64,000 nucleotides of DNA. It comes from Deltaproteobacteria bacterium (GTDB lineage Bacteria; Desulfobacterota; Syntrophobacteria; Syntrophobacterales; Syntrophobacteraceae). The stretch is taken from the NCBI GenBank assembly GCA_012517315.1, contig JAAYVE010000019.1:1-64000 (forward strand), written 5' to 3'. Positions within the stretch are counted from its first letter, which is position 1. Every line of letters begins with the position of its first letter. Below the pieces are notes generated by a model. It worked only from the letters and a program-made list of their open reading frames with translations, did not search any database and was not told the DNA's origin. Below, piece by piece: positions 1-64,000 of the stretch. Both the position numbers and the translations under genes were made by a program.

Positions 1-1827
1 AAGAGAGAGAAGGACACAGAGGCATCGGGGGTTCCCGAGTTCCAGGAGGGCACCCGACCGGACCCGTCCAGCGCGGAGATGCTTTATCAAAAAGCAGATG
101 CCTACTTTGAATCACACCAGGAAGACATGGTCCGACACGCTGCTCAAATCCTCAACCTCTATCTCGACGCCCTGAAAGCGGATCCCAGGTCTCTCCGGGC
201 TCCCGGCGCGTTCTATCGTTCCGGTATCGTCTACGAAGCTATCGGAAATACCAAGAAGGCTGAAAAGTACCTGCAGCAGGTCATCTCCGCGGGACACGAT
301 CACCCACTGTATTCCAAGGCTTGGCTCAAGCTCGGGGAAATCTACCATCGGAATGAATCCTACGTGGAGGCGATCGAGGCTTTCCGATTCGCGCTCCGGA
401 GCAAGCTCGAGAAGCAGGAGCGTCTGGAGGCGACCTATTATTTGGGCCGGAATCTCAATGCGGTAGGAGCGCCCAAGGAAGCAGCGGAAATCCTTCAGCA
501 GTGCTTCAACGAGGACCCATCGTACTACCTTCGCAGGCCGGACCTGATCAAGTTCCTCGGGGAATCCTACTTCTCCCTCAAACAGTACGACAAGAGCCTC
601 GAATTCCTTTTCCGCTATCTGAATCTGGCTCCGGGCGCTCCTGATCGGGACCTGGTCCTGGCGAAGATCGCGGAAATCTTTCTCAACCTTGGTGACCAGA
701 AGCTTGCAGGCAAGATGTATTCCCACATTCAGCGCCACTATCGGGATTCGGAGGGAGATATCATCAGCCGGATCAGGAACGCGGAAATGCTGGAGAGACG
801 GGAGCACGGCAACCAGGGGCCAGCACTGGGGATCTACCGGGAACTCTCCAAAAAGGAACTTTCACCGGCATTGCGACGCCTAGTCTATTTCAAGCTCGCA
901 TCGTGGGAGTGGAAGCACGGGGATTACCCAAAAAGCATGGCACTCATTGAAGAGATACTTGCCGACAAAAAGGACGTGACATCCCACGAGGAATTCCTCG
1001 CCCTTAGGGAAAAGGTACTCCAGGCGTGGATCACCAGGGCCGCCGAATCGCAGGACAATCTCCTGCTCGTTCAGATACACGAACAATACTCGGCGGCCTT
1101 CCGCGGCAATCAGCCGCTTGAAGGGGAAGATCTCATCGCCGACGCCTACGCCGCTCTTGGTCTTCACACCAATGCCGCCGAAATCTACGAGCGGCTTCTC
1201 CTCAAAAGTCGGAAAAGGAACGAGGAATGGATGTTGAAGCTCGCCCTCTACAGTTTCCTCATGGGAGACACGGACAAGGCCATGAAATTGTGCGAGCAAA
1301 TCCAGGCACCTGCGTGTGAAGGGCGGAAATCGGAACTGCTGGGCCGCATCTGTGCGCAACAGAAGAAATACGGGGAAGCGGTGAAACACTTCTCTCGGGC
1401 TATCCAGAAGGATGGGGATGTGGGGCTTGTCGCGTTCGAAGCCCTTCTGGCCTATGCCGAGAGCCTCATGGGAATGTCCCGGTACGATGAAGCCCTCAGA
1501 TTCCTCACCAAGTGCCAGGAAGTAGCGGACAGGAGTGACCATTCGAAAATGTTGCCTCTGCTTCTGCTCTTAAGCCGGTGTCAGCAGGAACTGAAGCAAG
1601 GGGACCTGGCTGCGGCATCTCTGGAGGCAGCCTTAGAGCACGCGTCCTCCGAGGAACAGAAAAGCCGTCTCAACTATGAACTGTCCCGGCTTTACTTGGG
1701 GGCAGGGGAGACGGACAAGGCATCACAGAAGTTGTCCCAGCTTTTGGCATCCACCCAGTCCTTTTGGAAAACCGCTGCTCAGCAGCAATTGGAAGCCATC
1801 AAAATGGCCAAACCGAAGACACCGTGA
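1..1827 (+). CDS. TPR-repeat protein, 5' end beyond the window
   Basis: The reading frame is open from the left edge, so the protein is cut at its N-terminus; 608 residues are visible. They form a nearly continuous array of helical hairpins of the tetratricopeptide type, with repeated patterns such as A-x-Y-x-x-G and A-x-x-x-Y-x-x-L. No catalytic motif is seen. TPR arrays are protein-binding scaffolds. The gene lies just upstream of a sigma-54 activator and the flgB operon, so a link to flagellar assembly or regulation is possible, but nothing in the sequence proves it. An internal ATG at 79 is a possible start but has no convincing ribosome site, and the frame upstream of it looks coding. 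Confidence 0.75.
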   Translation, partial: KREKDTEASGVPEFQEGTRPDPSSAEMLYQKADAYFESHQEDMVRHAAQILNLYLDALKADPRSLRAPGAFYRSGIVYEAIGNTKKAEKYLQQVISAGHDHPLYSKAWLKLGEIYHRNESYVEAIEAFRFALRSKLEKQERLEATYYLGRNLNAVGAPKEAAEILQQCFNEDPSYYLRRPDLIKFLGESYFSLKQYDKSLEFLFRYLNLAPGAPDRDLVLAKIAEIFLNLGDQKLAGKMYSHIQRHYRDSEGDIISRIRNAEMLERREHGNQGPALGIYRELSKKELSPALRRLVYFKLASWEWKHGDYPKSMALIEEILADKKDVTSHEEFLALREKVLQAWITRAAESQDNLLLVQIHEQYSAAFRGNQPLEGEDLIADAYAALGLHTNAAEIYERLLLKSRKRNEEWMLKLALYSFLMGDTDKAMKLCEQIQAPACEGRKSELLGRICAQQKKYGEAVKHFSRAIQKDGDVGLVAFEALLAYAESLMGMSRYDEALRFLTKCQEVADRSDHSKMLPLLLLLSRCQQELKQGDLAAASLEAALEHASSEEQKSRLNYELSRLYLGAGETDKASQKLSQLLASTQSFWKTAAQQQLEAIKMAKPKTP

Positions 1828-1878
1828 AGCGGGATAGGGCTGTTCTTCAGGAAAAGAAGGAGACGGCGCCGGAGACGA

Positions 1879-1910
1879 GTGCAAGGAGAGTACACAGCCG
1901 TGTCTTGCAC
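1879..1910. repeat. Inverted repeat upstream of the first NtrC-type activator gene
   Basis: GTGCAAG at 1879-1885 is matched by CTTGCAC at 1904-1910, with an 18-base spacer. It lies about 57 bases before the activator gene. It could be an operator for autoregulation or a weak transcript hairpin; there is no T-run directly after it. Confidence 0.3.
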
Positions 1911-1966
1911 TTTGCTCCTTCACCGGGTTCTCCTTTTTTCCGGAGTTTGCGGCATGGAGTCATGAA

Positions 1967-3295
1967 ATGGTTGTTCTGATTGTCGATAACGATCTGAGGG
2001 AGGTTCAGAACCTTTCCTCGTTTCTCCGGGAACATGGGCATCTGCCCATTGCAACGGATTCCTTCAAGTCCGCGGAGGGCCTGGCCAAGCGTGAAAGGCC
2101 CGGGTTGGTACTGGTGAACCTCAACGGCCACGCGGCACCCGTCATGGAATTCATCCAACTGACCCAACTCATCCAACCGTCTCCCCAAGTGATCGTCACA
2201 ACTCAGAGGCCGAGGCTCGAGGATGCTGTCACAGCCATGAAGATGGGCGCCTACGATTTCTGGGGGAAACCCCTTTCCAAGGAACGTCTGGTTAAGACCA
2301 TCGATTTGTTGGATTCCCCCCTGCAGACCTCCCCGAAGTCAGCTCCGCCCTCCTGCCCGGATATCATCACGCGTGACCCGTCCATGCTGCGACTCAAGGC
2401 CATGGCCCTCAAGGTGGCTGCAAGCAACGCCACCGTGTTCATTCAAGGTGAGAGCGGCACGGGCAAGGAACTCATTGCCCGGTTCATCCACAAAAACAGC
2501 GCCAGAAAAGACCGTCCCTTCGTCGCCCTCAACTGTGCGGCCCTTCCCGAGACGCTCATGGAGAGCGAACTCTTCGGTCACGAAAAAGGCGCATTCACAG
2601 GTGCGATCAAAACGCGGGAAGGAAAATTCGAAACAGCCAATACGGGGACTCTCCTCCTGGACGAGGTCACGGAAATCCCCCTCCACCTCCAGGCCAAATT
2701 GCTGCGGGTCCTCCAGGAGAGCGAAGTGGACCGACTGGGGGGCCGCCATCCCATTCGCGTGGACGTGCGGGTTCTTGCCACAACAAATCTCACCATGGAT
2801 GAAGCCCTCAAGGGGGGACGTTTTAGAAAAGACCTCTATTACAGGCTTAACGTGATCCCCATCAAGATTCCACCCTTGCGGGACCGCCCCGACGACATCC
2901 TCCTCCTCTCCAACCACCTGATCATCCAGTACAACAGGCTTCACGGAGGCTGTGTCAAAGACATTTCGCCCGAAGCCCGGCGAAAGCTGCAGCTGCATCC
3001 CTGGCCTGGAAACGTCCGCGAGCTTCAAAACGTGATCCAGCGGGCCGTGCTCCTCTCCACAAGTGAATCCATCGCCCCGGAACATCTCATCTTCGATGAA
3101 GACGGAGTATCGGAAAGCCCGGCACAGGATCGGGAGTGGACTCTGATGCCCCTCAGTGAAATGGAAAAACGAATGATCCATAAGGCCCTGGACACTGTGG
3201 ACGGCAATCGAACCCGCGCGGCCGAACTTCTGGGCATCAGCGTCCGCACGCTCCGAAACAAGCTCAACGAATACCGGCAGCAAGAGGAGATGTAA
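1967..3295 (+). CDS. Sigma-54-dependent activator, NtrC family, receiver without the phospho-aspartate
   Basis: 442 residues: receiver domain (1-120), AAA+ sigma-54 activation domain (about 130-365), Fis-type helix-turn-helix (about 410-437). Walker A GESGTGKE is at 161-168, an intact GAFTGA loop at 208-213 and Walker B LLLDEV at 229-234. The receiver keeps the acidic pocket (D7, D9) and K101, but the position expected to be the phosphorylated Asp is Asn51 (V-L-V-N-L-N-G), so classical phosphorylation is unlikely. It sits just ahead of the flgB operon, which has a sigma-54 promoter, so it is probably a flagellar master or second-tier activator of the FlrC/FleR/FlgR kind. The ATG start has GGAG 8-11 bases upstream. 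Confidence 0.9.
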   Translation: MVVLIVDNDLREVQNLSSFLREHGHLPIATDSFKSAEGLAKRERPGLVLVNLNGHAAPVMEFIQLTQLIQPSPQVIVTTQRPRLEDAVTAMKMGAYDFWGKPLSKERLVKTIDLLDSPLQTSPKSAPPSCPDIITRDPSMLRLKAMALKVAASNATVFIQGESGTGKELIARFIHKNSARKDRPFVALNCAALPETLMESELFGHEKGAFTGAIKTREGKFETANTGTLLLDEVTEIPLHLQAKLLRVLQESEVDRLGGRHPIRVDVRVLATTNLTMDEALKGGRFRKDLYYRLNVIPIKIPPLRDRPDDILLLSNHLIIQYNRLHGGCVKDISPEARRKLQLHPWPGNVRELQNVIQRAVLLSTSESIAPEHLIFDEDGVSESPAQDREWTLMPLSEMEKRMIHKALDTVDGNRTRAAELLGISVRTLRNKLNEYRQQEEM

Positions 3296-3460
3296 GTCAA
3301 AAGTCCGACCGACCCCTTTCAGGGCAGTGTGTCACTGATTTGACGACTCTATTGACGCCGGACTGCACGCCATCTCGACAAAACCTTTGCCCCTGAGCCT
3401 CGTAGCCTTCTTCTTCGCCCAGATCAGCGGAGTTTCCCCTCTTCAAACCCGTGCCTCCGC

Positions 3461-3476
3461 TGGTACGCTATTTGCT
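3461..3476 (+). promoter_or_regulatory. Sigma-54 promoter of the flgB operon
   Basis: TGGTACGCTATTTGCT matches the -24/-12 consensus TGGCACG-N4-TTGCW, with GG and GC exactly ten bases apart. The predicted start of transcription near 3487 gives a leader of about 29 bases to the flgB ATG. The site also rules out an upstream-extended start for flgB. Confidence 0.85.
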
Positions 3477-3515
3477 CTCAATGCGGTCGAACCAGCAAGA
3501 GAAGGAGATGCAAAC

Positions 3516-3905
3516 ATGGCCGACGCATCAGTATTCGACCGGACCATCGGGCTCATGAAAGACCGCTTGAGCCTCAATTCACTCAACCAGAAAGTCATTT
3601 CGGGAAACCTCGCCAACCTCAACACTCCCGGATACGCCGCAAAAGAGCTCTCATTCGACAAGGCACTCCGGGAATCTCTTGAAGACCAGGTTCTGCAAAT
3701 GGTGCGCTCAAACGGCGGACACTTGGCACCGGATGATCTCACCGTCGCCATGCGCTCCCCCGAGACGGTGGAAACGGGTCCGGTGGACCTTGACCAGGAA
3801 ATGCTGAAGCTTTCCCGAAACAGCATCGAGTACCAGCTCATCGTCGGGCTTCTGAACAAGAAGTTCGCCATGATGAAACAGGCCATTGGAGAAGGAGCTC
3901 AGTGA
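3516..3905 (+). CDS. flgB: Flagellar basal-body rod protein FlgB
   Basis: FlgB is a proximal rod subunit in the periplasm. The 129-residue length is normal. The N-terminal heptad region contains the family signature around N-L-A-N-L-N-T-P-G-Y, and the C-terminal helix is typical of rod proteins. The ATG at 3516 is preferred over an in-frame start at 3387: it follows AAGGAG closely and lies downstream of the sigma-54 promoter. First gene of flgBC-fliEFGHIJ-motE. Confidence 0.95.
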   Translation: MADASVFDRTIGLMKDRLSLNSLNQKVISGNLANLNTPGYAAKELSFDKALRESLEDQVLQMVRSNGGHLAPDDLTVAMRSPETVETGPVDLDQEMLKLSRNSIEYQLIVGLLNKKFAMMKQAIGEGAQ

Positions 3906-4342
3906 TGGATTTCGACTCTTCCATGCGAATCAGCGCATCAGGCCTTAGCGCAAACCGTGCCTGGATCAACGTGCTCTCGGCCAACCTTGCCAACATGAAC
4001 ACGACGCGGACCGAGGACGGGAAACCCTATCAGCGCCGAACCATCATTTGCGAGAGCGTCCCTTCTCAAGACGCCTTCGATCAAGTGCTGGAAGCAGCCA
4101 TGGGTGAAGAGGTCCAGAAGGTTCGAGTTGCCGACATCGTTCCTGACGGTCGGGACTTCAAGGAAGTCTATGACCCCGATCATCCTGACGCCAATGAGCA
4201 AGGGATCGTTCTCACTCCCAACATCAACCAGGTGGAGGAAATGGCCAACCTCCTCAATGCCAGTCGGTCCTATGAAGCAAACCTTGCAGCTTTGAACGTG
4301 GCCAAGCAACTCGCCCTGAAAGCTCTGGAGATCGGCAAGTAG
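3905..4342 (+). CDS. flgC: Flagellar basal-body rod protein FlgC
   Basis: Proximal rod subunit, 145 residues, usual length. The N-terminal rod signature (S-A-N-L-A-N-M-N-T-T) and the C-terminal segment with N-Q-V-E-E-M-A-N-L-L-N-A-S-R-S-Y-E-A-N are typical of FlgC. The ATG overlaps the flgB stop by one base (TGATG), which suggests translational coupling; a GTG one codon earlier is also possible. Confidence 0.95.
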   Translation: MDFDSSMRISASGLSANRAWINVLSANLANMNTTRTEDGKPYQRRTIICESVPSQDAFDQVLEAAMGEEVQKVRVADIVPDGRDFKEVYDPDHPDANEQGIVLTPNINQVEEMANLLNASRSYEANLAALNVAKQLALKALEIGK

Positions 4343-4367
4343 GCCTTCGAGTCAAGGAGTAGCGCTC

Positions 4368-4664
4368 ATGCGAATCGATCCTCTCTCTACAGGAATCGGG
4401 GAAGACGGAAGTCTGGTGCTGCGGTCTTTCCGGAAGGCCTCTTCCGAATCCTTCTTGGGGGCTTTGCAGTCCAAAGTCCAGGAGGTCAACGCGCTGCAGA
4501 ACGCGTCGGATCGCGCCATGCAGGAAGGATCGGTGCAGGGGGCCAGCAACATCCACGAGACTATGATCAAGGTGGAGGAAGCGGAAATCGGCCTGAGGCT
4601 TCTCACCAAGGTTCGCAACAAGGCCCTGGAAGCCTACCAGGAAGTGATGCGCATGCAGTTCTAG
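4368..4664 (+). CDS. fliE: Flagellar hook-basal body complex protein FliE
   Basis: FliE joins the MS ring to the rod and is an early export substrate. At 98 residues it has normal length, and the C-terminal half (I-H-E-T-M-I-K-V-E-E-A-E-I-G through the E-A-Y-Q-E-V-M-R-M-Q-F end) is the conserved FliE region. AAGGAG precedes the ATG. It lies between flgC and fliF, as in most flagellated proteobacteria. Confidence 0.95.
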   Translation: MRIDPLSTGIGEDGSLVLRSFRKASSESFLGALQSKVQEVNALQNASDRAMQEGSVQGASNIHETMIKVEEAEIGLRLLTKVRNKALEAYQEVMRMQF

Positions 4665-4700
4665 CCACTGAGAGGATCCACCCGGAGGACCATTCCAGCC

Positions 4701-6323
4701 ATGAACCACCTTTCCCGCTTTCTCCAGCAGATCAGGAGCGTCTTCGCCGCTCTGCCCACCCGTCACAAGGTGATTTATGTCGCGGCCGTTGTGCTGGTCG
4801 CAGGAAGCTTGGCCACCGTCGTCGTCAGCAGCAACAAGACCGAATACAGCCCTCTCTACTCGAACATGTCCGAGAACGACATGGGGGACGTCGTGGCATC
4901 GCTCAAGGCAAAGAAGATCCCCTACCGCATCGCCCATGGGGGGAAAGTCGTGGAAGTGGGAAAAGACCAGCTCTACGAAGCCCGCTTAGCTCTCGCCAGG
5001 GATGGCATCCCCAAGGGGGCGGGCGTAGGATTCGAGATCTTCGATCAGCAGAAGCTCGGGAGCACCGATTTCGTCCAACGGATCAACTATCAGCGGGCCC
5101 TTCAAGGGGAACTGGCAAGGACCATCAACGAGATGGACGAGGTGGTGGAGAGTCGTGTGCACTTGGTGATGCCCGAAGAAACGCTGTTCGTCTCCGAGCA
5201 GAAGCCGCCAAGCGCCGCGGTCGTCGTCAAGCTGCGGCCGGGTGCCCGACTGGAGCAGAGGCAGGTCCAGGGGATTGTTCACCTTGTCGCGGGAACCGTC
5301 CGCGGCTTGGACGAAGAGCGTGTGACGGTCATGAGCACCGATGGACAGGTTTTGTTCAAGAAAAACGGCTCCGAACAGCCGATGCAGATGACCGGCACTC
5401 AACTGGAGGTCAAGGGGCGCCTTGAGGAGGAGTTGCGGAGTAAGGTTCAATCCATGCTGGAACAGGTCGTAGGCGCCAATCGCGTTCTGACGCGCACCAA
5501 CGTGGACCTGGATTTCAATCGAGTTCAAATCGCGGAAGAAACCTATGACCCTGACAGCGCCGTGGTTCGCAGCCAGCAGCGCAGCATCGAAAACTCACAC
5601 GGGAAGGAACTGACCGCCAGGGGGAACCCCGACGTCCCCATCAATGTGGAAAGCAAGCTGATGCAGAACTCCCCAACCGGCGACGCTCCCTCCCCAAAGG
5701 GTAAACAGTACAACCGTCAGCGGGAGACGGTCAACTACGAGATCAATAAGGTGAGCCGGCAGATTGTCCAATCCCCCGGAACCGTTAAGAAAATCTCGGT
5801 CGCTGTGCTTGTGGATGGGCCTTACGAGGTCAAACAAGAGGCTGACGGGACGTCCAAGTCCGTCTTCCTGGGGCGATCTGCTGAAGAGCTCAAATCCATC
5901 GAAGAAGTGGTCAAGAAAGCGGTGGGATACAATGAAGGGCGGGGGGACCAGATCACCGTTTCCAACATCCCCTTTGCCACGGACACGGCTGGCATGGAGA
6001 CCATCGCGGCGGAAAACCGTTGGATCAAGCTCCTCAAGAGCAACCAGAAGCTGCTCTTCAACATGCTCTTGGGACTCTTGGTTTTCCTCTTCATCATCCG
6101 GCCCTTCATGAAGAAGTTTCAAGAGCTTTCAACGGAGTTCAAACAGCTTCCGGGAACGGCGCCGGCGCTTCCGGAGGGGGAGAGCGCCGAAGCCGCCCTC
6201 CTCATGGAGCACTCTCCTAAGAGCAACAAGCTCAGCCTTCGCAAAAAGGCCGCTCTCCTGGTTCAGAAGGACACGGAGCGGGCCACTGAGATCATCCGCG
6301 GACTCCTTAGGGAAGAGGAATGA
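4701..6323 (+). CDS. fliF: Flagellar MS-ring protein FliF
   Basis: FliF forms the MS ring in the inner membrane and is the base for the switch and export gate. It has 540 residues: an N-terminal membrane helix (about 24-45), YscJ-like ring-building domains with V-x-S-R-V-H-L-V-M-P-E around residue 150, a variable periplasmic loop, a second membrane helix (about 445-465), and a cytoplasmic tail ending in acidic residues that binds FliG. Length and topology are normal. Confidence 0.97.
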   Translation: MNHLSRFLQQIRSVFAALPTRHKVIYVAAVVLVAGSLATVVVSSNKTEYSPLYSNMSENDMGDVVASLKAKKIPYRIAHGGKVVEVGKDQLYEARLALARDGIPKGAGVGFEIFDQQKLGSTDFVQRINYQRALQGELARTINEMDEVVESRVHLVMPEETLFVSEQKPPSAAVVVKLRPGARLEQRQVQGIVHLVAGTVRGLDEERVTVMSTDGQVLFKKNGSEQPMQMTGTQLEVKGRLEEELRSKVQSMLEQVVGANRVLTRTNVDLDFNRVQIAEETYDPDSAVVRSQQRSIENSHGKELTARGNPDVPINVESKLMQNSPTGDAPSPKGKQYNRQRETVNYEINKVSRQIVQSPGTVKKISVAVLVDGPYEVKQEADGTSKSVFLGRSAEELKSIEEVVKKAVGYNEGRGDQITVSNIPFATDTAGMETIAAENRWIKLLKSNQKLLFNMLLGLLVFLFIIRPFMKKFQELSTEFKQLPGTAPALPEGESAEAALLMEHSPKSNKLSLRKKAALLVQKDTERATEIIRGLLREEE

Positions 6324-6326
6324 TCC

Positions 6327-7328
6327 ATGGCCAAACTCACTGGTCCGCAAAAGGCCGCCATCATCCTCCTCGCCCTGGGCGAAGAGGCTTCCGCTCAGGT
6401 CATCAAGAATCTGACAACTGAGGAAATCAAGGAGCTTGGTGTCCAAATGAGCTTCATCCAGGGTGTCAAGAAAGACGTGTCTGATGAGCTCCTGGAGGAA
6501 TTCACCAGCCAGTTCGACTCCGATGACAACCTCTATATTCCGGGGGAGCATTTCATCCGGTCCGTCCTTCCATCCGTGCTGGGAGAAAACAAGGCATCCG
6601 AACTAATGAACAAGATCGAAATGGAAAAGCAACGGGTGCCATTCAAAAATGTCAGGGAAATCGATGCAAGAGTGCTTGCCAATTTCATCCGCAATGAACA
6701 CCCCCAGACCGTCGCCATCATCCTGGTGCATCTTGGGCATGACAAAGCCAGCCAAGTGCTTGCCTTCCTGCCGGAGGCTTTTCAGTATGAGGTGATCAAC
6801 CGCATTGCCCATCTGGAAACGGTGCCACCGGACCTGATCCGGGAAGTGGACGAGGTCCTGGAAAGGGAGCTAGTGTCCATGGGCAAGGAAAGCCACCAGC
6901 TTCTGGGTGGGGTAGCCACCGTTGCGGAGATTCTCAACCTGAGTGACCGAAGAACCGGAGACGGGATCATCCAGGCCATGGAAGACCATGACCCGGAGCT
7001 TGCCGAAAAAGTCCGCAAGCTCATGTTTGTCTTCGACGACTTGGTGAACATCAGTGATCAGGGGATACGGGAACTCCTCAAGGAGGTGCGCAACGAGGAA
7101 CTCACTCTCGCGCTCAAGACCGCCTCCGAGGATCTCAAGGGCAAGATCATGAAAAACCTCTCCCAGCGGGCCGCTCAGATGCTCGAGGAGGATCTCACCA
7201 TGATGGGACCGGTTCGGTTGAGTGATGTCGAGACGGCGCAGCAAAACATCCTCAACATTGCGCGACGACTCGAAAAGGAGGGCAAACTGGTGCTTGCGGG
7301 AAAAGAAGGGGGGGATTCCTTTGTCTAA
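6327..7328 (+). CDS. fliG: Flagellar motor switch protein FliG
   Basis: FliG is the rotor protein that contacts MotA. The 333-residue length is usual. The EHPQTVA motif (about residue 124) marks the middle domain that binds FliM, and the C-terminal torque domain carries the expected charged helix with R-G-I-R-E-L-L-K-E-V-like spacing. The start follows the fliF stop by three bases, indicating coupling. Confidence 0.97.
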   Translation: MAKLTGPQKAAIILLALGEEASAQVIKNLTTEEIKELGVQMSFIQGVKKDVSDELLEEFTSQFDSDDNLYIPGEHFIRSVLPSVLGENKASELMNKIEMEKQRVPFKNVREIDARVLANFIRNEHPQTVAIILVHLGHDKASQVLAFLPEAFQYEVINRIAHLETVPPDLIREVDEVLERELVSMGKESHQLLGGVATVAEILNLSDRRTGDGIIQAMEDHDPELAEKVRKLMFVFDDLVNISDQGIRELLKEVRNEELTLALKTASEDLKGKIMKNLSQRAAQMLEEDLTMMGPVRLSDVETAQQNILNIARRLEKEGKLVLAGKEGGDSFV

Positions 7329-8058
7329 AATTATCAAAGGATTCGAGCAACCGTCCCTCTCTCACTACGATTTCCGGATCCTCTCCGACGAAGCCGGTGA
7401 GAAACGCAAGGCTTTCCATCCTGGAGAGGACGGCTTCAGCCCATGGCATGACGTTGCATCGGGTGGGCCCGATCCCTCATCGGTTCTCGACGACCTTGAA
7501 GAGACTATACAGAATCGATTGCTGGAACTTGAAAGAAGAGCCCAGGAAATTGAAGAGGAAGCCTATACCAAGGGTTACGCTCAGGGCGAACGGGACGGTT
7601 ACGCAGTGGGAGAGAAAAGGGTGCAGATCGTGACGGAGCGCGTAAAAAAACTCTTCACCACACTGGAAAACCTCCCTCAAAGAGTCTTTGCCGATTACCG
7701 ACGTTGGCTCGTTTCCACGAGCATCGCCATCGCCCGAAAAATCGTGGGGTCGGAGCTAAGCATCAATCCCGAGGCCGTGAGCCTCTTGGTGAAAGAAATC
7801 CTGGACGACGTCGAGCCGCATCACAGTCTCACTCTGTACATGCATCCCAAGGACATGGAGATCCTTGCCAAAGGCATGGACCTTGCCCGTTGGAACGGTG
7901 ATGGGCAGCGTTCTTTCCTGCTCAAAGGGGATTCCGGGCTGGAACGGGGCGGATGCCGAATGGAGAGCGATCTCCAAAGCATTGACGCCAGTCTGGAGAC
8001 ACGGTTTGCACAGCTGGAGCAACTCCTTGACGAAGATGGATCGACACGAGACGCATAG
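7321..8058 (+). CDS. fliH: Flagellar export ATPase regulator FliH
   Basis: FliH binds and restrains the export ATPase FliI and links it to the C ring. 245 residues with a charged coiled-coil N-terminal half, including G-x-x-x-G-like repeats around A-Y-T-K-G-Y-A-Q-G-E, and a C-terminal FliI-binding region. The start taken is TTG at 7321, overlapping the fliG stop by eight bases, because a G-rich ribosome site (GGGGGG) is about five bases upstream. An earlier in-frame ATG would put 99 bases inside fliG. Confidence 0.9.
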   Translation: MSKIIKGFEQPSLSHYDFRILSDEAGEKRKAFHPGEDGFSPWHDVASGGPDPSSVLDDLEETIQNRLLELERRAQEIEEEAYTKGYAQGERDGYAVGEKRVQIVTERVKKLFTTLENLPQRVFADYRRWLVSTSIAIARKIVGSELSINPEAVSLLVKEILDDVEPHHSLTLYMHPKDMEILAKGMDLARWNGDGQRSFLLKGDSGLERGGCRMESDLQSIDASLETRFAQLEQLLDEDGSTRDA

Positions 8059-9385
8059 CCCGTTCATGGGGGACTACCTGAAGCTGCAGGGCACCGAAAA
8101 GTGTATCCAAATGTCCCCGGCTTTCCGGATTCAGGGCAGGGTTCTGCAACTTACTGGAAACCTCATTGAAGTAGCGGGCCTCAAAGCGACCCTGGGAGAA
8201 ATCTGCCGCATCACCCTCAGCGGAGACAACGGTGAAATCTTAGCTGAGGTGGTGGGATTTGATAACATGCGCCTGAAATTGAGCCCCCTCACCTCCATGG
8301 CGGGCATATCGCCCGGGGATCTTGTTGAGCCTCACAGCCGATTGAGCAGCTTAGCCGTGGGCCCTGCCCTCCTGGGACGTGTCATCGATGGATTGGGACA
8401 GCCCATAGACGGCCTGGGACCCATTTCTTTCCAGAAGACCATGCCTCTGGCGGGAAGGGTTTCCAATCCCTTGAACAGACCGGTCATCCAGGAGCAACTG
8501 GATGTAGGGGTGCGATGCATCAACGCATTGCTGCCTCTGGGAAAAGGTCAGCGCATGGGGATTTTTGCCGGTTCAGGTGTGGGTAAGAGTACCCTCCTTG
8601 GCATGATGGCCCGATACACCACTGCCTCTGTCAATGTGATCGCTCTCATCGGAGAGCGGGGCCGAGAGGTGAACGAGTTCTTGAAACATGACCTGGGGGA
8701 AGAAGGCCTGCGGCACTCGGTGGTCGTGGTGGCCACCTCCGACCAGCCAGCGACCGTCCGGGTGCGGGCGGCCCTGATGGCGGCGGCGGCGGCCGAATAC
8801 TTCAAAGACTCCGGAAAGGACGTGCTCCTCATGATGGACTCGGTCACCCGTTTCGCAATGGCAGCCAGGGAAATCGGTCTTGCGGCGGGAGAGCCGCCGA
8901 CCACGAAAGGATACACCCCCAGTGTCTTCAGTCTCCTGCCCGCCCTGCTTGAACGGGCGGGGAATTTCCAGGAGGCGTCCATCACCGGTATCTATACGGT
9001 CCTCGTGGAAGGTGACGATCTGGAGGAACCCGTCGCAGACGCCCTTCGATCCATCCTGGACGGGCACATCGTTCTCGACAGAAACCTGGCTCAGACCGGA
9101 CATTACCCGGCCATCGATGTCTTGAAAAGTGTCAGTCGGCTGAAAGACCGTCTTCTGGATGCCCCTCGAAGGAACCTCGCCTCCCGATTCGTGGAGACCC
9201 TCTCCAACTATCGAAAGAGCGAGGACATGATCCGCATCGGTGCATATGCGCGCGGAAGCCACCCTCCTACCGACTACGCCATAGACATGATAGACAAGCT
9301 GAACGCTTTCCTTCAACAGCCAGTCGACGATCCGTGCACTGTGGGGGAGGCATCGGCCGCCCTGGAAGCACTGTTTCAATCATAA
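8036..9385 (+). CDS. fliI: Flagellum-specific export ATPase FliI
   Basis: FliI is the F1-beta-like ATPase of flagellar type III export. About 449 residues from the ATG at 8036, the normal size. The P-loop G-I-F-A-G-S-G-V-G-K-S-T, the G-E-R-G-R-E-V motif and the Walker B region L-L-M-M-D-S-V-T-R are all present. The start overlaps fliH; an ATG at 8066 is an alternative, and neither has a strong ribosome site. Confidence 0.95.
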   Translation: MDRHETHSPFMGDYLKLQGTEKCIQMSPAFRIQGRVLQLTGNLIEVAGLKATLGEICRITLSGDNGEILAEVVGFDNMRLKLSPLTSMAGISPGDLVEPHSRLSSLAVGPALLGRVIDGLGQPIDGLGPISFQKTMPLAGRVSNPLNRPVIQEQLDVGVRCINALLPLGKGQRMGIFAGSGVGKSTLLGMMARYTTASVNVIALIGERGREVNEFLKHDLGEEGLRHSVVVVATSDQPATVRVRAALMAAAAAEYFKDSGKDVLLMMDSVTRFAMAAREIGLAAGEPPTTKGYTPSVFSLLPALLERAGNFQEASITGIYTVLVEGDDLEEPVADALRSILDGHIVLDRNLAQTGHYPAIDVLKSVSRLKDRLLDAPRRNLASRFVETLSNYRKSEDMIRIGAYARGSHPPTDYAIDMIDKLNAFLQQPVDDPCTVGEASAALEALFQS

Positions 9386-9393
9386 GGCGGTCC

Positions 9394-9840
9394 ATGGCAT
9401 TTCGCTTTCGATTCAAGTCGCTCTTGCAAAAGCGCGAATATACCCTAAGGGAGGCGCAAATCGCTTTTGCAGCAGCGCGCGGCTATTGTGAAGAAGTGAA
9501 ACGACGCCTCTCCTTCGTGAGGCAGACTTACGAGCGCTCCTGGCAGGAATTGCAAGAGAAGCAACAAAGGGGCATAGAGGCGAGATACTTTCTTGAGCAT
9601 TTCCATTATCTCGAATCATTGGAACAGCAACTGCTCTCCCTGGAGAGGAAGCTGAACGAGGCCCGGATGGAAATGGAAAAACGCCAGTCCGCCATGCTGC
9701 AACGAGACAGAGAAGTCAAGATCATGGAGGAACTCAGGGATAGGGAAAGGCAGATGCACAGCACCACAACTCTCAAAAGGGAGCATAAGCATATGGACGA
9801 GATTGCCGTCTTCAAGCACTGCCGCTCCCGTTCCCTCTAA
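9394..9840 (+). CDS. fliJ: Flagellar export chaperone FliJ
   Basis: 148 residues, almost wholly charged antiparallel coiled coil, with M-A-F-R-F-R-F-K-S-L-L at the N-terminus as in FliJ proteins. FliJ acts as the stalk of the FliI ring and escorts chaperones. The ATG at 9394 begins nine bases after the fliI stop. Assignment rests on the coiled-coil pattern and position after fliI. Confidence 0.9.
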   Translation: MAFRFRFKSLLQKREYTLREAQIAFAAARGYCEEVKRRLSFVRQTYERSWQELQEKQQRGIEARYFLEHFHYLESLEQQLLSLERKLNEARMEMEKRQSAMLQRDREVKIMEELRDRERQMHSTTTLKREHKHMDEIAVFKHCRSRSL

Positions 9841-9855
9841 ATGGAGATACGCGCC

Positions 9856-10488
9856 ATGTTTAAAAGATTCCATAGAAACCGGGCCAAGTTCTTCTTTCTT
9901 CTGATCCCGTTGGCAATCGTTGCGAAGATCCTCTTCTCCGTCATTCCCCTGCTTTCCGAGAGGCCTGTTGAGTTTTCTCCCCCGGTGGTGCTCGCCGGCG
10001 ATCAAAAGGCGCAACCTCCTGCCGATGCACTCGCCAAAGCGGGCAATGTACCGGCAACTCCTGCCATCCCACAGGTTGGAGCCGTAAGAGATGTCTCTGC
10101 CCAAAAGCCCGCTGAAACCTTCGCTTTCATTCAACAGAAAGAGGCGGAATTGAAGCGCAAAGAGGAGGATCTCCGGGCGAAGGAGGAGACCTTGTCGCGA
10201 ATGGAGAAAGAGGTTGAACAAAAACTCAAGGAACTCATGGCCATTCAGAAAGAGATCCAGGCATACCGGACGGAACGGGAAGAAAACCAAAACGGGAAGG
10301 TCCGTTCACTGGCCAAGATATATGGAACCATGAAGCCGAAGGAGGCTGCAAAACTCCTGGACAATCTCGACGAAAAACTCGTCATGAACATCATCGCCAC
10401 CATGAACTCCGACGAAGCGGCAGGTATTCTCTCCAACATGGACGTGAAGAAGGCGGCCAAAATTTCCGAGGCCCTCACAGCCCGTTAG
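9856..10488 (+). CDS. motE: MotE-like flagellar protein with MgtE-type N domain
   Basis: About 210 residues: an N-terminal membrane anchor (about 10-35), a Pro/Ala-rich stretch, a coiled coil (about 75-135) and a C-terminal MgtE-type helical domain with A-K-I-Y-G-T-M-K-P-K-E-A-A-K-L-L. In several proteobacteria such proteins (MotE) chaperone the periplasmic stator factor MotC, and genes of this type often follow fliJ. The ATG at 9856 is preferred over 9841 because GGAG lies suitably upstream. The family call is firm; the exact role here is inferred. Confidence 0.8.
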   Translation: MFKRFHRNRAKFFFLLIPLAIVAKILFSVIPLLSERPVEFSPPVVLAGDQKAQPPADALAKAGNVPATPAIPQVGAVRDVSAQKPAETFAFIQQKEAELKRKEEDLRAKEETLSRMEKEVEQKLKELMAIQKEIQAYRTEREENQNGKVRSLAKIYGTMKPKEAAKLLDNLDEKLVMNIIATMNSDEAAGILSNMDVKKAAKISEALTAR

Positions 10489-10667
10489 ACTCTGGTCTCC
10501 GTCTTCGCTGTCCGCGCCAAAAGTTGTTGATTAGCTGAGCGAAATGATGGAATCTAGGATTCATTCATTCCGGCATCTCCTCCACTGAGGTCGAGAACTG
10601 GAATTGACGGGAGTCCATTCTGTACAGAGGCGGTTCAACGACAGCGTTTCATGCCTTGGGGGACAAG

Positions 10668-12038
10668 ATGGACCGGGTCCTGATTCTTGAAAACGACCAA
10701 GATTGGCAGGGGATTCTCTCCAAAGCCCTTTCCGACAGACTGCAGGTGCATTTCTGGTCTGGTGGCCGTGACCTCCCGGAACGACTGCGGAAAGAGGTTT
10801 TTGAGGTCATCATTCTGGACATCCGGCCAGACCAATTAGCCCGAAACGACTTCCTCAAGACGGTGAAATCCAGGGCTGCGGTCACGCCCATCATCGTCAC
10901 AAGCCAAACGGGGGAACCGGAACTTGTCGTCAAGGCGATAAGAGATGGTGCTTTCGATTTTGTCCCAAAACCCTACACGCCGGAAAAAATCAGGTTGACT
11001 GTCGCCCATGCCCTCGAAAACCGCAGCATGAAGAACGAAATCGATTACCTGCGGCGTGAACAAGACATCATCTACGACTGGAACCGCATTGTGGCCGACA
11101 GTCCCGCCATGAAGAAAGTCATCGCGACGGTCAAGAAGCTGGCCAACACCGATTCGACCCTTCTCATGACAGGGGAGACAGGGACAGGAAAGAGTTTTCT
11201 GTCGGGAACCATCCATTTCAACAGTCACCGCAAGCAGAAGCCTTTCATTAAAGTGAACTGCGCCAACATTCCCGAGACACTTCTTGAAAGTGAATTGTTC
11301 GGGCATGAAAGAGGCGCTTTCACTGATGCCAAGAAAATGCGAGTGGGTCGGTTCGAACAGGCAAACGGGGGAACGGTGTTTCTGGACGAAATCGGAGAAC
11401 TGAGTTTGCCGCTTCAGGCCAAGCTCCTCAGAGTCCTTGAAGAACGCTGCTTCGAGAGACTCGGAGGAAATCAGACCATCTATTCCGACATCCGCATCAT
11501 TGCGGCAACCAATCGCAACGTGGAGGAGATGGTGGCCAGGGGCACCCTCCGCGAAGACCTTTACTACCGCATCAACGTCATCCGGGTGCACCTGCCACCG
11601 CTTCGGGAACGCCCTCAATGCTTCGACCGGATCGCGGAATATCTCCTCGTAAAAAACTGCAGGAACATCAAGAAGTACATCAAGGGATTTTCCCCCGGCG
11701 CCTTGAAACTCCTCAAACAGTACAACTGGCCGGGAAACATCCGGCAGCTTTCCAACACCATCGAACGGGCGGTTCTGCTGGAAGAAACACAAGTGATCCA
11801 GGAAGAGAGCATCTCCCTTCCCCACCCCATCCCCGTTCGTGAGGAAACTGTTCAGGAACCCATTCCCCGGACTCAGGACCTGAAAAAGAACGAAAGAGAC
11901 CTCATTCTCACCGCCCTCGAAAAAAGTCTCTGGATTCAGAAAGATGCCGCCGATCTCCTGGGGATCACGCCAAGAGCCCTCAACTACAAGATCAAGAAGT
12001 TCGGCATCAGTCATCACCGCTGGCGTAAGAACAAGTGA
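10668..12038 (+). CDS. Sigma-54-dependent response regulator, NtrC family, with GAFTDA loop
   Basis: 456 residues: an intact receiver (Asp51 in I-I-L-D-I-R-P, Lys101), an AAA+ domain and a C-terminal Fis-type helix-turn-helix ([16 protein letters not shown]). Walker A GETGTGKS is at 169-176 and Walker B F-L-D-E-I near 239. The sigma-54 contact loop reads GAFTDA (216-221) instead of GAFTGA. The ATG at 10668 follows GGGGGA closely. It stands between the flgB operon and a sigma-54-driven riboswitch gene, so it may activate either. No kinase gene is adjacent on the same strand. Confidence 0.9.
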
Positions 12039-12482
12039 CCGGTCACCCCCCTGAATTCATCTCATGCCATGCCTGCACCCGATTCGAATCGGCGAACCTC
12101 AGAGGAACACAAAAAACCGTCTACCTCCCTCCCTGAGTGCCTGAACGAACTTTGGCAACGATGCAGCCGCGCCAAGAGACTGTTATTCTGTCGCCCTCTC
12201 TCGGCCGACGAGGCATTTCTTTCCGCAATGCGCATGCCTTTGCCCCATTTTCATGCCAATCAGCAATTCAGTTGGCGATAAAATACGATTGCGAAATTCC
12301 ACTTCCACCCCGGTAACCTTTTCCTACTCCGCCACACCAACGCGCAAAAGAATAAGCGTTCTCCCTTTGCGCGTTTTGCCCGCCGCACCTACACGATCCT
12401 AGGCAGGAATTTCTCTCCGGTTCCTTGGCCGCATCTTTCGCCACACATCTGTAAAGCCAATCTCGAAAAGGACTTACATGTA
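12039..12482. other. Non-coding stretch after the second activator gene
   Basis: No convincing gene was found. A 70-codon open frame from 12069 has no ribosome site and no recognisable protein. The stretch holds a 9-bp inverted repeat at 12340-12374 and ends at the sigma-54 promoter of the riboswitch gene. Binding sites for the activator would be expected here. Confidence 0.5.
12340..12374 (+). terminator. Hairpin followed by short T-run, possible terminator
   Basis: ACGCGCAAA at 12340-12348 pairs with TTTGCGCGT at 12366-12374 (9 bp, 17-base loop), followed by TTT. It could end the activator transcript. The long loop and short T-run make it weak. Confidence 0.35.
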
Positions 12483-12498
12483 CGGCACGCAATTTGCT
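12483..12498 (+). promoter_or_regulatory. Sigma-54 promoter upstream of the cyclic di-GMP riboswitch
   Basis: CGGCACGCAATTTGCT matches TGGCACG-N4-TTGCT in all but the first base, with GG and GC ten bases apart. It is the closest match to consensus in the window. Transcription would start near 12509, about 175 bases before the aptamer. Confidence 0.8.
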
Positions 12499-12682
12499 TA
12501 GAAGTCAAGTGCTCGCTGGATGTCACCGGGAAGAAGCGTTCTAGCGAGTCGCTGATCAGGGGCAGAAAGTGTTTGCCACCTGGGACAAGTTCCTGAGAAA
12601 ACTCATGAAAAAGTCATAGAAGAGGCATCCATGGCAAGGCCCGGACCTCCCTTCAAGAGGCCGGGGAAAGTGTAATTCAAAA

Positions 12683-12778
12683 CCGACCGAAAAGGGCAGA
12701 CCATTCGAAAGGGTGGGACGCAAAGCCACTGGCCTAAGTTCCGGGAAACCGGAATACGGTCGCAGGGTTGCCGGCCGG
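12683..12778 (+). promoter_or_regulatory. Cyclic di-GMP class I riboswitch (GEMM-I) aptamer
   Basis: The sequence carries the conserved GEMM-I parts in order. The first arm C-C-A-T-T-C / G-G-G-T-G-G is capped by a GAAA tetraloop (12711-12726 region). Then come GGACGCAAAGCC, the tetraloop receptor G-G-C-C-T-A-A, a second hairpin CCGG-GAAA-CCGG, and the 3' part G-C-A-G-G-G-T-T-G-C-C. Closing stem P1 is CCGACCG (12683-12689) with CGGCCGG (12772-12778), six of seven pairs. Cyclic di-GMP binding should stabilise P1. It lies 62 bases upstream of the secreted-protein gene. Confidence 0.92.
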
Positions 12779-12840
12779 AGAAAGCTCGAGTAGCTCGCCT
12801 CCAGCTGGACTGCTTTGCAGGTCAAACTGGAGGTGTTCCA
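12779..12840 (+). promoter_or_regulatory. Riboswitch expression platform hiding the Shine-Dalgarno
   Basis: CCTCCAG (12798-12804) pairs perfectly with CTGGAGG (12827-12833), which contains the GGAGG ribosome site seven bases before the ATG. The same left arm, extended to 12799-12808, can instead pair with 12771-12780, the 3' strand of aptamer stem P1, at nine of ten positions. The two folds exclude each other. Ligand-bound P1 would free the arm to cover the ribosome site, an OFF switch acting on translation. No T-run follows, so a transcription terminator is unlikely. Confidence 0.7.
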
Positions 12841-15036
12841 ATGATGATTCTTTCCCGTGTATTCCGTCAATCCAAGAAGGTCCGCATCTCTTCTCTCTTT
12901 CCCTTTCTTCTCTTTACAGGATTGCTGCTCTGCTTGTTCAACGGCCATCCGGCCCGGGCGGCCCAGGTGACATTCGCCTGGGATCCCAGCCCCAGCCCCG
13001 TTGCCGGCTACAAACTTTACTACGGCACAACGAACGGCAGCTACACCAACAGCTCCGATGCACAGGCCAATACCACACACGCACTGGATCTGACGGCACC
13101 CACCTACTATGTTGTTGCCAAAGCATACGATAGCGCCGGGAACGAAAGCCCCCCCTCCAACCAGGTCGTTGCACATGCCATGACCGCGTCAGCGGGGTTG
13201 GGAGGGAGCATCAGCCAAAGTGGAACCACATACGCAAGCGAGGGGAGCACCAGGACTTACACCATCACGCCGAGCGGCGGTTATCAAATCGCAGGGGTCA
13301 CAGTGGATGGCGCATCGGTGGGAGCCGTGTCTTCCTATACATTTTCGAACATCACCGGTCCCCACACCATTTCAGCCACTTTCGTGGCCATCCCCACGGT
13401 TTTCACCATCACGGCAAGCGCCGGCCCAAATGGGTCCATTTCTCCATTAGGATCAGTAAACGTCACGGCTGGGACAAACCAGACTTTCACCATCACACCC
13501 AACTCCGGCTACAAGATCGCCTCTCTCACCGTGGACGGCACCACCGTGGCCGCAACCAACTCCTACACCTTCTCAAACGTGACCGCTGCACACTCCATCT
13601 CCGCTACATTCGCCCCCATCACCTACACCATCTCCAGCTCCGCCGGCCCCAACGGCTCCATCTCACCCTCGGGCAGCGTCACTGTCAACCACGGCGCCAG
13701 CCAGTCCTTCACCATCACACCCAACTCCGGCTACAAGATCGCCTCTCTCACCGTGGACGGCACCACCGTGGCCGCAACCAACTCCTACACCTTCTCAAAC
13801 GTGACCGCTGCACACTCCATCTCCGCTACATTCGCTCTCTCCAACCAGCCTCCAGTCGCCAAGGCCGGGCCAGACCAGACAGTCGTGGAAGGAGCCGAAG
13901 TGAAGCTCGTGGGTTCCAACTCGACGGATCCGGAAAACACGCCGCTGACTTATAGCTGGGTTCAGACCGGCGGCACTCAGGTGGTCCTCTCCAGCAGTAC
14001 AGCTGCAGACCCCACTTTCACGGCTCCCACAACAGGGTTGGACGGGACATCCCTCACCTTCAGGCTCACCGTAACCGATCCGGAAGGGCTGAAATCAGAG
14101 GATACCTGTATCATCAATGTCACTCACGTCAACCAGCCTCCAAAGGCCAACGCCGGACTGAGCCAAACAGTTCGGGAAGGGGTTCTCGTCACGCTCGATG
14201 GGATCGAGTCCACTGACCCCGATGACGGAATTGCTTCCTACTCGTGGACTCAAATTCTTGGCACACAGGTGGTTTTGAGCCAAGCTTCCGAGAGCAGTGT
14301 ATCCTTTGAGGCACCTTATGTAAGCAGCCAGGGTGAAGCCCTCACCTTTGAGCTGACCGTGATCGACCGGGGCGGCCTCAAGTCCACTGCCACCTGCATC
14401 GTGAACGTCACGGACAGCGCACCGCCCGTAGCCAGCGCAGGCAAAGACCAAGTCGTCTCTCAAGGCGAATCGGTGACTCTGGACGGCTCCGCATCGTACG
14501 ATCCCGACGGTGTCATCATGACCTATCAATGGGTCCAACTCAGCGGCCCCCCTGTCACCCTCGCCCTTGCCGACGGCACTGGAGTCCGGTTGTCTTTCAA
14601 CGCCCCCGATCTGGGCTACGAGGATGCCCGCCTGGAGTTCGCCCTCACGGTGACCGACGACACGGGCCTTCAGGCAGTGGATAACTGTTCTGTGTACGTG
14701 AAAGGGGATCAAGGTCCCGACCTGATGGGGGAGTGGGTGCGTGTGGCATACAATGGTTCAATTCTGAGTGCAGATTTCAAGATCACCAACTCTGGAAACA
14801 CATCCAGCGCCCGGTTCATCGCGAGTTTCTACCTCTCTGAGGATGGAAGCACGCCGAGGACTCTCATCAAGAGGCTGAGGATCGGTTCCCTTGCAGCGGC
14901 TCATAGTGTGGACGTTTCGGTAAAATACATCGCCAGGGGAATCTCCAAGAAATATCTTCTGGCCATCGTGGACTTTGCAGATGCTATCGTGGAATCCAAG
15001 GAGGACAACAACACGGTTCCGGTGGTGATTCCATAG
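12841..15036 (+). CDS. Secreted multi-domain repeat protein (FN3, bacterial repeats, PKD/Ig-like, CARDB) under cyclic di-GMP control
   Basis: 731 residues. A signal peptide (about 1-40, cut after A-R-A) precedes a fibronectin III-like domain (about 41-113). Three InlB-type bacterial repeats follow (about 114-330; second and third nearly identical), then three PKD/Ig-like domains (about 335-625) with D-Q-T-V or D-Q-V-V starts, then a C-terminal CARDB-type domain. There is no membrane anchor, lipobox or sortase motif, so it is probably secreted or loosely surface-bound, perhaps an adhesin or matrix protein. No enzyme domain is seen. Translation is predicted to fall when cyclic di-GMP is high. 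Confidence 0.88.
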   Translation: MMILSRVFRQSKKVRISSLFPFLLFTGLLLCLFNGHPARAAQVTFAWDPSPSPVAGYKLYYGTTNGSYTNSSDAQANTTHALDLTAPTYYVVAKAYDSAGNESPPSNQVVAHAMTASAGLGGSISQSGTTYASEGSTRTYTITPSGGYQIAGVTVDGASVGAVSSYTFSNITGPHTISATFVAIPTVFTITASAGPNGSISPLGSVNVTAGTNQTFTITPNSGYKIASLTVDGTTVAATNSYTFSNVTAAHSISATFAPITYTISSSAGPNGSISPSGSVTVNHGASQSFTITPNSGYKIASLTVDGTTVAATNSYTFSNVTAAHSISATFALSNQPPVAKAGPDQTVVEGAEVKLVGSNSTDPENTPLTYSWVQTGGTQVVLSSSTAADPTFTAPTTGLDGTSLTFRLTVTDPEGLKSEDTCIINVTHVNQPPKANAGLSQTVREGVLVTLDGIESTDPDDGIASYSWTQILGTQVVLSQASESSVSFEAPYVSSQGEALTFELTVIDRGGLKSTATCIVNVTDSAPPVASAGKDQVVSQGESVTLDGSASYDPDGVIMTYQWVQLSGPPVTLALADGTGVRLSFNAPDLGYEDARLEFALTVTDDTGLQAVDNCSVYVKGDQGPDLMGEWVRVAYNGSILSADFKITNSGNTSSARFIASFYLSEDGSTPRTLIKRLRIGSLAAAHSVDVSVKYIARGISKKYLLAIVDFADAIVESKEDNNTVPVVIP
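13486..13613 (+). repeat. Exact 128-base direct repeat, copy 1
   Basis: Identical base for base to 13708-13835, 222 bases downstream and in the same frame. It encodes the core of one bacterial repeat domain (from residue 216). The identity at synonymous sites points to recent duplication or gene conversion. Confidence 0.95.
13708..13835 (+). repeat. Exact 128-base direct repeat, copy 2
   Basis: Second copy of the 13486-13613 repeat, encoding the same domain core from residue 290. A diverged third copy lies upstream around 13255-13390. Confidence 0.95.
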
Positions 15037-15067
15037 CCTGGAACCGGCGAGGCCATGCAGACGACAG

Positions 15068-15103
15068 AAGGGGCGGGCTCCTTAGGGGAGCCCGCCCCTT
15101 TCT
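15068..15103. terminator. Strong bidirectional Rho-independent terminator
   Basis: A 14-bp perfect stem (15068-15081 with 15087-15100), GC-rich with AA/TT ends and a five-base loop, followed by TCT. It lies between the convergent secreted-protein gene and the histidine kinase gene and can serve both. Confidence 0.9.
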
Positions 15104-15178
15104 CGTTTCTCCCGGGGGCTTTTCCAGGGATGTGCGGCATCCTGCCACATACCTATCGATGGAGGTTTCGCGAAGTCA

Positions 15179-17431
15179 TCAAGAAAGAATGCGTTCCCTG
15201 CGATGGGGAAGAGTGATCCTTAAGATGAGGCGGTCCGGTTCTTCCCGCACCAGGTCGATCAACCCCTGGTGCTTGTGAATGATCATCTTGGCCAGAGGCA
15301 AATCCAACACATCACTGCGTTCCAGTCGGCTGGTGAAGGGGTAGAAAAAATGCTCGATCTCATCATCGGAAACCCTTGTGCCCCGCACGGTCATCTCAAG
15401 ATGCACCACATGGTCGCCAGGGTACGTGGTTACCTCTACTTTTCTTCCTTGGGGACAGATATCGGCGAGAGCGTAAAAGATCGTCCGCAATAAAGCCCGA
15501 AAAAGCTCCTTGTCGAGGGGTACCAAGGGCAGATTTGCGGAGAGATTCATTTCCAAACTGACGGACCGCTCCCGAAAGACCACATCCTGATCCTCCAGGA
15601 CCTGAATGAGCAGTTCATTGAGAGAGGAGGTTTCCGGAAGGATATGGAAAGGCTTGAGGTAGGCCAGGGTCTTCTCAAGGATTTTTTCCAGGCGCCCGAT
15701 CTCATGGACGATGATTTTCACCTTTTCGCGATTGACGTCTTCCTCGGCCAGGGCATCCAGAACGCGCCTGGCAAAACCTCCCGCGGCCACCAGAGGGTTT
15801 CGGATTTCATGGGCCAGCCTGGCGGAGATCTCGCTGAGAGTTTTCAGTTCCTCCGTCTGGATGATCTGCTGCTGCAGGTGGTGCCTGTCCGTGACGTTGA
15901 CGAGAAATCCGTCAACGGTCTCCACATGGCCTTGTTCATCGAAGACAGGAAGTGCATGGTCCAGGACAATGACGAGCTTTCCGTCGGGTCGTGCGACACG
16001 GTATTCGGCTTTGAACTCACGCCCTTCGTGGAGGCAGCGGTCCATCAGGGGCCAAATAGACGGCCTGTCCTCAGGCCATACCTTTTCTTTCCAAAAAGAC
16101 TCATCGCCCAAGACTCTCTCCTGGGAAATGCCCAGCAGGTCTTCCACAAACTGGTTGACGAAGATGGTCTTTCCGCTTCCGAGAAGCCGATATACCACAA
16201 GAGGGACGTTTTCCACCAGGGTGCGGTATTTCTCTTCCGATTCCCGCAATGCGCGCGTACGCAAGTGAACCATGTATTCGAGGTTCACCGTGTAATCCTT
16301 GATTTTCTTTCTTGAATCTTCGAGGGATTGAAGCATCTCTTCCAAGGCTTCGGCGAGGACGCTCAATTCCCCGGATGGTTTGGCCTTTAGATGACGAACT
16401 TCCTGCCCCGAAGCAATGTCCCTCGCAAAACGGACCATTTCCCCGATGGGCTTGCTGAAGTATCTGCTAATGAAGTAAATAGCTCCGACGGAGAGAGCCA
16501 TTCCCAGAACGCCAACCCAGAGCATGAGCTTGCGATAGCGGTTGATGACGGAAAGGGTTTCCGTCCTTCTGGCGCAGAATTCCACCAGAGCGATGGTGTT
16601 GCCGCGGTAATCCCTGACAGATCGCACCAGGATGGAATAGGGTACACCGGAAATCTCTTCCGTCAGGAGTTCCGTTCCTTGCTGCAGGTAAACCTTTGCG
16701 TATATGGGGGCCGATCTCTCAATGGGCTCTGGAAAGGTGGTGGCAAGAGTAGTGAAGGTGTTGATGTTTTCATCGGGAATCAGGATGGTAAGCTCTACGC
16801 TGAATTGATTCTTGATTTCTTCCAGCAGAGGTCTGCCGAAGCTGAAGCCGATTTCCACAGTCCCTGTCAGTTGCCCCTCGTGAAACACCGGAGCGACCCC
16901 TCGAATCCCGTAGCCGGTGATGCCCTTCTCTATTCCAAACGTTTCTTTTCGCTGGCTGATGGCATCCAGTATGGTTTGCCGGTAATGAAGATCGTCCCCG
17001 AAAAGGTAGAGCATTTGCATCCGCACGAAATTCCGGGGGGGGATGGTGTGGAAATTGAACTGCCTGATTCCATAATGATTCCTCATGAAAATGAAAGCCG
17101 AGTAGCAGAGCTGCACGAGACGGTATCGGTCCTGCTGCGCGAGAGCTCCTGCCACCTCGGGATTGAGAGCGAAACTGGAGGCGAGGCTGACGGCCCACTG
17201 ACCCTGCAATGCAATGTTGTGATCCAGCGCCTGACTATACCCCTGAAGGCGCTCCCGTTCTTCCTGGCGAATGATCTCCCTCTGGCTGAGGATGCCCAAT
17301 TCCACGAGGGATGAAGTTCCAAGAAGGGCAAGGCAAAAAAAGGCAATGCTCAATCGGAAACGAAGCGGCATTTGAACGATGCGCTCAACAAGCCCCCCTT
17401 GCCTCTCCGATTGTTTCCGCTCTTCTTTCAT
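15179..17431 (-). CDS. Membrane sensor histidine kinase with degenerate ATP-binding domain
   Basis: About 750 residues: membrane helix (about 25-45), periplasmic double-Cache-type sensor (G-D-D-L and G-I-R-G-V-A-P-V-F motifs), second helix (about 320-345), HAMP, PAS (about 415-520) and a HisKA domain with intact H-box A-H-E-I-R-N-P-L (His541). The CA domain is present but lacks its key motifs: the N-box Asn is Tyr (T-I-F-Y-A-L), the G1 region reads V-R-G-T-R-V and the G2 region D-L-P-L-A. ATP binding is doubtful, so it may be a pseudokinase or act in a heterodimer. It lies downstream of gltX. The start is uncertain; a GTG at 17512 would add 27 residues. Confidence 0.85.
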   Translation of the reverse strand: MKEERKQSERQGGLVERIVQMPLRFRLSIAFFCLALLGTSSLVELGILSQREIIRQEERERLQGYSQALDHNIALQGQWAVSLASSFALNPEVAGALAQQDRYRLVQLCYSAFIFMRNHYGIRQFNFHTIPPRNFVRMQMLYLFGDDLHYRQTILDAISQRKETFGIEKGITGYGIRGVAPVFHEGQLTGTVEIGFSFGRPLLEEIKNQFSVELTILIPDENINTFTTLATTFPEPIERSAPIYAKVYLQQGTELLTEEISGVPYSILVRSVRDYRGNTIALVEFCARRTETLSVINRYRKLMLWVGVLGMALSVGAIYFISRYFSKPIGEMVRFARDIASGQEVRHLKAKPSGELSVLAEALEEMLQSLEDSRKKIKDYTVNLEYMVHLRTRALRESEEKYRTLVENVPLVVYRLLGSGKTIFVNQFVEDLLGISQERVLGDESFWKEKVWPEDRPSIWPLMDRCLHEGREFKAEYRVARPDGKLVIVLDHALPVFDEQGHVETVDGFLVNVTDRHHLQQQIIQTEELKTLSEISARLAHEIRNPLVAAGGFARRVLDALAEEDVNREKVKIIVHEIGRLEKILEKTLAYLKPFHILPETSSLNELLIQVLEDQDVVFRERSVSLEMNLSANLPLVPLDKELFRALLRTIFYALADICPQGRKVEVTTYPGDHVVHLEMTVRGTRVSDDEIEHFFYPFTSRLERSDVLDLPLAKMIIHKHQGLIDLVREEPDRLILRITLPHRRERILS

Positions 17432-17551
17432 CTTGCAAGCCCTGTATTTGCCTTGAATCACTTGCGCTTTGCCCGTTGCGAAACCAGTGATCTCCCTGAA
17501 ACGTTCATTCACAAGGATTGACGCCCGCCTCTCAATGCTTTGAAACGCAGT

Positions 17552-18952
17552 TCAAACAGCGTTCAGGTACTCCAGTGCTCGGCCCAAACGCTTCAAGACC
17601 GTCTGCTTGCCCAGCACATCCATGATCTCGAAAAGCCCGGGGCTCACTGTGCCACCTGTCAATGCGACTCGAACGGGCTGGGCCAGTTTTCCGAGTTTCA
17701 TCCCCAAGCCAGCCACTACCTCACTGAACACGTTCTCCAGACTCGCCTCGTCGAAGTTCTCAAGGCGTTCCATGGATTCCATCAATCTTTGAAAAGGCGC
17801 ACGCAGAGTCGGAACCAGGAATTTCTTCGCGGCGTCGGAGTCGTATTCCATATTCTCAACCATGTAGAATCTCATGGAGTCAGCCATCTCCACCAGGGTC
17901 CTGGCTCTCGCCTGCAATGTACGAATGGCCTTCGAAAGGTAAGCGGCAGGCTTGCGAGGGTATCCGCGCTCCATGAGAAAAGGCTCGAGGAGGGGAACAA
18001 GGCTCTCCGGAGACCTCTCCTTTATGTGATGGGCGTTGATCCACAGGAGTTTCTCCTGGTTGAACACGCCTGCCGATTTGCCCACGTGCTCCAGGGAAAA
18101 CTTTTCGACGAGTTCCTCGAGGTGAAAAATCTCCTGATCTCCATAGGACCAACCGAGGCGTACGAGGTAATTGACCATCGCTTCGGGCAAGAAACCCATG
18201 TCCTTGTAGGCCATGACCGATGTAGCTCCGTGGCGCTTGGACATCCGTGTCCGATCCTCCCCTAGAATCATGGGAACATGGCCGAACTGGGGGAGAGGAG
18301 TTCCCAGCGCCTGGTAGATGAGGATCTGGCGGGGAGTGTTGTTCACATGGTCGTCTCCTCGGATCACGTGGGTGACGTTCATGGTGATGTCATCCACAAC
18401 CACGGCAAAGTTATAGGTAGGCATTCCGTCGCTTCTCTGGAGCACCAGATCGTCCAGTTCCGCATTGTCAAAAAAAATCGGCCCTTTAATCAAGTCATTG
18501 AGCACCGTGGTGCCCACATCGGGACACCGGAAGCGGACAACACGGTCCGGCCCCGGTCCCAGGCCCCTGTCTCGGCAAAGCCCGTCATATTTTGGCTTTT
18601 TGCCAGCAGCCAGGGCGGCTTGCCTTCGCCGCTCCAGACTTTCGGGAGTACAATTGCAATAGTAGGCCTTTCCGGAGTCCAGGAGTCTCTGCAAGTAATC
18701 CTGGTAGAATGGAAGGCGCTTCGTCTGAAAATAGGGACCATCGTCCCAATACAACCCAAGCCACTCCATGGCATCCAGGATAGCCTTGATGGAAGCGTCT
18801 GTGGAACGGGCCACATCCGTGTCCTCAATGCGGAGAATGAACTTGCCGTGGTGGTGACGGGCAAAAAGCCAGTTGAAAAGTGCGGTTCGGGCTCCTCCAA
18901 TGTGCAGGTATCCTGTTGGGCTGGGAGGAAATCGCGTGACGACAGGGTCCAT
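17552..18952 (-). CDS. gltX: Glutamyl-tRNA synthetase
   Basis: Charges tRNA-Glu. 466 residues, normal for bacterial GluRS. The class I signatures are present: the HIGH-type [12 protein letters not shown] near the N-terminus and the KMSKS-type R-M-S-K-R-H-G in the middle. The ATG at 18952 follows AAGGAG, better than an upstream in-frame start. The anticodon-binding C-terminal domain is complete. Whether it is the discriminating type or also charges tRNA-Gln cannot be told here. Confidence 0.96.
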
Positions 18953-19255
18953 GGAATATTCTCCTTGATGAACGAAACAATGTCTTTCCAAGTAGATAGG
19001 GTATCTTACCGGATATCACACCCCTTGTGGAAACACAAGGACTTGCAGGCAAAGGCCTTTGACTTGGCGGTTGTCGTCTGGAGCAACCCAGCGGGCACCC
19101 CCCGCAAATGCAACACAGAACTTGCCCAAATCTCGAGCATCTGGCAGTATACAGCGGGCGCTGGGGACATCCCCGCAACACGGGACTCCAGAGAGGCTGC
19201 GTTGGAACGACCGGTGGAGAGGTTCATCGTCTGGCATGAGGAAGGGAAATCGATC
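18953..19255. other. Intergenic region between gltX and the lipoprotein gene
   Basis: About 300 bases between divergent genes. No tRNA, riboswitch or clear promoter box was recognised. An open frame reading through from inside gltX on the plus strand is an antisense shadow. Confidence 0.5.
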
Positions 19256-19762
19256 ATGGTGAGGAAATTCAGTTTCGTCGTATTCTTTCTGATCCTCGTT
19301 GGTCTCGTCGCTTGCGGAAGGAAGGTGGATGACTTCACCGTGGATCCTGATCCGACCAGGATCCCACAGATGAGTGTGAAGGTCCGCGTTGCGGATGTCA
19401 CCAATGCCACCCGGGAACTTTACGATGTGGACGTCATTGGGATGCTCTGGAACGCCCTCAATGACTCCCTTTATCGGCGGGGACTGCTCTGGATGCAGGA
19501 GGCGGACGTTCCTGTTTTGACCGTTGAAGCCCGGGTCGTTCGTTACAAGAAGGGTCACGCTGTGTTGAGGGCCTTTCCCCTGGCGGGAAATGTGGAGCTT
19601 GCGGTGGAATGTGATGTCAAGCAGGGAGGGACATTGCTGGAGACCATCGAGAGCCGGCGGACCATTTCCTTTGGCGATGAGGTTTTTGCGAAGGAGGCCT
19701 GGAGGAAGATCTTCTCCGTGGTAGCGGAAGACGTGGTCAGCCGGATTTCCAGGAGAATCTGA
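19256..19762 (+). CDS. Small predicted lipoprotein of unknown function
   Basis: 168 residues. A typical lipoprotein signal ends in L-V-G-L-V-A-C-G at about residue 20, so it is probably a lipid-anchored envelope protein. The mature part has alternating beta-rich segments (S-V-K-V-R-V-A-D-V and V-E-A-R-V-V-R-Y) that recall the YajG-like or LPS-assembly-type lipoprotein folds, but no family is claimed. AGGAAGGG precedes the ATG. A much longer in-frame open frame upstream is antisense to gltX and is not used. Confidence 0.8.
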   Translation: MVRKFSFVVFFLILVGLVACGRKVDDFTVDPDPTRIPQMSVKVRVADVTNATRELYDVDVIGMLWNALNDSLYRRGLLWMQEADVPVLTVEARVVRYKKGHAVLRAFPLAGNVELAVECDVKQGGTLLETIESRRTISFGDEVFAKEAWRKIFSVVAEDVVSRISRRI

Positions 19763-19860
19763 CAATCTTTTCACCTCAGATATCATGAAGTGAAATTCCT
19801 TGACACCCTGGAAAGAAAATTTATAGTTAGCAGTTTACGCCCTATGGTGCTGGAGAAGTA

Positions 19861-20403
19861 ATGCGGATTCGTGTCGATGAGATTCCCGAGTCGGGCAGAT
19901 TCATTCATTTTCATTGGGACGAACGTCGGCTCGGCCGCTTCCTTCCCGCCGACGACCCATTCCGGTTGAGGCTCCTCCACCCGGTCAACGTTGACCTGGA
20001 ATTGCAAAAACATCCCGATCACGTCCGGGTGATGGGGATCATTCGGGGCTCGCTCCAACTGGGTTGCCACCGTTGCCTCGATTCCTTCGAATATGCTCTG
20101 GAGGAACCGGTGGACGTCTTTCTGATGGAAGAAGAGAAAGCACCCAAAACGGAGGAGACTGAACTCGACGAGGAAGAGCTGGACGTGGAGTTTTTCGATG
20201 GAGAAGTCATCGACATTGACAGGCTTGTGGCTGAGCACATCTTTCTCGCTCTTCCCTTTAAGGCTCTCTGTTCTGAGAATTGTCAAGGTCTTTGCCCCCA
20301 ATGTGGAGCAAACTTGAACAAGGGTCCCTGTCCCTGTGAAAAGAAGCGGGGAGAGAGCCCGTTTTCACATTTGAAGACCATTCGGTCCCGCCTCCCTGAA
20401 TAA
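19861..20403 (+). CDS. yceD: YceD/DUF177 family protein
   Basis: 180 residues. It has the family core C-H-R-C-L-D-S-F followed by an acidic stretch and a C-terminal C-P-Q-C-G-A-N-L segment. YceD affects 23S rRNA accumulation in other bacteria and is nearly always next to rpmF, as here. Four Cys in two C-x2-C pairs could bind zinc. Confidence 0.9.
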   Translation: MRIRVDEIPESGRFIHFHWDERRLGRFLPADDPFRLRLLHPVNVDLELQKHPDHVRVMGIIRGSLQLGCHRCLDSFEYALEEPVDVFLMEEEKAPKTEETELDEEELDVEFFDGEVIDIDRLVAEHIFLALPFKALCSENCQGLCPQCGANLNKGPCPCEKKRGESPFSHLKTIRSRLPE

Positions 20404-20490
20404 CTTAAGGAGGTTTCTACGGCCGTGAGAGAGTCGGGGAGACACTTATGACCAGGGGACCGATCACCACAGGAAAGGAGAAAAAAGGAA

Positions 20491-20673
20491 ATGGGGGTAC
20501 CCAAAAGGAAGACTTCCAAGGCCAGGCGAGATAAGCGGCGCGCACATGACAGCCTCACCATGCCATCTTTGTCCCGTTGCCCGCAATGTAACGAAATGCG
20601 CCTTCCTCACAGAGTTTGCCCGGGGTGCGGTTATTACCGTGATCGAGTCGTACTAGAATATGAAGAGGATTGA
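20491..20673 (+). CDS. rpmF: 50S ribosomal protein L32
   Basis: 60 residues. It begins M-G-V-P-K-R-K-T-S-K-A-R-R-D and carries the zinc-type C-P-Q-C and C-P-G-C pairs of the Cys-containing L32 form. AAAGGAG precedes the ATG. Position between yceD and plsX is classical. Confidence 0.97.
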   Translation: MGVPKRKTSKARRDKRRAHDSLTMPSLSRCPQCNEMRLPHRVCPGCGYYRDRVVLEYEED

Positions 20674-20706
20674 GCCTAGTGAACGGGCATGTGGGGGGCA
20701 CACCCC

Positions 20707-21759
20707 ATGAGGATCGCAGTGGACGCCATGGGCGGGGATTACGCCCCCGAGGCAATCGTGGAAGGGTCCCTCCTGGCGGAACCGCGAAGCGCGAACCAAT
20801 TGGTCCTCGTTGGCCATGAACAGCGCATTCGGGAGATTCTTCGGCAGCATGACCGAGGGTCCGCGATGGAAGTCGTGCATGCCCCCGAAGCGGTGAGCAT
20901 GGATGAACCTGGCCCCACGGCCATACGGAGGAAGCGGGATTCCTCAGTGAGTACGGCTGTGCGGTTTTTGGCGGAAGACAAAGTGCAGGCTGTGGTGAGC
21001 GCCGGGAATACCTCGGCCACCGTTGCAGCGGCAAAACATTACTTGGGTTTGATCGCCGGAATCCGTCGACCGGCACTGGCAGTTCACATTCCGACTCCGA
21101 CGGGCAGGGTACTTCTCCTTGATGCAGGTGCCAATTCCGAAGCCAACGCGATTCACCTGGCTCATTCCGCAGCTCTTGCCCATGCCTACCTGGAAGTTGC
21201 CCAAGAGATCGTGAAACCCCGTGTCGGGTTGCTCAACATCGGCCAGGAGCCGGGAAAGGGGAAAAAGCAGGTTCAACGGGCATTCGCACTTTTGAGCAGA
21301 TCCGCTCTCAATTTCATTGGAAACGTCGAGCCCCAGGAGTTTTTCAGGGACAGGGCGGATGCGGTGGTATGCGATGGTTTTGTGGGAAATGTGCTGCTGA
21401 AGATGTACGAGGGACTTCTGGAAAACCTCCCACATTTCTTGGGGAATCAGGAGGCAGATGCCTCAGGACCGCTGATGCATATCAACCACCGGATCCCCTC
21501 CGTTTATCATTACCGCAGTGTGGGTGGCGCCCCTCTTCTGGGTGCCAGAAAGGTAGTGGTCATAGCCCATGGACGTTCCGAGGCCGGCGCCGTCGCCAAT
21601 GCCATTCATTTGGCCGGTCGTCTTTTCGCGGCAAACATCTGCGGACGGATTGAGCAATTGTTGGAACGGGACCGCCTGATCGCAGACCTGAAGCACCATT
21701 ACACACTTCTCATGGTGGACCAGTTTCGAAGCCGGTGGGGTTTTCCTCATCGCTCGTGA
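20707..21759 (+). CDS. plsX: Phosphate acyltransferase PlsX
   Basis: Makes acyl-phosphate from acyl-ACP for phospholipid synthesis. About 350 residues. The N-terminus M-R-I-A-V-D-A-M-G-G-D-Y-A-P and the V-S-A-G-N-T-S-A motif are typical, as is the C-terminal G-A-P-L-L-G segment. The ATG at 20707 follows a G-rich ribosome site. In many bacteria fabH and fabD come next; here an acyl-CoA dehydrogenase does. Confidence 0.96.
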   Translation: MRIAVDAMGGDYAPEAIVEGSLLAEPRSANQLVLVGHEQRIREILRQHDRGSAMEVVHAPEAVSMDEPGPTAIRRKRDSSVSTAVRFLAEDKVQAVVSAGNTSATVAAAKHYLGLIAGIRRPALAVHIPTPTGRVLLLDAGANSEANAIHLAHSAALAHAYLEVAQEIVKPRVGLLNIGQEPGKGKKQVQRAFALLSRSALNFIGNVEPQEFFRDRADAVVCDGFVGNVLLKMYEGLLENLPHFLGNQEADASGPLMHINHRIPSVYHYRSVGGAPLLGARKVVVIAHGRSEAGAVANAIHLAGRLFAANICGRIEQLLERDRLIADLKHHYTLLMVDQFRSRWGFPHRS

Positions 21760-21919
21760 ACCGCCAGGCTGTGGTCTCCTTTGTCAATGCCGAATCCTGC
21801 AAAGCGGCAAGGAAATCATTCCGATCCCTCTCGCCGAACAAGGATGAGGAACTGCTGGGTACCGGACTGTTTTGGGGTCTTTCAGAGAAACTTCGAAAGC
21901 GGACGAAAGGAGAATCTGA

Positions 21920-23089
21920 GTGGATTATTTCCTCACCGAAGAACAGAAAATGATCCAAGAGCTGGCGGCCCAGATTGCCAAGGAGAAGATCAGACCGGTT
22001 CGGGCTCAACTGGATCAAAGCGAGGAGTTCCCTTGGGAAATCATGAAGATCCTGGCTCAGTCTGACCTTTTCGGTCTTTATATCCCCGAGGAATACGGCG
22101 GAATGGGAGGAGGCATCCTGGAGAATTGCCTGGCCATCGAACAGGTGGCACAGGCATGCATCGGAGTAGCCACGTCTTTTGCCGCGAGCGGGCTGGGTGC
22201 TTATCCCATTCTTCTTTTTGGGAGCGAGGAAATGAAACACCGTTACCTGCCGGACATTGCGAGCGGCAGGCGACTTGCCGCCTTCGGCCTGACGGAATCC
22301 GGCGCCGGAAGCGATGTTTCCGGGATACAAACGACGGCGGTTCGAGATGGAGACCATTACGTCCTCAACGGAACGAAGCAGTGGATCACAAACGGGGGCG
22401 AGGCTGAGATCTATTCGATTCTGGCCATCACGGACCGTTCCAAGGGACCCCGAGGGGCAAGCTTTTTCGTTGTGGAGAAGGGCGACCCGGGTTTTTCATT
22501 CGGCAAGAAGGAAAAGAAGCTCGGCATTCGGGCATCCGCAACGCGGGAGCTTGTTTTGCAGGACTGCTGCATCCCCAAGGATCGTCTCATCGGGAGAGAG
22601 GGGATCGGATTCATCGTGGCGATGAAGACCTTTGACAAGTCCCGACCGGGGATTGGTTCCCTCGGAGTCGGTCTGTGTCAGGGAGCACTCGACATCGCCG
22701 CGGAATACGCACGCAAGCGGGTGCAGTTCGGCAAGCCCATCATGAGCTTTCAGGCCATCCAACACAAACTGGCGGACATGGCTGTGAAGACGGAGGCAGC
22801 CCGGGCGCTCATCTATTGCAGTGCACGATACATGGACACGGACCCCCCTGATGCAAGCAAGGTGGCAGCCATGTGCAAGGTGTTCGCCGGAGATGCGGCC
22901 ATGCAGGTGACCACGGAAGCTGTACAGGTACTCGGGGGATACGGTTACATGCAGGATTACCCCGTCGAGAAGATGATGAGGGACGCCAAGATCCTCCAGA
23001 TCTACGAAGGCACCAACGAGATTCAGAGAAACATCATCGGGCAGGAACTGAACAAGGAATACGGTCGTCTGAAAGAGACTTTCTTTTAG
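21920..23089 (+). CDS. Acyl-CoA dehydrogenase (short-chain type)
   Basis: 389 residues with GTG start and AAAGGAG upstream. FAD-binding and substrate motifs are clear: F-G-L-T-E-S-G-A-G-S-D, Q-W-I-T-N-G and C-terminal L-Q-I-Y-E-G-T-N-E-I-Q-R-N, in which Glu363 is the probable catalytic base as in butyryl-CoA dehydrogenase. It oxidises an acyl-CoA to enoyl-CoA, passing electrons to ETF, and etfB and etfA follow directly. Chain length preference cannot be read from the sequence. Confidence 0.93.
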   Translation: MDYFLTEEQKMIQELAAQIAKEKIRPVRAQLDQSEEFPWEIMKILAQSDLFGLYIPEEYGGMGGGILENCLAIEQVAQACIGVATSFAASGLGAYPILLFGSEEMKHRYLPDIASGRRLAAFGLTESGAGSDVSGIQTTAVRDGDHYVLNGTKQWITNGGEAEIYSILAITDRSKGPRGASFFVVEKGDPGFSFGKKEKKLGIRASATRELVLQDCCIPKDRLIGREGIGFIVAMKTFDKSRPGIGSLGVGLCQGALDIAAEYARKRVQFGKPIMSFQAIQHKLADMAVKTEAARALIYCSARYMDTDPPDASKVAAMCKVFAGDAAMQVTTEAVQVLGGYGYMQDYPVEKMMRDAKILQIYEGTNEIQRNIIGQELNKEYGRLKETFF

Positions 23090-23300
23090 CAAGCCGCCAT
23101 CCCGGCTCTTCCCGGCATCTCACATGGGGATGAGGACATTTGCGGAGCAACGGTGGCATCATATTGCAACGACTTTCATCCATCCCCAGGTTGCGTTCTT
23201 TGCGGCGGACAGCCTTACCAGTGTCTTGCTGAAGGGGGATTTCCACACAACCTTCTTCCCGGGCGACGGAGAAGGTTTCGCCAAGGAGTGAAGAATCATC

Positions 23301-24092
23301 ATGCACATTGTGGTCTGCATCAAACAAGTTCCCGACACAAAGAACGTCCGTATCGACCCCGATACGCACACCCTCGTGCGTCAAGGTGTCGAATCCATTG
23401 TGAATCCGTTCGACTTTTTCGCGGTGGAAGCGGCTTTGAAGATTAAGGACGAACGCGATGCCCGGGTCACCGTCCTGACCATGGGTCCGCCTCAGGCAGA
23501 GGAGGCCTTGCGGGAGGTCCTTTCCCGAGGGGTCGACGACGCGGTACTCCTCAGTGACCGTGCCTTTGCAGGGTCCGACACCTGGGCCACTTCCACCACG
23601 TTGGCCGCCGCCATCAGGAAGCTGGGCGACGTGGACCTGATCTTGTGCGGCAAGCAGGCAATCGACGGAGACACGGCGCAAGTCGGCCCGGAGACGGCGA
23701 CGATGCTCAACATCCCATACGCAACCTTTGCAAAGAAAATCGAGCCAATGGACGACAGACATCTCAAGATCACGCGGCAAACCGACGAGGGAGTCGAGGT
23801 GTGGAAAGTTCCCTTGCCCGCTCTCGTCACAGTGATCAAGGAGGTTGGAGAACCGCGCATGCCGTCACTGCGGCACAAGATGCGGGCTAAGAAGGCCTCC
23901 ATTCCCCTTTGGGGAATTCAGGATCTGGGACTTGCTCCTGAAAGCGTAGGACTGGCCGGTTCTTACACACAGGTCGTCAGGGTCTTCAGCCCTCCCCGCC
24001 GGGGAAACCGACTCATGATCCAAGGAAGTGTTGAAGAGCAGGCGGAGAGACTATACCGGTTACTCAAGGAATCCAAGGTGCCAGGCCTATGA
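23301..24092 (+). CDS. etfB: Electron transfer flavoprotein beta subunit
   Basis: 263 residues. The N-terminus M-H-I-V-V-C-I-K-Q-V-P-D-T and the segment C-G-K-Q-A-I-D-G-D-T-A-Q-V-G-P are the ETF-beta signatures. It pairs with the etfA product and takes electrons from the acyl-CoA dehydrogenase. AAGGAG lies upstream. The last four bases overlap etfA (ATGA). Confidence 0.96.
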   Translation: MHIVVCIKQVPDTKNVRIDPDTHTLVRQGVESIVNPFDFFAVEAALKIKDERDARVTVLTMGPPQAEEALREVLSRGVDDAVLLSDRAFAGSDTWATSTTLAAAIRKLGDVDLILCGKQAIDGDTAQVGPETATMLNIPYATFAKKIEPMDDRHLKITRQTDEGVEVWKVPLPALVTVIKEVGEPRMPSLRHKMRAKKASIPLWGIQDLGLAPESVGLAGSYTQVVRVFSPPRRGNRLMIQGSVEEQAERLYRLLKESKVPGL

Positions 24093-25285
24093 AAGTCTTA
24101 GTGGATCGCCAGAAATGCACTGTGTGCGGTGTTTGCGTCGATGTATGTCCCTTCAGTGCCATCACCCTCACGGAGACTTCCATAGAGGTCTCTGATGCCT
24201 GCACTCTCTGTGGAATGTGTGTGGACACCTGCGAGTTCGGCGCTCTCTCACTTCCGGACGTGGGTGCGGGCCCGGGGGAGGATTTGTCCGCTTTTCGTGG
24301 GGTTTGGGTTTATGCCGAATGGCGTGAAGGGCTCATCCACAAGGTCAGCTATGAGTTGCTCAGTGAGGGGCGGAAGTTGGCGGACAAGAGAGGAGTGCCT
24401 TTGTGCGCCGTTCTCCTGGGCCATGGTCTGGATGGGACGCTAGCCCACGAACTCATTGCCCATGGCGCGGACGTGGTTTACGTGGTAGACCGTCCGGAAT
24501 TGGCCCATTTCACTGACGAAGTTTACGGAAATGTACTGGTGGAGCTGATCCGGGAAAAAAGACCGGAGATTCTCCTGGCCGGGGCCACCAGCATGGGAAG
24601 ATCGTTCATTCCGAGGGTGGCGGCATGTCTCCGTACCGGCCTCACAGCCGACTGCACGGAACTCGACATCAGCCCGGAAGGATTGCTTCTGCAGACAAGG
24701 CCGGCCTTTGGAGGCAATGTCATGGCAACCATTGTGTGCCCCCACAGAAGGCCGCAAATGGCCACGGTTCGTCCCAAGGTGATGAAGCCCGTGAAACGGG
24801 ACGGACGAACGGGGAGCGTGGAGTCTCCCACACTTCCTGAAGAATGCTTTCGGGCGAGGATCGAGGTCCTGGAGGTCATTCCGGAAAAGGACCAGACGGC
24901 AAAGCTCACGGAAGCAGACGTGATCGTCTCGGGAGGCCGTGGTCTCCGGAAGGCAGAGAACTTCGCGATCATCGAAGAACTGGCCCAGTTGGTGAGGGGA
25001 GCGGTTGGAGCCTCGCGGGGAGCCGTAGACGAGGGATGGATCCCTCCCTCCCACCAAGTGGGTCAAACGGGGCGCACCGTTGCACCGAGCCTTTACATGG
25101 CCGTGGGTATCGCTGGCGCCATTCAGCACGTGGTGGGGATGCAGGGATCCAATGTCATCGTCGCCGTAAACAAGGATCCCATGGCCCCTATCTTTGACGT
25201 CGCAACCTATGGGGTCGTTGCGGATCTCTTCGATTTTATCCCCGCTTTCATCCGGAAGATCAGGCAGGACAGAGGAGAACTGTGA
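24089..25285 (+). CDS. etfA: Electron transfer flavoprotein alpha subunit with N-terminal 2[4Fe-4S] ferredoxin domain
   Basis: 398 residues. Residues 1-60 hold two full Cys clusters (C-T-V-C-G-V-C-V-D-V-C-P and C-T-L-C-G-M-C-V-D-T-C). The rest is a normal ETF-alpha ending in the FAD-binding region G-Q-T-G-R-T-V-A-P and V-A-V-N-K-D-P. Such ferredoxin-fused EtfA is found in anaerobes, where it may move electrons between flavin and ferredoxin or a membrane oxidoreductase. Whether this ETF bifurcates electrons cannot be decided here. Confidence 0.95.
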   Translation: MKVLVDRQKCTVCGVCVDVCPFSAITLTETSIEVSDACTLCGMCVDTCEFGALSLPDVGAGPGEDLSAFRGVWVYAEWREGLIHKVSYELLSEGRKLADKRGVPLCAVLLGHGLDGTLAHELIAHGADVVYVVDRPELAHFTDEVYGNVLVELIREKRPEILLAGATSMGRSFIPRVAACLRTGLTADCTELDISPEGLLLQTRPAFGGNVMATIVCPHRRPQMATVRPKVMKPVKRDGRTGSVESPTLPEECFRARIEVLEVIPEKDQTAKLTEADVIVSGGRGLRKAENFAIIEELAQLVRGAVGASRGAVDEGWIPPSHQVGQTGRTVAPSLYMAVGIAGAIQHVVGMQGSNVIVAVNKDPMAPIFDVATYGVVADLFDFIPAFIRKIRQDRGEL

Positions 25286-26028
25286 TGTCGGAAGCACGGG
25301 TCATCGTTGTGACCGGAGCGAGCAGGGGGATTGGCCGGGCTATTGCGGAGGGATTCAGTGAGCCGGGGTGCCGGGTCATCGTGAACTACCATTCCAGCGC
25401 AGACGCTGCGCAGGAGACGGCCGCAGCCGTTGAGGCCCGAGGGGGAGAGGCTCATTTGAGCCGCTTTGACGTAGGGGATGCCGATGCCGTGAGAGACGCC
25501 TTCAAGGAGATCGTCTCCACCCACGGGCAGGTTGATGTCCTGGTGAACAACGCGGGCATCACCCGGGACAACTTGCTGGCCACAATGAAACCTTCCGAAT
25601 GGGACGCCGTTTTGGACACCAACCTCAAAGGGGCTTTCCTCTGTTCCCAGGCCGTTGTGAAACCCATGATGCGCAAGAGATACGGGCGTATTGTCAACGT
25701 CGCCTCGGTGGTGGGATTCATCGGTAATGCCGGTCAGTGCAATTACTCGGCGGCAAAAGCCGGCCTGGTGGGCCTCACCCGTTCCATGGCGAGAGAGCTC
25801 ATCTCGCGCAATATCACGGTCAACGCGGTTGCGCCGGGGTACATCGAAACGGAAATGACCGTCCACATGCCGGAGAAAGCCAGGGAAATGCTGCTGACAC
25901 AGATCCCGGCGGGCCGTTCGGGAACAGTCGAGGAAGTGGCCTTCGCGGTAAGGTTCCTTGCTTCTCGGGAGGCGGCTTACATCACCGGGCAGGTCATCCA
26001 CGTAAACGGCGGGATGTTCATGGGGTAG
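25285..26028 (+). CDS. fabG: 3-oxoacyl-ACP reductase / SDR family, FabG
   Basis: 247 residues. The Rossmann motif T-G-A-S-R-G-I-G, the V-N-N-A-G motif and the catalytic triad Ser141, Tyr154, Lys158 (Y-S-A-A-K) are all present. The ATG overlaps the etfA stop by one base. In fatty acid synthesis it reduces 3-oxoacyl-ACP. Given the acyl-CoA dehydrogenase neighbours it could instead act on acetoacetyl-CoA. Confidence 0.93.
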   Translation: MSEARVIVVTGASRGIGRAIAEGFSEPGCRVIVNYHSSADAAQETAAAVEARGGEAHLSRFDVGDADAVRDAFKEIVSTHGQVDVLVNNAGITRDNLLATMKPSEWDAVLDTNLKGAFLCSQAVVKPMMRKRYGRIVNVASVVGFIGNAGQCNYSAAKAGLVGLTRSMARELISRNITVNAVAPGYIETEMTVHMPEKAREMLLTQIPAGRSGTVEEVAFAVRFLASREAAYITGQVIHVNGGMFMG

Positions 26029-26125
26029 AGCGGCGGGCAAGACGGCAGATCGCTTGGGCCGATGCCCCGCCTACAGGCCACTGGCTTCGGAAACACGGAT
26101 TCCACCATCCGAAAAGGGAGACTGC

Positions 26126-27394
26126 ATGAATATGAAAAGGCGTCGCCGCGTGGTGATCACCGGAATCGGATTAGTTTCACCTTTAGGGGTCGGCATCGAA
26201 GACAATTGGTCCAATCTCATCCAGGGAAAATCGGGTATCGGCCCCATCACCTATTTCGATACCAACGGCTTCGCCACCAAAATAGCCGGGCAGGTGAAAG
26301 GCTTTGATGCGGAGGCTTTTATTCCCAAGAAAGAACTCCGAAAAATGGATCCTTTTCTCCGGTTTGCTCTGGGAGCAGCTCACCTGGCTGTTGAGGACGG
26401 CAGACTAAAGATCGCCCCCCAAGTGGCAGACCGGGCGGGAGTCATTCTCGGGTGCGGCCTGGGGGGGCTCTCCACCATCGAGGAATATCACAAGATCCTT
26501 CTTGATTCCGGCCCAAAGAAGATCAGCCCTTTCTTCATCCCCATGCTCATTGGCAACATGGCCCCCGGCCTCATTTCCATATATCACGGAGCCAAGGGAC
26601 CGAATCTTTCCGTACAGACGGCGTGCGCTGCGGGCACTCACGCCGTGGGGCAGGCTTTTCATATGATCCGGGACGGGATGGCCGACATCATGCTCACCGG
26701 AGGGGTCGAATCCACCATCACACCCCTGGGCGTCGCCGGCTTCAACGCCATGCGCGCGCTCTCCACGCGTAATGATGAACCCGAGAAGGCATCACGCCCA
26801 TTCGACAGGGACCGGGATGGATTTGTTCTGGGAGAGGGGGGCGCAGTGCTCATCATGGAGGAAGCCGATTCAGCCCTCGAACGCGGTGCAAAGATCTATG
26901 CCGAAATCATCGGTTTCGGCGCGTCGGGCGACGCATTTCATATGGCTGCACCTGCTCCTGAGGGGGAAGGTGCTGCCAGGTGCATGCACAACGCTTTGCA
27001 GGATGCGGGAGTGAGGCCGGAGGAGGTCCAGTACATCAATGCCCATGGGACTTCCACCGATTTGAATGACAAGTACGAGACACAAGCTATCAAGACGGTT
27101 TTCGGGGAGCACGCTAGGAAGCTTGCAGTGAGTTCAACCAAGTCCATGACGGGCCACCTGTTGGGAGCGGCGGGTGGCATTGAGGCCGCCTATACGGCAC
27201 TTTCCATTTTCAAACAGGTCATGCCTCCCACTACCAATTATGAAAACCCGGACCCGGACTGTGACCTCGACTACGTGCCCAACCAATGTCGTGAAGCGTT
27301 CATCGACGTGGCCCTTTCCAACTCCTTCGGCTTTGGCGGGACCAACGGAACCCTGGTCTTCAGGAAATGGGAGCCTGCCAGGGAAATTGGGTAG
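26126..27394 (+). CDS. fabF: 3-oxoacyl-ACP synthase II, FabF
   Basis: Condensing enzyme of fatty acid elongation. 422 residues from the ATG at 26126, preceded by AAGGGAG. The catalytic Cys lies in V-Q-T-A-C-A-A-G (about residue 167), with the two histidines in N-A-H-G-T-S-T-D and K-S-M-T-G-H-L-L-G. No acpP gene lies between fabG and fabF, unlike the usual cluster; the gap of 97 bases is too short for one. Confidence 0.96.
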   Translation: MNMKRRRRVVITGIGLVSPLGVGIEDNWSNLIQGKSGIGPITYFDTNGFATKIAGQVKGFDAEAFIPKKELRKMDPFLRFALGAAHLAVEDGRLKIAPQVADRAGVILGCGLGGLSTIEEYHKILLDSGPKKISPFFIPMLIGNMAPGLISIYHGAKGPNLSVQTACAAGTHAVGQAFHMIRDGMADIMLTGGVESTITPLGVAGFNAMRALSTRNDEPEKASRPFDRDRDGFVLGEGGAVLIMEEADSALERGAKIYAEIIGFGASGDAFHMAAPAPEGEGAARCMHNALQDAGVRPEEVQYINAHGTSTDLNDKYETQAIKTVFGEHARKLAVSSTKSMTGHLLGAAGGIEAAYTALSIFKQVMPPTTNYENPDPDCDLDYVPNQCREAFIDVALSNSFGFGGTNGTLVFRKWEPAREIG

Positions 27395-27746
27395 GGTTGA
27401 ACAAGAGCCGTGACTGATGACTGGAGGCGCAGGAGGCGATGCTTAGGGGGGACAGGATTGCAACCATCCACCCGATTCAATGACGTCGACCCGGTGAAAG
27501 CTCCTGATCCCCGAGGGAGGGAAAGCCGAGAGGCTGCCACCGTTACAGAGGCCGAGAAGGCGTCGTCAGCCGTACGGGGATCAGGCGCCGTAAGGAAAAC
27601 CCTCAAAAAGGGCCGGAGCGGCGTGGATTGCCTCTGGTCAAGACTCCTGGAAAACTATATACTTAGTGGTCATCGACGAAATTCATGGCTTTTAGGGCCG
27701 GGCTTTTCTGATCCAGGACATTCGGGGTGATTACAGCGTAGTGGGC
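27395..27746. other. Intergenic leader before rpiB
   Basis: About 350 bases without a credible gene. It contains the structured element at 27503-27585 and a CCCT-CAAAA-AGGG hairpin near 27600. No clear promoter was found. Confidence 0.5.
27503..27585 (+). ncRNA. Candidate structured RNA element, family not recognised
   Basis: An 11-bp perfect stem (27503-27513 with 27575-27585) encloses 61 bases. Inside is AGCC-GAGA-GGCT (27524-27535), a stem with a GNRA tetraloop, and a second short GAGA-containing loop near 27551-27561. An alternative 5-bp helix GGCTG/CAGCC (27532-27536 with 27567-27571) competes with the first. It lies about 160 bases before rpiB-glyA-rib. It does not match FMN, TPP, glycine, THF or cobalamin riboswitches by eye. 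Confidence 0.35.
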
Positions 27747-28250
27747 ATGCCATCCATCCCTCCCGAGCAAAGACCGTTGAAGATCATCCTTGGATCCGAT
27801 CACGCAGGTTTGGATCTCAAGGAGAAGATCTTTCAGCATCTCAGGGAGAACGGCTTCTCCATTGAGGACATCGGAACCTACACCCCGGAATCCGTCGATT
27901 ATCCACTGTACGCCCAGAAAGTTGCCCGATCGGTTGCAGAGGGGAATGCTGACCGGGGCATTCTCATTTGTGGAAGCGGGTTGGGAATGTGCATTGCGGC
28001 CAATCGCATTCCCGGCGTCAGGGCGGTCCCCGTCTCGGATCCTTACGCCGCAAAAATGAGCCGTCGGCACAATGACAGCAACGTGCTTTGCTTGGGTGCC
28101 CGGTTCCTGGGGCAGGATATGGCTATGGAGATCGTGGATACGTGGCTCAATGAATCGTTTGAAGGGGGGCGCCATCAGAGGCGGGTAGCCATGATGGATC
28201 AATTGCCCAGGTTTGAGAATTCCTCCAACCCTGATACAAGCGAAAGATGA
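27747..28250 (+). CDS. rpiB: Ribose-5-phosphate isomerase B
   Basis: Interconverts ribose 5-phosphate and ribulose 5-phosphate, the precursor used by RibB for riboflavin. About 167 residues. Motifs are G-S-D-H-A-G-L-D-L-K, C-G-S-G-L-G-M-C-I-A-A-N with the catalytic Cys, and R-H-N-D-S-N. rpiB directly before glyA is common. The start is ATG 27747 or GTG 27741; neither has a strong ribosome site. Confidence 0.95.
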   Translation: MPSIPPEQRPLKIILGSDHAGLDLKEKIFQHLRENGFSIEDIGTYTPESVDYPLYAQKVARSVAEGNADRGILICGSGLGMCIAANRIPGVRAVPVSDPYAAKMSRRHNDSNVLCLGARFLGQDMAMEIVDTWLNESFEGGRHQRRVAMMDQLPRFENSSNPDTSER

Positions 28251-28295
28251 TCCATGTCAAATCCTCACGGAATGTTAGCGGTTGAAGAGGGCATC

Positions 28296-29549
28296 ATGTC
28301 TTGTCTCGATAGGGTTGACCCGGAGGTAGCCCAGGCTATTCGCCAAGAGAGAAACAGGCAGGAGGGGAAACTCGAACTGATCGCATCTGAGAACTTCGTG
28401 AGCGATGCGGTGCTGGAAGCCACGGGATCCGTCCTCACCAACAAATACGCCGAAGGCTATCCGGGAAAGCGCTATTACGGCGGTTGCGAATTCGTGGACG
28501 TTGTGGAGAAACTAGCACAGGATCGGGCCAGGAAGCTTTTTCATGCGGAATATGCCAACGTCCAGCCCCATTCAGGATCACAGGCGAACATGGCCGTATA
28601 CTTCTCCGTACTGAAGCCGGGGGACACCATTCTCGGCATGGACCTGAGCCAGGGGGGACATCTCACCCACGGCAGCGCAGTGAGTTTCTCTGGACGCTTC
28701 TACAAGGTGGTTTCTTACGGGGTGCGGCGGGATACCGAAACGATCGATTATGAACAGGTGGAGCAATTGGCTCTGGAAAACCGCCCCAGAATGATCATCG
28801 CCGGGGCCAGCGCCTATCCACGCATCATCGATTTTGCCAGGTTCAGGCAGATTGCGGACCAGATTGAAGCTTACCTGACGGTGGACATGGCTCACATCGC
28901 CGGACTGGTCAGCGCCGGGCTCCATCCCAGCCCCTTTCCTCACGCGGATTTCGTGACCTCCACCACTCACAAGACTCTTCGAGGGCCACGAGGAGGCCTG
29001 ATTCTCTCCCGCTCCGATTATGCCAAGCTGCTGGACAGCCAGCTCTTCCCGGGAATCCAGGGGGGACCCCTCATGCACGTCATCGCCGCAAAGGCCGTGG
29101 CATTTCAGGAAGCGCTCCTTCCAGCCTTTAAGGAATACCAAAAGCGGATTCTCGCCAACAGCAGGCGGATGGCTCAGAATCTGTCGGGGCTCGGCTACCG
29201 GCTGGTCTCCGGAGGAACGGACAATCACATGATGCTGGTGGATCTCACAGAGCACGGCATCACGGGCAAAGTGGCCGAAGAGACCCTAGACAGGGGCGGC
29301 ATCACGGTCAACAAGAACACCATCCCCTTTGACACTCAAAAGCCCAATATCACAAGCGGTATCAGGATCGGCACGCCCGCACTCACCACCCGGGGCATGA
29401 CACCAGAGCACATGGACGTGGTCGCTCAATTCATTCACCAAGCTCTCCAGTCGGTCGGAAATGAGCCTGCACTGAGGAGACTGCGCAACGAGGTGGCAGA
29501 GTTCTGTTCCAAATTTCCCCTGCACCAACCGGTGTGTCCCGTGGCATGA
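28296..29549 (+). CDS. glyA: Serine hydroxymethyltransferase
   Basis: PLP enzyme that makes glycine and methylene-tetrahydrofolate from serine. From the ATG at 28296 it has 417 residues, the usual length. AGAGGG precedes this ATG, and the protein then begins as SHMT proteins do (D-P-E-V-A-Q-A-I), so it is preferred over an ATG at 28254. The PLP-lysine motif is [13 protein letters not shown]. The stop overlaps the ribD start (ATGA). Confidence 0.96.
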
Positions 29550-30694
29550 GTCTCTCTCCGGCACGGACTGCCATGCAACCCCATCCAGAAGACCTGCGAT
29601 TCATGGAAAAGGCCTTGCAGTTGGCCGCCAAGGGACGGGGACGAACCAGCCCCAATCCCATGGTGGGAGCCGTCGTGGTCAAGGAAGGCCTGTTTGTGGG
29701 TTCCGGTTATCATGCATGGGCTGGCGGGCCCCACGCTGAGGTGAATGCCCTGAGGGATGCGGGCGAAAAATCACGGGGGGCAACCCTTTATGTCACTCTG
29801 GAACCGTGCAATCATTTCGGAAGAACTCCTCCATGCACAGCCGCGATTCTTAAGGCGGGGATTTCACGGGTGGTGGTGGGAATGGCCGACCCCAATCCTC
29901 GCGTCCAAGGTGGCGGAGCCGCTTTTTTGAGGGAGCGGGGAATCGAGGTGGCGGTGGGAGTGGGGTCGGACCGATGCCGACTTCTGAACCAGCCCTTCAT
30001 TAAGCATGTGACCACCGGTCTTCCCCTGGTAACCCTCAAAGCAGCCATGACCCTTGACGGACGAATTGCCGCGGCATCCGGTGATTCTCGATGGATCAGC
30101 AACGAAAGGTCCAGGAATTTCGTGCATCGGTTGCGTTCTTACCTTGATGCGGTCCTTGTCGGCATCGAAACGGCCTTGCAGGACGACCCCCAGTTGACTG
30201 CCAGACTCTCATCCCGAAATTCATTTCGACAGCCCATACGCATCATCTTGGACACCAGACTGAGACTGCCCCTGTCCAGCAACCTGGTGCGCACGGCCGA
30301 AACGGTTCCTGTGTGGGTCGCGTGCGCCGAGGACGCGCCTCGGGAAGCGGAGGAACGCCTCAGGCAGGCTGCATTGGACATCATCCGACTCCCCCGGCGC
30401 GATGGGCGTTTGGATCTCGAGGCTCTTCTTGGGGAACTGGGGCGGCGCGACATCACGAGCCTGCTGGTGGAAGGTGGCTCCAAGGTGCTAGGGGACTTCA
30501 TGGAGAGGCGGCTTGCCGACGACTTCTATTTCTTTTACGCTCCCAAGATCCTTGGAGATCCAAGGGCAGTTGCCGCTCTCTCCGGCACCCCAAAAGCCAA
30601 TATCTCCGAGGCGCAGGCTGTCCACTCAGTGAGTGTGAGACGGTTTGGGAGCGACGTGATGCTCCACGGTCGATTCCGGGAGACTCTGTACTGA
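29546..30694 (+). CDS. ribD: Bifunctional riboflavin biosynthesis deaminase/reductase RibD
   Basis: Carries out the second and third steps of riboflavin synthesis. About 382 residues. The N-terminal zinc deaminase has P-H-A-E-V-N-A and [12 protein letters not shown]. The C-terminal reductase has [10 protein letters not shown] and L-L-V-E-G-G. The ATG at 29546 overlaps the glyA stop. First gene of ribD-ribE-ribBA-ribH. Confidence 0.96.
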
Positions 30695-30706
30695 GCGGGA
30701 GAACAC

Positions 30707-31369
30707 ATGTTCACAGGGCTCATCGAAGGGACGGGAATCCTTCTCCGGGTGGAGCGGCGGGGCGAAGATGCCAGGATGTTCATCCAGGCCGAGTATCCCA
30801 TCGACGACTTCAGGCTTGGAGAGAGCATTTCCGTGGACGGGGTGTGCCTGACACTCGTTTCCTTCCAGGGGAGGGAGTTCGCTGTCGACGTCTCAGTGGA
30901 AACTCTCAACCGCACAACCCTCGGGAACAAGAGAACCGGAACGCGCCTGAATCTCGAGCGGGCCCTGAGACTGGGGGACCGACTGGGTGGCCACTTGGTG
31001 AGCGGCCATGTGGATGGAATCGGCTGTCTTTCCAACCGACTGGAGGAAGGAAGGTCCGTTCGCCTTTTCTTCCAGGTGGAGTCGGCCATCTCCCGCTACA
31101 TCATCGAAAAGGGATCCATCGCCGTCAATGGAATCAGTCTGACCATCAACGGCTGCAGCGAAGGGCATTTTGATGTGAACATCGTTCCCCATACCGCTGG
31201 ACAGACCACAATCTTGCACGTGAAAAAGGGGGAAGCGGTCAATATTGAAACGGACCTCATCGGCAAATATGTGGAACGCATGCTCGCCCCCTGGGGAAAA
31301 AAAACGGAAAAACCAGGGGAGAAAAGACCCATCGACGAGTCTTTTTTGAGGAGTCATGGTTACCTGTGA
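30707..31369 (+). CDS. ribE: Riboflavin synthase alpha subunit RibE
   Basis: Final step of riboflavin synthesis. 220 residues in two lumazine-binding repeats: M-F-T-G-L-I-E-G-T-G opens the first, and L-V-S-G-H-V-D-G-I-G lies at the start of the second. The length is normal. The gap to ribD is 12 bases. Confidence 0.96.
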   Translation: MFTGLIEGTGILLRVERRGEDARMFIQAEYPIDDFRLGESISVDGVCLTLVSFQGREFAVDVSVETLNRTTLGNKRTGTRLNLERALRLGDRLGGHLVSGHVDGIGCLSNRLEEGRSVRLFFQVESAISRYIIEKGSIAVNGISLTINGCSEGHFDVNIVPHTAGQTTILHVKKGEAVNIETDLIGKYVERMLAPWGKKTEKPGEKRPIDESFLRSHGYL

Positions 31370-31594
31370 TATTCGGAGGGTAGCACGGCATGGTTGCGGG
31401 AGAGGCGGATCTTCGCCGAGAGGAGACGAACCCCTAAGCCATCGGGCGAAGAGCAATGAGGGTTTTTCCCATGACACAAGAGCCCGAACCTCTTTCTTGA
31501 GAAAATCCCAGGTACGTGTTATGAAAACATGCATTTAAATGGAGAGAAGGGCCGTTAAGGCCCTTAAGTCTTTTCTTTGAAGGAGTGTGACGCA
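31370..31594 (+). promoter_or_regulatory. Structured leader of ribBA, family not recognised
   Basis: 225 bases with several pairings: TCTTCGCC (31410-31417) with GGCGAAGA (31445-31452), a GGG-TTTTT-CCC hairpin near 31464, and a terminator-like hairpin at the end. It does not show the conserved FMN riboswitch sequence. It may be an attenuator that tunes ribBA-ribH separately from ribD-ribE. Confidence 0.4.
31547..31577 (+). terminator. Terminator-like hairpin just before ribBA
   Basis: AAGGGCC (31547-31553) pairs perfectly with GGCCCTT (31559-31565) around a five-base loop, followed by the T-rich stretch AAGTCTTTTCTTT. The ribBA ribosome site AAGGAG comes right after, so the hairpin may act as an attenuator within the rib operon or as the end of ribD-ribE. 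Confidence 0.6.
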
Positions 31595-32818
31595 ATGCCC
31601 CTGGCAACGATCCCAGAAGCCCTGGAAGACATTCGCCAAGGCAAAATGGTCATTCTTGTGGACGACGAGGACAGGGAAAACGAGGGCGACCTTTGCATGG
31701 CTGCTGAAATGGTCACACCGGAAGCAGTCAATTTTATGGCGAAGTATGGCAGGGGGCTCATCTGCCTCTCACTCACCCCCGAATGGGTCGACCGCCTGCA
31801 GTTGCCTATGATGGTCTCGCAGAACAGGTCTCCTTTTCAGACGGCTTTCACGGTCTCCGTCGAGGCAAAACACGGGGTGACAACAGGAATCAGTGCGGCG
31901 GATCGGTCCCACACCATCCTCACGGCCATTGCCGACAACGTGAAACCCGATGACTTGGTGAGCCCCGGGCACATTTTTCCGCTGAAAGCCCGAAAAGGGG
32001 GTGTCCTTTTCCGTACCGGCCAAACGGAAGGTTCCGTGGACCTCGCCAGGCTCGCCGGGCTCAAGCCCGCAGGGGTCATCTGCGAAATCATGAAAGATGA
32101 CGGCACTATGGCCCGCATGCCTGATCTCCAGATCTTCTCCCAGGAGCACGGCATCAAGATCGTCACCGTCGCCGACATCATCCAGTACCGCATGCAGAAC
32201 GAAATTTTCGTGCACCGGGCCGCGACCGCCAAGTTGCCCACTTCCTTTGCTGGTTCCTTTCAAATCATCGCCTACACCAACGATATCGACGAGTACACGC
32301 ACCTAGCCCTGGTAAAGGGGGAAATCAAGCCGGAGGATGAAATCCTCGTGAGGGTCCATTCGGAATGCCTGACCGGAGACGTTTTCGGTTCACTACGTTG
32401 TGACTGCGGTGGGCAACTGCGGGCGTCCATGGTGCAGGTTGCCAAGGAAGGGAAAGGTGTCGTTCTTTACATGCGCAACCACGAAGGCCGCGGCATTGGC
32501 ATCGTGAACAAGATCAAAGCGTATGCACTCCAAGAGGAAGGCTACGACACGGTTGAAGCAAACCATGCCCTCGGCTTCCAGGCGGACCTGAGAGACTATG
32601 GGATCGGCGCTCAGATTCTCGTGGATCTGGGTGTACGCAAAATGCGCCTCATGACCAACAATCCCAAGAAGATCGTGGGACTGCAAGGCTACGGCATCAC
32701 CATCACCGATCGGGTCCCCATCGAGATCCCGCCCAATGAACACGACATTGAGTATCTGAGCACCAAGTGCGTGAAAATGGGTCACTTGCTCAGCTGCGTA
32801 CGCCAGAAGGACGCATGA
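31595..32818 (+). CDS. ribBA: Bifunctional DHBP synthase / GTP cyclohydrolase II RibBA
   Basis: 407 residues. The N-terminal half (about 1-200) is DHBP synthase with [11 protein letters not shown]. The C-terminal half is GTP cyclohydrolase II with the zinc motif [14 protein letters not shown] and the H-E-G-R-G-I-G loop. It starts both branches of riboflavin synthesis. The ATG at 31595 follows AAGGAG; an upstream TTG is not used. Confidence 0.96.
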
Positions 32819-32819
32819 A

Positions 32820-33287
32820 ATGCAACTTTACGAAGGCAAACTCCTTGCTCAAGGATTGCGTTTCGGCATCATCGTGAGCCGCTTCAATGACTTCATTTGT
32901 GACCGCCTGCTGGGAGGGGCCCTGGATGCCCTGAGGCGCAGCGGAGCCGACGACGCCTGTATCGATGTGTTCAAGGTCCCGGGCGCATTTGAGATCCCTC
33001 TTTTGGCGAAGAAAGCAGCTGCCTGCGGCCGGTACGACGCAGTCATCTGCCTGGGGGCGGTGATCCGTGGATCGACTCCCCACTTTGACTACGTGGCCAA
33101 CGAGGTTTCCAAGGGAGTGGCCTCCGTGAGTCTCGAAACCGGAGTTCCTGTGACATTCGGGGTTCTCACTACCGACACGCTCGAACAAGCCATCGAGAGG
33201 GCAGGCTCCAAGGCAGGAAACAAGGGATGGGATGCGGCCGTCTCCGCCATCGAAATGGCCAACCTCATCAAGCAGATGCCAGTTTGA
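32820..33287 (+). CDS. ribH: 6,7-dimethyl-8-ribityllumazine synthase RibH
   Basis: 155 residues. Motifs are [16 protein letters not shown] and [16 protein letters not shown], all typical of lumazine synthase. It begins one base after the ribBA stop, so the two are co-translated. Confidence 0.97.
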
Positions 33288-33341
33288 GAAGCATCACCGG
33301 AACATTTTGACAACCGCAACGGATTTTCCCTTTTACGGAAA

Positions 33342-33362
33342 GAAGCCCTCCCAAAGGGCTTC
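33342..33362 (+). terminator. Hairpin between ribH and nusB
   Basis: GAAGCCCT (33342-33349) and AGGGCTTC (33355-33362) form an 8-bp stem with a five-base loop. No T-run follows, so termination is uncertain; it may be a processing or pause site. Confidence 0.4.
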
Positions 33363-33387
33363 CATCACATCGCCGAGGGATTGATCA

Positions 33388-33861
33388 TTGAAAAGCAAAG
33401 CGAAGGGAAGGCGGCTTTCGAGGGAAATCGCCCTCCAGGTTCTCTATCAGATGGACATGACAGGAGCCTCCCCCGAAGAGGCATTGCCACTTTACTATGA
33501 ACTGGTTGAAATCGAAGAAGACCCCGAAATCAAAGCCCCGGAGGCTCTTAGACCCTTCGCCGAAAGGATCGCCCGGGGTGTCCACCTCCACCGCTCGGAA
33601 ATCGACGAAATGATCATGTCCGCATCGGAAAACTGGAGGCTCGAGCGCATGTCCGTGGTGGACCGCAATATCCTGCGACTCTCCCTTTACGAGATGCTCC
33701 ACTGCAGCGACATTCCTCCGAAGGTCTCCATCAATGAAGCCATCGACTTGGGAAAGTCTTTCGGCAGCGTCGACTCCGGAGCATTCATCAATGGCATACT
33801 GGACCATTTCCTCCCCCGCATTGCCGAAGAGACTGCCCAACTGCAGAGTTCCTCCGCCTGA
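33388..33861 (+). CDS. nusB: Transcription antitermination factor NusB
   Basis: 157 residues starting with TTG. It has the NusB helical core: [24 protein letters not shown] and [11 protein letters not shown]. It acts with NusE in rRNA antitermination. nusB after ribH is a very common order. Confidence 0.95.
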
Positions 33862-33925
33862 GCGCATCCCTTTTTTCATCAGTCTAAGTACAGCTCCCCA
33901 GAATAAAGTGGCCGTGGTCTTGAAA

Positions 33926-33999
33926 TCATTCCCGCGAAGGCGGGAATCCAGGTGCCTGTGAACGGCTGGGTACCCGCCAAGAGTCCGCGGGGATGACGA
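33926..33999. repeat. Dispersed REP-like palindromic element
   Basis: A perfect hairpin ATTCCCGC-GAAG-GCGGGAAT (33928-33947) is followed by a second half with CCCGCC and GCGGGGATGACG. This is the layout of the common proteobacterial dispersed repeats whose translation gives the S-R-L-R-G-N-D peptide. Other copies are expected elsewhere in the genome. Confidence 0.7.
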
Positions 34000-34070
34000 T
34001 AGGGATTCTGACACCCATTTTTGCGGCCGTTTACCTAGGGGATGTGCAGGTACGGAAGACCTGCATACTC

Positions 34071-34086
34071 AAGCACGGAAATTGCA
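34071..34086 (+). promoter_or_regulatory. Weak sigma-54 promoter candidate before the lysozyme-like gene
   Basis: AAGCACGGAAATTGCA has a good -12 box (TTGCA) and GCACG, but the -24 GG is AG. Spacing is right. It lies about 50 bases before the next gene. Confidence 0.3.
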
Positions 34087-34136
34087 TCTTATTGCAGTGT
34101 TGTGTCAAACGGAATCTCCTTGCGAAGGAATGTCCC

Positions 34137-35234
34137 ATGGCCATGAAGGCAGCGTCCAGCACTGCGGGTGTAAGCATAGACCAGAGCAAATCCATGGAGA
34201 ACGCATACCGAACTCTGATGGCATCCTCCCGCCAGAAGACCTTTGAAAGAGTGTTGAACCAGGTTCGGGACGCGGGACAGGATCACTCCAATGCGGAAAC
34301 AAACTCCATGCAAGGGGAAATAGGTGAACTCCAGTCGCTCCAATCAGGGGAGAGATCTTTGATCGGTTTGGACAACAATTCGGCGGGAGGGAGGCAGACA
34401 CCCTTCCCCTCGGCAGATTCTTCAAATACCCTGGCTACATCCGCGCTCCTGAGACTCTCCGCCCTCTCTTCAAGAAGAGGAAGCCTGGGGCAGTACTGCC
34501 TCAGCTCTGCGGAGGCTGGGGCCGGGGAAAAGGGCAAGACTCCCAGGAAAACACCCAGGAGAACGGAGGGACAAGGATCACGCCAATACTCCGGCGAGAT
34601 CGGCACCCTTTCCTCACGCTTCGAATCCGGCCCAGCAGGTGTGGATGCCATTGGATACGACACAAACGGCGGTACTTCCTATGGCATCTACCAGATCTCT
34701 TCCCGTGCGGGTACGATGAAGAGCTTCATCGAGTTCCTCCAGGAGCGATCCCCGCAATGGGCACAGAGGTTGCTCTCAGCGGGACCGGCCAATACCGGCG
34801 GTGTGACCGGCGGGATGCCGTCTGAATGGAAACGCATCGCCGCAGAAGACCCTGAGGGTTTCTCTCGAGTGCAGCACGATTTCATCGAAGAAACTCATTT
34901 CACCCCCGCTTTGAAGGAAATCCGGGAGCGCACCGGTGTTGACGTGACCCAGCACTCCCGGGTGTTGTCAGAGGTTCTTTGGAGTACTGCAGTGCAGCAC
35001 GGTCCTGCAGGGGCCGCCAGGATTTTCTGCAAGGCCATCGACCGGGGAAGGTACGACGGATCGTCTGTTACGGCTTCGGAACTCATCGGTGATGTGTATG
35101 CAACCAGGGCAAGACAATTCGGAAGTTCCACCCCGGCAGTGCGGAGTGCGGTGCAGGGACGATTTCGAGAAGAAAAAGCTCTCGCTCTCGCCATGCTTTC
35201 CCGAGACGGAACCTCTTCTTCGGTCGACGTCTGA
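34137..35234 (+). CDS. Lysozyme-like protein, possible flagellar peptidoglycan hydrolase
   Basis: 365 residues. The N-terminal 180 are low in conservation and polar, like secreted flagellar proteins. The C-terminal half (about 185-350) reads G-T-L-S-S-R-F-E-S-G followed by G-G-T-S-Y-G-I-Y-Q-I-S-S, the pattern of lysozyme- or chitosanase-like domains with an early Glu. No cleavable signal peptide is seen. It lies directly before fliK, and the FlgJ in this window lacks a muramidase domain, so this may be the wall-opening enzyme for the rod. The ATG at 34137 follows GAAGGAA. The function is inferred. Confidence 0.6.
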   Translation: MAMKAASSTAGVSIDQSKSMENAYRTLMASSRQKTFERVLNQVRDAGQDHSNAETNSMQGEIGELQSLQSGERSLIGLDNNSAGGRQTPFPSADSSNTLATSALLRLSALSSRRGSLGQYCLSSAEAGAGEKGKTPRKTPRRTEGQGSRQYSGEIGTLSSRFESGPAGVDAIGYDTNGGTSYGIYQISSRAGTMKSFIEFLQERSPQWAQRLLSAGPANTGGVTGGMPSEWKRIAAEDPEGFSRVQHDFIEETHFTPALKEIRERTGVDVTQHSRVLSEVLWSTAVQHGPAGAARIFCKAIDRGRYDGSSVTASELIGDVYATRARQFGSSTPAVRSAVQGRFREEKALALAMLSRDGTSSSVDV

Positions 35235-35538
35235 CGACCATCTCGTCTTTTTTCCGTGGCCCCCCAAATCCCGTCGAAGCTGCAGAAATGCGGCCCGCCC
35301 TCCCGCACTCCTCGGGCAACCCCTGGAGTCAGGGGGGGAAGTGGGAAAAGATGCTCCCCCTCATGCGGAAATATCTTCCTTAGCCGACGCCCACCTTGTC
35401 GCACCATTTTCTCACTGATCACTCAACCAATTGTAATTCCTGTTTTTCCTGGAATGTCTTCCATTGGTATCCCTGTTGCTTAGGGATTTCCTGACGGAGT
35501 ACGGTCGCGAGGAAAGTCACCGGGAGAGAGGAAATCCC
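35235..35538. other. Leader region of fliK
   Basis: About 300 bases without a gene. It holds the sigma-54 promoter at 35465-35480; nothing else was recognised. Confidence 0.6.
35465..35480 (+). promoter_or_regulatory. Sigma-54 promoter of fliK
   Basis: TGGTATCCCTGTTGCT: GG and GC are ten bases apart and the -12 box is TTGCT. The predicted start near 35491 gives a leader of about 48 bases. Confidence 0.75.
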
Positions 35539-38196
35539 ATGCAGGCAAATCCCATCAACGCCGCTCAATTGATGATGGAGTTCCTCGAGAAGGAACAGAC
35601 GGACATCGGCCAGGGCATTGTCACATCTGAATTTTCCAGGGAACTGGAACATCAGCAATTGAAGCTGGAAGGGAGGCCATTAGCAAAGAGCCGGGAACAT
35701 TCCAGCGAGACTTCCCCCACTTCCCTGCTTCAGGCCGCCTATCCCGCTAACGATCCGAAGCAAGAAAAGGATGCCGGGGCCAAAGAGGGGCTACAGAGGA
35801 AAACCGATGCCTTGAAGCGTCTTGCGACTGACCGAAGAGCCGCCGAGGATGCCTCCTCCCAGGTGCGGGACCAGGTTTTCGTCACCGACCCCGCTCTTTT
35901 GAACAAGGTGCTCGCAGACCTTAAACTCCCCGCGGAGGCCAGAAAGGTCTGCGCAGCATCGGAGGACAACCAGGGCAAGGTGTCACTGGGTGACCTCATG
36001 AGCCTCCTGGAACGGCATTCTGCAGACGCAGGGGTCTCAGGACTGGGACGGGCAAACGGAGCGGATCTGCGCGCGCTTTTCGCCTCCCTCACCCTCCCAG
36101 GTTCGGCCGAATCCGTACATTTGGTGGAACTCATTGAAAAGCCCAAAGGGACTTATTCATTGGATGAACTGAGGCAGGTTCTCGGGAAGGCGGTACAAAA
36201 AATCCAGGGGAGACGGACAAACGCCTCCTCCCCGATCGGCGGCAACGCCGAGACCGTGGCAACATCCCGGGTCTCGTTCAGCACGACCGGCGGCGGTTTC
36301 ACAAGCAACGCTTCACCGGGTCAATCGGCTCACCTGGTCAAAAGCTCCCTGCCCTCCTTCCTCAAGGAGAAGCAAGTGGATCGGGGTAACGGAGAGGGCG
36401 GCGCGCTCAAATCTCTCGACGCTCGACTCACAGAGGGCGTGGAGAGGGGATCATCTCAAGGGAGGGCTGACATTCTGGTAAAGAATCCCGATGGAGAGGA
36501 AAGTATTTCTCCACCATTTGCCGCCCATGCCCGTTCAGCACCTGCGGATCTCTTTCAGGAAGGAAGGATTTCAGAAAACCAGAAAAGGGATCCAATCGTG
36601 GCGCCCCCCCCCATCTTACCTGGTAACGAAGGCAGCACGGTGGCGGGGGGCCCCGGACATGAAGCGCAGGTGCCGCTCAGGGCCCTGAGTGACATCCTGG
36701 GGGCAATCGCACAGCAAGTGTCCGTCATGGCTTTTGAGAAGAACACTTCAGAAGACATACTGAAACGGACGGAAAGCACACTCTCCAATGCTTTGGCCGG
36801 AGATGGTGGAAACCAAACTGCCGCATCCGTTCTTGAAGCCCTTGGCATGCGTGAACGCTCGCAGGACAGATCCGTTGTCAACCCCTCAGTGGTCCAGGGA
36901 GAAACGGAAGAGAGCTCCGACGCACTTCCTCCCGTCGTCTCGGGGAGAACCATGGATGCCAGGACGACTCCCAGAAGCGATGCCATATTCGATGCACCCC
37001 GGGAAGGCCCCGCCCCTCAATGGAAGATGAATGCCGAGAAAAAGGATTTCTTGCCCCCAAAACCCACAGATACCGAAACCGAGTTGAAGCTTGAATCGGA
37101 AGCGTCCACGGAAAAGGGCGGGAAAACCCTCAAGGAGAAGGAGCCGGAGTCGGCGGCTGTCCGGAGCGCATCACCTCAAGCCCTTCCAGTGAAAGCGAGC
37201 GGGAAACCAGCGGGCTCCGGCCCAGGGACTGCGGAAGCACCACCAACTGCCGAGACTCGCGCGAGTTCCGTGGAACGCTCCCTCCAGTCAGGGGCAGGTG
37301 AAACAACGGATTCGGAGTCTGTCAGCGCCCGAATTGAGACCGTCCCCGAAAGTTCTCAGCCGGAAGTGACCGGGTTTCAGGAGGATCGCAATCGGAAAAT
37401 CCAGTTGGCGGGTGTTCTCTCAAGGCTAGATGGCATGCCCTTGGAAGAATCCGATAACTCTGTCGGCTCAAGAGCACTGGAATCTAAGGAGTCCGGGACG
37501 GCCGCCGTCGATTCACAGGCGCTTTCCGAAGCGTCTCTCTACAAACCTTGGGTTTCCAGGTTGAACCAAGGAGCAAAGGCCGACCTCCAGCCTACAAATG
37601 GGACAGCAGGCCCAGAGTCGCCGGTCCTTGAAGCGGGGCCGGCAGGGTTCGATTCCCGGTCTTCTCAATCTGGAGACCCCGGCTCCGGGCAATATTCTTC
37701 CCCATTCCAGCAGAACCCTTCCCCTTCAGTTGACCCTGTCATTTCACGAGATGGGGAGAGGCTTTCTTTTCTTTCTTCATCCTGGCAGGGACAGATGGTG
37801 CAAATCATCCGCGACCTGGCAAAAGAGAGGCGGGGGGGGCAGCTTACCCTCGAACTGGAACCCAGGGAACTTGGCCGCCTCACCCTGCGGGTGGGAACAA
37901 AGAGCGATGAAGTCATCGCCCATGTGAGTGCGGAAAAGGAGCAGGCAAGGGAGATCCTCCTCAGGAACACTTCCGTTCTGCGGCAGCAACTGGAAGAACA
38001 GGGACTCACTCTGGGACGTTTCAACGTGGACGTGCAGGACAGAGGAGCTGACGGAAGGTATCGCGCGCAAGGCGGACTTCCCGGCGGCAATTTGGGGCGT
38101 GCTTCTCGAATCACACGACAGGAAGCGACTCCGAGAGATGTCACCGTTCAACTCATGAAAGAGTCTGAAGAACGGCTTATCAGTATTTTCGCTTGA
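35539..38196 (+). CDS. fliK: Flagellar hook-length control protein FliK
   Basis: FliK is the exported molecular ruler that sets hook length and switches export specificity. It has 885 residues, long for the family. The first 750 are polar and low in complexity. The conserved C-terminal FliK domain (about 760-865) contains L-T-L-E-L-E-P-R-E-L-G-R-L-T-L-R-V and L-R-Q-Q-L-E-E-Q-G-L. The ATG at 35539 follows GAGAGGAAA and lies downstream of the sigma-54 promoter. Confidence 0.92.
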   Translation: MQANPINAAQLMMEFLEKEQTDIGQGIVTSEFSRELEHQQLKLEGRPLAKSREHSSETSPTSLLQAAYPANDPKQEKDAGAKEGLQRKTDALKRLATDRRAAEDASSQVRDQVFVTDPALLNKVLADLKLPAEARKVCAASEDNQGKVSLGDLMSLLERHSADAGVSGLGRANGADLRALFASLTLPGSAESVHLVELIEKPKGTYSLDELRQVLGKAVQKIQGRRTNASSPIGGNAETVATSRVSFSTTGGGFTSNASPGQSAHLVKSSLPSFLKEKQVDRGNGEGGALKSLDARLTEGVERGSSQGRADILVKNPDGEESISPPFAAHARSAPADLFQEGRISENQKRDPIVAPPPILPGNEGSTVAGGPGHEAQVPLRALSDILGAIAQQVSVMAFEKNTSEDILKRTESTLSNALAGDGGNQTAASVLEALGMRERSQDRSVVNPSVVQGETEESSDALPPVVSGRTMDARTTPRSDAIFDAPREGPAPQWKMNAEKKDFLPPKPTDTETELKLESEASTEKGGKTLKEKEPESAAVRSASPQALPVKASGKPAGSGPGTAEAPPTAETRASSVERSLQSGAGETTDSESVSARIETVPESSQPEVTGFQEDRNRKIQLAGVLSRLDGMPLEESDNSVGSRALESKESGTAAVDSQALSEASLYKPWVSRLNQGAKADLQPTNGTAGPESPVLEAGPAGFDSRSSQSGDPGSGQYSSPFQQNPSPSVDPVISRDGERLSFLSSSWQGQMVQIIRDLAKERRGGQLTLELEPRELGRLTLRVGTKSDEVIAHVSAEKEQAREILLRNTSVLRQQLEEQGLTLGRFNVDVQDRGADGRYRAQGGLPGGNLGRASRITRQEATPRDVTVQLMKESEERLISIFA

Positions 38197-38198
38197 AA

Positions 38199-38227
38199 GG
38201 AATGCCCAGCTCCCTCCGGGGCATTCC
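38199..38227 (+). terminator. Hairpin after fliK, probable terminator
   Basis: GGAATGCCC (38199-38207) pairs with GGGCATTCC (38219-38227). The T-content after it is modest. Its position a few bases after the fliK stop suits termination. Confidence 0.55.
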
Positions 38228-38350
38228 ACCCATTCCTTTCCCACCCCATGCAAACATACCGGCACAGCCATCTCGATCTACTCACTTAAGGCCAGCTCAG
38301 TCCTGACTTTCTGCCCCCCTGATGTCCCGTCATTCTTCTTGGAAGACGCT

Positions 38351-38368
38351 TTGTATTTGTGAATACAA
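38351..38368. repeat. Perfect 7-bp inverted repeat
   Basis: TTGTATT-TGTG-AATACAA. It is AT-rich in a GC-rich region. It could be an operator or a small hairpin. Confidence 0.35.
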
Positions 38369-38506
38369 CCTGTGAGAGACTCCTAAGGGTGAACAGTCAC
38401 TCGTGCGGGTCGGCCGGAAGTGCCGTGCCGTCACGAGTCGCCCGTTGCCCGAAATACTGATGTTGTCTCAGCGTCAGGCAATTGAAAGCCTCGGGGAGAA
38501 ATCATA

Positions 38507-38525
38507 GGCACATATCATCTGTGCC
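38507..38525. repeat. Inverted repeat GGCACA-N7-TGTGCC
   Basis: Two perfect 6-base arms separated by seven bases, of a size that suits a dimeric DNA-binding protein. It lies in the gap between fliK and flgE. Confidence 0.35.
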
Positions 38526-38739
38526 ACCGGATGTATTCGCTCATTGGGCTTATGGGGACTTCGGCAAATGGCTATTGTCCTCTTTCCCGGGAACACACAG
38601 GGAGAGGCAGGCATTAGTGTGCTCAGGCACGGGATACACGGGATAGGTGGGGGAAGAGGAGGAGCAGATCAAACGGGAAGGGGGCAGGCTTTTGCGGACC
38701 TGCTCCCTTCCTGCTCATTTGTGGAACTGCCGACGGAGA

Positions 38740-39531
38740 TTACCGGATGAGGTTGGTGACCACCTCGAGCATTTCGCTCGCGGTGAGGATGCTCTTGGAG
38801 TTGGCGTTGTAGTCCGCCTGGTAGATGATCATGTTGACCATTTCCATGGCCAGATCGACGTTGGAGTTCTCCAGGTTGAGGTCCAGGAGGAACCCCCTCC
38901 CATCCGCGTTGGGGGCTCCCAAATTGGCTGCACCCGTCTGGGGGCCCGCTGTATAGAGGTTGGCACCTTGGCGAATCAAACCGTCCTGGTTGGGGAAGAT
39001 GGTCACGCCGATCGGTCCGGCAATGGTGACGGGATCTCCACCCGCAACCGGCGTTCCCCAGATCATCCCGTCGGCATCAATGTTGTAATTGGTGTATTGG
39101 GGAGCGGCCGGGTTATCCACGTTGATGGGATTCCCCCCGGAATCCAGGACGGAGTAGCCTTGGAGCGTCACCAGATTGCCGTTCTGATCCATGTGGAAGC
39201 TCCCGTCGCGGGTGTACATGCGGCCGGCCGGGGTGTCGATGGTGAAGAAGCCGTTGCCGTTGATGGCCACATCACTCCATTTGTTGGTGGCCACCATGGG
39301 TCCCTCGCTGAAATCGGTGGCGATGCCCAGGATAGCGCTTCCGGAACCCGCCCGGTCAGTATCCACCGACTGGGTGGAATAGTAACTGGAGACCATATCC
39401 CCGAAGCGCACTGAGTTCGCCTTATAGCCGGTGGTGTTGGAATTGGCCACATTGTCCGCCACGACGCTCAGGGCAGAACTGAAGCTGTTCAAGCCGCTGA
39501 CCCCGATGTACATAGAACTGCTTGATCCCAT
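38740..39531 (-). CDS. flgE: Flagellar hook protein FlgE, unusually short
   Basis: 263 residues. The N-terminus has the rod/hook signature V-A-D-N-V-A-N-S-N-T-T-G-Y-K, then A-I-N-G-N-G-F-F. The C-terminus has L-E-N-S-N-V-D-L-A-M-E-M-V-N-M-I and the usual final helix. Hook proteins normally exceed 400 residues, so the surface domains are minimal here. The call rests on position after flgD and on flgF and flgG being elsewhere in the window. AGGAGG precedes the ATG. Confidence 0.8.
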   Translation of the reverse strand: MGSSSSMYIGVSGLNSFSSALSVVADNVANSNTTGYKANSVRFGDMVSSYYSTQSVDTDRAGSGSAILGIATDFSEGPMVATNKWSDVAINGNGFFTIDTPAGRMYTRDGSFHMDQNGNLVTLQGYSVLDSGGNPINVDNPAAPQYTNYNIDADGMIWGTPVAGGDPVTIAGPIGVTIFPNQDGLIRQGANLYTAGPQTGAANLGAPNADGRGFLLDLNLENSNVDLAMEMVNMIIYQADYNANSKSILTASEMLEVVTNLIR

Positions 39532-39688
39532 CTAGAACCTCCTTCTCTTTCTATCCCTGAATGATGGTGCTTTCGCTCGTCTCTCTCTTTCCGATTGGAT
39601 GCGCTCCCCCGAGGTGCGTTACCCGCAGCTCCCCGCCTTTGTGAGAAGGCGTCGCAGGCGGTTCGACCAAGAAGCACGCACTGTTGCA

Positions 39689-40408
39689 TCAGCCGGTTTT
39701 CCCACTCCCCGTGATCTCCAGGATCGAATTGACAGGAAGCTCAAGACCGTTTGAACCATCCAAAACAAGATATGGAACCCCATCGACCATGCGCAGGGAG
39801 TGGACGGTGCCGCTCACGGTCGTTGAAATCTCCAGGACTCTCCCCTCTTCATCAACGGCCTCTACCTGGAACCGATAGCGTCCATCCGGCATTTTTGTCC
39901 CCGTTCCATCGCAGCCGTCCCACGACACTTCATGACTGCCGGGTTTTTGAGCACCCAGCTTGATCGTGCGGATGAAAGTTCCGCTTTCGCTGTAGATCTT
40001 GATGGTGACATCGGCGGATACATCCAACTTGTAACTGCCTTCGGATGCCTTGCCCTCCACAAGCTGAAGGCCATCGTTCAACGCTACCACTTCCTTGCCG
40101 ATCATTCCCACCATGAGACCGTTGTTGAGGGACGATAGGTAGGACTGCATTTCCTCGAGCTGGGCGCTGACCTGGGTCAGTTTTTCCACGGAGGAAAACT
40201 GTGCCAGCTGGGCAGCCAGTTCATAGGATTCCAGGGGATTGGTGGGATCCTGATGTTGGAGCTGCGTGGTGAACATCATGAGGAATGCGTTCATGTCCAT
40301 TGTCTTCCTACCGGATTCGCTTTCAATCTGCGATCCACTCAGCTGAGACGGAGTGGAACCGAAAAGGCTTTTCACCGACTGCGCACTGATTGTGTTCACT
40401 CCCAGCAT
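39689..40408 (-). CDS. flgD: Flagellar hook-capping protein FlgD
   Basis: FlgD caps the growing hook. About 240 residues from the ATG at 40408. The N-terminal part has F-L-M-M-F-T-T-Q-L-Q-H-Q-D-P-T-N-P-L, the family signature. The C-terminal half is an FN3/Tudor-like fold with G-S-H-E-V-S-W-D-G and D-G-R-Y-R-F. The chosen start has GGAG upstream and lies downstream of the sigma-54 promoter; longer in-frame starts do not. Confidence 0.93.
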   Translation of the reverse strand: MLGVNTISAQSVKSLFGSTPSQLSGSQIESESGRKTMDMNAFLMMFTTQLQHQDPTNPLESYELAAQLAQFSSVEKLTQVSAQLEEMQSYLSSLNNGLMVGMIGKEVVALNDGLQLVEGKASEGSYKLDVSADVTIKIYSESGTFIRTIKLGAQKPGSHEVSWDGCDGTGTKMPDGRYRFQVEAVDEEGRVLEISTTVSGTVHSLRMVDGVPYLVLDGSNGLELPVNSILEITGSGKTG

Positions 40409-40485
40409 GACTCTGTCTCCAATCCCCCGCTCCATCCGTCGGGTCTGAATATCGTCATCCATAAACCATGTTTCCCCTCCCGTTG

Positions 40486-40501
40486 AGCAACATCGGTACC
40501 A
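40486..40501 (-). promoter_or_regulatory. Sigma-54 promoter of flgD-flgE
   Basis: On the minus strand it reads TGGTACCGATGTTGCT, with GG and GC ten bases apart and the -12 box TTGCT. The predicted start near 40475 gives a leader of about 67 bases to flgD. Confidence 0.8.
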
Positions 40502-40799
40502 ATCAGCCATGCTTCCATAAACAATATGATTTCAGACACTTATGGCAATCCGACAGGGAATGGGCGCACGGCGATCAAGGAATATTTTGCTGAGGACCGT
40601 GCAACTTTTTCCTCACAAGAAACGAAAGGACTCAGAGACCTTTTCGTCAATCCATTGACTTTTAGGGTTTCCATCGTCGTGCCCCCTTGTTCATTGTTTT
40701 GACTCCAATCTCGGCTGAAAACCGGATCAAGGGGCATCGAGTGATTGATTTCAGCGCTTTCGCCAGATACGCACGAACTGAGGGGACCCGGGGAACCCA

Positions 40800-40815
40800 T
40801 GGCATACCTATTGCT
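40800..40815 (+). promoter_or_regulatory. Sigma-54 promoter of the motA-fliL operon
   Basis: TGGCATACCTATTGCT: GG-N10-GC spacing with a perfect -12 TTGCT. The predicted start near 40826 gives a leader of about 90 bases to motA. Confidence 0.8.
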
Positions 40816-40917
40816 CTCTCATGGGACCGTTTCCCCCGATGGCTGTGCATACATGCGTGGGTTGTGGGGAGCCACCGCCATCGCGGAAATGGCATCAACC
40901 GAATGGGCTTGGGTTTT

Positions 40918-41694
40918 ATGGATCTTGCCACACTGATCGGAATCGTATCCGCCTTTGCTCTGGTCATGCTCTCCATCATGATGGGAAGCGGGCTGGGGAT
41001 ATTCATCGACGTGCCGTCTGCCATGATCGTGGCGGGAGGCACGTTGGGGGCTACCATGATCCATTATCCCCTGAAGGATGTCCTCAGCGTCTTTCGCGTG
41101 ATGAAAAACGTCTTTTTTACAAAGGCTTGGAGCGGGCAGGAGGTCATCGATCTTTTCGTAGATTTTTCCAGGAAAGCGAGGCGTGAGGGATTGCTTTCCC
41201 TGGAGCGGTATCTCGATGAACTGGACGACGGTTTTCTCAGAAGGGGACTCCAGCTTGCGGTGGACGGCATGGAGCCGGAAGCCATCCGGGAGATTCTCGA
41301 AACGGAGATCGATTACCAGCAGGAGCGGCATCGGGCGGGGGCGGAAATTCTCAACACCATGGCCAATTTCTTTCCAGCCATGGGCATGATCGGCACCCTC
41401 ATCGGGCTGATCCAAATGCTCCGGACGATGGAGGATCCGAGCACCATCGGCCCGGCCATGGCCCTTGCCCTGGTAACAACCTTTTACGGCGCCCTGGCAT
41501 CCAACTTCATCTGTCTTCCCATGTCGGGGAAGCTGCGGAAGAGGAGTCAGGAGGAGACATTGATCAAGGAGATGGTCGTGGCCGGCATCCTGTCCCTCAC
41601 CAACGGAGAGAACCCGAGGATCGTGGAACAGAAGCTCCACGCATTCATGCCGCCCCGTTCGCGTTCAAGTCACTTCCAGGCCCATGCCTTATGA
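40918..41694 (+). CDS. motA: Flagellar motor stator protein MotA
   Basis: MotA forms the ion-driven stator with MotB. 258 residues with four membrane helices; G-T-L-G-A-T and M-A-N-F-F-P-A-M-G-M-I-G-T-L-I-G-L are typical of MotA/PomA. The cytoplasmic loop carries the charged residues that face FliG. The start at 40918 suits the first helix, but no strong ribosome site is seen; ATG 40903 is an alternative. The MotB-like genes lie 17 kb away. Confidence 0.92.
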   Translation: MDLATLIGIVSAFALVMLSIMMGSGLGIFIDVPSAMIVAGGTLGATMIHYPLKDVLSVFRVMKNVFFTKAWSGQEVIDLFVDFSRKARREGLLSLERYLDELDDGFLRRGLQLAVDGMEPEAIREILETEIDYQQERHRAGAEILNTMANFFPAMGMIGTLIGLIQMLRTMEDPSTIGPAMALALVTTFYGALASNFICLPMSGKLRKRSQEETLIKEMVVAGILSLTNGENPRIVEQKLHAFMPPRSRSSHFQAHAL

Positions 41695-41750
41695 AGGGGC
41701 GGGCACAGGGCGGAAAGCATCCCGGACAATAGAAAGGAGTTCCAAAGACC

Positions 41751-42227
41751 ATGGCTTCCGACAAGACGGATGAAAGCAAGGAAGTGGAGCAGACAAAATC
41801 CTCTTCCAAGAAGATGATCCTCATCATCGCTCTCGCGGTAATGCTCGCCGGCGGGGGAGGCTTTTTCGCCTACACGAAATTCTTTCAAAAGGACGGGGAG
41901 GCCCATGCCAAGGCACCTGTCTCCCTCCCGGTCATCCAGGAACTGGAAACATTTCTTGTGAACCTGAGCGATCCAGGGGGCAAGCGCTATTTGAAACTCA
42001 CCATGAAAGCCAAGCTGAGCGGCAAGGAACTGCAGGAGGAGTTCGCTGCGCGCACCTTCGAGATCAGGGATGCAGTCATCATGCTCCTTTCCAGCAAGGA
42101 ATTCGAGGAAATCGCCAAACCCGAGGACAAAGCAACACTGAAGCAGGAGATCATGTATCAGATCAACCGGCTGGTTCAGCGGGGTCAGGTCCAGGACATC
42201 TATTTCACCGAATTCCTGGTTCAATAG
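41751..42227 (+). CDS. fliL: Flagellar basal body-associated protein FliL
   Basis: 158 residues: a cytoplasmic tail, one membrane helix (about 23-42) and a periplasmic domain with L-E-T-F-L-V-N-L-S-D. FliL surrounds the stator and supports torque. The order fliL-fliM-fliN-fliO-fliP is classical. AAAGGAG is upstream. Confidence 0.94.
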   Translation: MASDKTDESKEVEQTKSSSKKMILIIALAVMLAGGGGFFAYTKFFQKDGEAHAKAPVSLPVIQELETFLVNLSDPGGKRYLKLTMKAKLSGKELQEEFAARTFEIRDAVIMLLSSKEFEEIAKPEDKATLKQEIMYQINRLVQRGQVQDIYFTEFLVQ

Positions 42228-42253
42228 AGCGATCATAGAGGAAGCAGGCGCGG

Positions 42254-43240
42254 ATGGAAAAGATCCTTTCCCAGGATGAAGTCGACGCGCTGTTGCGCGG
42301 ACTTTCGGACGGGCAGATCGAACCGGAGAAAGAAGAGCAGATCGAGACGGAAGGGGTTCGGGTCTACGATCTCACCTCTCAGGACCGTATCGTCCGTGGA
42401 CGGATGCCCACCCTTGAAATCATCAACGACCGGTTTGCCAGGCTTCACCGTGTCACCCTCTCGGGTGCCCTCCGACGCGTGATCGACATCACCGTGACCC
42501 AGACCGGGATGATCAAGTTCGGGGAGTTCATCCGAACCCTTCCGGTTCCCACAAGCCTGAACATCCTGAAAATGGAGCCCCTCCGCGGCCACGCTCTCCT
42601 GGTTGTCGAGAGCAGGCTCATCTTCAACCTTTTGGACTGTTTTTTCGGCGGGACTGGCAAATCGAGCTACAAGATAGAGGGCAGGGATTTCACTTCCATT
42701 GAGCAGAGGGTCATCGCGAAGCTTGTCCAGGCCACCTTGAAGGACCTGGATGCAGCCTGGAAGCCCATCACGCCCATCTCGTTTCAAACGATCCGGTCGG
42801 AGGTGAACCCGCAGTTCGCAACCATCGTCCCCCCTTCAGACCTGGTGCTCACCATTCACTATGAAATGGAAATGGACCGTCTTATCGGAAAAATGATCCT
42901 TTGCCTGCCTTATTCCACTATCGAACCCATCCGTCAGAAGCTTTATGCAAGCTTCCAGAGCGATCAACTGGAAGTGGACGTGGAATGGCTGGCCCGCCTC
43001 AAGCGCCGCCTCCACGAGATCCAAGTGGAACTGCTCGTGGAACTGGGAAGGAGCACCATTACAGGAAGAGACCTGATGAATTTGGAGGTAGGGGACGTGA
43101 TCATGCTGGACCAGGAGGTGAGCGACCCCCTGGTTGTGAGAGTACAGGGGGTCCCCAAGCTAAGGGCCATGCCTGGGGTCTTCAAGGGGCAGCAGGCTTC
43201 CGTCATCTGTGACGAGATCGAGAACAATCTCCAGTCGTAG
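42254..43240 (+). CDS. fliM: Flagellar motor switch protein FliM
   Basis: 328 residues. The N-terminus I-L-S-Q-D-E-V-D-A-L-L is the CheY-binding motif. The middle domain has the G-G-T-G region and the C-terminus has a SpoA-like domain that joins FliN. CheY binding here implies chemotaxis genes elsewhere in the genome. Confidence 0.97.
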   Translation: MEKILSQDEVDALLRGLSDGQIEPEKEEQIETEGVRVYDLTSQDRIVRGRMPTLEIINDRFARLHRVTLSGALRRVIDITVTQTGMIKFGEFIRTLPVPTSLNILKMEPLRGHALLVVESRLIFNLLDCFFGGTGKSSYKIEGRDFTSIEQRVIAKLVQATLKDLDAAWKPITPISFQTIRSEVNPQFATIVPPSDLVLTIHYEMEMDRLIGKMILCLPYSTIEPIRQKLYASFQSDQLEVDVEWLARLKRRLHEIQVELLVELGRSTITGRDLMNLEVGDVIMLDQEVSDPLVVRVQGVPKLRAMPGVFKGQQASVICDEIENNLQS

Positions 43241-43266
43241 ACCGGTGCAAAGGAGGTAAGACAAAA

Positions 43267-43641
43267 ATGAGTGAAACCACGCAGGAATCTCCTAGGAGAG
43301 AGATAGCCGAGCCACAGGAGAAATGGGACGACGGGGCGAAATTCCCTTCCTTAGAGAAAAGCGAACCGCGTAAGGGCACCAAGAGGGATCTCGACTTCCT
43401 ACTGGACATTCCCCTGGAGATTTCTGTGGAACTGGGAAGGGCCCAGATGCTCATCAACGATCTGCTGCAATTGGGACAGGGCTCCGTGGTGGAACTGGAT
43501 AAGCTGGCGGGGGAACCTCTGGAAATACTCGTGAACCAGAAACTGGTGGCAAGAGGAGAGGCGGTGGTCGTCAACGACAAGTTCGGCGTACGGATCACTG
43601 ACATCATAAGCACTGTCGAACGGGTCAAGCAGCTGTCGTGA
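43267..43641 (+). CDS. fliN: Flagellar motor switch protein FliN
   Basis: 124 residues. An acidic variable N-terminus is followed by the SpoA/FliN domain with D-I-P-L-E-I-S-V-E-L-G-R and G-E-A-V-V-V-N-D-K-F-G-V-R-I-T. It forms the bottom of the C ring and docks FliH. Confidence 0.96.
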   Translation: MSETTQESPRREIAEPQEKWDDGAKFPSLEKSEPRKGTKRDLDFLLDIPLEISVELGRAQMLINDLLQLGQGSVVELDKLAGEPLEILVNQKLVARGEAVVVNDKFGVRITDIISTVERVKQLS

Positions 43642-43693
43642 AGCGTGGATTGCAAGCCTTCCGGCGGTAGAAGCTGATGGTAACGGAGGAAAG

Positions 43694-43999
43694 ATGCAAG
43701 ACACGGCCGACATGATCGTGCAGCTGGTCCGGGTGGCCGGCAGCCTCGCTGCGGTCCTGGCGCTGCTTTTGGGAAGTCTTTACGGCATCAGGCGATGGGG
43801 ACATTGGATGAAAAGGGGTGGGGCGAACGAGGCGATTCAGGTCATCGCTCAGCATTCCTTTGGACCCAAACATCATTTGCTCCTGGTTCAGGTCCAGGAG
43901 GAAAAGCTTCTCGTAGGCGTTTCTCCACAGGGAATGCACACCCTATCCGCCATTTCGGGACCCCACCGGGAAGCCTTATCCAAATTCGACGGTGATTGA
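43694..43999 (+). CDS. fliO: Flagellar biosynthesis protein FliO
   Basis: 101 residues: one membrane helix (about 10-33) and a short cytoplasmic domain with L-L-L-V-Q-V-Q-E-E-K-L-L-V-G-V, typical of FliO. FliO helps assemble the FliP ring. It lies between fliN and fliP. Confidence 0.88.
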   Translation: MQDTADMIVQLVRVAGSLAAVLALLLGSLYGIRRWGHWMKRGGANEAIQVIAQHSFGPKHHLLLVQVQEEKLLVGVSPQGMHTLSAISGPHREALSKFDGD

Positions 44000-44002
44000 T
44001 TC

Positions 44003-44821
44003 ATGAAAGCACATTTCTGCAACCTTTCATCGGTGAGGACCCGGTCGCGTCGTACGGCGCGAGTCCTCGTGGCATGCATCCTTCCGCTGGCATGTTGTTG
44101 GGTATTCGGCCTTTGTGCGGTTTCCGACACCCTGGCCGCAGGCATCGACGTCCCCGCCATTCATTTGGATCTGAATGACCCAAAGGCCCCTCAGAACATC
44201 TCGGGAGTCCTCCAAATCGTTCTTTTTCTAACCGTCATGTCTCTCGCCCCTGCTTTTCTTGTCATGATGACTTCCTTCACCCGTCTCGCCGTCGTCTTTT
44301 CCTTTCTGCGCCACGCTCTCGGCACGCAGCAGTCGCCCCCCAATCAGATCATCATCGGCCTCGCGCTGTTTCTCACCTTCTTCATCATGCAGCCCGTCTG
44401 GCAAAGCATCCATCAGGAAGCCATCATCCCATACCAGAATCACAAGATTTCCGGTGAAGAATTCCTTTCCCAGGGAACCAAGCCACTGAAAGCATTCATG
44501 CTCAAACAGACCCGCAAGGCAGACCTGGCCCTGTTCGTCTCCCTGGCACAAAAGGAGAAGCCCAAAGACCCCGAATCCCTTTCCATGGCGACCATCGTCC
44601 CGGCTTTTGTCATCAGTGAACTGAAGACGGCCTTTCAGATCGGGTTCATGCTCTACATTCCCTTCATCATTCTTGACATGGTGGTTTCGAGCATTCTGCT
44701 CTCCATGGGCATGATGATGCTTCCCCCTGTCATGATCTCGCTCCCTTTCAAACTCATGCTTTTCGTCATGGTGGACGGATGGAACCTCCTCATCGGTTCT
44801 CTCGTGAAAAGCTTTCAATGA
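44003..44821 (+). CDS. fliP: Flagellar export gate protein FliP
   Basis: 272 residues. A cleavable signal peptide (about 1-45) precedes the FliP family segments M-M-T-S-F-T-R-L and F-F-I-M-Q-P-V-W and the C-terminal helices with P-F-K-L-M-L-F-V-M-V-D-G-W. It is the core of the export gate with FliQ and FliR. Confidence 0.96.
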   Translation: MKAHFCNLSSVRTRSRRTARVLVACILPLACCWVFGLCAVSDTLAAGIDVPAIHLDLNDPKAPQNISGVLQIVLFLTVMSLAPAFLVMMTSFTRLAVVFSFLRHALGTQQSPPNQIIIGLALFLTFFIMQPVWQSIHQEAIIPYQNHKISGEEFLSQGTKPLKAFMLKQTRKADLALFVSLAQKEKPKDPESLSMATIVPAFVISELKTAFQIGFMLYIPFIILDMVVSSILLSMGMMMLPPVMISLPFKLMLFVMVDGWNLLIGSLVKSFQ

Positions 44822-44831
44822 GGCAGTGACC

Positions 44832-45101
44832 ATGACGTTCGAGTTCATCATCGGGTTGGGTCGGCAGGCGGTGGAAACCATGCTCCTGGTGAGTCTGCCC
44901 GTGCTCCTGGTGAGCCTTCTGGTGGGTCTGGTCATCAGCATTTTTCAAGCGGTCACCCAGATCCAGGAGATGACCATCACCTTCGTTCCGAAGATCTTCA
45001 TGACTTTCCTATCCCTGCTGCTTTTCGGCTCCTGGATGCTCACCAAACTCATCGACTTCATGAGGGGAATTATGGAAAGTATCCCCTTCATGGTGCGATG
45101 A
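44832..45101 (+). CDS. fliQ: Flagellar export gate protein FliQ
   Basis: 89 residues, two membrane helices. V-S-L-P-V-L-L-V-S-L-L-V-G-L and Q-A-V-T-Q-I-Q-E-M-T are the family motifs. The ATG at 44832 has GAGG about ten bases upstream; a GTG two codons earlier is possible. Confidence 0.95.
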   Translation: MTFEFIIGLGRQAVETMLLVSLPVLLVSLLVGLVISIFQAVTQIQEMTITFVPKIFMTFLSLLLFGSWMLTKLIDFMRGIMESIPFMVR

Positions 45102-45110
45102 CCGTTTCAA

Positions 45111-45896
45111 ATGACCATGAACTTCACCGTCGACATCCAGGAACTCGCCATCTGGTTGGCTATCCTGCTCCGCCTCAGTCTCATCACATTCCTGCTTCCC
45201 ATTTTCAACAGCCGGCAGCTCCCGTCCTCCCTCAAGGCCTGCCTTGCACTGGCCCTTTCCCTCGTTCTTCACCCCCTTCTGAGGGAAACCGTCGCCCCCA
45301 TACCCTTCGAGCTTCCCACACTCCTGGCCGTCGTCGTGGGCGAACTCATCTTCGGCATCGTCGTCGCGCTTTCCATCACCCTCATCTTCACCGCTTTCCA
45401 GGTTGCCGGCGAACTCATCAACTTCGAAATGGGTTTCGGTTTCGCCTACGTGGTGGACCCCCAGAGCGGCACTCAGACAATGTTGTTCAGCATGTGGTTC
45501 CAACTGATCGCTCTCATGCTTTTCCTGGGAATGAACGGCCATCACTTTCTCCTGTCGGCGATCGTGGAGAGTTTCAAGGTCCTCCCCATCGGTGCATTTG
45601 CCGTCGATGCGGAGCTCTACGATGGGATCGTCGCCCTGTCGGCCAGTTTGTTCATCATTGCCGTGAAGCTCTCGGCTCCTGTTGTCGTGGCCCTGGTCAT
45701 GACCCAGCTGGGAATGGGCCTCATGGCCAAGTTCGCTCCGCAGATCAATATTCTCATGACCAGTTTTCCATTGACCATCATCATCGGGCTTTTGTTCATG
45801 AGCCTGTCCGTGTTGATCTGGGGGCCGGCCATGGAAGACATCAACGGGGACCTCTTCCGGTTTTTGCAAAAGATCATGCGGTTGAGAGGGGTTTGA
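45111..45896 (+). CDS. fliR: Flagellar export gate protein FliR
   Basis: 261 residues with six or so membrane helices, and the typical E-M-G-F-G-F-A-Y-V-V-D-P segment. It caps the FliP-FliQ gate. The start is ATG 45111 or the in-frame ATG two codons on. Confidence 0.95.
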   Translation: MTMNFTVDIQELAIWLAILLRLSLITFLLPIFNSRQLPSSLKACLALALSLVLHPLLRETVAPIPFELPTLLAVVVGELIFGIVVALSITLIFTAFQVAGELINFEMGFGFAYVVDPQSGTQTMLFSMWFQLIALMLFLGMNGHHFLLSAIVESFKVLPIGAFAVDAELYDGIVALSASLFIIAVKLSAPVVVALVMTQLGMGLMAKFAPQINILMTSFPLTIIIGLLFMSLSVLIWGPAMEDINGDLFRFLQKIMRLRGV

Positions 45897-45963
45897 GGCG
45901 GGGGGAGCCATTCGCCAAGAATTTGACAAAGTCTCCACTCTTGACACCAAGTAAGGATACGAT

Positions 45964-47028
45964 TTGGCCAGCAGTCAGGAAAGGTCCGAAAAGCCAACGG
46001 CAAAACGCCTGCGGAAGGCAAGAGAGCGCGGGCAGACGGCCAAGAGCAGGGAACTCGTTTCCGTGGGCGTTCTCCTGTTTGGGGCGGCGGCAGTCTATCT
46101 CAGCGGCCGCCTTATTTTCGAAGGTTTCCGGGATCTTTTCCAGGCCGTTTTGAACCAGTCGGCCCGTCCGGAATCCATCCCCAGCCAAGTGGAGTCCCTT
46201 TTCACAACCGCTTCCGTACATCTGCTGCTCATGATCGCTCCCACTCTCCTTGCGGCCTCCATTGCAGCCGTCGGCATCAACATCATTCAGCTCAAAGGCT
46301 TTGCCTTCTCCTTCCAGGCCATGCGGATCACCCTCTCCAACCTGAATCCTCTGCAGGGGATCAAGAGATTCTTCTCCCTCAGGTCTTTTACAGAACTGGT
46401 GAAGTCCATTGCCAAGCTGATCATCATCGGCTACGCCGTCTACTCGGTGGTGTCGGGGGAGAGGGAGACTCTGCTGCAAATGGTGGATCAGGATGTGCCG
46501 ACCATCGCGTACACCACTGCGAACCTGGCTTTCAAACTGGTGGTCCGTGTCATGGCTGTCATGCTCATGGTGAGCCTTCTCGATTTTGCTTACCAAAAAT
46601 GGCAGCACAACCGGGATCTCATGATGACAAAACAGGAGATCAAGGAGGAATACAAGGAAACAGAAGGAAACCCTCAGATCAAGTCGCGCATCCGAACGAT
46701 CCAGAGGACACTTGCACGGCAGCGCATGCTCTCGGAAGTGAAGAAAGCGACAATGGTCATCACCAACCCCACCCATTATGCCGTTGCCCTCTCCTATTCA
46801 GCAGAGATGGAAGCACCCCGTGTCGTCGCCATGGGGGTCGATCATCTCGCCCGGAAGATCATTCAAATCGCCCGCAGGGAAGGGGTACCCATTGTGCAGA
46901 ATCCACCGCTGGCACGTGCTTTGTATAGACAGGTGAGACTCGACGAAACCATTCCGGTTGAGCTTTATCGAGCCGTGGCCAAGGTTCTCGCCTACGTACT
47001 CCAGCAAAAACGGCCTTCGGCAAAATAA
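45964..47028 (+). CDS. flhB: Flagellar export switch protein FlhB
   Basis: 354 residues. It starts at TTG with AAGGA upstream; the first residues (E-K-P-T-A-K-R-L-R-K-A-R-E-R-G) are typical of FlhB. Four membrane helices are followed by the cytoplasmic domain with the self-cleaving T-N-P-T-H-Y motif. FlhB responds to FliK to switch export from hook to filament proteins. Confidence 0.96.
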   Translation: MASSQERSEKPTAKRLRKARERGQTAKSRELVSVGVLLFGAAAVYLSGRLIFEGFRDLFQAVLNQSARPESIPSQVESLFTTASVHLLLMIAPTLLAASIAAVGINIIQLKGFAFSFQAMRITLSNLNPLQGIKRFFSLRSFTELVKSIAKLIIIGYAVYSVVSGERETLLQMVDQDVPTIAYTTANLAFKLVVRVMAVMLMVSLLDFAYQKWQHNRDLMMTKQEIKEEYKETEGNPQIKSRIRTIQRTLARQRMLSEVKKATMVITNPTHYAVALSYSAEMEAPRVVAMGVDHLARKIIQIARREGVPIVQNPPLARALYRQVRLDETIPVELYRAVAKVLAYVLQQKRPSAK

Positions 47029-47118
47029 ACCCAGACGACGATCCCCCACCGAGGTCTTGGGCCCGGGCAATTCTTGGACGGCTGCGGGAGACATGCGCGG
47101 GGAACGGAAGGAAGAGCG

Positions 47119-49230
47119 ATGGCGACCAGCGCCCAATCGGCGGTCACGGCCAATCCGCTTATGGAGAGGCTAAAAAGAGTTTCCGACAGTGAAGCCTTTG
47201 TCGGCATCGGCATCATCGTCATTCTCTCCGTCATGCTCCTGCCCATGCCCAGCGGCCTTCTTGACATCCTCCTGGCAATCAACCTCTCCACAGGCCTGTT
47301 GATTCTCCTCACCACCATCTACACCGTAAGACCATTGGATTTCATCACATTCCCATCCCTTCTCCTGGTGACGACCCTCTTCCGCATTGCCCTCAACGTG
47401 GCGAGCACCCGGCTGGTGCTTCTCCACGGCAATGAAGGGACCACGGCGGCCGGCCAGATCATCCATGCCTTTGGAAACTTCGTCGTGGGAGGCAATTACG
47501 TTGTCGGATTCATTGTTTTCATCATCCTGGTCCTGGTGAACTTCATGGTGATCACCAAAGGCACGGAACGCATCTCCGAAGTGGCCGCCCGGTTCACTCT
47601 GGACGCCATGCCGGGAAAACAGATGAGCATCGATGCTGATCTGAACACGGGGGTGATCGACGACAGGGAGGCGCGCAGGCGGCGGGAAGCCATTCGCCAG
47701 GAAGCGGATTTCTACGGCACCATGGACGGGGCGAGCAAATTCGTGAGGGGAGATGCCATTGCGGGCATCCTCATCACGTTCATCAACATCCTGGGAGGAA
47801 TCGCCATCGGGGTCGTCCAGCATGGGATGTCCCTCACAGACGCCCTGCAGAACTATGCGCTCCTGACGGTGGGGGACGGACTGGTCTCCCAGATTCCCGC
47901 CATTATCATCTCCACTTCCGCGGGCCTTCTCGTCAGCCGTGCGGCCAATGAGATGGGCATGGGCAAGGCCTTGGGCAGTCAGTTTCGCATGCAGCCCAAA
48001 CCCCTGGCCATCACCGGGATCGCTCTGTTCCTCATCGGCATCGTACCGGGCTTCCCAGCCGTTCCCCTGTTCATCGTCGGAGGGATTCTCCTCGTCCTCG
48101 CCCGTTGGACTGCCGGGAAGGCATCTTCGGTGGAGACGGAACCGGGCGATGAGATGCCCTCCTCCGGCGAGACGTCCCGCGACACCACGGAACTGCCCCC
48201 GCCTGTGGACACCCTGGAATTCGAGCTGGGCTACGGACTCATTCCACTCGTGGACGAATCCCAGAGAGGCGATCTCCTGCCGCGGATCAAGGCCATCCGG
48301 CATCAGCTCGCCATGGAATACGGGATCATTGTCCCCTCCATGCACGTTCGTGACAACCTGCAGCTCAAGCCGGCCGAATATCGGCTGCTCCTGAAAGGAA
48401 ACCCCATCGCCAAGGGGGAACTGGTCCTCGACCACTATCTCGCCCTCGGGTCCAATGGGGCGACACAGACGGTCAAAGGCATCCCCACCAAGGATCCCGC
48501 CTTCGATCTGCCAGCCCTCTGGGTCCCGGAGAGCCGCAGGGAGGAGGCTATCAGGGCGGGTTACACGGTCATCGACGCATCCTCCGTTCTGGCAACGCAT
48601 CTCACAGAGCTGTTCAAGCGTCATGCAGACGAGATGTTGAGCCGTCAAACGGTGCAGCAACTGCTGGACAATCTCTCCGAAACCCAGCCGAAGCTCGTGG
48701 AGGAGCTGGTGCCATCCCTTTTGTCCGTGGGTACCGTCCAGAAGGTTCTGCAGAATCTCATCCGTGAGCGCATCTCCATCCGCGACCTCCAGACCATCTG
48801 TGAGACTTTGGCCGACCACGCCGCGTTCAGTAAGGATCCTGAAATTCTCACCGAATACGTGAGACAGGCTCTTGCCCGAACCATCACCCATCCATACGAG
48901 ACCGAAGACGGCAGACTGTGCGTTCTCTCTCTGCAGCAGCAGCTGGAGGAACGCCTCAGCAAGAGCATCCAGAAGACGGAGCACGGTTCATTCCTGGCCC
49001 TGGAACCGGGATTTCTCCATCAGTTGATCCAGAGCACCGGCAACGAGGTCCGCAGAGTGGTGAGTGAGGGGTATCATCCTGTCATTCTCAGTTCTCCCCT
49101 TGTTCGCAGGCATTTGAAGCGACTTTTGGAACGGTTTTTGCCTGATGTGATCGTCATCAGTCACAATGAGTTGATCGGCTCCTTCGAAATCCAATCCATT
49201 GGAGTGATCAGGGTGGAACATGCAGGTTAG
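47119..49230 (+). CDS. flhA: Flagellar export platform protein FlhA
   Basis: 703 residues, normal length. The N-terminal half has eight membrane helices with the conserved P-G-K-Q-M-S-I-D-A-D-L-N region. The C-terminal half is the cytoplasmic ring that binds chaperone-substrate complexes. The ATG at 47119 follows GGAAGG. The last 11 bases overlap flhF. Confidence 0.97.
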   Translation: MATSAQSAVTANPLMERLKRVSDSEAFVGIGIIVILSVMLLPMPSGLLDILLAINLSTGLLILLTTIYTVRPLDFITFPSLLLVTTLFRIALNVASTRLVLLHGNEGTTAAGQIIHAFGNFVVGGNYVVGFIVFIILVLVNFMVITKGTERISEVAARFTLDAMPGKQMSIDADLNTGVIDDREARRRREAIRQEADFYGTMDGASKFVRGDAIAGILITFINILGGIAIGVVQHGMSLTDALQNYALLTVGDGLVSQIPAIIISTSAGLLVSRAANEMGMGKALGSQFRMQPKPLAITGIALFLIGIVPGFPAVPLFIVGGILLVLARWTAGKASSVETEPGDEMPSSGETSRDTTELPPPVDTLEFELGYGLIPLVDESQRGDLLPRIKAIRHQLAMEYGIIVPSMHVRDNLQLKPAEYRLLLKGNPIAKGELVLDHYLALGSNGATQTVKGIPTKDPAFDLPALWVPESRREEAIRAGYTVIDASSVLATHLTELFKRHADEMLSRQTVQQLLDNLSETQPKLVEELVPSLLSVGTVQKVLQNLIRERISIRDLQTICETLADHAAFSKDPEILTEYVRQALARTITHPYETEDGRLCVLSLQQQLEERLSKSIQKTEHGSFLALEPGFLHQLIQSTGNEVRRVVSEGYHPVILSSPLVRRHLKRLLERFLPDVIVISHNELIGSFEIQSIGVIRVEHAG

Positions 49231-50317
49231 AACATTCACGGCACCGCACATCCACAAGGCTTTGGAGCAGGTAAAGAGGGAAATGGGACCTGACGCCATC
49301 ATTCTGGCCAACAAGCAGGTCGCCATTTCTCCGACAGAGTGTCATGTGGAAGTCACTGCTGCCATCGATCGCGAAGAGCCGGCTGCAAGCCTCCGCGACC
49401 GCCAGGTTGACAGGGAACTTGACATCCGGTCGGACCTTCGGGAGATTAAGAGTTTTCTTTCCATGCTCATTTCTTCCAAAGACCATCTCACCCAACTCAG
49501 ATCAAGGCAGCCCCTGGCCGAGATCTACCACGCCCTGCTTACGCGCGGACTAGACGAGAAACAGGTCTACCTGCTCCTCAACCGTGCAGTGGAGTCGCTC
49601 AACCAAGACACGGCTGATGCGACGGTGATGGTGGATGCCTTTTGCCGTCAACTGCTGGGCAAGGTGAAGCTTTCCAGGCCGTTCCATCACCTCGCCTCCA
49701 ACCACGGACGCGCACCGGCTTTTAGCTTCGTTGGCCCGACGGGAGTGGGAAAGACGACCACCCTGGCCAAGATCGCGGCCCATCTCAAGATCAAACGCAG
49801 ACTGGATCTCGGCATCATCTCCGTGGACACTTACCGCATCGGTGCTGTGGACCAATTGAAAACCTACGCCAACATCCTGGAAGTTCCCTTTCTCGTGGCC
49901 CAGAACAGGGGGGAATTCCTCCACTCCATGGAGCACTTCGGCCACCACGATCTCGTCCTCATTGACACCACCGGGAAGAATTATCTGCAGCGGCAGCACG
50001 TCCAGGACCTACAGAACCTTTTCGGAGACCTGCCCAACATGCATCACTTCCTCGTCCTCAGCTCCACCGCCAAGGACGAGGATCTCAAGCAGACAATCCA
50101 TCATTTCCGAGGCATGCAGATTCACAGCCTGATTTTCACCAAGATCGACGAAACCATCAATCACGGCAGCATGATGAACCAACTCCTGCGTTTCCCCCAT
50201 CCACTTTCATACCTTGGGACGGGTCAACGCGTCCCCGAGGACCTCGAGGCAGCGACCTCAAAACGATTGCTTTCATTTCTTGTTCCGACGAAAAGCCAGT
50301 TGCATGGAAAGGGTTAA
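49220..50317 (+). CDS. flhF: Flagellar GTPase FlhF
   Basis: SRP-type GTPase that places polar flagella. 365 residues. The NG domain carries the P-loop G-P-T-G-V-G-K-T-T-T and the D-T-Y-R-I-G-A motif. The G3 motif reads D-T-T-G-K, slightly off the usual D-T-A-G-R. The N-terminal basic region is normal. It overlaps flhA. Confidence 0.95.
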   Translation: MQVRTFTAPHIHKALEQVKREMGPDAIILANKQVAISPTECHVEVTAAIDREEPAASLRDRQVDRELDIRSDLREIKSFLSMLISSKDHLTQLRSRQPLAEIYHALLTRGLDEKQVYLLLNRAVESLNQDTADATVMVDAFCRQLLGKVKLSRPFHHLASNHGRAPAFSFVGPTGVGKTTTLAKIAAHLKIKRRLDLGIISVDTYRIGAVDQLKTYANILEVPFLVAQNRGEFLHSMEHFGHHDLVLIDTTGKNYLQRQHVQDLQNLFGDLPNMHHFLVLSSTAKDEDLKQTIHHFRGMQIHSLIFTKIDETINHGSMMNQLLRFPHPLSYLGTGQRVPEDLEAATSKRLLSFLVPTKSQLHGKG

Positions 50318-50318
50318 C

Positions 50319-51206
50319 ATGGATCAAGCAGTGGGATTGCGAAAAAAGGGAAATGGAGCGACTTACTGGAGCAAGTCGCCGTCCCCATCCCCAGCGGTTC
50401 ACCGTCGTCCTGTCCGCGTCATGTCCATCAGCAGCGGAAAGGGAGGCGTAGGAAAGAGCAACGTCGTTATCAACCTGGCGATGGCCTTCGATCAAATCGA
50501 CCAGCGGGTCCTTATCATGGATGCCGACCTGGGGCTTGCGAATATCGACGTATTACTGGGACTGACCCCCAAGTACAATATCAGTCATGTTTTGGAAGGA
50601 GCGAAACGCCTGGAGGAAGTGCTGGTGGATGGACCGGGGAAGATACGCATCATGCCGGCCTGCTCCGGCGTCCATGAACTGACGCGACTTACGGACGAAC
50701 AGAAGCTCATCTTTCTGGAGGTACTCGACGAACTGGAACCGGACATCGATGTGCTCCTCATCGACGTGGCGGCAGGGATATCAGACAGCGTGCTCTATTT
50801 CAACCTCGCCGCCCAGGAAAAGATCATCCTCGTGACCCCGGAACCCACCTCCCTCACTGACGCCTATGCCCTGATCAAGGTGCTCTACACCCGCCACGGG
50901 GAACGCCATTTCAAGATCCTGGCAAACTCGGCAAAAGACGAAAAAGAGGGAAAGGCCATTTTTGCTCAGATCAGCCGCGTCGCCGATCATTTCCTCGATG
51001 GCCTCTCCCTGGACTATCTGGGCACAATCCCGCGGGACTCGAACCTGCCCAGAGCAGTGCTCCAACAGAAACCGCTCATGGAGGCATTTCCCGATTCTCC
51101 CGCCTCCAAGGCATTCATCGCGCTGGCGAGAACCATTTCCAGGACACCGCCATCCGTCAACCACGGCTCGATCCAATTTTTCTGGAAACGTTTACTCAGT
51201 GCATGA
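50319..51206 (+). CDS. flhG: MinD-like flagellar number regulator FlhG (FleN)
   Basis: ATPase that limits flagellar number and stimulates FlhF. 295 residues. The N-terminus M-D-Q-A-V-G-L-R carries the D-Q-A-x-x-L-R activator motif, which together with GGAAAGGG upstream supports the ATG at 50319. The deviant Walker A is S-G-K-G-G-V-G-K-S and a MinD-type amphipathic C-terminus follows. In related bacteria FlhG also restrains a sigma-54 activator. Confidence 0.95.
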   Translation: MDQAVGLRKKGNGATYWSKSPSPSPAVHRRPVRVMSISSGKGGVGKSNVVINLAMAFDQIDQRVLIMDADLGLANIDVLLGLTPKYNISHVLEGAKRLEEVLVDGPGKIRIMPACSGVHELTRLTDEQKLIFLEVLDELEPDIDVLLIDVAAGISDSVLYFNLAAQEKIILVTPEPTSLTDAYALIKVLYTRHGERHFKILANSAKDEKEGKAIFAQISRVADHFLDGLSLDYLGTIPRDSNLPRAVLQQKPLMEAFPDSPASKAFIALARTISRTPPSVNHGSIQFFWKRLLSA

Positions 51207-51230
51207 GACCTCCAAGAAAAAAGGGAAGAT

Positions 51231-52031
51231 ATGTTACAGAGAATCCCTCTCAGCAAGAATCCTTACGGGGCCCCGAGAATTGAAAGTGGAATCAACCGCG
51301 ACGATAAGGAGCAGATCATCCTGCAGCACAGTGAGCTTGTACGATACATGGCCCTGCGGCTGATCTCCCGCTTGCCCGACCATGTCTCGGTTGAAGACCT
51401 GTTCAGCGCAGGGATCATCGGCCTCATCGATGCCATCGACAAGTACGACACCAATCAGGGAATTCCTTTCGAGTTCTATGCGAGAATCCGCATCAAGGGG
51501 GCCATGCTTGACGAGATTCGATCCATGGACTGGATCCCTCGTTCTCTGAGGCAGAAGGCCAATTCTCTGACCAAGACATGCGCAGCCCTGGAACAGCGCC
51601 TGGGGCGCTATCCCACGGACGAAGAGATCGCGGGAGATCTTGGAGTCTCCCTGGACGAATACTTTAGGCTGCTGGACGACATCAAAGGGATCTCCCTCGT
51701 TCCGGAGAACATCCATGAAACGGTCTGCGAAAACAAGGAATCGTTCAACCTCGCCTCGGAATCCGACGACCTGTTTCAGCAGACCTACCGGAGCGAGTTG
51801 CGCAAGCACATGGCTGAAGGGATTCGCACCCTTTCCGAAAAAGAGCAGTTGGTGCTTTCCCTTTATTACTTCGAAGAGCTCACCATGAAAGAAATCGGAG
51901 CAGTCATGGGCTACACGGAATCGAGGATTTCCCAGATTCACACTAAGGCGATTTTGAAGTTGCGCACAAGGCTATCCAAGCGCTTCAAAAAAGACGACCT
52001 GCCGCACTACGTGAAGGCGATGGATGCCTGA
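51231..52031 (+). CDS. fliA: RNA polymerase sigma-28 factor FliA
   Basis: 266 residues. Region 2 has V-E-D-L-F-S-A-G-I-I-G-L-I-D-A and region 4 the helix-turn-helix L-T-M-K-E-I-G-A-V-M-G-Y-T-E-S-R-I-S-Q-I-H. It directs late flagellar promoters, one of which is seen before flgN. GGGAAG precedes the ATG. Confidence 0.97.
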   Translation: MLQRIPLSKNPYGAPRIESGINRDDKEQIILQHSELVRYMALRLISRLPDHVSVEDLFSAGIIGLIDAIDKYDTNQGIPFEFYARIRIKGAMLDEIRSMDWIPRSLRQKANSLTKTCAALEQRLGRYPTDEEIAGDLGVSLDEYFRLLDDIKGISLVPENIHETVCENKESFNLASESDDLFQQTYRSELRKHMAEGIRTLSEKEQLVLSLYYFEELTMKEIGAVMGYTESRISQIHTKAILKLRTRLSKRFKKDDLPHYVKAMDA

Positions 52032-52785
52032 GGAACGAACACCCATGGACCGGGAAGCCGCAACACAGATGAATGGTCGGGATCCCACCGAGTCTTCCCG
52101 TCACTTTGGACCTTCCGACCCGGAATCGACCCTCACCGGCTTGGGAACACCCGATTCAGACACTACCTTGCCTCCACTCGGCGGGAGTTCCAGCAACGGG
52201 TTTTCACTCAATGCCTTTGAAATCTCCGAAGAGAACGACGGCGGTCTCAACCTCGGAAATCTCCAGGAGGAAACATCCCCTCCAGGGGAAGAGCCTACGG
52301 CCACACAGGAACAAAAGAGCAGAACGCATCTCTTCTGCTGGATCCCTCTGAACAGAAAGACCCTTCTCGTTTCCATCGGCATCCTGACCCTTCTCGCAAC
52401 AGGGGCGGCGGTCCACCGGTTCCGATATGCCAATCGTCCCGAGACACATCCCATCGTCACACACATCAGAAAGCCGGTTCCCATTCCTCAATACAGCGAA
52501 GAAATGGACTTCATCGTTCTTGCCGAAGCACAATCAGACAAAAGCGTTCTCTCTCTAACCCTTGAGTTTGAGTTTCGATCTATCGGCGCTTACGAGAAGT
52601 GCAAGGATGAAAATGTGCTGTTTCGTGACGTGGTCTACCGATTTTTACAAATGGGAAGGCCCGTCAAGAACACCCAGAAAGCCTGGACGCAAATTGTCCA
52701 GAACGAATTGCCCCCGCATTTGAAGTCGAATCTGCCGGGGATGCACCCTGAAATCATACGCGTCCAACGTTTTGAAAAACTATGA
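52024..52785 (+). CDS. FliL-like single-pass membrane protein
   Basis: 253 residues. A polar, acidic N-terminal 100 residues, one membrane helix (about 115-135), then a periplasmic domain of about 100 residues. That domain (S-L-T-L-E-F-E-F, R-D-V-V-Y-R-F-L, W-T-Q-I-V-Q-N-E-L and a final I-R-V-Q-R-F) follows the same pattern as the FliL periplasmic domain encoded at 41751. It may be a second FliL-type stator or ring partner. It overlaps the fliA stop. Family assignment is by pattern only. Confidence 0.6.
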   Translation: MPEERTPMDREAATQMNGRDPTESSRHFGPSDPESTLTGLGTPDSDTTLPPLGGSSSNGFSLNAFEISEENDGGLNLGNLQEETSPPGEEPTATQEQKSRTHLFCWIPLNRKTLLVSIGILTLLATGAAVHRFRYANRPETHPIVTHIRKPVPIPQYSEEMDFIVLAEAQSDKSVLSLTLEFEFRSIGAYEKCKDENVLFRDVVYRFLQMGRPVKNTQKAWTQIVQNELPPHLKSNLPGMHPEIIRVQRFEKL

Positions 52786-52795
52786 GGAGGCCCGC

Positions 52796-53296
52796 TTGCT
52801 CACACAATATCTCATGTCATGGTCCATCGATCAGCCGACCCTGGTAAGCCTCCTCCAGGTGACGCTGGACATCCTGATTTTACTGGCTATCTCGCTTTTC
52901 TTCCTTTTTCTTGGCAAACGGCAAAAACTTCCCGCCGGAACCGAGGAACTCTTGCACAACCTCGAAAAAATCCTCGAAGAAACCCGTAAGATTGGCAAGG
53001 AATTCGACACCAATCTCCAGGAACGGCAGGATCTCATCCGCCAGATCCTTGCACGGCTCGATCAGAAGATCGAGGAAGCGGAAAAGCTCTGCGACCGTAT
53101 GGAAGGACTGGGGAAAGCGCAGGCGGCCGCCCCCGTCGAAGATCAGGCTGCAATGCCATCCCAAAGCGACCACAGGAAGGTTCTCCTCCTTTCCAAGAAG
53201 GGCATGGATCCCAAAGCCATCGCCAAGCGGCTTCAGAGACCCATCGGGGAGGTGGAACTCATCCTGGACATTCAGCGCCTTTCCCAAGACCGATAG
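52796..53296 (+). CDS. Small membrane protein with coiled coil and DUF2802-like C-terminus
   Basis: About 166 residues: a membrane helix (about 20-40), a coiled coil (about 50-105) and a C-terminal segment K-V-L-L-L-S-K-K-G-M-D-P-K-A-I-A-K-R-L with a helix-turn-helix-like look, as in DUF2802 proteins found beside flagellar genes. The TTG at 52796 follows AGGAGG by five bases. The function is unknown. Confidence 0.65.
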   Translation: MLTQYLMSWSIDQPTLVSLLQVTLDILILLAISLFFLFLGKRQKLPAGTEELLHNLEKILEETRKIGKEFDTNLQERQDLIRQILARLDQKIEEAEKLCDRMEGLGKAQAAAPVEDQAAMPSQSDHRKVLLLSKKGMDPKAIAKRLQRPIGEVELILDIQRLSQDR

Positions 53297-53419
53297 ATTC
53301 TCTTCACGTTTCCTGCTGCAGTGGGAAGAAAATTCCCTGCCCCTCCAGCGGGATCCTCAATCACCTCCTCCCTTGATCCAAATCCGCTGACTTCCTGAAA
53401 TGTTACAGATTCAGTCATC

Positions 53420-53435
53420 TGGCATTTTCATTGCT
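53420..53435 (+). promoter_or_regulatory. Sigma-54 promoter of the flgF operon
   Basis: TGGCATTTTCATTGCT: GG-N10-GC spacing and TTGCT -12 box. The predicted start near 53446 gives a leader of about 19 bases. Confidence 0.8.
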
Positions 53436-53464
53436 AATTTATCAGTCTGAGAGGAGACACAGTC

Positions 53465-54154
53465 ATGGGAATCGGCAAGAGTGCATTGGTTTTGGGTTCT
53501 TTGCAGCAACTGAAGCGCCTGGAAGTGGTCGCCAACAATGTGGCCAATGCCGGCACGGCTGGATACAAGCGAGACGATGCCCTTTTCTCCCACTTCGTCT
53601 ATCAGGCCACATACACTGACTTCGGTCCGGGGTCCGTGCGGGCTACGGAGAATCCCCTGGACGTGGCCCTGCTGGGAGACGGTTACCTTCGTGTGCAAAG
53701 CGATGAGGGAGTCGTCTATACCCGTGCGGGAAACTTGACACTGAACCAGGATAATGTGCTCGTGACCCAGGAGGGATGGCCCGTCCTCGGAAAGAGCGGG
53801 CCCATCCAGGTCCAGGATGCCAGGATTCGAATCGATCCAAGTGGTCAGGTTTTTGACTATTCCGACGGCGCGGAAAACCTGGTCGACACACTCGATATGG
53901 TCAAGTTTGCCGAAGACACTCCCCTGAGGAAGGTGAAAAACGGTTACATCAAGCCGGTTCAGGAGGCAATGGAACCAACCGAGGCGGAAGACTGCCGCGT
54001 TCAACAGGGGGCACTGGAAGGGGCCAATTTCAATGTGGTCGAAGAGATGACCCGACTGGTGGAAACCATGAGAGCCTTCGAAGCCTACCAGAAGGCCTCC
54101 CAGACGCAGGGGGAACTGGACTCCCAGTTGATCACCAAACTCGGCAACGCATAG
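53465..54154 (+). CDS. flgF: Flagellar basal-body rod protein FlgF
   Basis: 229 residues. It has the rod signature V-A-N-N-V-A-N-A-G-T-A-G-Y-K-R, the V-x-x-x-x-G-D-G-Y-L segment and the C-terminal helix. It is somewhat shorter than the 240-250 usual for FlgF. It stands first in flgFGAHI, directly before flgG. GAGAGGAG precedes the ATG. Confidence 0.92.
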   Translation: MGIGKSALVLGSLQQLKRLEVVANNVANAGTAGYKRDDALFSHFVYQATYTDFGPGSVRATENPLDVALLGDGYLRVQSDEGVVYTRAGNLTLNQDNVLVTQEGWPVLGKSGPIQVQDARIRIDPSGQVFDYSDGAENLVDTLDMVKFAEDTPLRKVKNGYIKPVQEAMEPTEAEDCRVQQGALEGANFNVVEEMTRLVETMRAFEAYQKASQTQGELDSQLITKLGNA

Positions 54155-54166
54155 GAGGGTACGTTC

Positions 54167-54949
54167 ATGATACGCAGTCTCTGGACCGCTTCAACGGGCA
54201 TGGCAGCCCAGCAAACCAACATGGATGTCATCGCCCATAACCTGGCCAATGCCAACACCACGGGTTTCAAGCGCAGTCGAGGAAACTTCGAAGACCTCAT
54301 GTACCAGGTGATCACCCCGCCGGGGGCTGAGACCTCCGACGACACGAGAATTCCCGACGGGATTCAGATCGGGATGGGAGCCAAAACCGTTTCCGTTCCC
54401 AAGATCTTTTCACAGGGCAGTTTTACTGAAACGGGCAACTATTATGACATGGGAATCGAGGGGAAAGGTTTTTTCAAGATCTTGAGGGGGACAGAAGAGG
54501 TATACACCAGGGCGGGCAGCTTCAAGCTGGACAGTGAGGGATATCTGGTGGACAGCGGAGGGAATCGCCTTCAACCCGAAATCAGCATTCCCGGAGACGC
54601 CGTCAGTGTCCATATCGATTCGGGGGGTAAGGTGACGGCCGTGGACGTCAATGGAAAGGTCCTCTCCACTCAGCAGATCAACCTTTACAGCTTTCCGAAC
54701 CCGGGAGGGCTGCAGAGTCAGGGGCACAATTACTTCACGCCCACCGAAGCTTCCGGGGAAGAGGAGGAGGGGCAGCCCGGTTCCGACGGACTGGGAACTC
54801 TGTTGCAGGGCTTTCTGGAAAGTTCCAACGTCAACGTGGTGGAAGAGATGGTGAACATGATCGTCAGTCAGCGGGCGTATGAAGCCAATTCCAAGATCAT
54901 CAAGACAACCGATGAGATGCTGCAGATTGCCAATAACGTCAAGGCATAG
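54167..54949 (+). CDS. flgG: Flagellar distal rod protein FlgG
   Basis: 260 residues, the conserved FlgG length. Motifs are M-A-A-Q-Q-T-N-M-D-V-I-A-H-N-L-A-N, Y-T-R-A-G-S-F and S-N-V-N-V-V-E-E-M-V-N-M-I. It forms the distal rod. Confidence 0.96.
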   Translation: MIRSLWTASTGMAAQQTNMDVIAHNLANANTTGFKRSRGNFEDLMYQVITPPGAETSDDTRIPDGIQIGMGAKTVSVPKIFSQGSFTETGNYYDMGIEGKGFFKILRGTEEVYTRAGSFKLDSEGYLVDSGGNRLQPEISIPGDAVSVHIDSGGKVTAVDVNGKVLSTQQINLYSFPNPGGLQSQGHNYFTPTEASGEEEEGQPGSDGLGTLLQGFLESSNVNVVEEMVNMIVSQRAYEANSKIIKTTDEMLQIANNVKA

Positions 54950-54971
54950 CCGACGTACAAAGGACATTTTC

Positions 54972-55997
54972 ATGCCGCTTGCCATTTTCCCGTCACCCTG
55001 GCGGCCGCCGATCCTCCCTCTCCTCGCCTGTCTGGGAATCCTGGGCATATTGCTGCCCATCCCCGAGCGGTGTCTCGCCATGAGTTCCCTCGGGGAAATT
55101 CACGTTTTGAGCAGAGTCTTCCCAAGCCAAAAGCGGGTCACTCTCCTGGACTTGGTGGATCGGGGAACCATCCCGGAAGACTGGCAACGTGCCATGTCTT
55201 CCGTCGATATCGGCGAAGCGCCATCTGTCGGCCAGCCGAAATACATCGACCCAAAGAACCTGAAACCTTTTCTCAACCAGTTCGTCGAGTCACAGGGAAC
55301 CGCTGCATCGAGGGTTTCCCTGTATGTTCCCGAAATGATCGTCGTGGAGAGGAAAACCTCGGGGGTTTCCCAGGAGCGACTGGAGGAGATCTTCCTCAAG
55401 TTCGTGCAGGAACACGTGCCGTGGGACCGAGAGGAGATCACCGTGCAGGGTATCACCTGCTCTGGGCTGCCGCCCATTCCCGCCGGGGAAATGACATACG
55501 AAGTCATCGCCTCACCCAGGGAGAAATTCGTGGGCAACGTCGCGGTGACCGTTCATTTCTTTGTGGACGGGGAAAGGGCCGGGACCGCCAGAGTGTCTGG
55601 ACGGATCGACCTTTACCGGGATGTGGTCCACCTGAACCGACCGCTCAAAAAGAACGAGATTGTCGGGGAAGCCGACCTGGAAATACACAGGATCCCCGTG
55701 GGAGAGTCTTCCGACCGGTACATCACTCGGCCTGAACAGGTCATCAACAAGCGACTCATTCGAAGCGTGGAAGCCCACGAACCACTCCAGGAAAAAGACT
55801 TGGACAACGCCCTGGTTCTCAAGCGGGGGGATATGGTGACGATCGTCTACGACGACAGCGGCCTCAAGCTCACCGCCAAGGGAAAAGCTAGGGAAGACGG
55901 ATGCCTGGGAGAACACATCCGCATCCACAACGTATCCACCAACAAGGTCGTGATCTGCCGGGTCCTGGACGGGCAAACCGTCCAGGCCACCCAATGA
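54972..55997 (+). CDS. flgA: P-ring assembly chaperone FlgA
   Basis: 341 residues. A signal peptide (about 1-35) is followed by a central domain and the C-terminal SAF-type domain (L-K-R-G-D-M-V-T-I-V to the V-L-D-G-Q-T-V-Q end). It assists FlgI polymerisation in the periplasm. The ATG at 54972 follows AAAGGAC. Confidence 0.93.
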   Translation: MPLAIFPSPWRPPILPLLACLGILGILLPIPERCLAMSSLGEIHVLSRVFPSQKRVTLLDLVDRGTIPEDWQRAMSSVDIGEAPSVGQPKYIDPKNLKPFLNQFVESQGTAASRVSLYVPEMIVVERKTSGVSQERLEEIFLKFVQEHVPWDREEITVQGITCSGLPPIPAGEMTYEVIASPREKFVGNVAVTVHFFVDGERAGTARVSGRIDLYRDVVHLNRPLKKNEIVGEADLEIHRIPVGESSDRYITRPEQVINKRLIRSVEAHEPLQEKDLDNALVLKRGDMVTIVYDDSGLKLTAKGKAREDGCLGEHIRIHNVSTNKVVICRVLDGQTVQATQ

Positions 55998-56016
55998 TCC
56001 ATCCACGGGAGCCGCC

Positions 56017-56805
56017 ATGTTCCAGCGATCCAACCCAAATTGGTTCAATTCCCAAACGCAGACGGGCAGAAGCTTGCGGCGTGCCGCCTGGAGTCTGCTC
56101 CCCGGTCTGGCATGCATCATCCTTCTGCCCTCCTGCATCCACACCCGGACCAATCCCCCCCCCTCCGTTGCAGCGGCACCGGTTCAAGTGAAGCCCAATC
56201 CCCTTTTCACGACACCCATGCCTCCACCCGGCCCACGACCCATCGCACAAAGTCCCAACGGCTCCCTCTGGCCACAGGGGAACGTCTCCCTTTTCAAAGA
56301 CATCAAAGCTTCAAAGATCGGCGATCTCATCACGATCACTGTAAGCGAGGAATCCAAAGCGTCAAAATCGGCAACGACCCAAACCAGCCGCGACAAGACC
56401 CTGTCCGCTCAGATGGATTTCGCCGGAGTCGCGGGGGGCGGCTCCACAAAGGTGGGCGATTTCAGCATGGGCCCTCTGGAAGGAAAGTTCAAAAACGGCT
56501 TCAACGGAACGGGAGCCACTTCCAAGGAGGATTCCATGACCGCCTACATGACGGCGACGGTGGTAGACGTCGCTCCCAACGGAAACCTCATCATACGGGG
56601 ATCCCGCTGGACACAGGTCAACAACGAAATGCAGCAGATCGTCCTGGAGGGGGTGGTACGTCCCACGGACGTCACCCGCCACAATACCGTCCTCTCCCAG
56701 AATGTGGCGGAAGCGAGGATCTCCTTCGTGGGGAAAGGCCCCCTCACCCAGCACCAAAAACCTGGGTGGGCCATGCGTTTGATCGACCTCATCTCTCCGT
56801 TCTAG
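56017..56805 (+). CDS. flgH: Flagellar L-ring lipoprotein FlgH
   Basis: 262 residues. The lipobox L-L-P-S-C lies near residue 40 of a long signal. The mature part has the FlgH motifs around G-N-L-I-I-R-G and P-T-D-V. It forms the outer membrane ring, confirming a Gram-negative envelope. Confidence 0.95.
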   Translation: MFQRSNPNWFNSQTQTGRSLRRAAWSLLPGLACIILLPSCIHTRTNPPPSVAAAPVQVKPNPLFTTPMPPPGPRPIAQSPNGSLWPQGNVSLFKDIKASKIGDLITITVSEESKASKSATTQTSRDKTLSAQMDFAGVAGGGSTKVGDFSMGPLEGKFKNGFNGTGATSKEDSMTAYMTATVVDVAPNGNLIIRGSRWTQVNNEMQQIVLEGVVRPTDVTRHNTVLSQNVAEARISFVGKGPLTQHQKPGWAMRLIDLISPF

Positions 56806-56992
56806 TTTCCGTGGAACCACAGCGGTGGGGTCATCCCGCAACCCCTTTCACTGCCCTGCCGATGGAGATGAGACAGGGCGATAGGCCCAGAGTTTCGCAG
56901 CCATTGGTTTGGAGAGAAGAAAACGTGCACTGGACCGACCGCCCAGACACCGTAGTCAGGCACCTGGCAATCACGTGGAACGAAAAGAAGAA

Positions 56993-58117
56993 ATGGGAAA
57001 GCATATGAGAAGCGTATGTGCCTTTTCCGTATTTCTCACGGCCTTGGCCGCTGTCTTTCTGACTGCCGCCATAAGCCACGGGGCTCGAATCAAGGACATC
57101 GCCTATTTTCTCGGGGATCGATCCAATAACCTCATCGGCTATGGGCTCGTCGTCGGATTGAACGGCACCGGGGACAAGGAGAAAACCCAGTTCACCACCA
57201 GCACGTTGGCCAACCTGCTGGACAACATGGGAATACATATCGATTCCAACAAGATGAAGGTGAAGAACGTGGCCGCCGTGATGGTCACGGCCAAACTTCC
57301 CCCCTTTGCCCGCAGCGGAAGCAGAATTGACGTGGAAGTCTCGTCCATCGGCGATGCCAAGAGCATCGAAGGGGGCACATTGCTTCTCACCCCCCTCCAA
57401 GCTCCCGATGGAAAGACCTATGCCGTTGCTCAGGGCCCCATTTCCACTGGCGGTTTCAGTGCATCGGGAGCCAGTGGTTCGACGGTGCAGAAGAATCACC
57501 CCACCGTGGGCTTTATCAGTGGCGGCGCCTTGGTGGAACAGGAGGTGAGGCTCACCTACCAGGACCTGGAGAGCCTCGACCTGGTGTTGAGAAGTCCGGA
57601 TTTCACGACGGCGGGGAAAGTGGCATCGAGCATCAATAAGGTCCTCGGGGGGACTCACGCCAGGGCTCTCGACGGAGGAAACATCAAGATCGACGTCCCT
57701 TCCCATTATCGACAGCAGATCGTGGAAATGGTCACCAAGGTGGAGAACACTGAACTGCAGCCGGAATTGGTCGCCAAGATCGTCATCAACGAACGGACGG
57801 GAACCATCGTCATGGGGGAGAATGTGAAAATATCCCCTGTCGCTGTGGCTCATGGGGGACTGACCGTTCAAATCAGCGAGCAGCCTGCCGTGGTGCAGCC
57901 CGGCCCGTTCAGTGAAAAGGGAAGGACCGCCGTGGTGCCTCAATCGGACGTGGAGGTCAAGGAAGCCAAGGGCTCCCTCTCCCTCGTGGGAGGGGTCACG
58001 ATTCGCCAAGTCATCAAGGGACTCAACGCCATCGGGGCCACCCCCAGGGACCTCATCAACATCCTGCAGGCCATCAAGGCTTCGGGAGCCCTGCAGGCTG
58101 AACTGGAAATCATCTAG
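56993..58117 (+). CDS. flgI: Flagellar P-ring protein FlgI
   Basis: 374 residues. A signal peptide ends near S-H-G-A. The mature N-terminus R-I-K-D-I-A-Y-F-L-G-D-R-S-N-N-L-I-G-Y-G is typical, with L-V-G-L-N-G-T-G-D. It forms the P ring. The start is ATG 56993 or ATG 57005; both give a workable signal. Confidence 0.96.
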   Translation: MGKHMRSVCAFSVFLTALAAVFLTAAISHGARIKDIAYFLGDRSNNLIGYGLVVGLNGTGDKEKTQFTTSTLANLLDNMGIHIDSNKMKVKNVAAVMVTAKLPPFARSGSRIDVEVSSIGDAKSIEGGTLLLTPLQAPDGKTYAVAQGPISTGGFSASGASGSTVQKNHPTVGFISGGALVEQEVRLTYQDLESLDLVLRSPDFTTAGKVASSINKVLGGTHARALDGGNIKIDVPSHYRQQIVEMVTKVENTELQPELVAKIVINERTGTIVMGENVKISPVAVAHGGLTVQISEQPAVVQPGPFSEKGRTAVVPQSDVEVKEAKGSLSLVGGVTIRQVIKGLNAIGATPRDLINILQAIKASGALQAELEII

Positions 58118-58143
58118 TAAGGGCTGAGGAGCGTCGGAGGAGC

Positions 58144-58998
58144 ATGGCCCGAAAACCGTCGGAGCTTCTACCCGCCCATTCCAACGGGTGGGTGGTCACC
58201 TACACCGATCTCTGCACACTGCTCCTGACCTTCTTCGTGCTTCTGGTGAGCATGTCCACCATAGACAGCCGGAGGGAACGAAAGGTCCTGGACTCCCTCA
58301 CCGGTTCCTTTGGCCCCATGCCGGGAGGCCGATCCTTCGCGGGCAGCCCCAGGGGCACGGAAGCCGTGGAAAGGAAGCCCAGGAGCGCTTCCGGCAAATC
58401 CCTGAACCTCCAGATGTTCAGGGACTTGAACGTGAAAAACCATTTGGAACAGGAAGCCGTCAGAAGCGACAAGGACAGGACTATTCTCGAAATCAGTGAA
58501 AAGGTCCTTTTTCAGCCCGGTTCGACGGAACTGAATGGAGAGATCACCACCTATCTTTCGGAAGTCGCCGCACACCTCAAAGATGGCGATGATCCCATCG
58601 AGATTCGGGGGCACACGGATCTTTTCGAGGGAATCCGGGACAGCGGCTGGTCCGACCAATCCTGGCAGCTTTCCCTCAAGCGCGCCCAGGCCGTCTTTGC
58701 TTTTTTCCAGGCACAGGGAATTGATCCAAAGCGTATGAGCTGCCACGGCTACAGCTACTACAGACCTGCAGTCAACAGCCGGGAGTTCCCCCTGCTCAGT
58801 GAAAGAAACCAAAGGGTGGAGATCGTGCTCGGCGCCGGTCGAATCCTGGCGGCGTCTTCACTGAGAACCGGGAGGAACTCCAGCCGGGTGATGAACTACA
58901 AAAACTTCTTCTTTCGCCTGTTTCCTCCGGAGGATACAACCATTGAGATCAATGATTGGGAAAAGCCTGACATCTATGACAACATCGGGACCCGGTAG
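58144..58998 (+). CDS. motB: MotB-like stator protein, copy 1 (OmpA-type domain)
   Basis: 284 residues. One membrane helix with the ion-binding Asp in Y-T-D-L-C-T-L-L-L-T-F-F-V-L, then a linker and an OmpA/MotB peptidoglycan-binding domain with I-R-G-H-T-D-L. It anchors the stator and carries the proton or sodium path with MotA. A second MotB-like gene overlaps its end. Confidence 0.9.
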   Translation: MARKPSELLPAHSNGWVVTYTDLCTLLLTFFVLLVSMSTIDSRRERKVLDSLTGSFGPMPGGRSFAGSPRGTEAVERKPRSASGKSLNLQMFRDLNVKNHLEQEAVRSDKDRTILEISEKVLFQPGSTELNGEITTYLSEVAAHLKDGDDPIEIRGHTDLFEGIRDSGWSDQSWQLSLKRAQAVFAFFQAQGIDPKRMSCHGYSYYRPAVNSREFPLLSERNQRVEIVLGAGRILAASSLRTGRNSSRVMNYKNFFFRLFPPEDTTIEINDWEKPDIYDNIGTR

Positions 58999-59731
58999 GC
59001 GGCGCAGAAACCGGCACGGTGACGCCCATAGCCCGGAAGTGCGGTGGATGATCACCTTCTCGGACCTGTGCACCCTTCTCCTGACCTTCTTCGTGCTCAT
59101 CCTTTCCATGTCCTCCATGAACAAGCTGGCTTTCAGGAGCACCTTCCGCAATTTCGACGGCTCCATCGCAGACAAGTTCTTCAAGGACAAGGAGAGGATC
59201 GTCACCCCAAGGGATGCCGTCATCAAAGAAATGATCAAGAGCCTCGAGGGGGTCTTGGAACTCAACGCCGTGGAAGTGGACGAAGCCGTTGAAAGAAGCA
59301 CACTGGACGAGGATTACAGCCTGGTTGTGACTTCGGGTAAAGCCTTCTGGATATGGAAGGACAGGATGAGCTCCACTTTTTCCCTGATTTTCGGCGAAAA
59401 ACTGCTGTTTGAAAGCGGCAGTGCGGACCTGAGTCCCGCAGCGGTCCCATTGCTGGAGACCCTGGGAGGGTTTCTCACAAAGTCCAACTACAGGGCCTAC
59501 ATCGACGGGCACACGGACAGTGCCCCTTTAGCCGGCGACCGATTCGCTTCCAACGAGGACTTGTCCTTAGCCAGGGCACAGGCGGTTCTCTCGTTTTTTG
59601 TCACCCGCTGCAATGTCAGTCCCCGCCGACTGGCCATGGGAGGCTACGGCAGCAGTCATCCCCTTTCGGACAACCGAACTGCAAAGGGCAGAGCCATGAA
59701 CCGCCGGGTGGAAATCACCTTCGAAGGTTAG
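58976..59731 (+). CDS. MotB-like stator protein, copy 2 (OmpA-type domain)
   Basis: 251 residues from the ATG at 58976. It has the same architecture as copy 1: the Asp helix F-S-D-L-C-T-L-L-L-T-F-F-V-L and an OmpA domain with I-D-G-H-T-D-S. It overlaps the end of copy 1 by 23 bases. Ribosome sites upstream are weak, so the start is uncertain. Only one MotA gene is in this window, so the two may share it or form mixed dimers. Confidence 0.88.
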   Translation: MTTSGPGRRRRNRHGDAHSPEVRWMITFSDLCTLLLTFFVLILSMSSMNKLAFRSTFRNFDGSIADKFFKDKERIVTPRDAVIKEMIKSLEGVLELNAVEVDEAVERSTLDEDYSLVVTSGKAFWIWKDRMSSTFSLIFGEKLLFESGSADLSPAAVPLLETLGGFLTKSNYRAYIDGHTDSAPLAGDRFASNEDLSLARAQAVLSFFVTRCNVSPRRLAMGGYGSSHPLSDNRTAKGRAMNRRVEITFEG

Positions 59732-59750
59732 CTGTAGAGGAGGAAAGTGC

Positions 59751-60050
59751 ATGACGGAATTCATCCGATCGACGACGGAACTCCTCCAATGCCGCCCCAA
59801 GGGTGTCCAGGAGAAACGACTCAAGGAAAGCTGTCAGGATTTTGAGGCAGTCTTGGTCGGATTCTTGTTCAAGACGATGCGGCAGAGCATCATGAGATCC
59901 GATGAGCCGGATGGGGGGATGGAGGTGTATGAATCCATGGTGGACGAAGCAGTGGCAAGAGAGATGAGTCGTCAAGAGCAGATCGGCCTTTCACGGCTCT
60001 TGTATGAATCCCTGAATGCGGGAATCACCGGTCCGAAATCCGGTGAATGA
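59751..60050 (+). CDS. flgJ: Rod-binding protein FlgJ, no muramidase domain
   Basis: 99 residues. It is only the rod-binding domain (C-Q-D-F-E-A-V-L-V-G-F-L-F-K-T-M-R and Y-E-S-M-V-D-E-A-V-A). The C-terminal muramidase domain of enteric FlgJ is absent, as in many other bacteria. A separate wall hydrolase would be needed; a candidate is at 34137. Confidence 0.93.
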   Translation: MTEFIRSTTELLQCRPKGVQEKRLKESCQDFEAVLVGFLFKTMRQSIMRSDEPDGGMEVYESMVDEAVAREMSRQEQIGLSRLLYESLNAGITGPKSGE

Positions 60051-60200
60051 TTCCGGTGCGCTCACTGGAAGGGACAGCGTCGGGAACGGAGCGAAGAGTG
60101 TTCCCTCAAACCCGTCTTGTCCCCGGAGTGGAGATGCGAATCGGTGGGCTCTCCACGCTGACCCGGTGCCATGGCCCGAGAGGCCGGGGAGAAATGCACC

Positions 60201-60228
60201 TCAAGAAAACATTCAAGGAAGCCGATAA
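60201..60228 (+). promoter_or_regulatory. Sigma-28 (FliA) promoter of flgN-flgK-flgL
   Basis: The -10 box GCCGATAA (60221-60228) is identical to the consensus. TCAAGAAA at 60201-60208 is a fair -35 with 12-base spacing. The start of transcription near 60236 gives a leader of about 40 bases with an ATCACCC/GGGTGAT hairpin. Confidence 0.7.
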
Positions 60229-60277
60229 AGCGACTATCACCCCCTGAAGGGTGATCGAAAAGGGGAGACACAGTCTC

Positions 60278-60724
60278 ATGGGACAAAAAATCCAGGAAAC
60301 GTCAGACCGGCCAGCCTTCAGAAACATCGCAGGGGAATGCCATTTAACCGCTCTGCAGCTGCTGGCCACCATCCGGAAGGAAACGACCCTTCTCAGGCGC
60401 TTTCAAGGGGAGGAGCTCCTTGAACTGCTTCCCCAGAAGGAATTCCTGGTCCGAGAACTGGAGTCCAGGATAAGAGAACTGCAATCACTGCCCGAGTGCT
60501 CAGGGGAATTTTCACGATCCGATGAAATGGAAGCCCTGAACTCCGTTTTGATCCAGGTGAAAGATGCCAACCGTGTCAACCAGATGTTCGTAGAAGGCAC
60601 CCTCGAATACTGGCAAGGCCTGATGGCTGTTTTCTTTCCGACCGGCTACGGGCATCGTCTCAACCCATCCGCGGGTAAGCTCTCCTCCCTCCCCAGGGGA
60701 GTCAGTTTCAGCAAGGAGATATGA
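60278..60724 (+). CDS. flgN: FlgN-type export chaperone
   Basis: 148 residues, mainly charged helices (L-L-R-R-F-Q-G-E-E-L-L-E-L-L and F-L-V-R-E-L-E), like FlgN, the chaperone of FlgK and FlgL. It overlaps or abuts flgK, its usual neighbour. The ATG at 60278 follows AGGGGAG at a long spacing. The call is by position and helical pattern. Confidence 0.8.
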   Translation: MGQKIQETSDRPAFRNIAGECHLTALQLLATIRKETTLLRRFQGEELLELLPQKEFLVRELESRIRELQSLPECSGEFSRSDEMEALNSVLIQVKDANRVNQMFVEGTLEYWQGLMAVFFPTGYGHRLNPSAGKLSSLPRGVSFSKEI

Positions 60725-60726
60725 TC

Positions 60727-62070
60727 ATGCCGGGTCTCTCTCTCACCTTGGAAACGGCGAAGAGCACCCTTCTCAACACCCAGGTCCAAATCCAGGTGAA
60801 CTCGCACAACATCGCCAACGCCGAGAACAAATCGTATGCCCGACAGAAGGCGATTCTCGGCACAAGTCCGGCCAACCTGACTCACGCCGGATGGATCGGG
60901 ACGGGGGCCACCATCGAAACAATCGTTCAAATGCGGGATGCGTATATTGAGCAAAAGCTCATGAACAGCATGTCTGCAGAATCGCACCAAAACACCTTAG
61001 CAACGCAGCTGTCCATCGCCCTGGCCGGTTTTTCCGACAGCGGAGAGACGGGAATATCCCAGGCGCTTGGAGCATTCTGGGACTCTTGGGATGCGCTGCT
61101 TCAGGACCCTGAGGACATCGCGGCCCGGGAGGGCGTCTACCTCGCTTCAAGAAATCTCTCTCAGAATATCCGGACGACCTATGCAGACCTGGACGTACTG
61201 GTAAACTCACAGATCTCAGAGGAGATCCAGGAAACCATCGACAAGGCCAACAGCCTGCTGGATCGGATTGCAAACCTCAATCACCAGATCCAGCAAAACG
61301 AGTCTCCCGGACACTACGCAAACGATTTGAGGGATTCCCGGTACCAAGCCCTGAAAGAATTGGCAGAGATCATGCCCATCCAGTACGGGGAGGAGGCAAA
61401 TGGATCGGTGACTGTCCGGTATTCCAACGGCACAGTGTCAGTGACCCTCGTTTCAGGCCCCCAGGCGAGCCCTTCACCCCTCCACTACGACACGGTGTCC
61501 GAGGAGGTCACCCTCACTTCTTTTGACGGCGGAACATCTGCTGCGGAGGAATCCGTCCAGGGTGGAATCCTAGGGGGATTGACGGCAGCGCGGGAAGATA
61601 TCCAGGCTTATATGGACCGGTTGAATGCGTTCGCCGGCACCCTCATCGACGAAGTCAACGGGGCTTACGGTTCGCCGGTGTTCACCGGCTCTGACGCCCG
61701 GGACGTAGACATTTCACCCGATTTCCTTGACGGGCCGACTGCCGCCGAACTATCGGAGCGCGCACTGCAAATCTCAAACCTCCAGGAGAAGAAGGTGTCA
61801 TTCGGCACCGGGGGCGTCGATGCCCGTTTCATTGACTTTCTGGGTGGCATTCAGAGTCGAATGGGGGGGGATCTGCAGGAAGCTGAAACTCAGGCGGAAT
61901 TCTATGCCACCCTTCGAACGGAGTTGGACGGGCAACAGCAATCCATATCCGGCGTCTCTCTGGACGAAGAGATGGTGGACCTCCTGAAACATCAGCAAAT
62001 CTACCAGGCAGCAGCAAAAATCATCCAGCAGACTTTGGAAATGCTCAACCGCATCCTTGACATCCGATAA
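60727..62070 (+). CDS. flgK: Hook-associated protein 1 FlgK
   Basis: 447 residues. The N-terminus has the rod/hook signature S-H-N-I-A-N-A-E-N-K-S-Y-A-R-Q and the C-terminus has S-L-D-E-E-M-V-D-L-L-K-H-Q-Q-I-Y-Q-A-A-A-K-type helix. It joins hook to filament. The ATG at 60727 has AAGGAG at ideal spacing; an ATG at 60721 overlaps the flgN stop. Confidence 0.95.
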   Translation: MPGLSLTLETAKSTLLNTQVQIQVNSHNIANAENKSYARQKAILGTSPANLTHAGWIGTGATIETIVQMRDAYIEQKLMNSMSAESHQNTLATQLSIALAGFSDSGETGISQALGAFWDSWDALLQDPEDIAAREGVYLASRNLSQNIRTTYADLDVLVNSQISEEIQETIDKANSLLDRIANLNHQIQQNESPGHYANDLRDSRYQALKELAEIMPIQYGEEANGSVTVRYSNGTVSVTLVSGPQASPSPLHYDTVSEEVTLTSFDGGTSAAEESVQGGILGGLTAAREDIQAYMDRLNAFAGTLIDEVNGAYGSPVFTGSDARDVDISPDFLDGPTAAELSERALQISNLQEKKVSFGTGGVDARFIDFLGGIQSRMGGDLQEAETQAEFYATLRTELDGQQQSISGVSLDEEMVDLLKHQQIYQAAAKIIQQTLEMLNRILDIR

Positions 62071-62084
62071 TCGAGGAATAAGTC

Positions 62085-62990
62085 ATGCGCATCTCCTTCG
62101 CAATGAGCCAGGAAAGTCGAATCCGGGAGATCAACGGGAAGCAGCAGGAAATGGACCGACTGAGCACCATGATCGCCTCCGGGAAAAAGCTTCTCTCCCC
62201 TTCCGATGATCCCCATGCCTGGGCATCGGCAATGGATCTCAAGCAGGGGCTGAGGTCCATCGAAACTTATGAAAAAAACATCCAGTTCGGGCTTTCCTGG
62301 GGAGAAATGACGGATCTTCAGCTAGGTCGCCTCTCCGATCTCATCGGCCAGGCCAAGGATATCGCCGTCGCAGCGGTGAACAATGCGGTGCCTGAGGAGC
62401 ATTCCGCCCAGGTGGAAGGGATGGAGCAGATCGTCAAGGATGGTCTGGAAGTTGCCAATGCGACGCTGGATGGCCGGTATCTCTTCAGCGGCCTTGAGGA
62501 CCCCACGCCGGACAAACCCTTCCAACTGGATGATGCGACTGGTCTGGTCATCTACAACGGCGACGATGGAAGTCTCAAGCTCCGCACTGGCAAGGGAGTG
62601 AACAACGAATCCGTTGTGAACTTGAACGGGCAGGAAGTGTTCAAACCCGGCGATGCAACAGGCGATATTCTCCGTGAACTATGGTCGCTCCGTGAAGCGG
62701 TCAAGGCAAACGACATGGACGCGACCCGCGCGGCCATCAGCAGTCTTCAGGGAAGCCTGGAGCACGTGCGCTCCCAGCGGAGCGTCCTAGCAGTGCGACT
62801 CTCGGATCTCGAGAGGCGGCAGGAGGCTCTTGGAGCAATGCGCCTCAACCGCCAGGAGCGCCTGTCCCACCTGGAAGCTGCGGACACGGCGGAAATGATC
62901 GTCCGGCTGCAGCAGAAGCAGACCGCCTTTGAAGCCAGCCTGCGAGTCACCGCCATGGTTGATGACCTCAATTTATTGGATTTTCTATAG
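62085..62990 (+). CDS. flgL: Hook-associated protein 3 FlgL
   Basis: 301 residues. Flagellin-like N-terminus with I-A-S-G-K-K-L-L-S-P-S-D-D-P and a C-terminal helix ending in L-N-L-L-D-F-L. It forms the second junction layer. GAGGAA precedes the ATG. csrA and fliW, common next neighbours, are not seen downstream. Confidence 0.94.
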   Translation: MRISFAMSQESRIREINGKQQEMDRLSTMIASGKKLLSPSDDPHAWASAMDLKQGLRSIETYEKNIQFGLSWGEMTDLQLGRLSDLIGQAKDIAVAAVNNAVPEEHSAQVEGMEQIVKDGLEVANATLDGRYLFSGLEDPTPDKPFQLDDATGLVIYNGDDGSLKLRTGKGVNNESVVNLNGQEVFKPGDATGDILRELWSLREAVKANDMDATRAAISSLQGSLEHVRSQRSVLAVRLSDLERRQEALGAMRLNRQERLSHLEAADTAEMIVRLQQKQTAFEASLRVTAMVDDLNLLDFL

Positions 62991-63347
62991 AAAGACGCCT
63001 CGCGCCTTAGCAGGGGATCCTCCACTCAAATCCACGCAGACGCCGTCAAGCGGTGCACGCGGTGCAGCGGCGCCCCGGCGGTGGAATGCAATCCAATCCG
63101 GTTGAACACCCCTGGAATCGGTTGCCCCCTAGAGCAGGTCGAACACCTCTCTTGAGACCGGTCACATTTGCCTTGCCTGCCGCCGGAATCCGGTATATTC
63201 ATCCGTGCCCTGTGGCCCAACTTGGCGCGGGGGACGGGATGGTCCGCTCCCATTTCTCCTGTCAAGCATCGTCCGCGAGAAGTTTCGCACCAGGCGGAGC
63301 CGCCTGGTTTGGGGTTCTCCTGTCCCATCATTGGAGGGAAGCACGGC
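62991..63347. other. Intergenic region after flgL
   Basis: About 357 bases. No gene was recognised. There is a possible sigma-70 -10 box TATATT at 63194-63199 with a weak -35 (CTTGCC, 16-base spacing), about 150 bases before the transporter. No clear terminator was seen. Confidence 0.4.
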
Positions 63348-64000
63348 ATGCTGTGGTTCATCCTGGCCATTCTCACCGCTCTGGCCATGTCGTCTGAAGG
63401 AGCATGGCTCAAGAAGTATTTCTCTCACCTGGATCCCTACGAAATGGGAATGGCTTCCATCATCTACAGCCTTCCGCTGTTCGCCATCGCCATGATCCTG
63501 ATCCCTCACCCGCCGCTGCCGCACCAATTCTGGGCGGCTTTCCTGGGAACCTTCGTCCTCAATGGCATCGCCTATTTTCTGTATGTGAGGGCTATTCAGA
63601 TTTCCCCCCTTTCCCTGACCATTCCTTATCTCGCGTTTACGCCAGCATTCATGATCTTCACCGGGCGGATTCTTCTCGACGAGGAACCCAGTCCTCTTGG
63701 AATCGCCGGTATCCTGGTCAGCTTGGCAGGCGGGTACCTTTTGAATCTCGACGTGACCAAATGGAGCCCTCTGGAACCGCTCAGGGCCGCTCTCAGGGAG
63801 AGGGGATCACGCCACATGCTGGTTGTTGCAGTGATCTACAGTGTGTCTTCCGTGCTGGACAAGAAAGCCATCCTCCATTCCTCGCCCATTTTCTTCGGAA
63901 TTTTCTTCTACATTGTTTTCGCCCCGACCCTATTCATCCTTCTCCTGCTGGGCCAAAAAATCTCATGGGATTTCTGGCTGCGGAATCCTGGAAAAGGAAT
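63348..64000 (+). CDS. EamA/DMT-family transporter, 3' end beyond the window
   Basis: The first 217 residues of a membrane protein with six or more hydrophobic helices. The pattern of short helices, with P-L-S-L-T-I-P-Y-L-A-F-T-P near residue 90 and D-E-E-P-S-P-L-G-I-A-G-I-L-V after it, is typical of the EamA (drug/metabolite) family. GGAGGGAA precedes the ATG. The substrate is unknown. The frame is open to the right edge. Confidence 0.8.
   Translation, partial: MLWFILAILTALAMSSEGAWLKKYFSHLDPYEMGMASIIYSLPLFAIAMILIPHPPLPHQFWAAFLGTFVLNGIAYFLYVRAIQISPLSLTIPYLAFTPAFMIFTGRILLDEEPSPLGIAGILVSLAGGYLLNLDVTKWSPLEPLRAALRERGSRHMLVVAVIYSVSSVLDKKAILHSSPIFFGIFFYIVFAPTLFILLLLGQKISWDFWLRNPGKG

Follow-up and report, generated by a model that had tools for sequence, protein, structure and literature searches.

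A sigma-54 promoter paired with a c-di-GMP-I riboswitch upstream of secreted fn3 proteins recurs across a bacterial phylum

Why should a single secreted protein gene stand behind both a sigma-54 promoter and a cyclic di-GMP (c-di-GMP) riboswitch, and is this arrangement peculiar to one genome or part of a wider pattern? The question arose from the window, i.e.: the whole stretch of 64,000 nucleotides analysed here (positions 1 to 64,000 of contig JAAYVE010000019.1, from a Deltaproteobacteria bacterium of the phylum Desulfobacterota). An earlier note on this DNA had described a sigma-54 site followed by a GEMM-I aptamer and a secreted protein gene, placed right after an NtrC-type gene (10656-12038) and inside a flagellar region. 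Elements and order proved correct, and the upstream neighbours were confirmed, with flgB-C...fliF-G-H-I-J present. The gene itself (12841-15036, forward strand) is an ORF of 731 aa whose ATG at 12841 lies 65 nt after the end of the aptamer. By its Pfam domains, the product has a hydrophobic signal-like N-terminus, an fn3-like domain scoring just below the Pfam cut-off, InlB B-repeats, three K319L-like PKD domains and CARDB. It ends with CARDB and ...EDNNTVPVVIP, and Pfam families for PEP-CTERM or sortase C-terminal sorting signals found no match. Searches of solved structures returned PKD-domain relatives only (KIAA0319L) and gave no functional clue. The protein is probably exported and would have an adhesin-like or carbohydrate-binding role outside the cell.

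The promoter, CGGCACGCAATTTGCT, occupies 12483-12498 on the forward strand. It matches TGGCACG-N4-TTGCW at 11/12 positions with GG-N10-GC intact, in agreement with the earlier description of a -24/-12 element one base off consensus. From the geometry of the site, transcription is predicted to start at about 12508, close to the 12509 proposed in the earlier note, which would leave an untranslated leader (12508-12684, forward strand) that is longer than in most relatives according to our list of distances. The sister species (G001) has AGGCACCAAATTTGCT at the aligned position, 204 nt before its aptamer versus 202 nt in the window; when the two leaders are aligned, few islands prove conserved, and the site belongs to one of them. 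Another island shared with G001, at 12283-12329 (no strand assigned), is found 150-200 nt upstream of the promoter and is a tentative candidate for the activator-binding region. AATTAC-like words were considered as the binding motif and rejected, for they recur in relatives with no clear excess over shuffles. The genome has one rpoN gene. For comparison, the likely sigma-54 promoter of the flgB operon, TGGTACGCTATTTGCT, is a one-mismatch site at 3461-3476 (forward strand), upstream of the start of FlgB homology; an FlbD-like activator gene (1967-3295) precedes it.

The covariance search proposed in the earlier note returned RF01051 at 12685-12775 (forward strand), scoring 77.7 bits where the gathering threshold is 35 (cmscan, E 1.4e-13). 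This match covers the full model (1-87) and is the sole Rfam match in the window. At the ligand-selecting position the aptamer has a G: in our own alignment to the Vc2 numbering the base (sequence AAAAGGGCAGACC) is G20. Specificity for cGAMP was rejected because of this G20, an A being the cGAMP type. As read from the sequence, the 3' strand of the closing helix lies at 12771-12780 (forward strand), with CGGCCGG (12772-12778) pairing with CCGACCG (12683-12689); in folds computed with the strand free or held, it can pair alternatively with 12799-12808. The Shine-Dalgarno sequence, CTGGAGGT (12827-12834, forward strand), is conserved in G001 and stands 6 nt before the ATG. In the folds, CTGGAGG (12827-12833), which contains it, sits in a 7-bp hairpin with the anti-Shine-Dalgarno CCTCCAG (12798-12804, forward strand). 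Transcription termination was rejected as the mechanism, with no terminator-like site from promoter to ATG; this, together with the hairpin, supports the earlier proposal that c-di-GMP acts on translation. The genome encodes 10 GGDEF domains.

The earlier note had called the pairing of promoter and aptamer unusual, and in this it was wrong. A first set comprised the sequence around 93 GEMM-I aptamers of the class, in the window's own genome and in related ones. A sigma-54 match of at least 10/12 was found on the sense strand within 350 nt upstream of the aptamer at 23 of these loci; the controls gave 5 (antisense), 1 and 3 (reversed pattern), 0 (farther upstream) and 2 (downstream). A second, independent set of 85 GEMM-I loci from outside the class gave 25 such matches, against 2, 1, 0, 1 and 2 in the controls. 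Fisher tests against the pooled controls yielded p values of 8e-12 (class) and 5.5e-16 (outside the class); these overstate independence, since the genomes are related, and the two separate sets and a test of spacing serve as safeguards. In the latter, an N4 spacer gave a strong match at most 140 nt upstream in 42 of the 178 loci, while spacers of N1-N3 and N5-N8 gave 0-3. When 395 genomes of the phylum were searched with a composite pattern that permitted 17 spacings, there were 7 matches, all of them (7/7) with the sigma-54 spacing. A looser composite scan of named genomes was discarded, the matches being mostly due to chance; a named example of the pairing is locus L144, from a Deltaproteobacteria MAG. 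The distance from a strong site to the aptamer is mostly 33-70 nt, and a longer gap of 202-213 nt is seen in the window, in G001 and at one locus of G002; the unusual distance of the window's promoter is a point against it. The sigma-54/GEMM-I pairing is thus a phylum-wide pattern, and sigma-54 transcription of the secreted protein gene, as first proposed, gains support from the conserved site and from this non-random pairing.

The genes that follow the paired elements have much in common: they mostly encode secreted proteins opening with the same fn3 domain. Such ORFs (AAQVTFAWDPSP...GYKLYYGTSS) come after 52 of the 167 GEMM-I loci with an assignable ORF, and a sigma-54 site of at least 10/12 is present at 30 of these 52. 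An fn3-opening ORF is associated with the promoter, scored here as a match of 9/12 or better within 130 nt, at an odds ratio of 11 (p 1e-10). Two members from other families have an H-type lectin match above the Pfam score cut-off (one of them weakly), and a beta-helix protein gene adjoins both, which points to a putative role in extracellular binding. Type IV pilin-like ORFs were found after a sigma-54 site and a GEMM-I aptamer at L039 (G011:C50) and L322 (G263:C241), so the pairing may serve pili as well.

We then considered which protein could drive the promoter. The gene at 10656-12038 (forward strand; Pfam Sigma54_activat, Response_reg and HTH_8) encodes a receiver, an AAA+ domain and a Fis-type HTH, as expected of an NtrC-type protein. 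Orthologues with 53-85% identity lie directly upstream of the promoter-riboswitch-fn3 unit in G001, G011, G031, G033 and G035, G027 and G008 have partial matches in that place, and G092, outside the class, carries the orthologue divergently. In eight genomes of the set of relatives, the window's among them, a GEMM-I gene is immediately preceded by an orthologue of the activator. A profile search set 23 orthologues, all scoring 647 bits or more, apart from the next best protein at 495 bits. The unit is present in 17 of the 23 genomes with an orthologue versus 4 of the 37 without (p 9e-7, ignoring phylogeny); among genomes with GEMM-I only, the figures are 17/22 versus 4/17 (p 0.001, again ignoring phylogeny). 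There are exceptions: in four genomes the unit occurs but no activator orthologue does, and six have the activator without a unit as scored. An activator family is therefore linked to promoter-riboswitch units, and the 10656-12038 product is likely the dedicated activator of the 12483 promoter, on which it would act from upstream. A point against this role is that its sigma-54 contact loop reads GAFTDA, as in G001, and not GAFTGA as in four orthologues, although GAFTDA is listed among the variants expected to keep activity in Desulfovibrio vulgaris (PMC4641369). The phospho-acceptor aspartate of the receiver is apparently missing in the four GAFTGA orthologues (G011, G031, G033 and G035). A large sensor histidine kinase (dCache, HAMP, PAS, HisKA) is encoded at 15179-17512 on the reverse strand, convergent with the fn3 gene. 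It is a possible partner of the regulator, but no similar kinase was found near the promoter-riboswitch loci of relatives. In L347, L352, L355 and L356, all from relatives, there is reverse-strand coding of approximately 110-120 codons between the activator and the fn3 gene, and these frames look alike by eye.

From the modest sequence match one could suspect that the 12483 site is fortuitous, the gene being read from another promoter or from upstream. Indeed, sites with at most one mismatch number 38 genome-wide versus 31 for the reversed pattern, i.e. near chance, and the sequence alone is a modest argument. The site is convincing because of its location and its conservation: site and distance are kept in the sister species, promoter and aptamer are paired in a strongly non-random manner across the phylum, and a scan of the sense strand of the leader found no sigma-70-like site. 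We regard a chance match as very improbable. A different possibility is that a flagellar sigma-54 activator, such as the FlbD-like protein, switches the promoter, which would place the secreted protein in the flagellar regulon. The earlier note had likewise held that the gene follows the flagellar programme. In the window's genus the gene does come after fliI-fliJ-motE-NtrC, and a similar site precedes flgB; other families, however, have the unit and the same NtrC-type gene with no flagellar genes detected. In the wider surroundings read for G011, G031, G033 and G035, none was detected around the unit, whose identified neighbours include ribBA (G031 and G033), ribH and nusB (G031) or an epimerase (G011). 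Among the orthologues examined, mostly with 1.5 kb flanks, the fliI-fliJ-motE neighbourhood is common to the same genus only. The 10656-12038 product thus lacks the association with flagellar genes across these genomes that a regulator of the flagellar FlrC/FlbD type would show. Moreover, the FlbD-like protein is just 35-46% identical to the regulators beside paired loci, versus 53-85% between the NtrC-type protein and its orthologues there. The regulator thus goes with the riboswitch gene and not with flagella, the flagellar setting is specific to the window's genus, and the claim of a flagellar programme is unsupported; control by a flagellar activator is improbable.

The direction of the switch was approached through the cost of opening the Shine-Dalgarno sequence in models with the 3' strand of the closing helix (P1) free or held. 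Across 33 related fn3 loci the mean cost was 7.3 kcal/mol with the strand free and 11.3 with the strand held; it rose by more than 1 kcal/mol in 25 loci and fell by more than 1 in none. Among the fn3 loci this effect disappeared once the P1 3' strand was permuted (p 3e-6); other GEMM-I loci showed no significant effect of the strand. Besides, the anti-Shine-Dalgarno and Shine-Dalgarno flanks match each other better within their own locus than between loci (20 loci, 0/5000 permutations; outer flanks alone, p 0.007). These 20 loci are those with an exact anti-Shine-Dalgarno, and the best extension was chosen among several sites, which slightly favours a match. The contrast of the window itself is small (11.3 versus 13.9 kcal/mol, permutation rank 0.07) and that of G001 almost nil (13.3 versus 14.3 kcal/mol, rank 0.53), so that the case for OFF comes more from the family than from the window. 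Both the modelling and the covariation of the helix point this way, and for the family the riboswitch is probably a translational OFF switch. The opposite sign, in which c-di-GMP would turn translation ON, as for a biofilm adhesin, and sigma-54 would supply the transcript, is unlikely. In its favour, both models of the window leave the Shine-Dalgarno strongly paired, closely similar aptamers may work as ON or OFF switches (PMC9262584), and Bc2, through which GEMM-I controls a collagen adhesin of Bacillus, is an ON switch (PMC4933901). Against it stands the permutation-controlled result that, with the closing helix held, the Shine-Dalgarno becomes harder to open in 25 of 33 loci and easier in none.

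With the OFF direction as the preferred sign, the locus could work as follows. The NtrC-type protein (10656-12038) would bind upstream and drive sigma-54 RNA polymerase at 12483-12498, yielding an mRNA with a long leader and the c-di-GMP-I aptamer. Once c-di-GMP is bound the closing helix would form and hold its 3' strand, leaving CCTCCAG free to cover the Shine-Dalgarno, and we propose that translation would therefore stop. At low c-di-GMP the 3' strand would compete for the anti-Shine-Dalgarno, and the ribosome site would open more easily. Synthesis of the protein would therefore require, in this proposal, both an active activator and low c-di-GMP; production in low-c-di-GMP cells would be compatible with the predicted OFF switch. 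We find it reasonably probable that the locus is such a two-input unit, an activator-driven sigma-54 promoter joined to a c-di-GMP OFF switch on a secreted protein. Opinion is evenly balanced on the broader idea of a phylum-wide regulon, in which one activator family would transcribe secreted fn3 proteins from an inherited activator-AND-NOT-c-di-GMP cassette. Studies of riboswitches usually leave aside the promoter from which the RNA is made; in this unit, promoter type and riboswitch are passed on as a pair, at a typical spacing and accompanied by a likely cognate activator. The arrangement would be a natural two-input gate joining the signal of the activator to c-di-GMP. Secreted fn3 proteins form a large family in these environmental bacteria whose roles are uncharacterised, and the arrangement offers a way into them; it would also allow targets to be predicted for a family of sigma-54 activators that is likewise uncharacterised.

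Other riboswitch arrangements were observed in the same genomes and their relatives. At L003 (G000:C3), in the window's genome, a cobalamin riboswitch (952-1148) is followed by a terminator-like hairpin with a T-run and then by a second aptamer (1502-1577), a c-di-GMP-I-GGC variant (RF03167) placed before a PEP-CTERM-like protein. AdoCbl/c-di-GMP-I tandems have already been reported, and the GGC variant goes unmentioned in the accessible part of that source (PMC9481103). The third GEMM-I of the genome (L002, 1501-1580, G000:C7) precedes a short PEP-CTERM-like secreted protein and has no good sigma-54 site. Tandem GEMM-I aptamers, in two or three copies, occur in several genomes of the phylum (L094, L334, L312 and L286), and the L286 tandem precedes an fn3-opening protein. 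In one genus (g7; L111, L116, L118, L119 and L124) GEMM-I lies before a conserved protein of 130-150 aa, MTGPDRITSVLKAY...KSKQIILAYEKLT, the N-terminal half of which looks FlgM-like.

How does the unit compare with known systems? We found no description of a sigma-54 promoter paired with GEMM-I in the literature searched, which mostly excluded subscription papers. Like other RF01051 riboswitches, that of the window has a full-length aptamer, the ligand-selecting G and a predicted translational platform before a surface or secreted protein gene; unlike them as described, it is paired with a sigma-54 promoter. In Bacillus thuringiensis, Bc2 also places GEMM-I upstream of an adhesin, the collagen adhesin, but it acts as a transcriptional ON switch by antitermination, and the accessible part of the report mentions no sigma-54 element (PMC4933901). 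The case of KN400_1971 in Geobacter sulfurreducens, from a probably related lineage, resembles the window in having a GEMM riboswitch before a fibronectin-III protein, and differs in that neither a sigma-54 promoter nor an activator is reported in the part of the source available (PMC13194489). Sigma-54 control of cell-exterior genes was already known (PMC4641369), and the sigma-54 regulons of Desulfovibrio vulgaris and Geobacter sulfurreducens share with the window NtrC-type activators, the GAFTDA variant, the -24/-12 consensus TTGGCACGGTTTTTGCT and targets at the cell exterior, whereas riboswitches are unmentioned there (PMC4641369, PMC2725144). The parts, i.e.: an RF01051 aptamer, a sigma-54 promoter and an NtrC-type activator, are of known kinds; it is the pairing of promoter and aptamer for which our searches returned no precedent.
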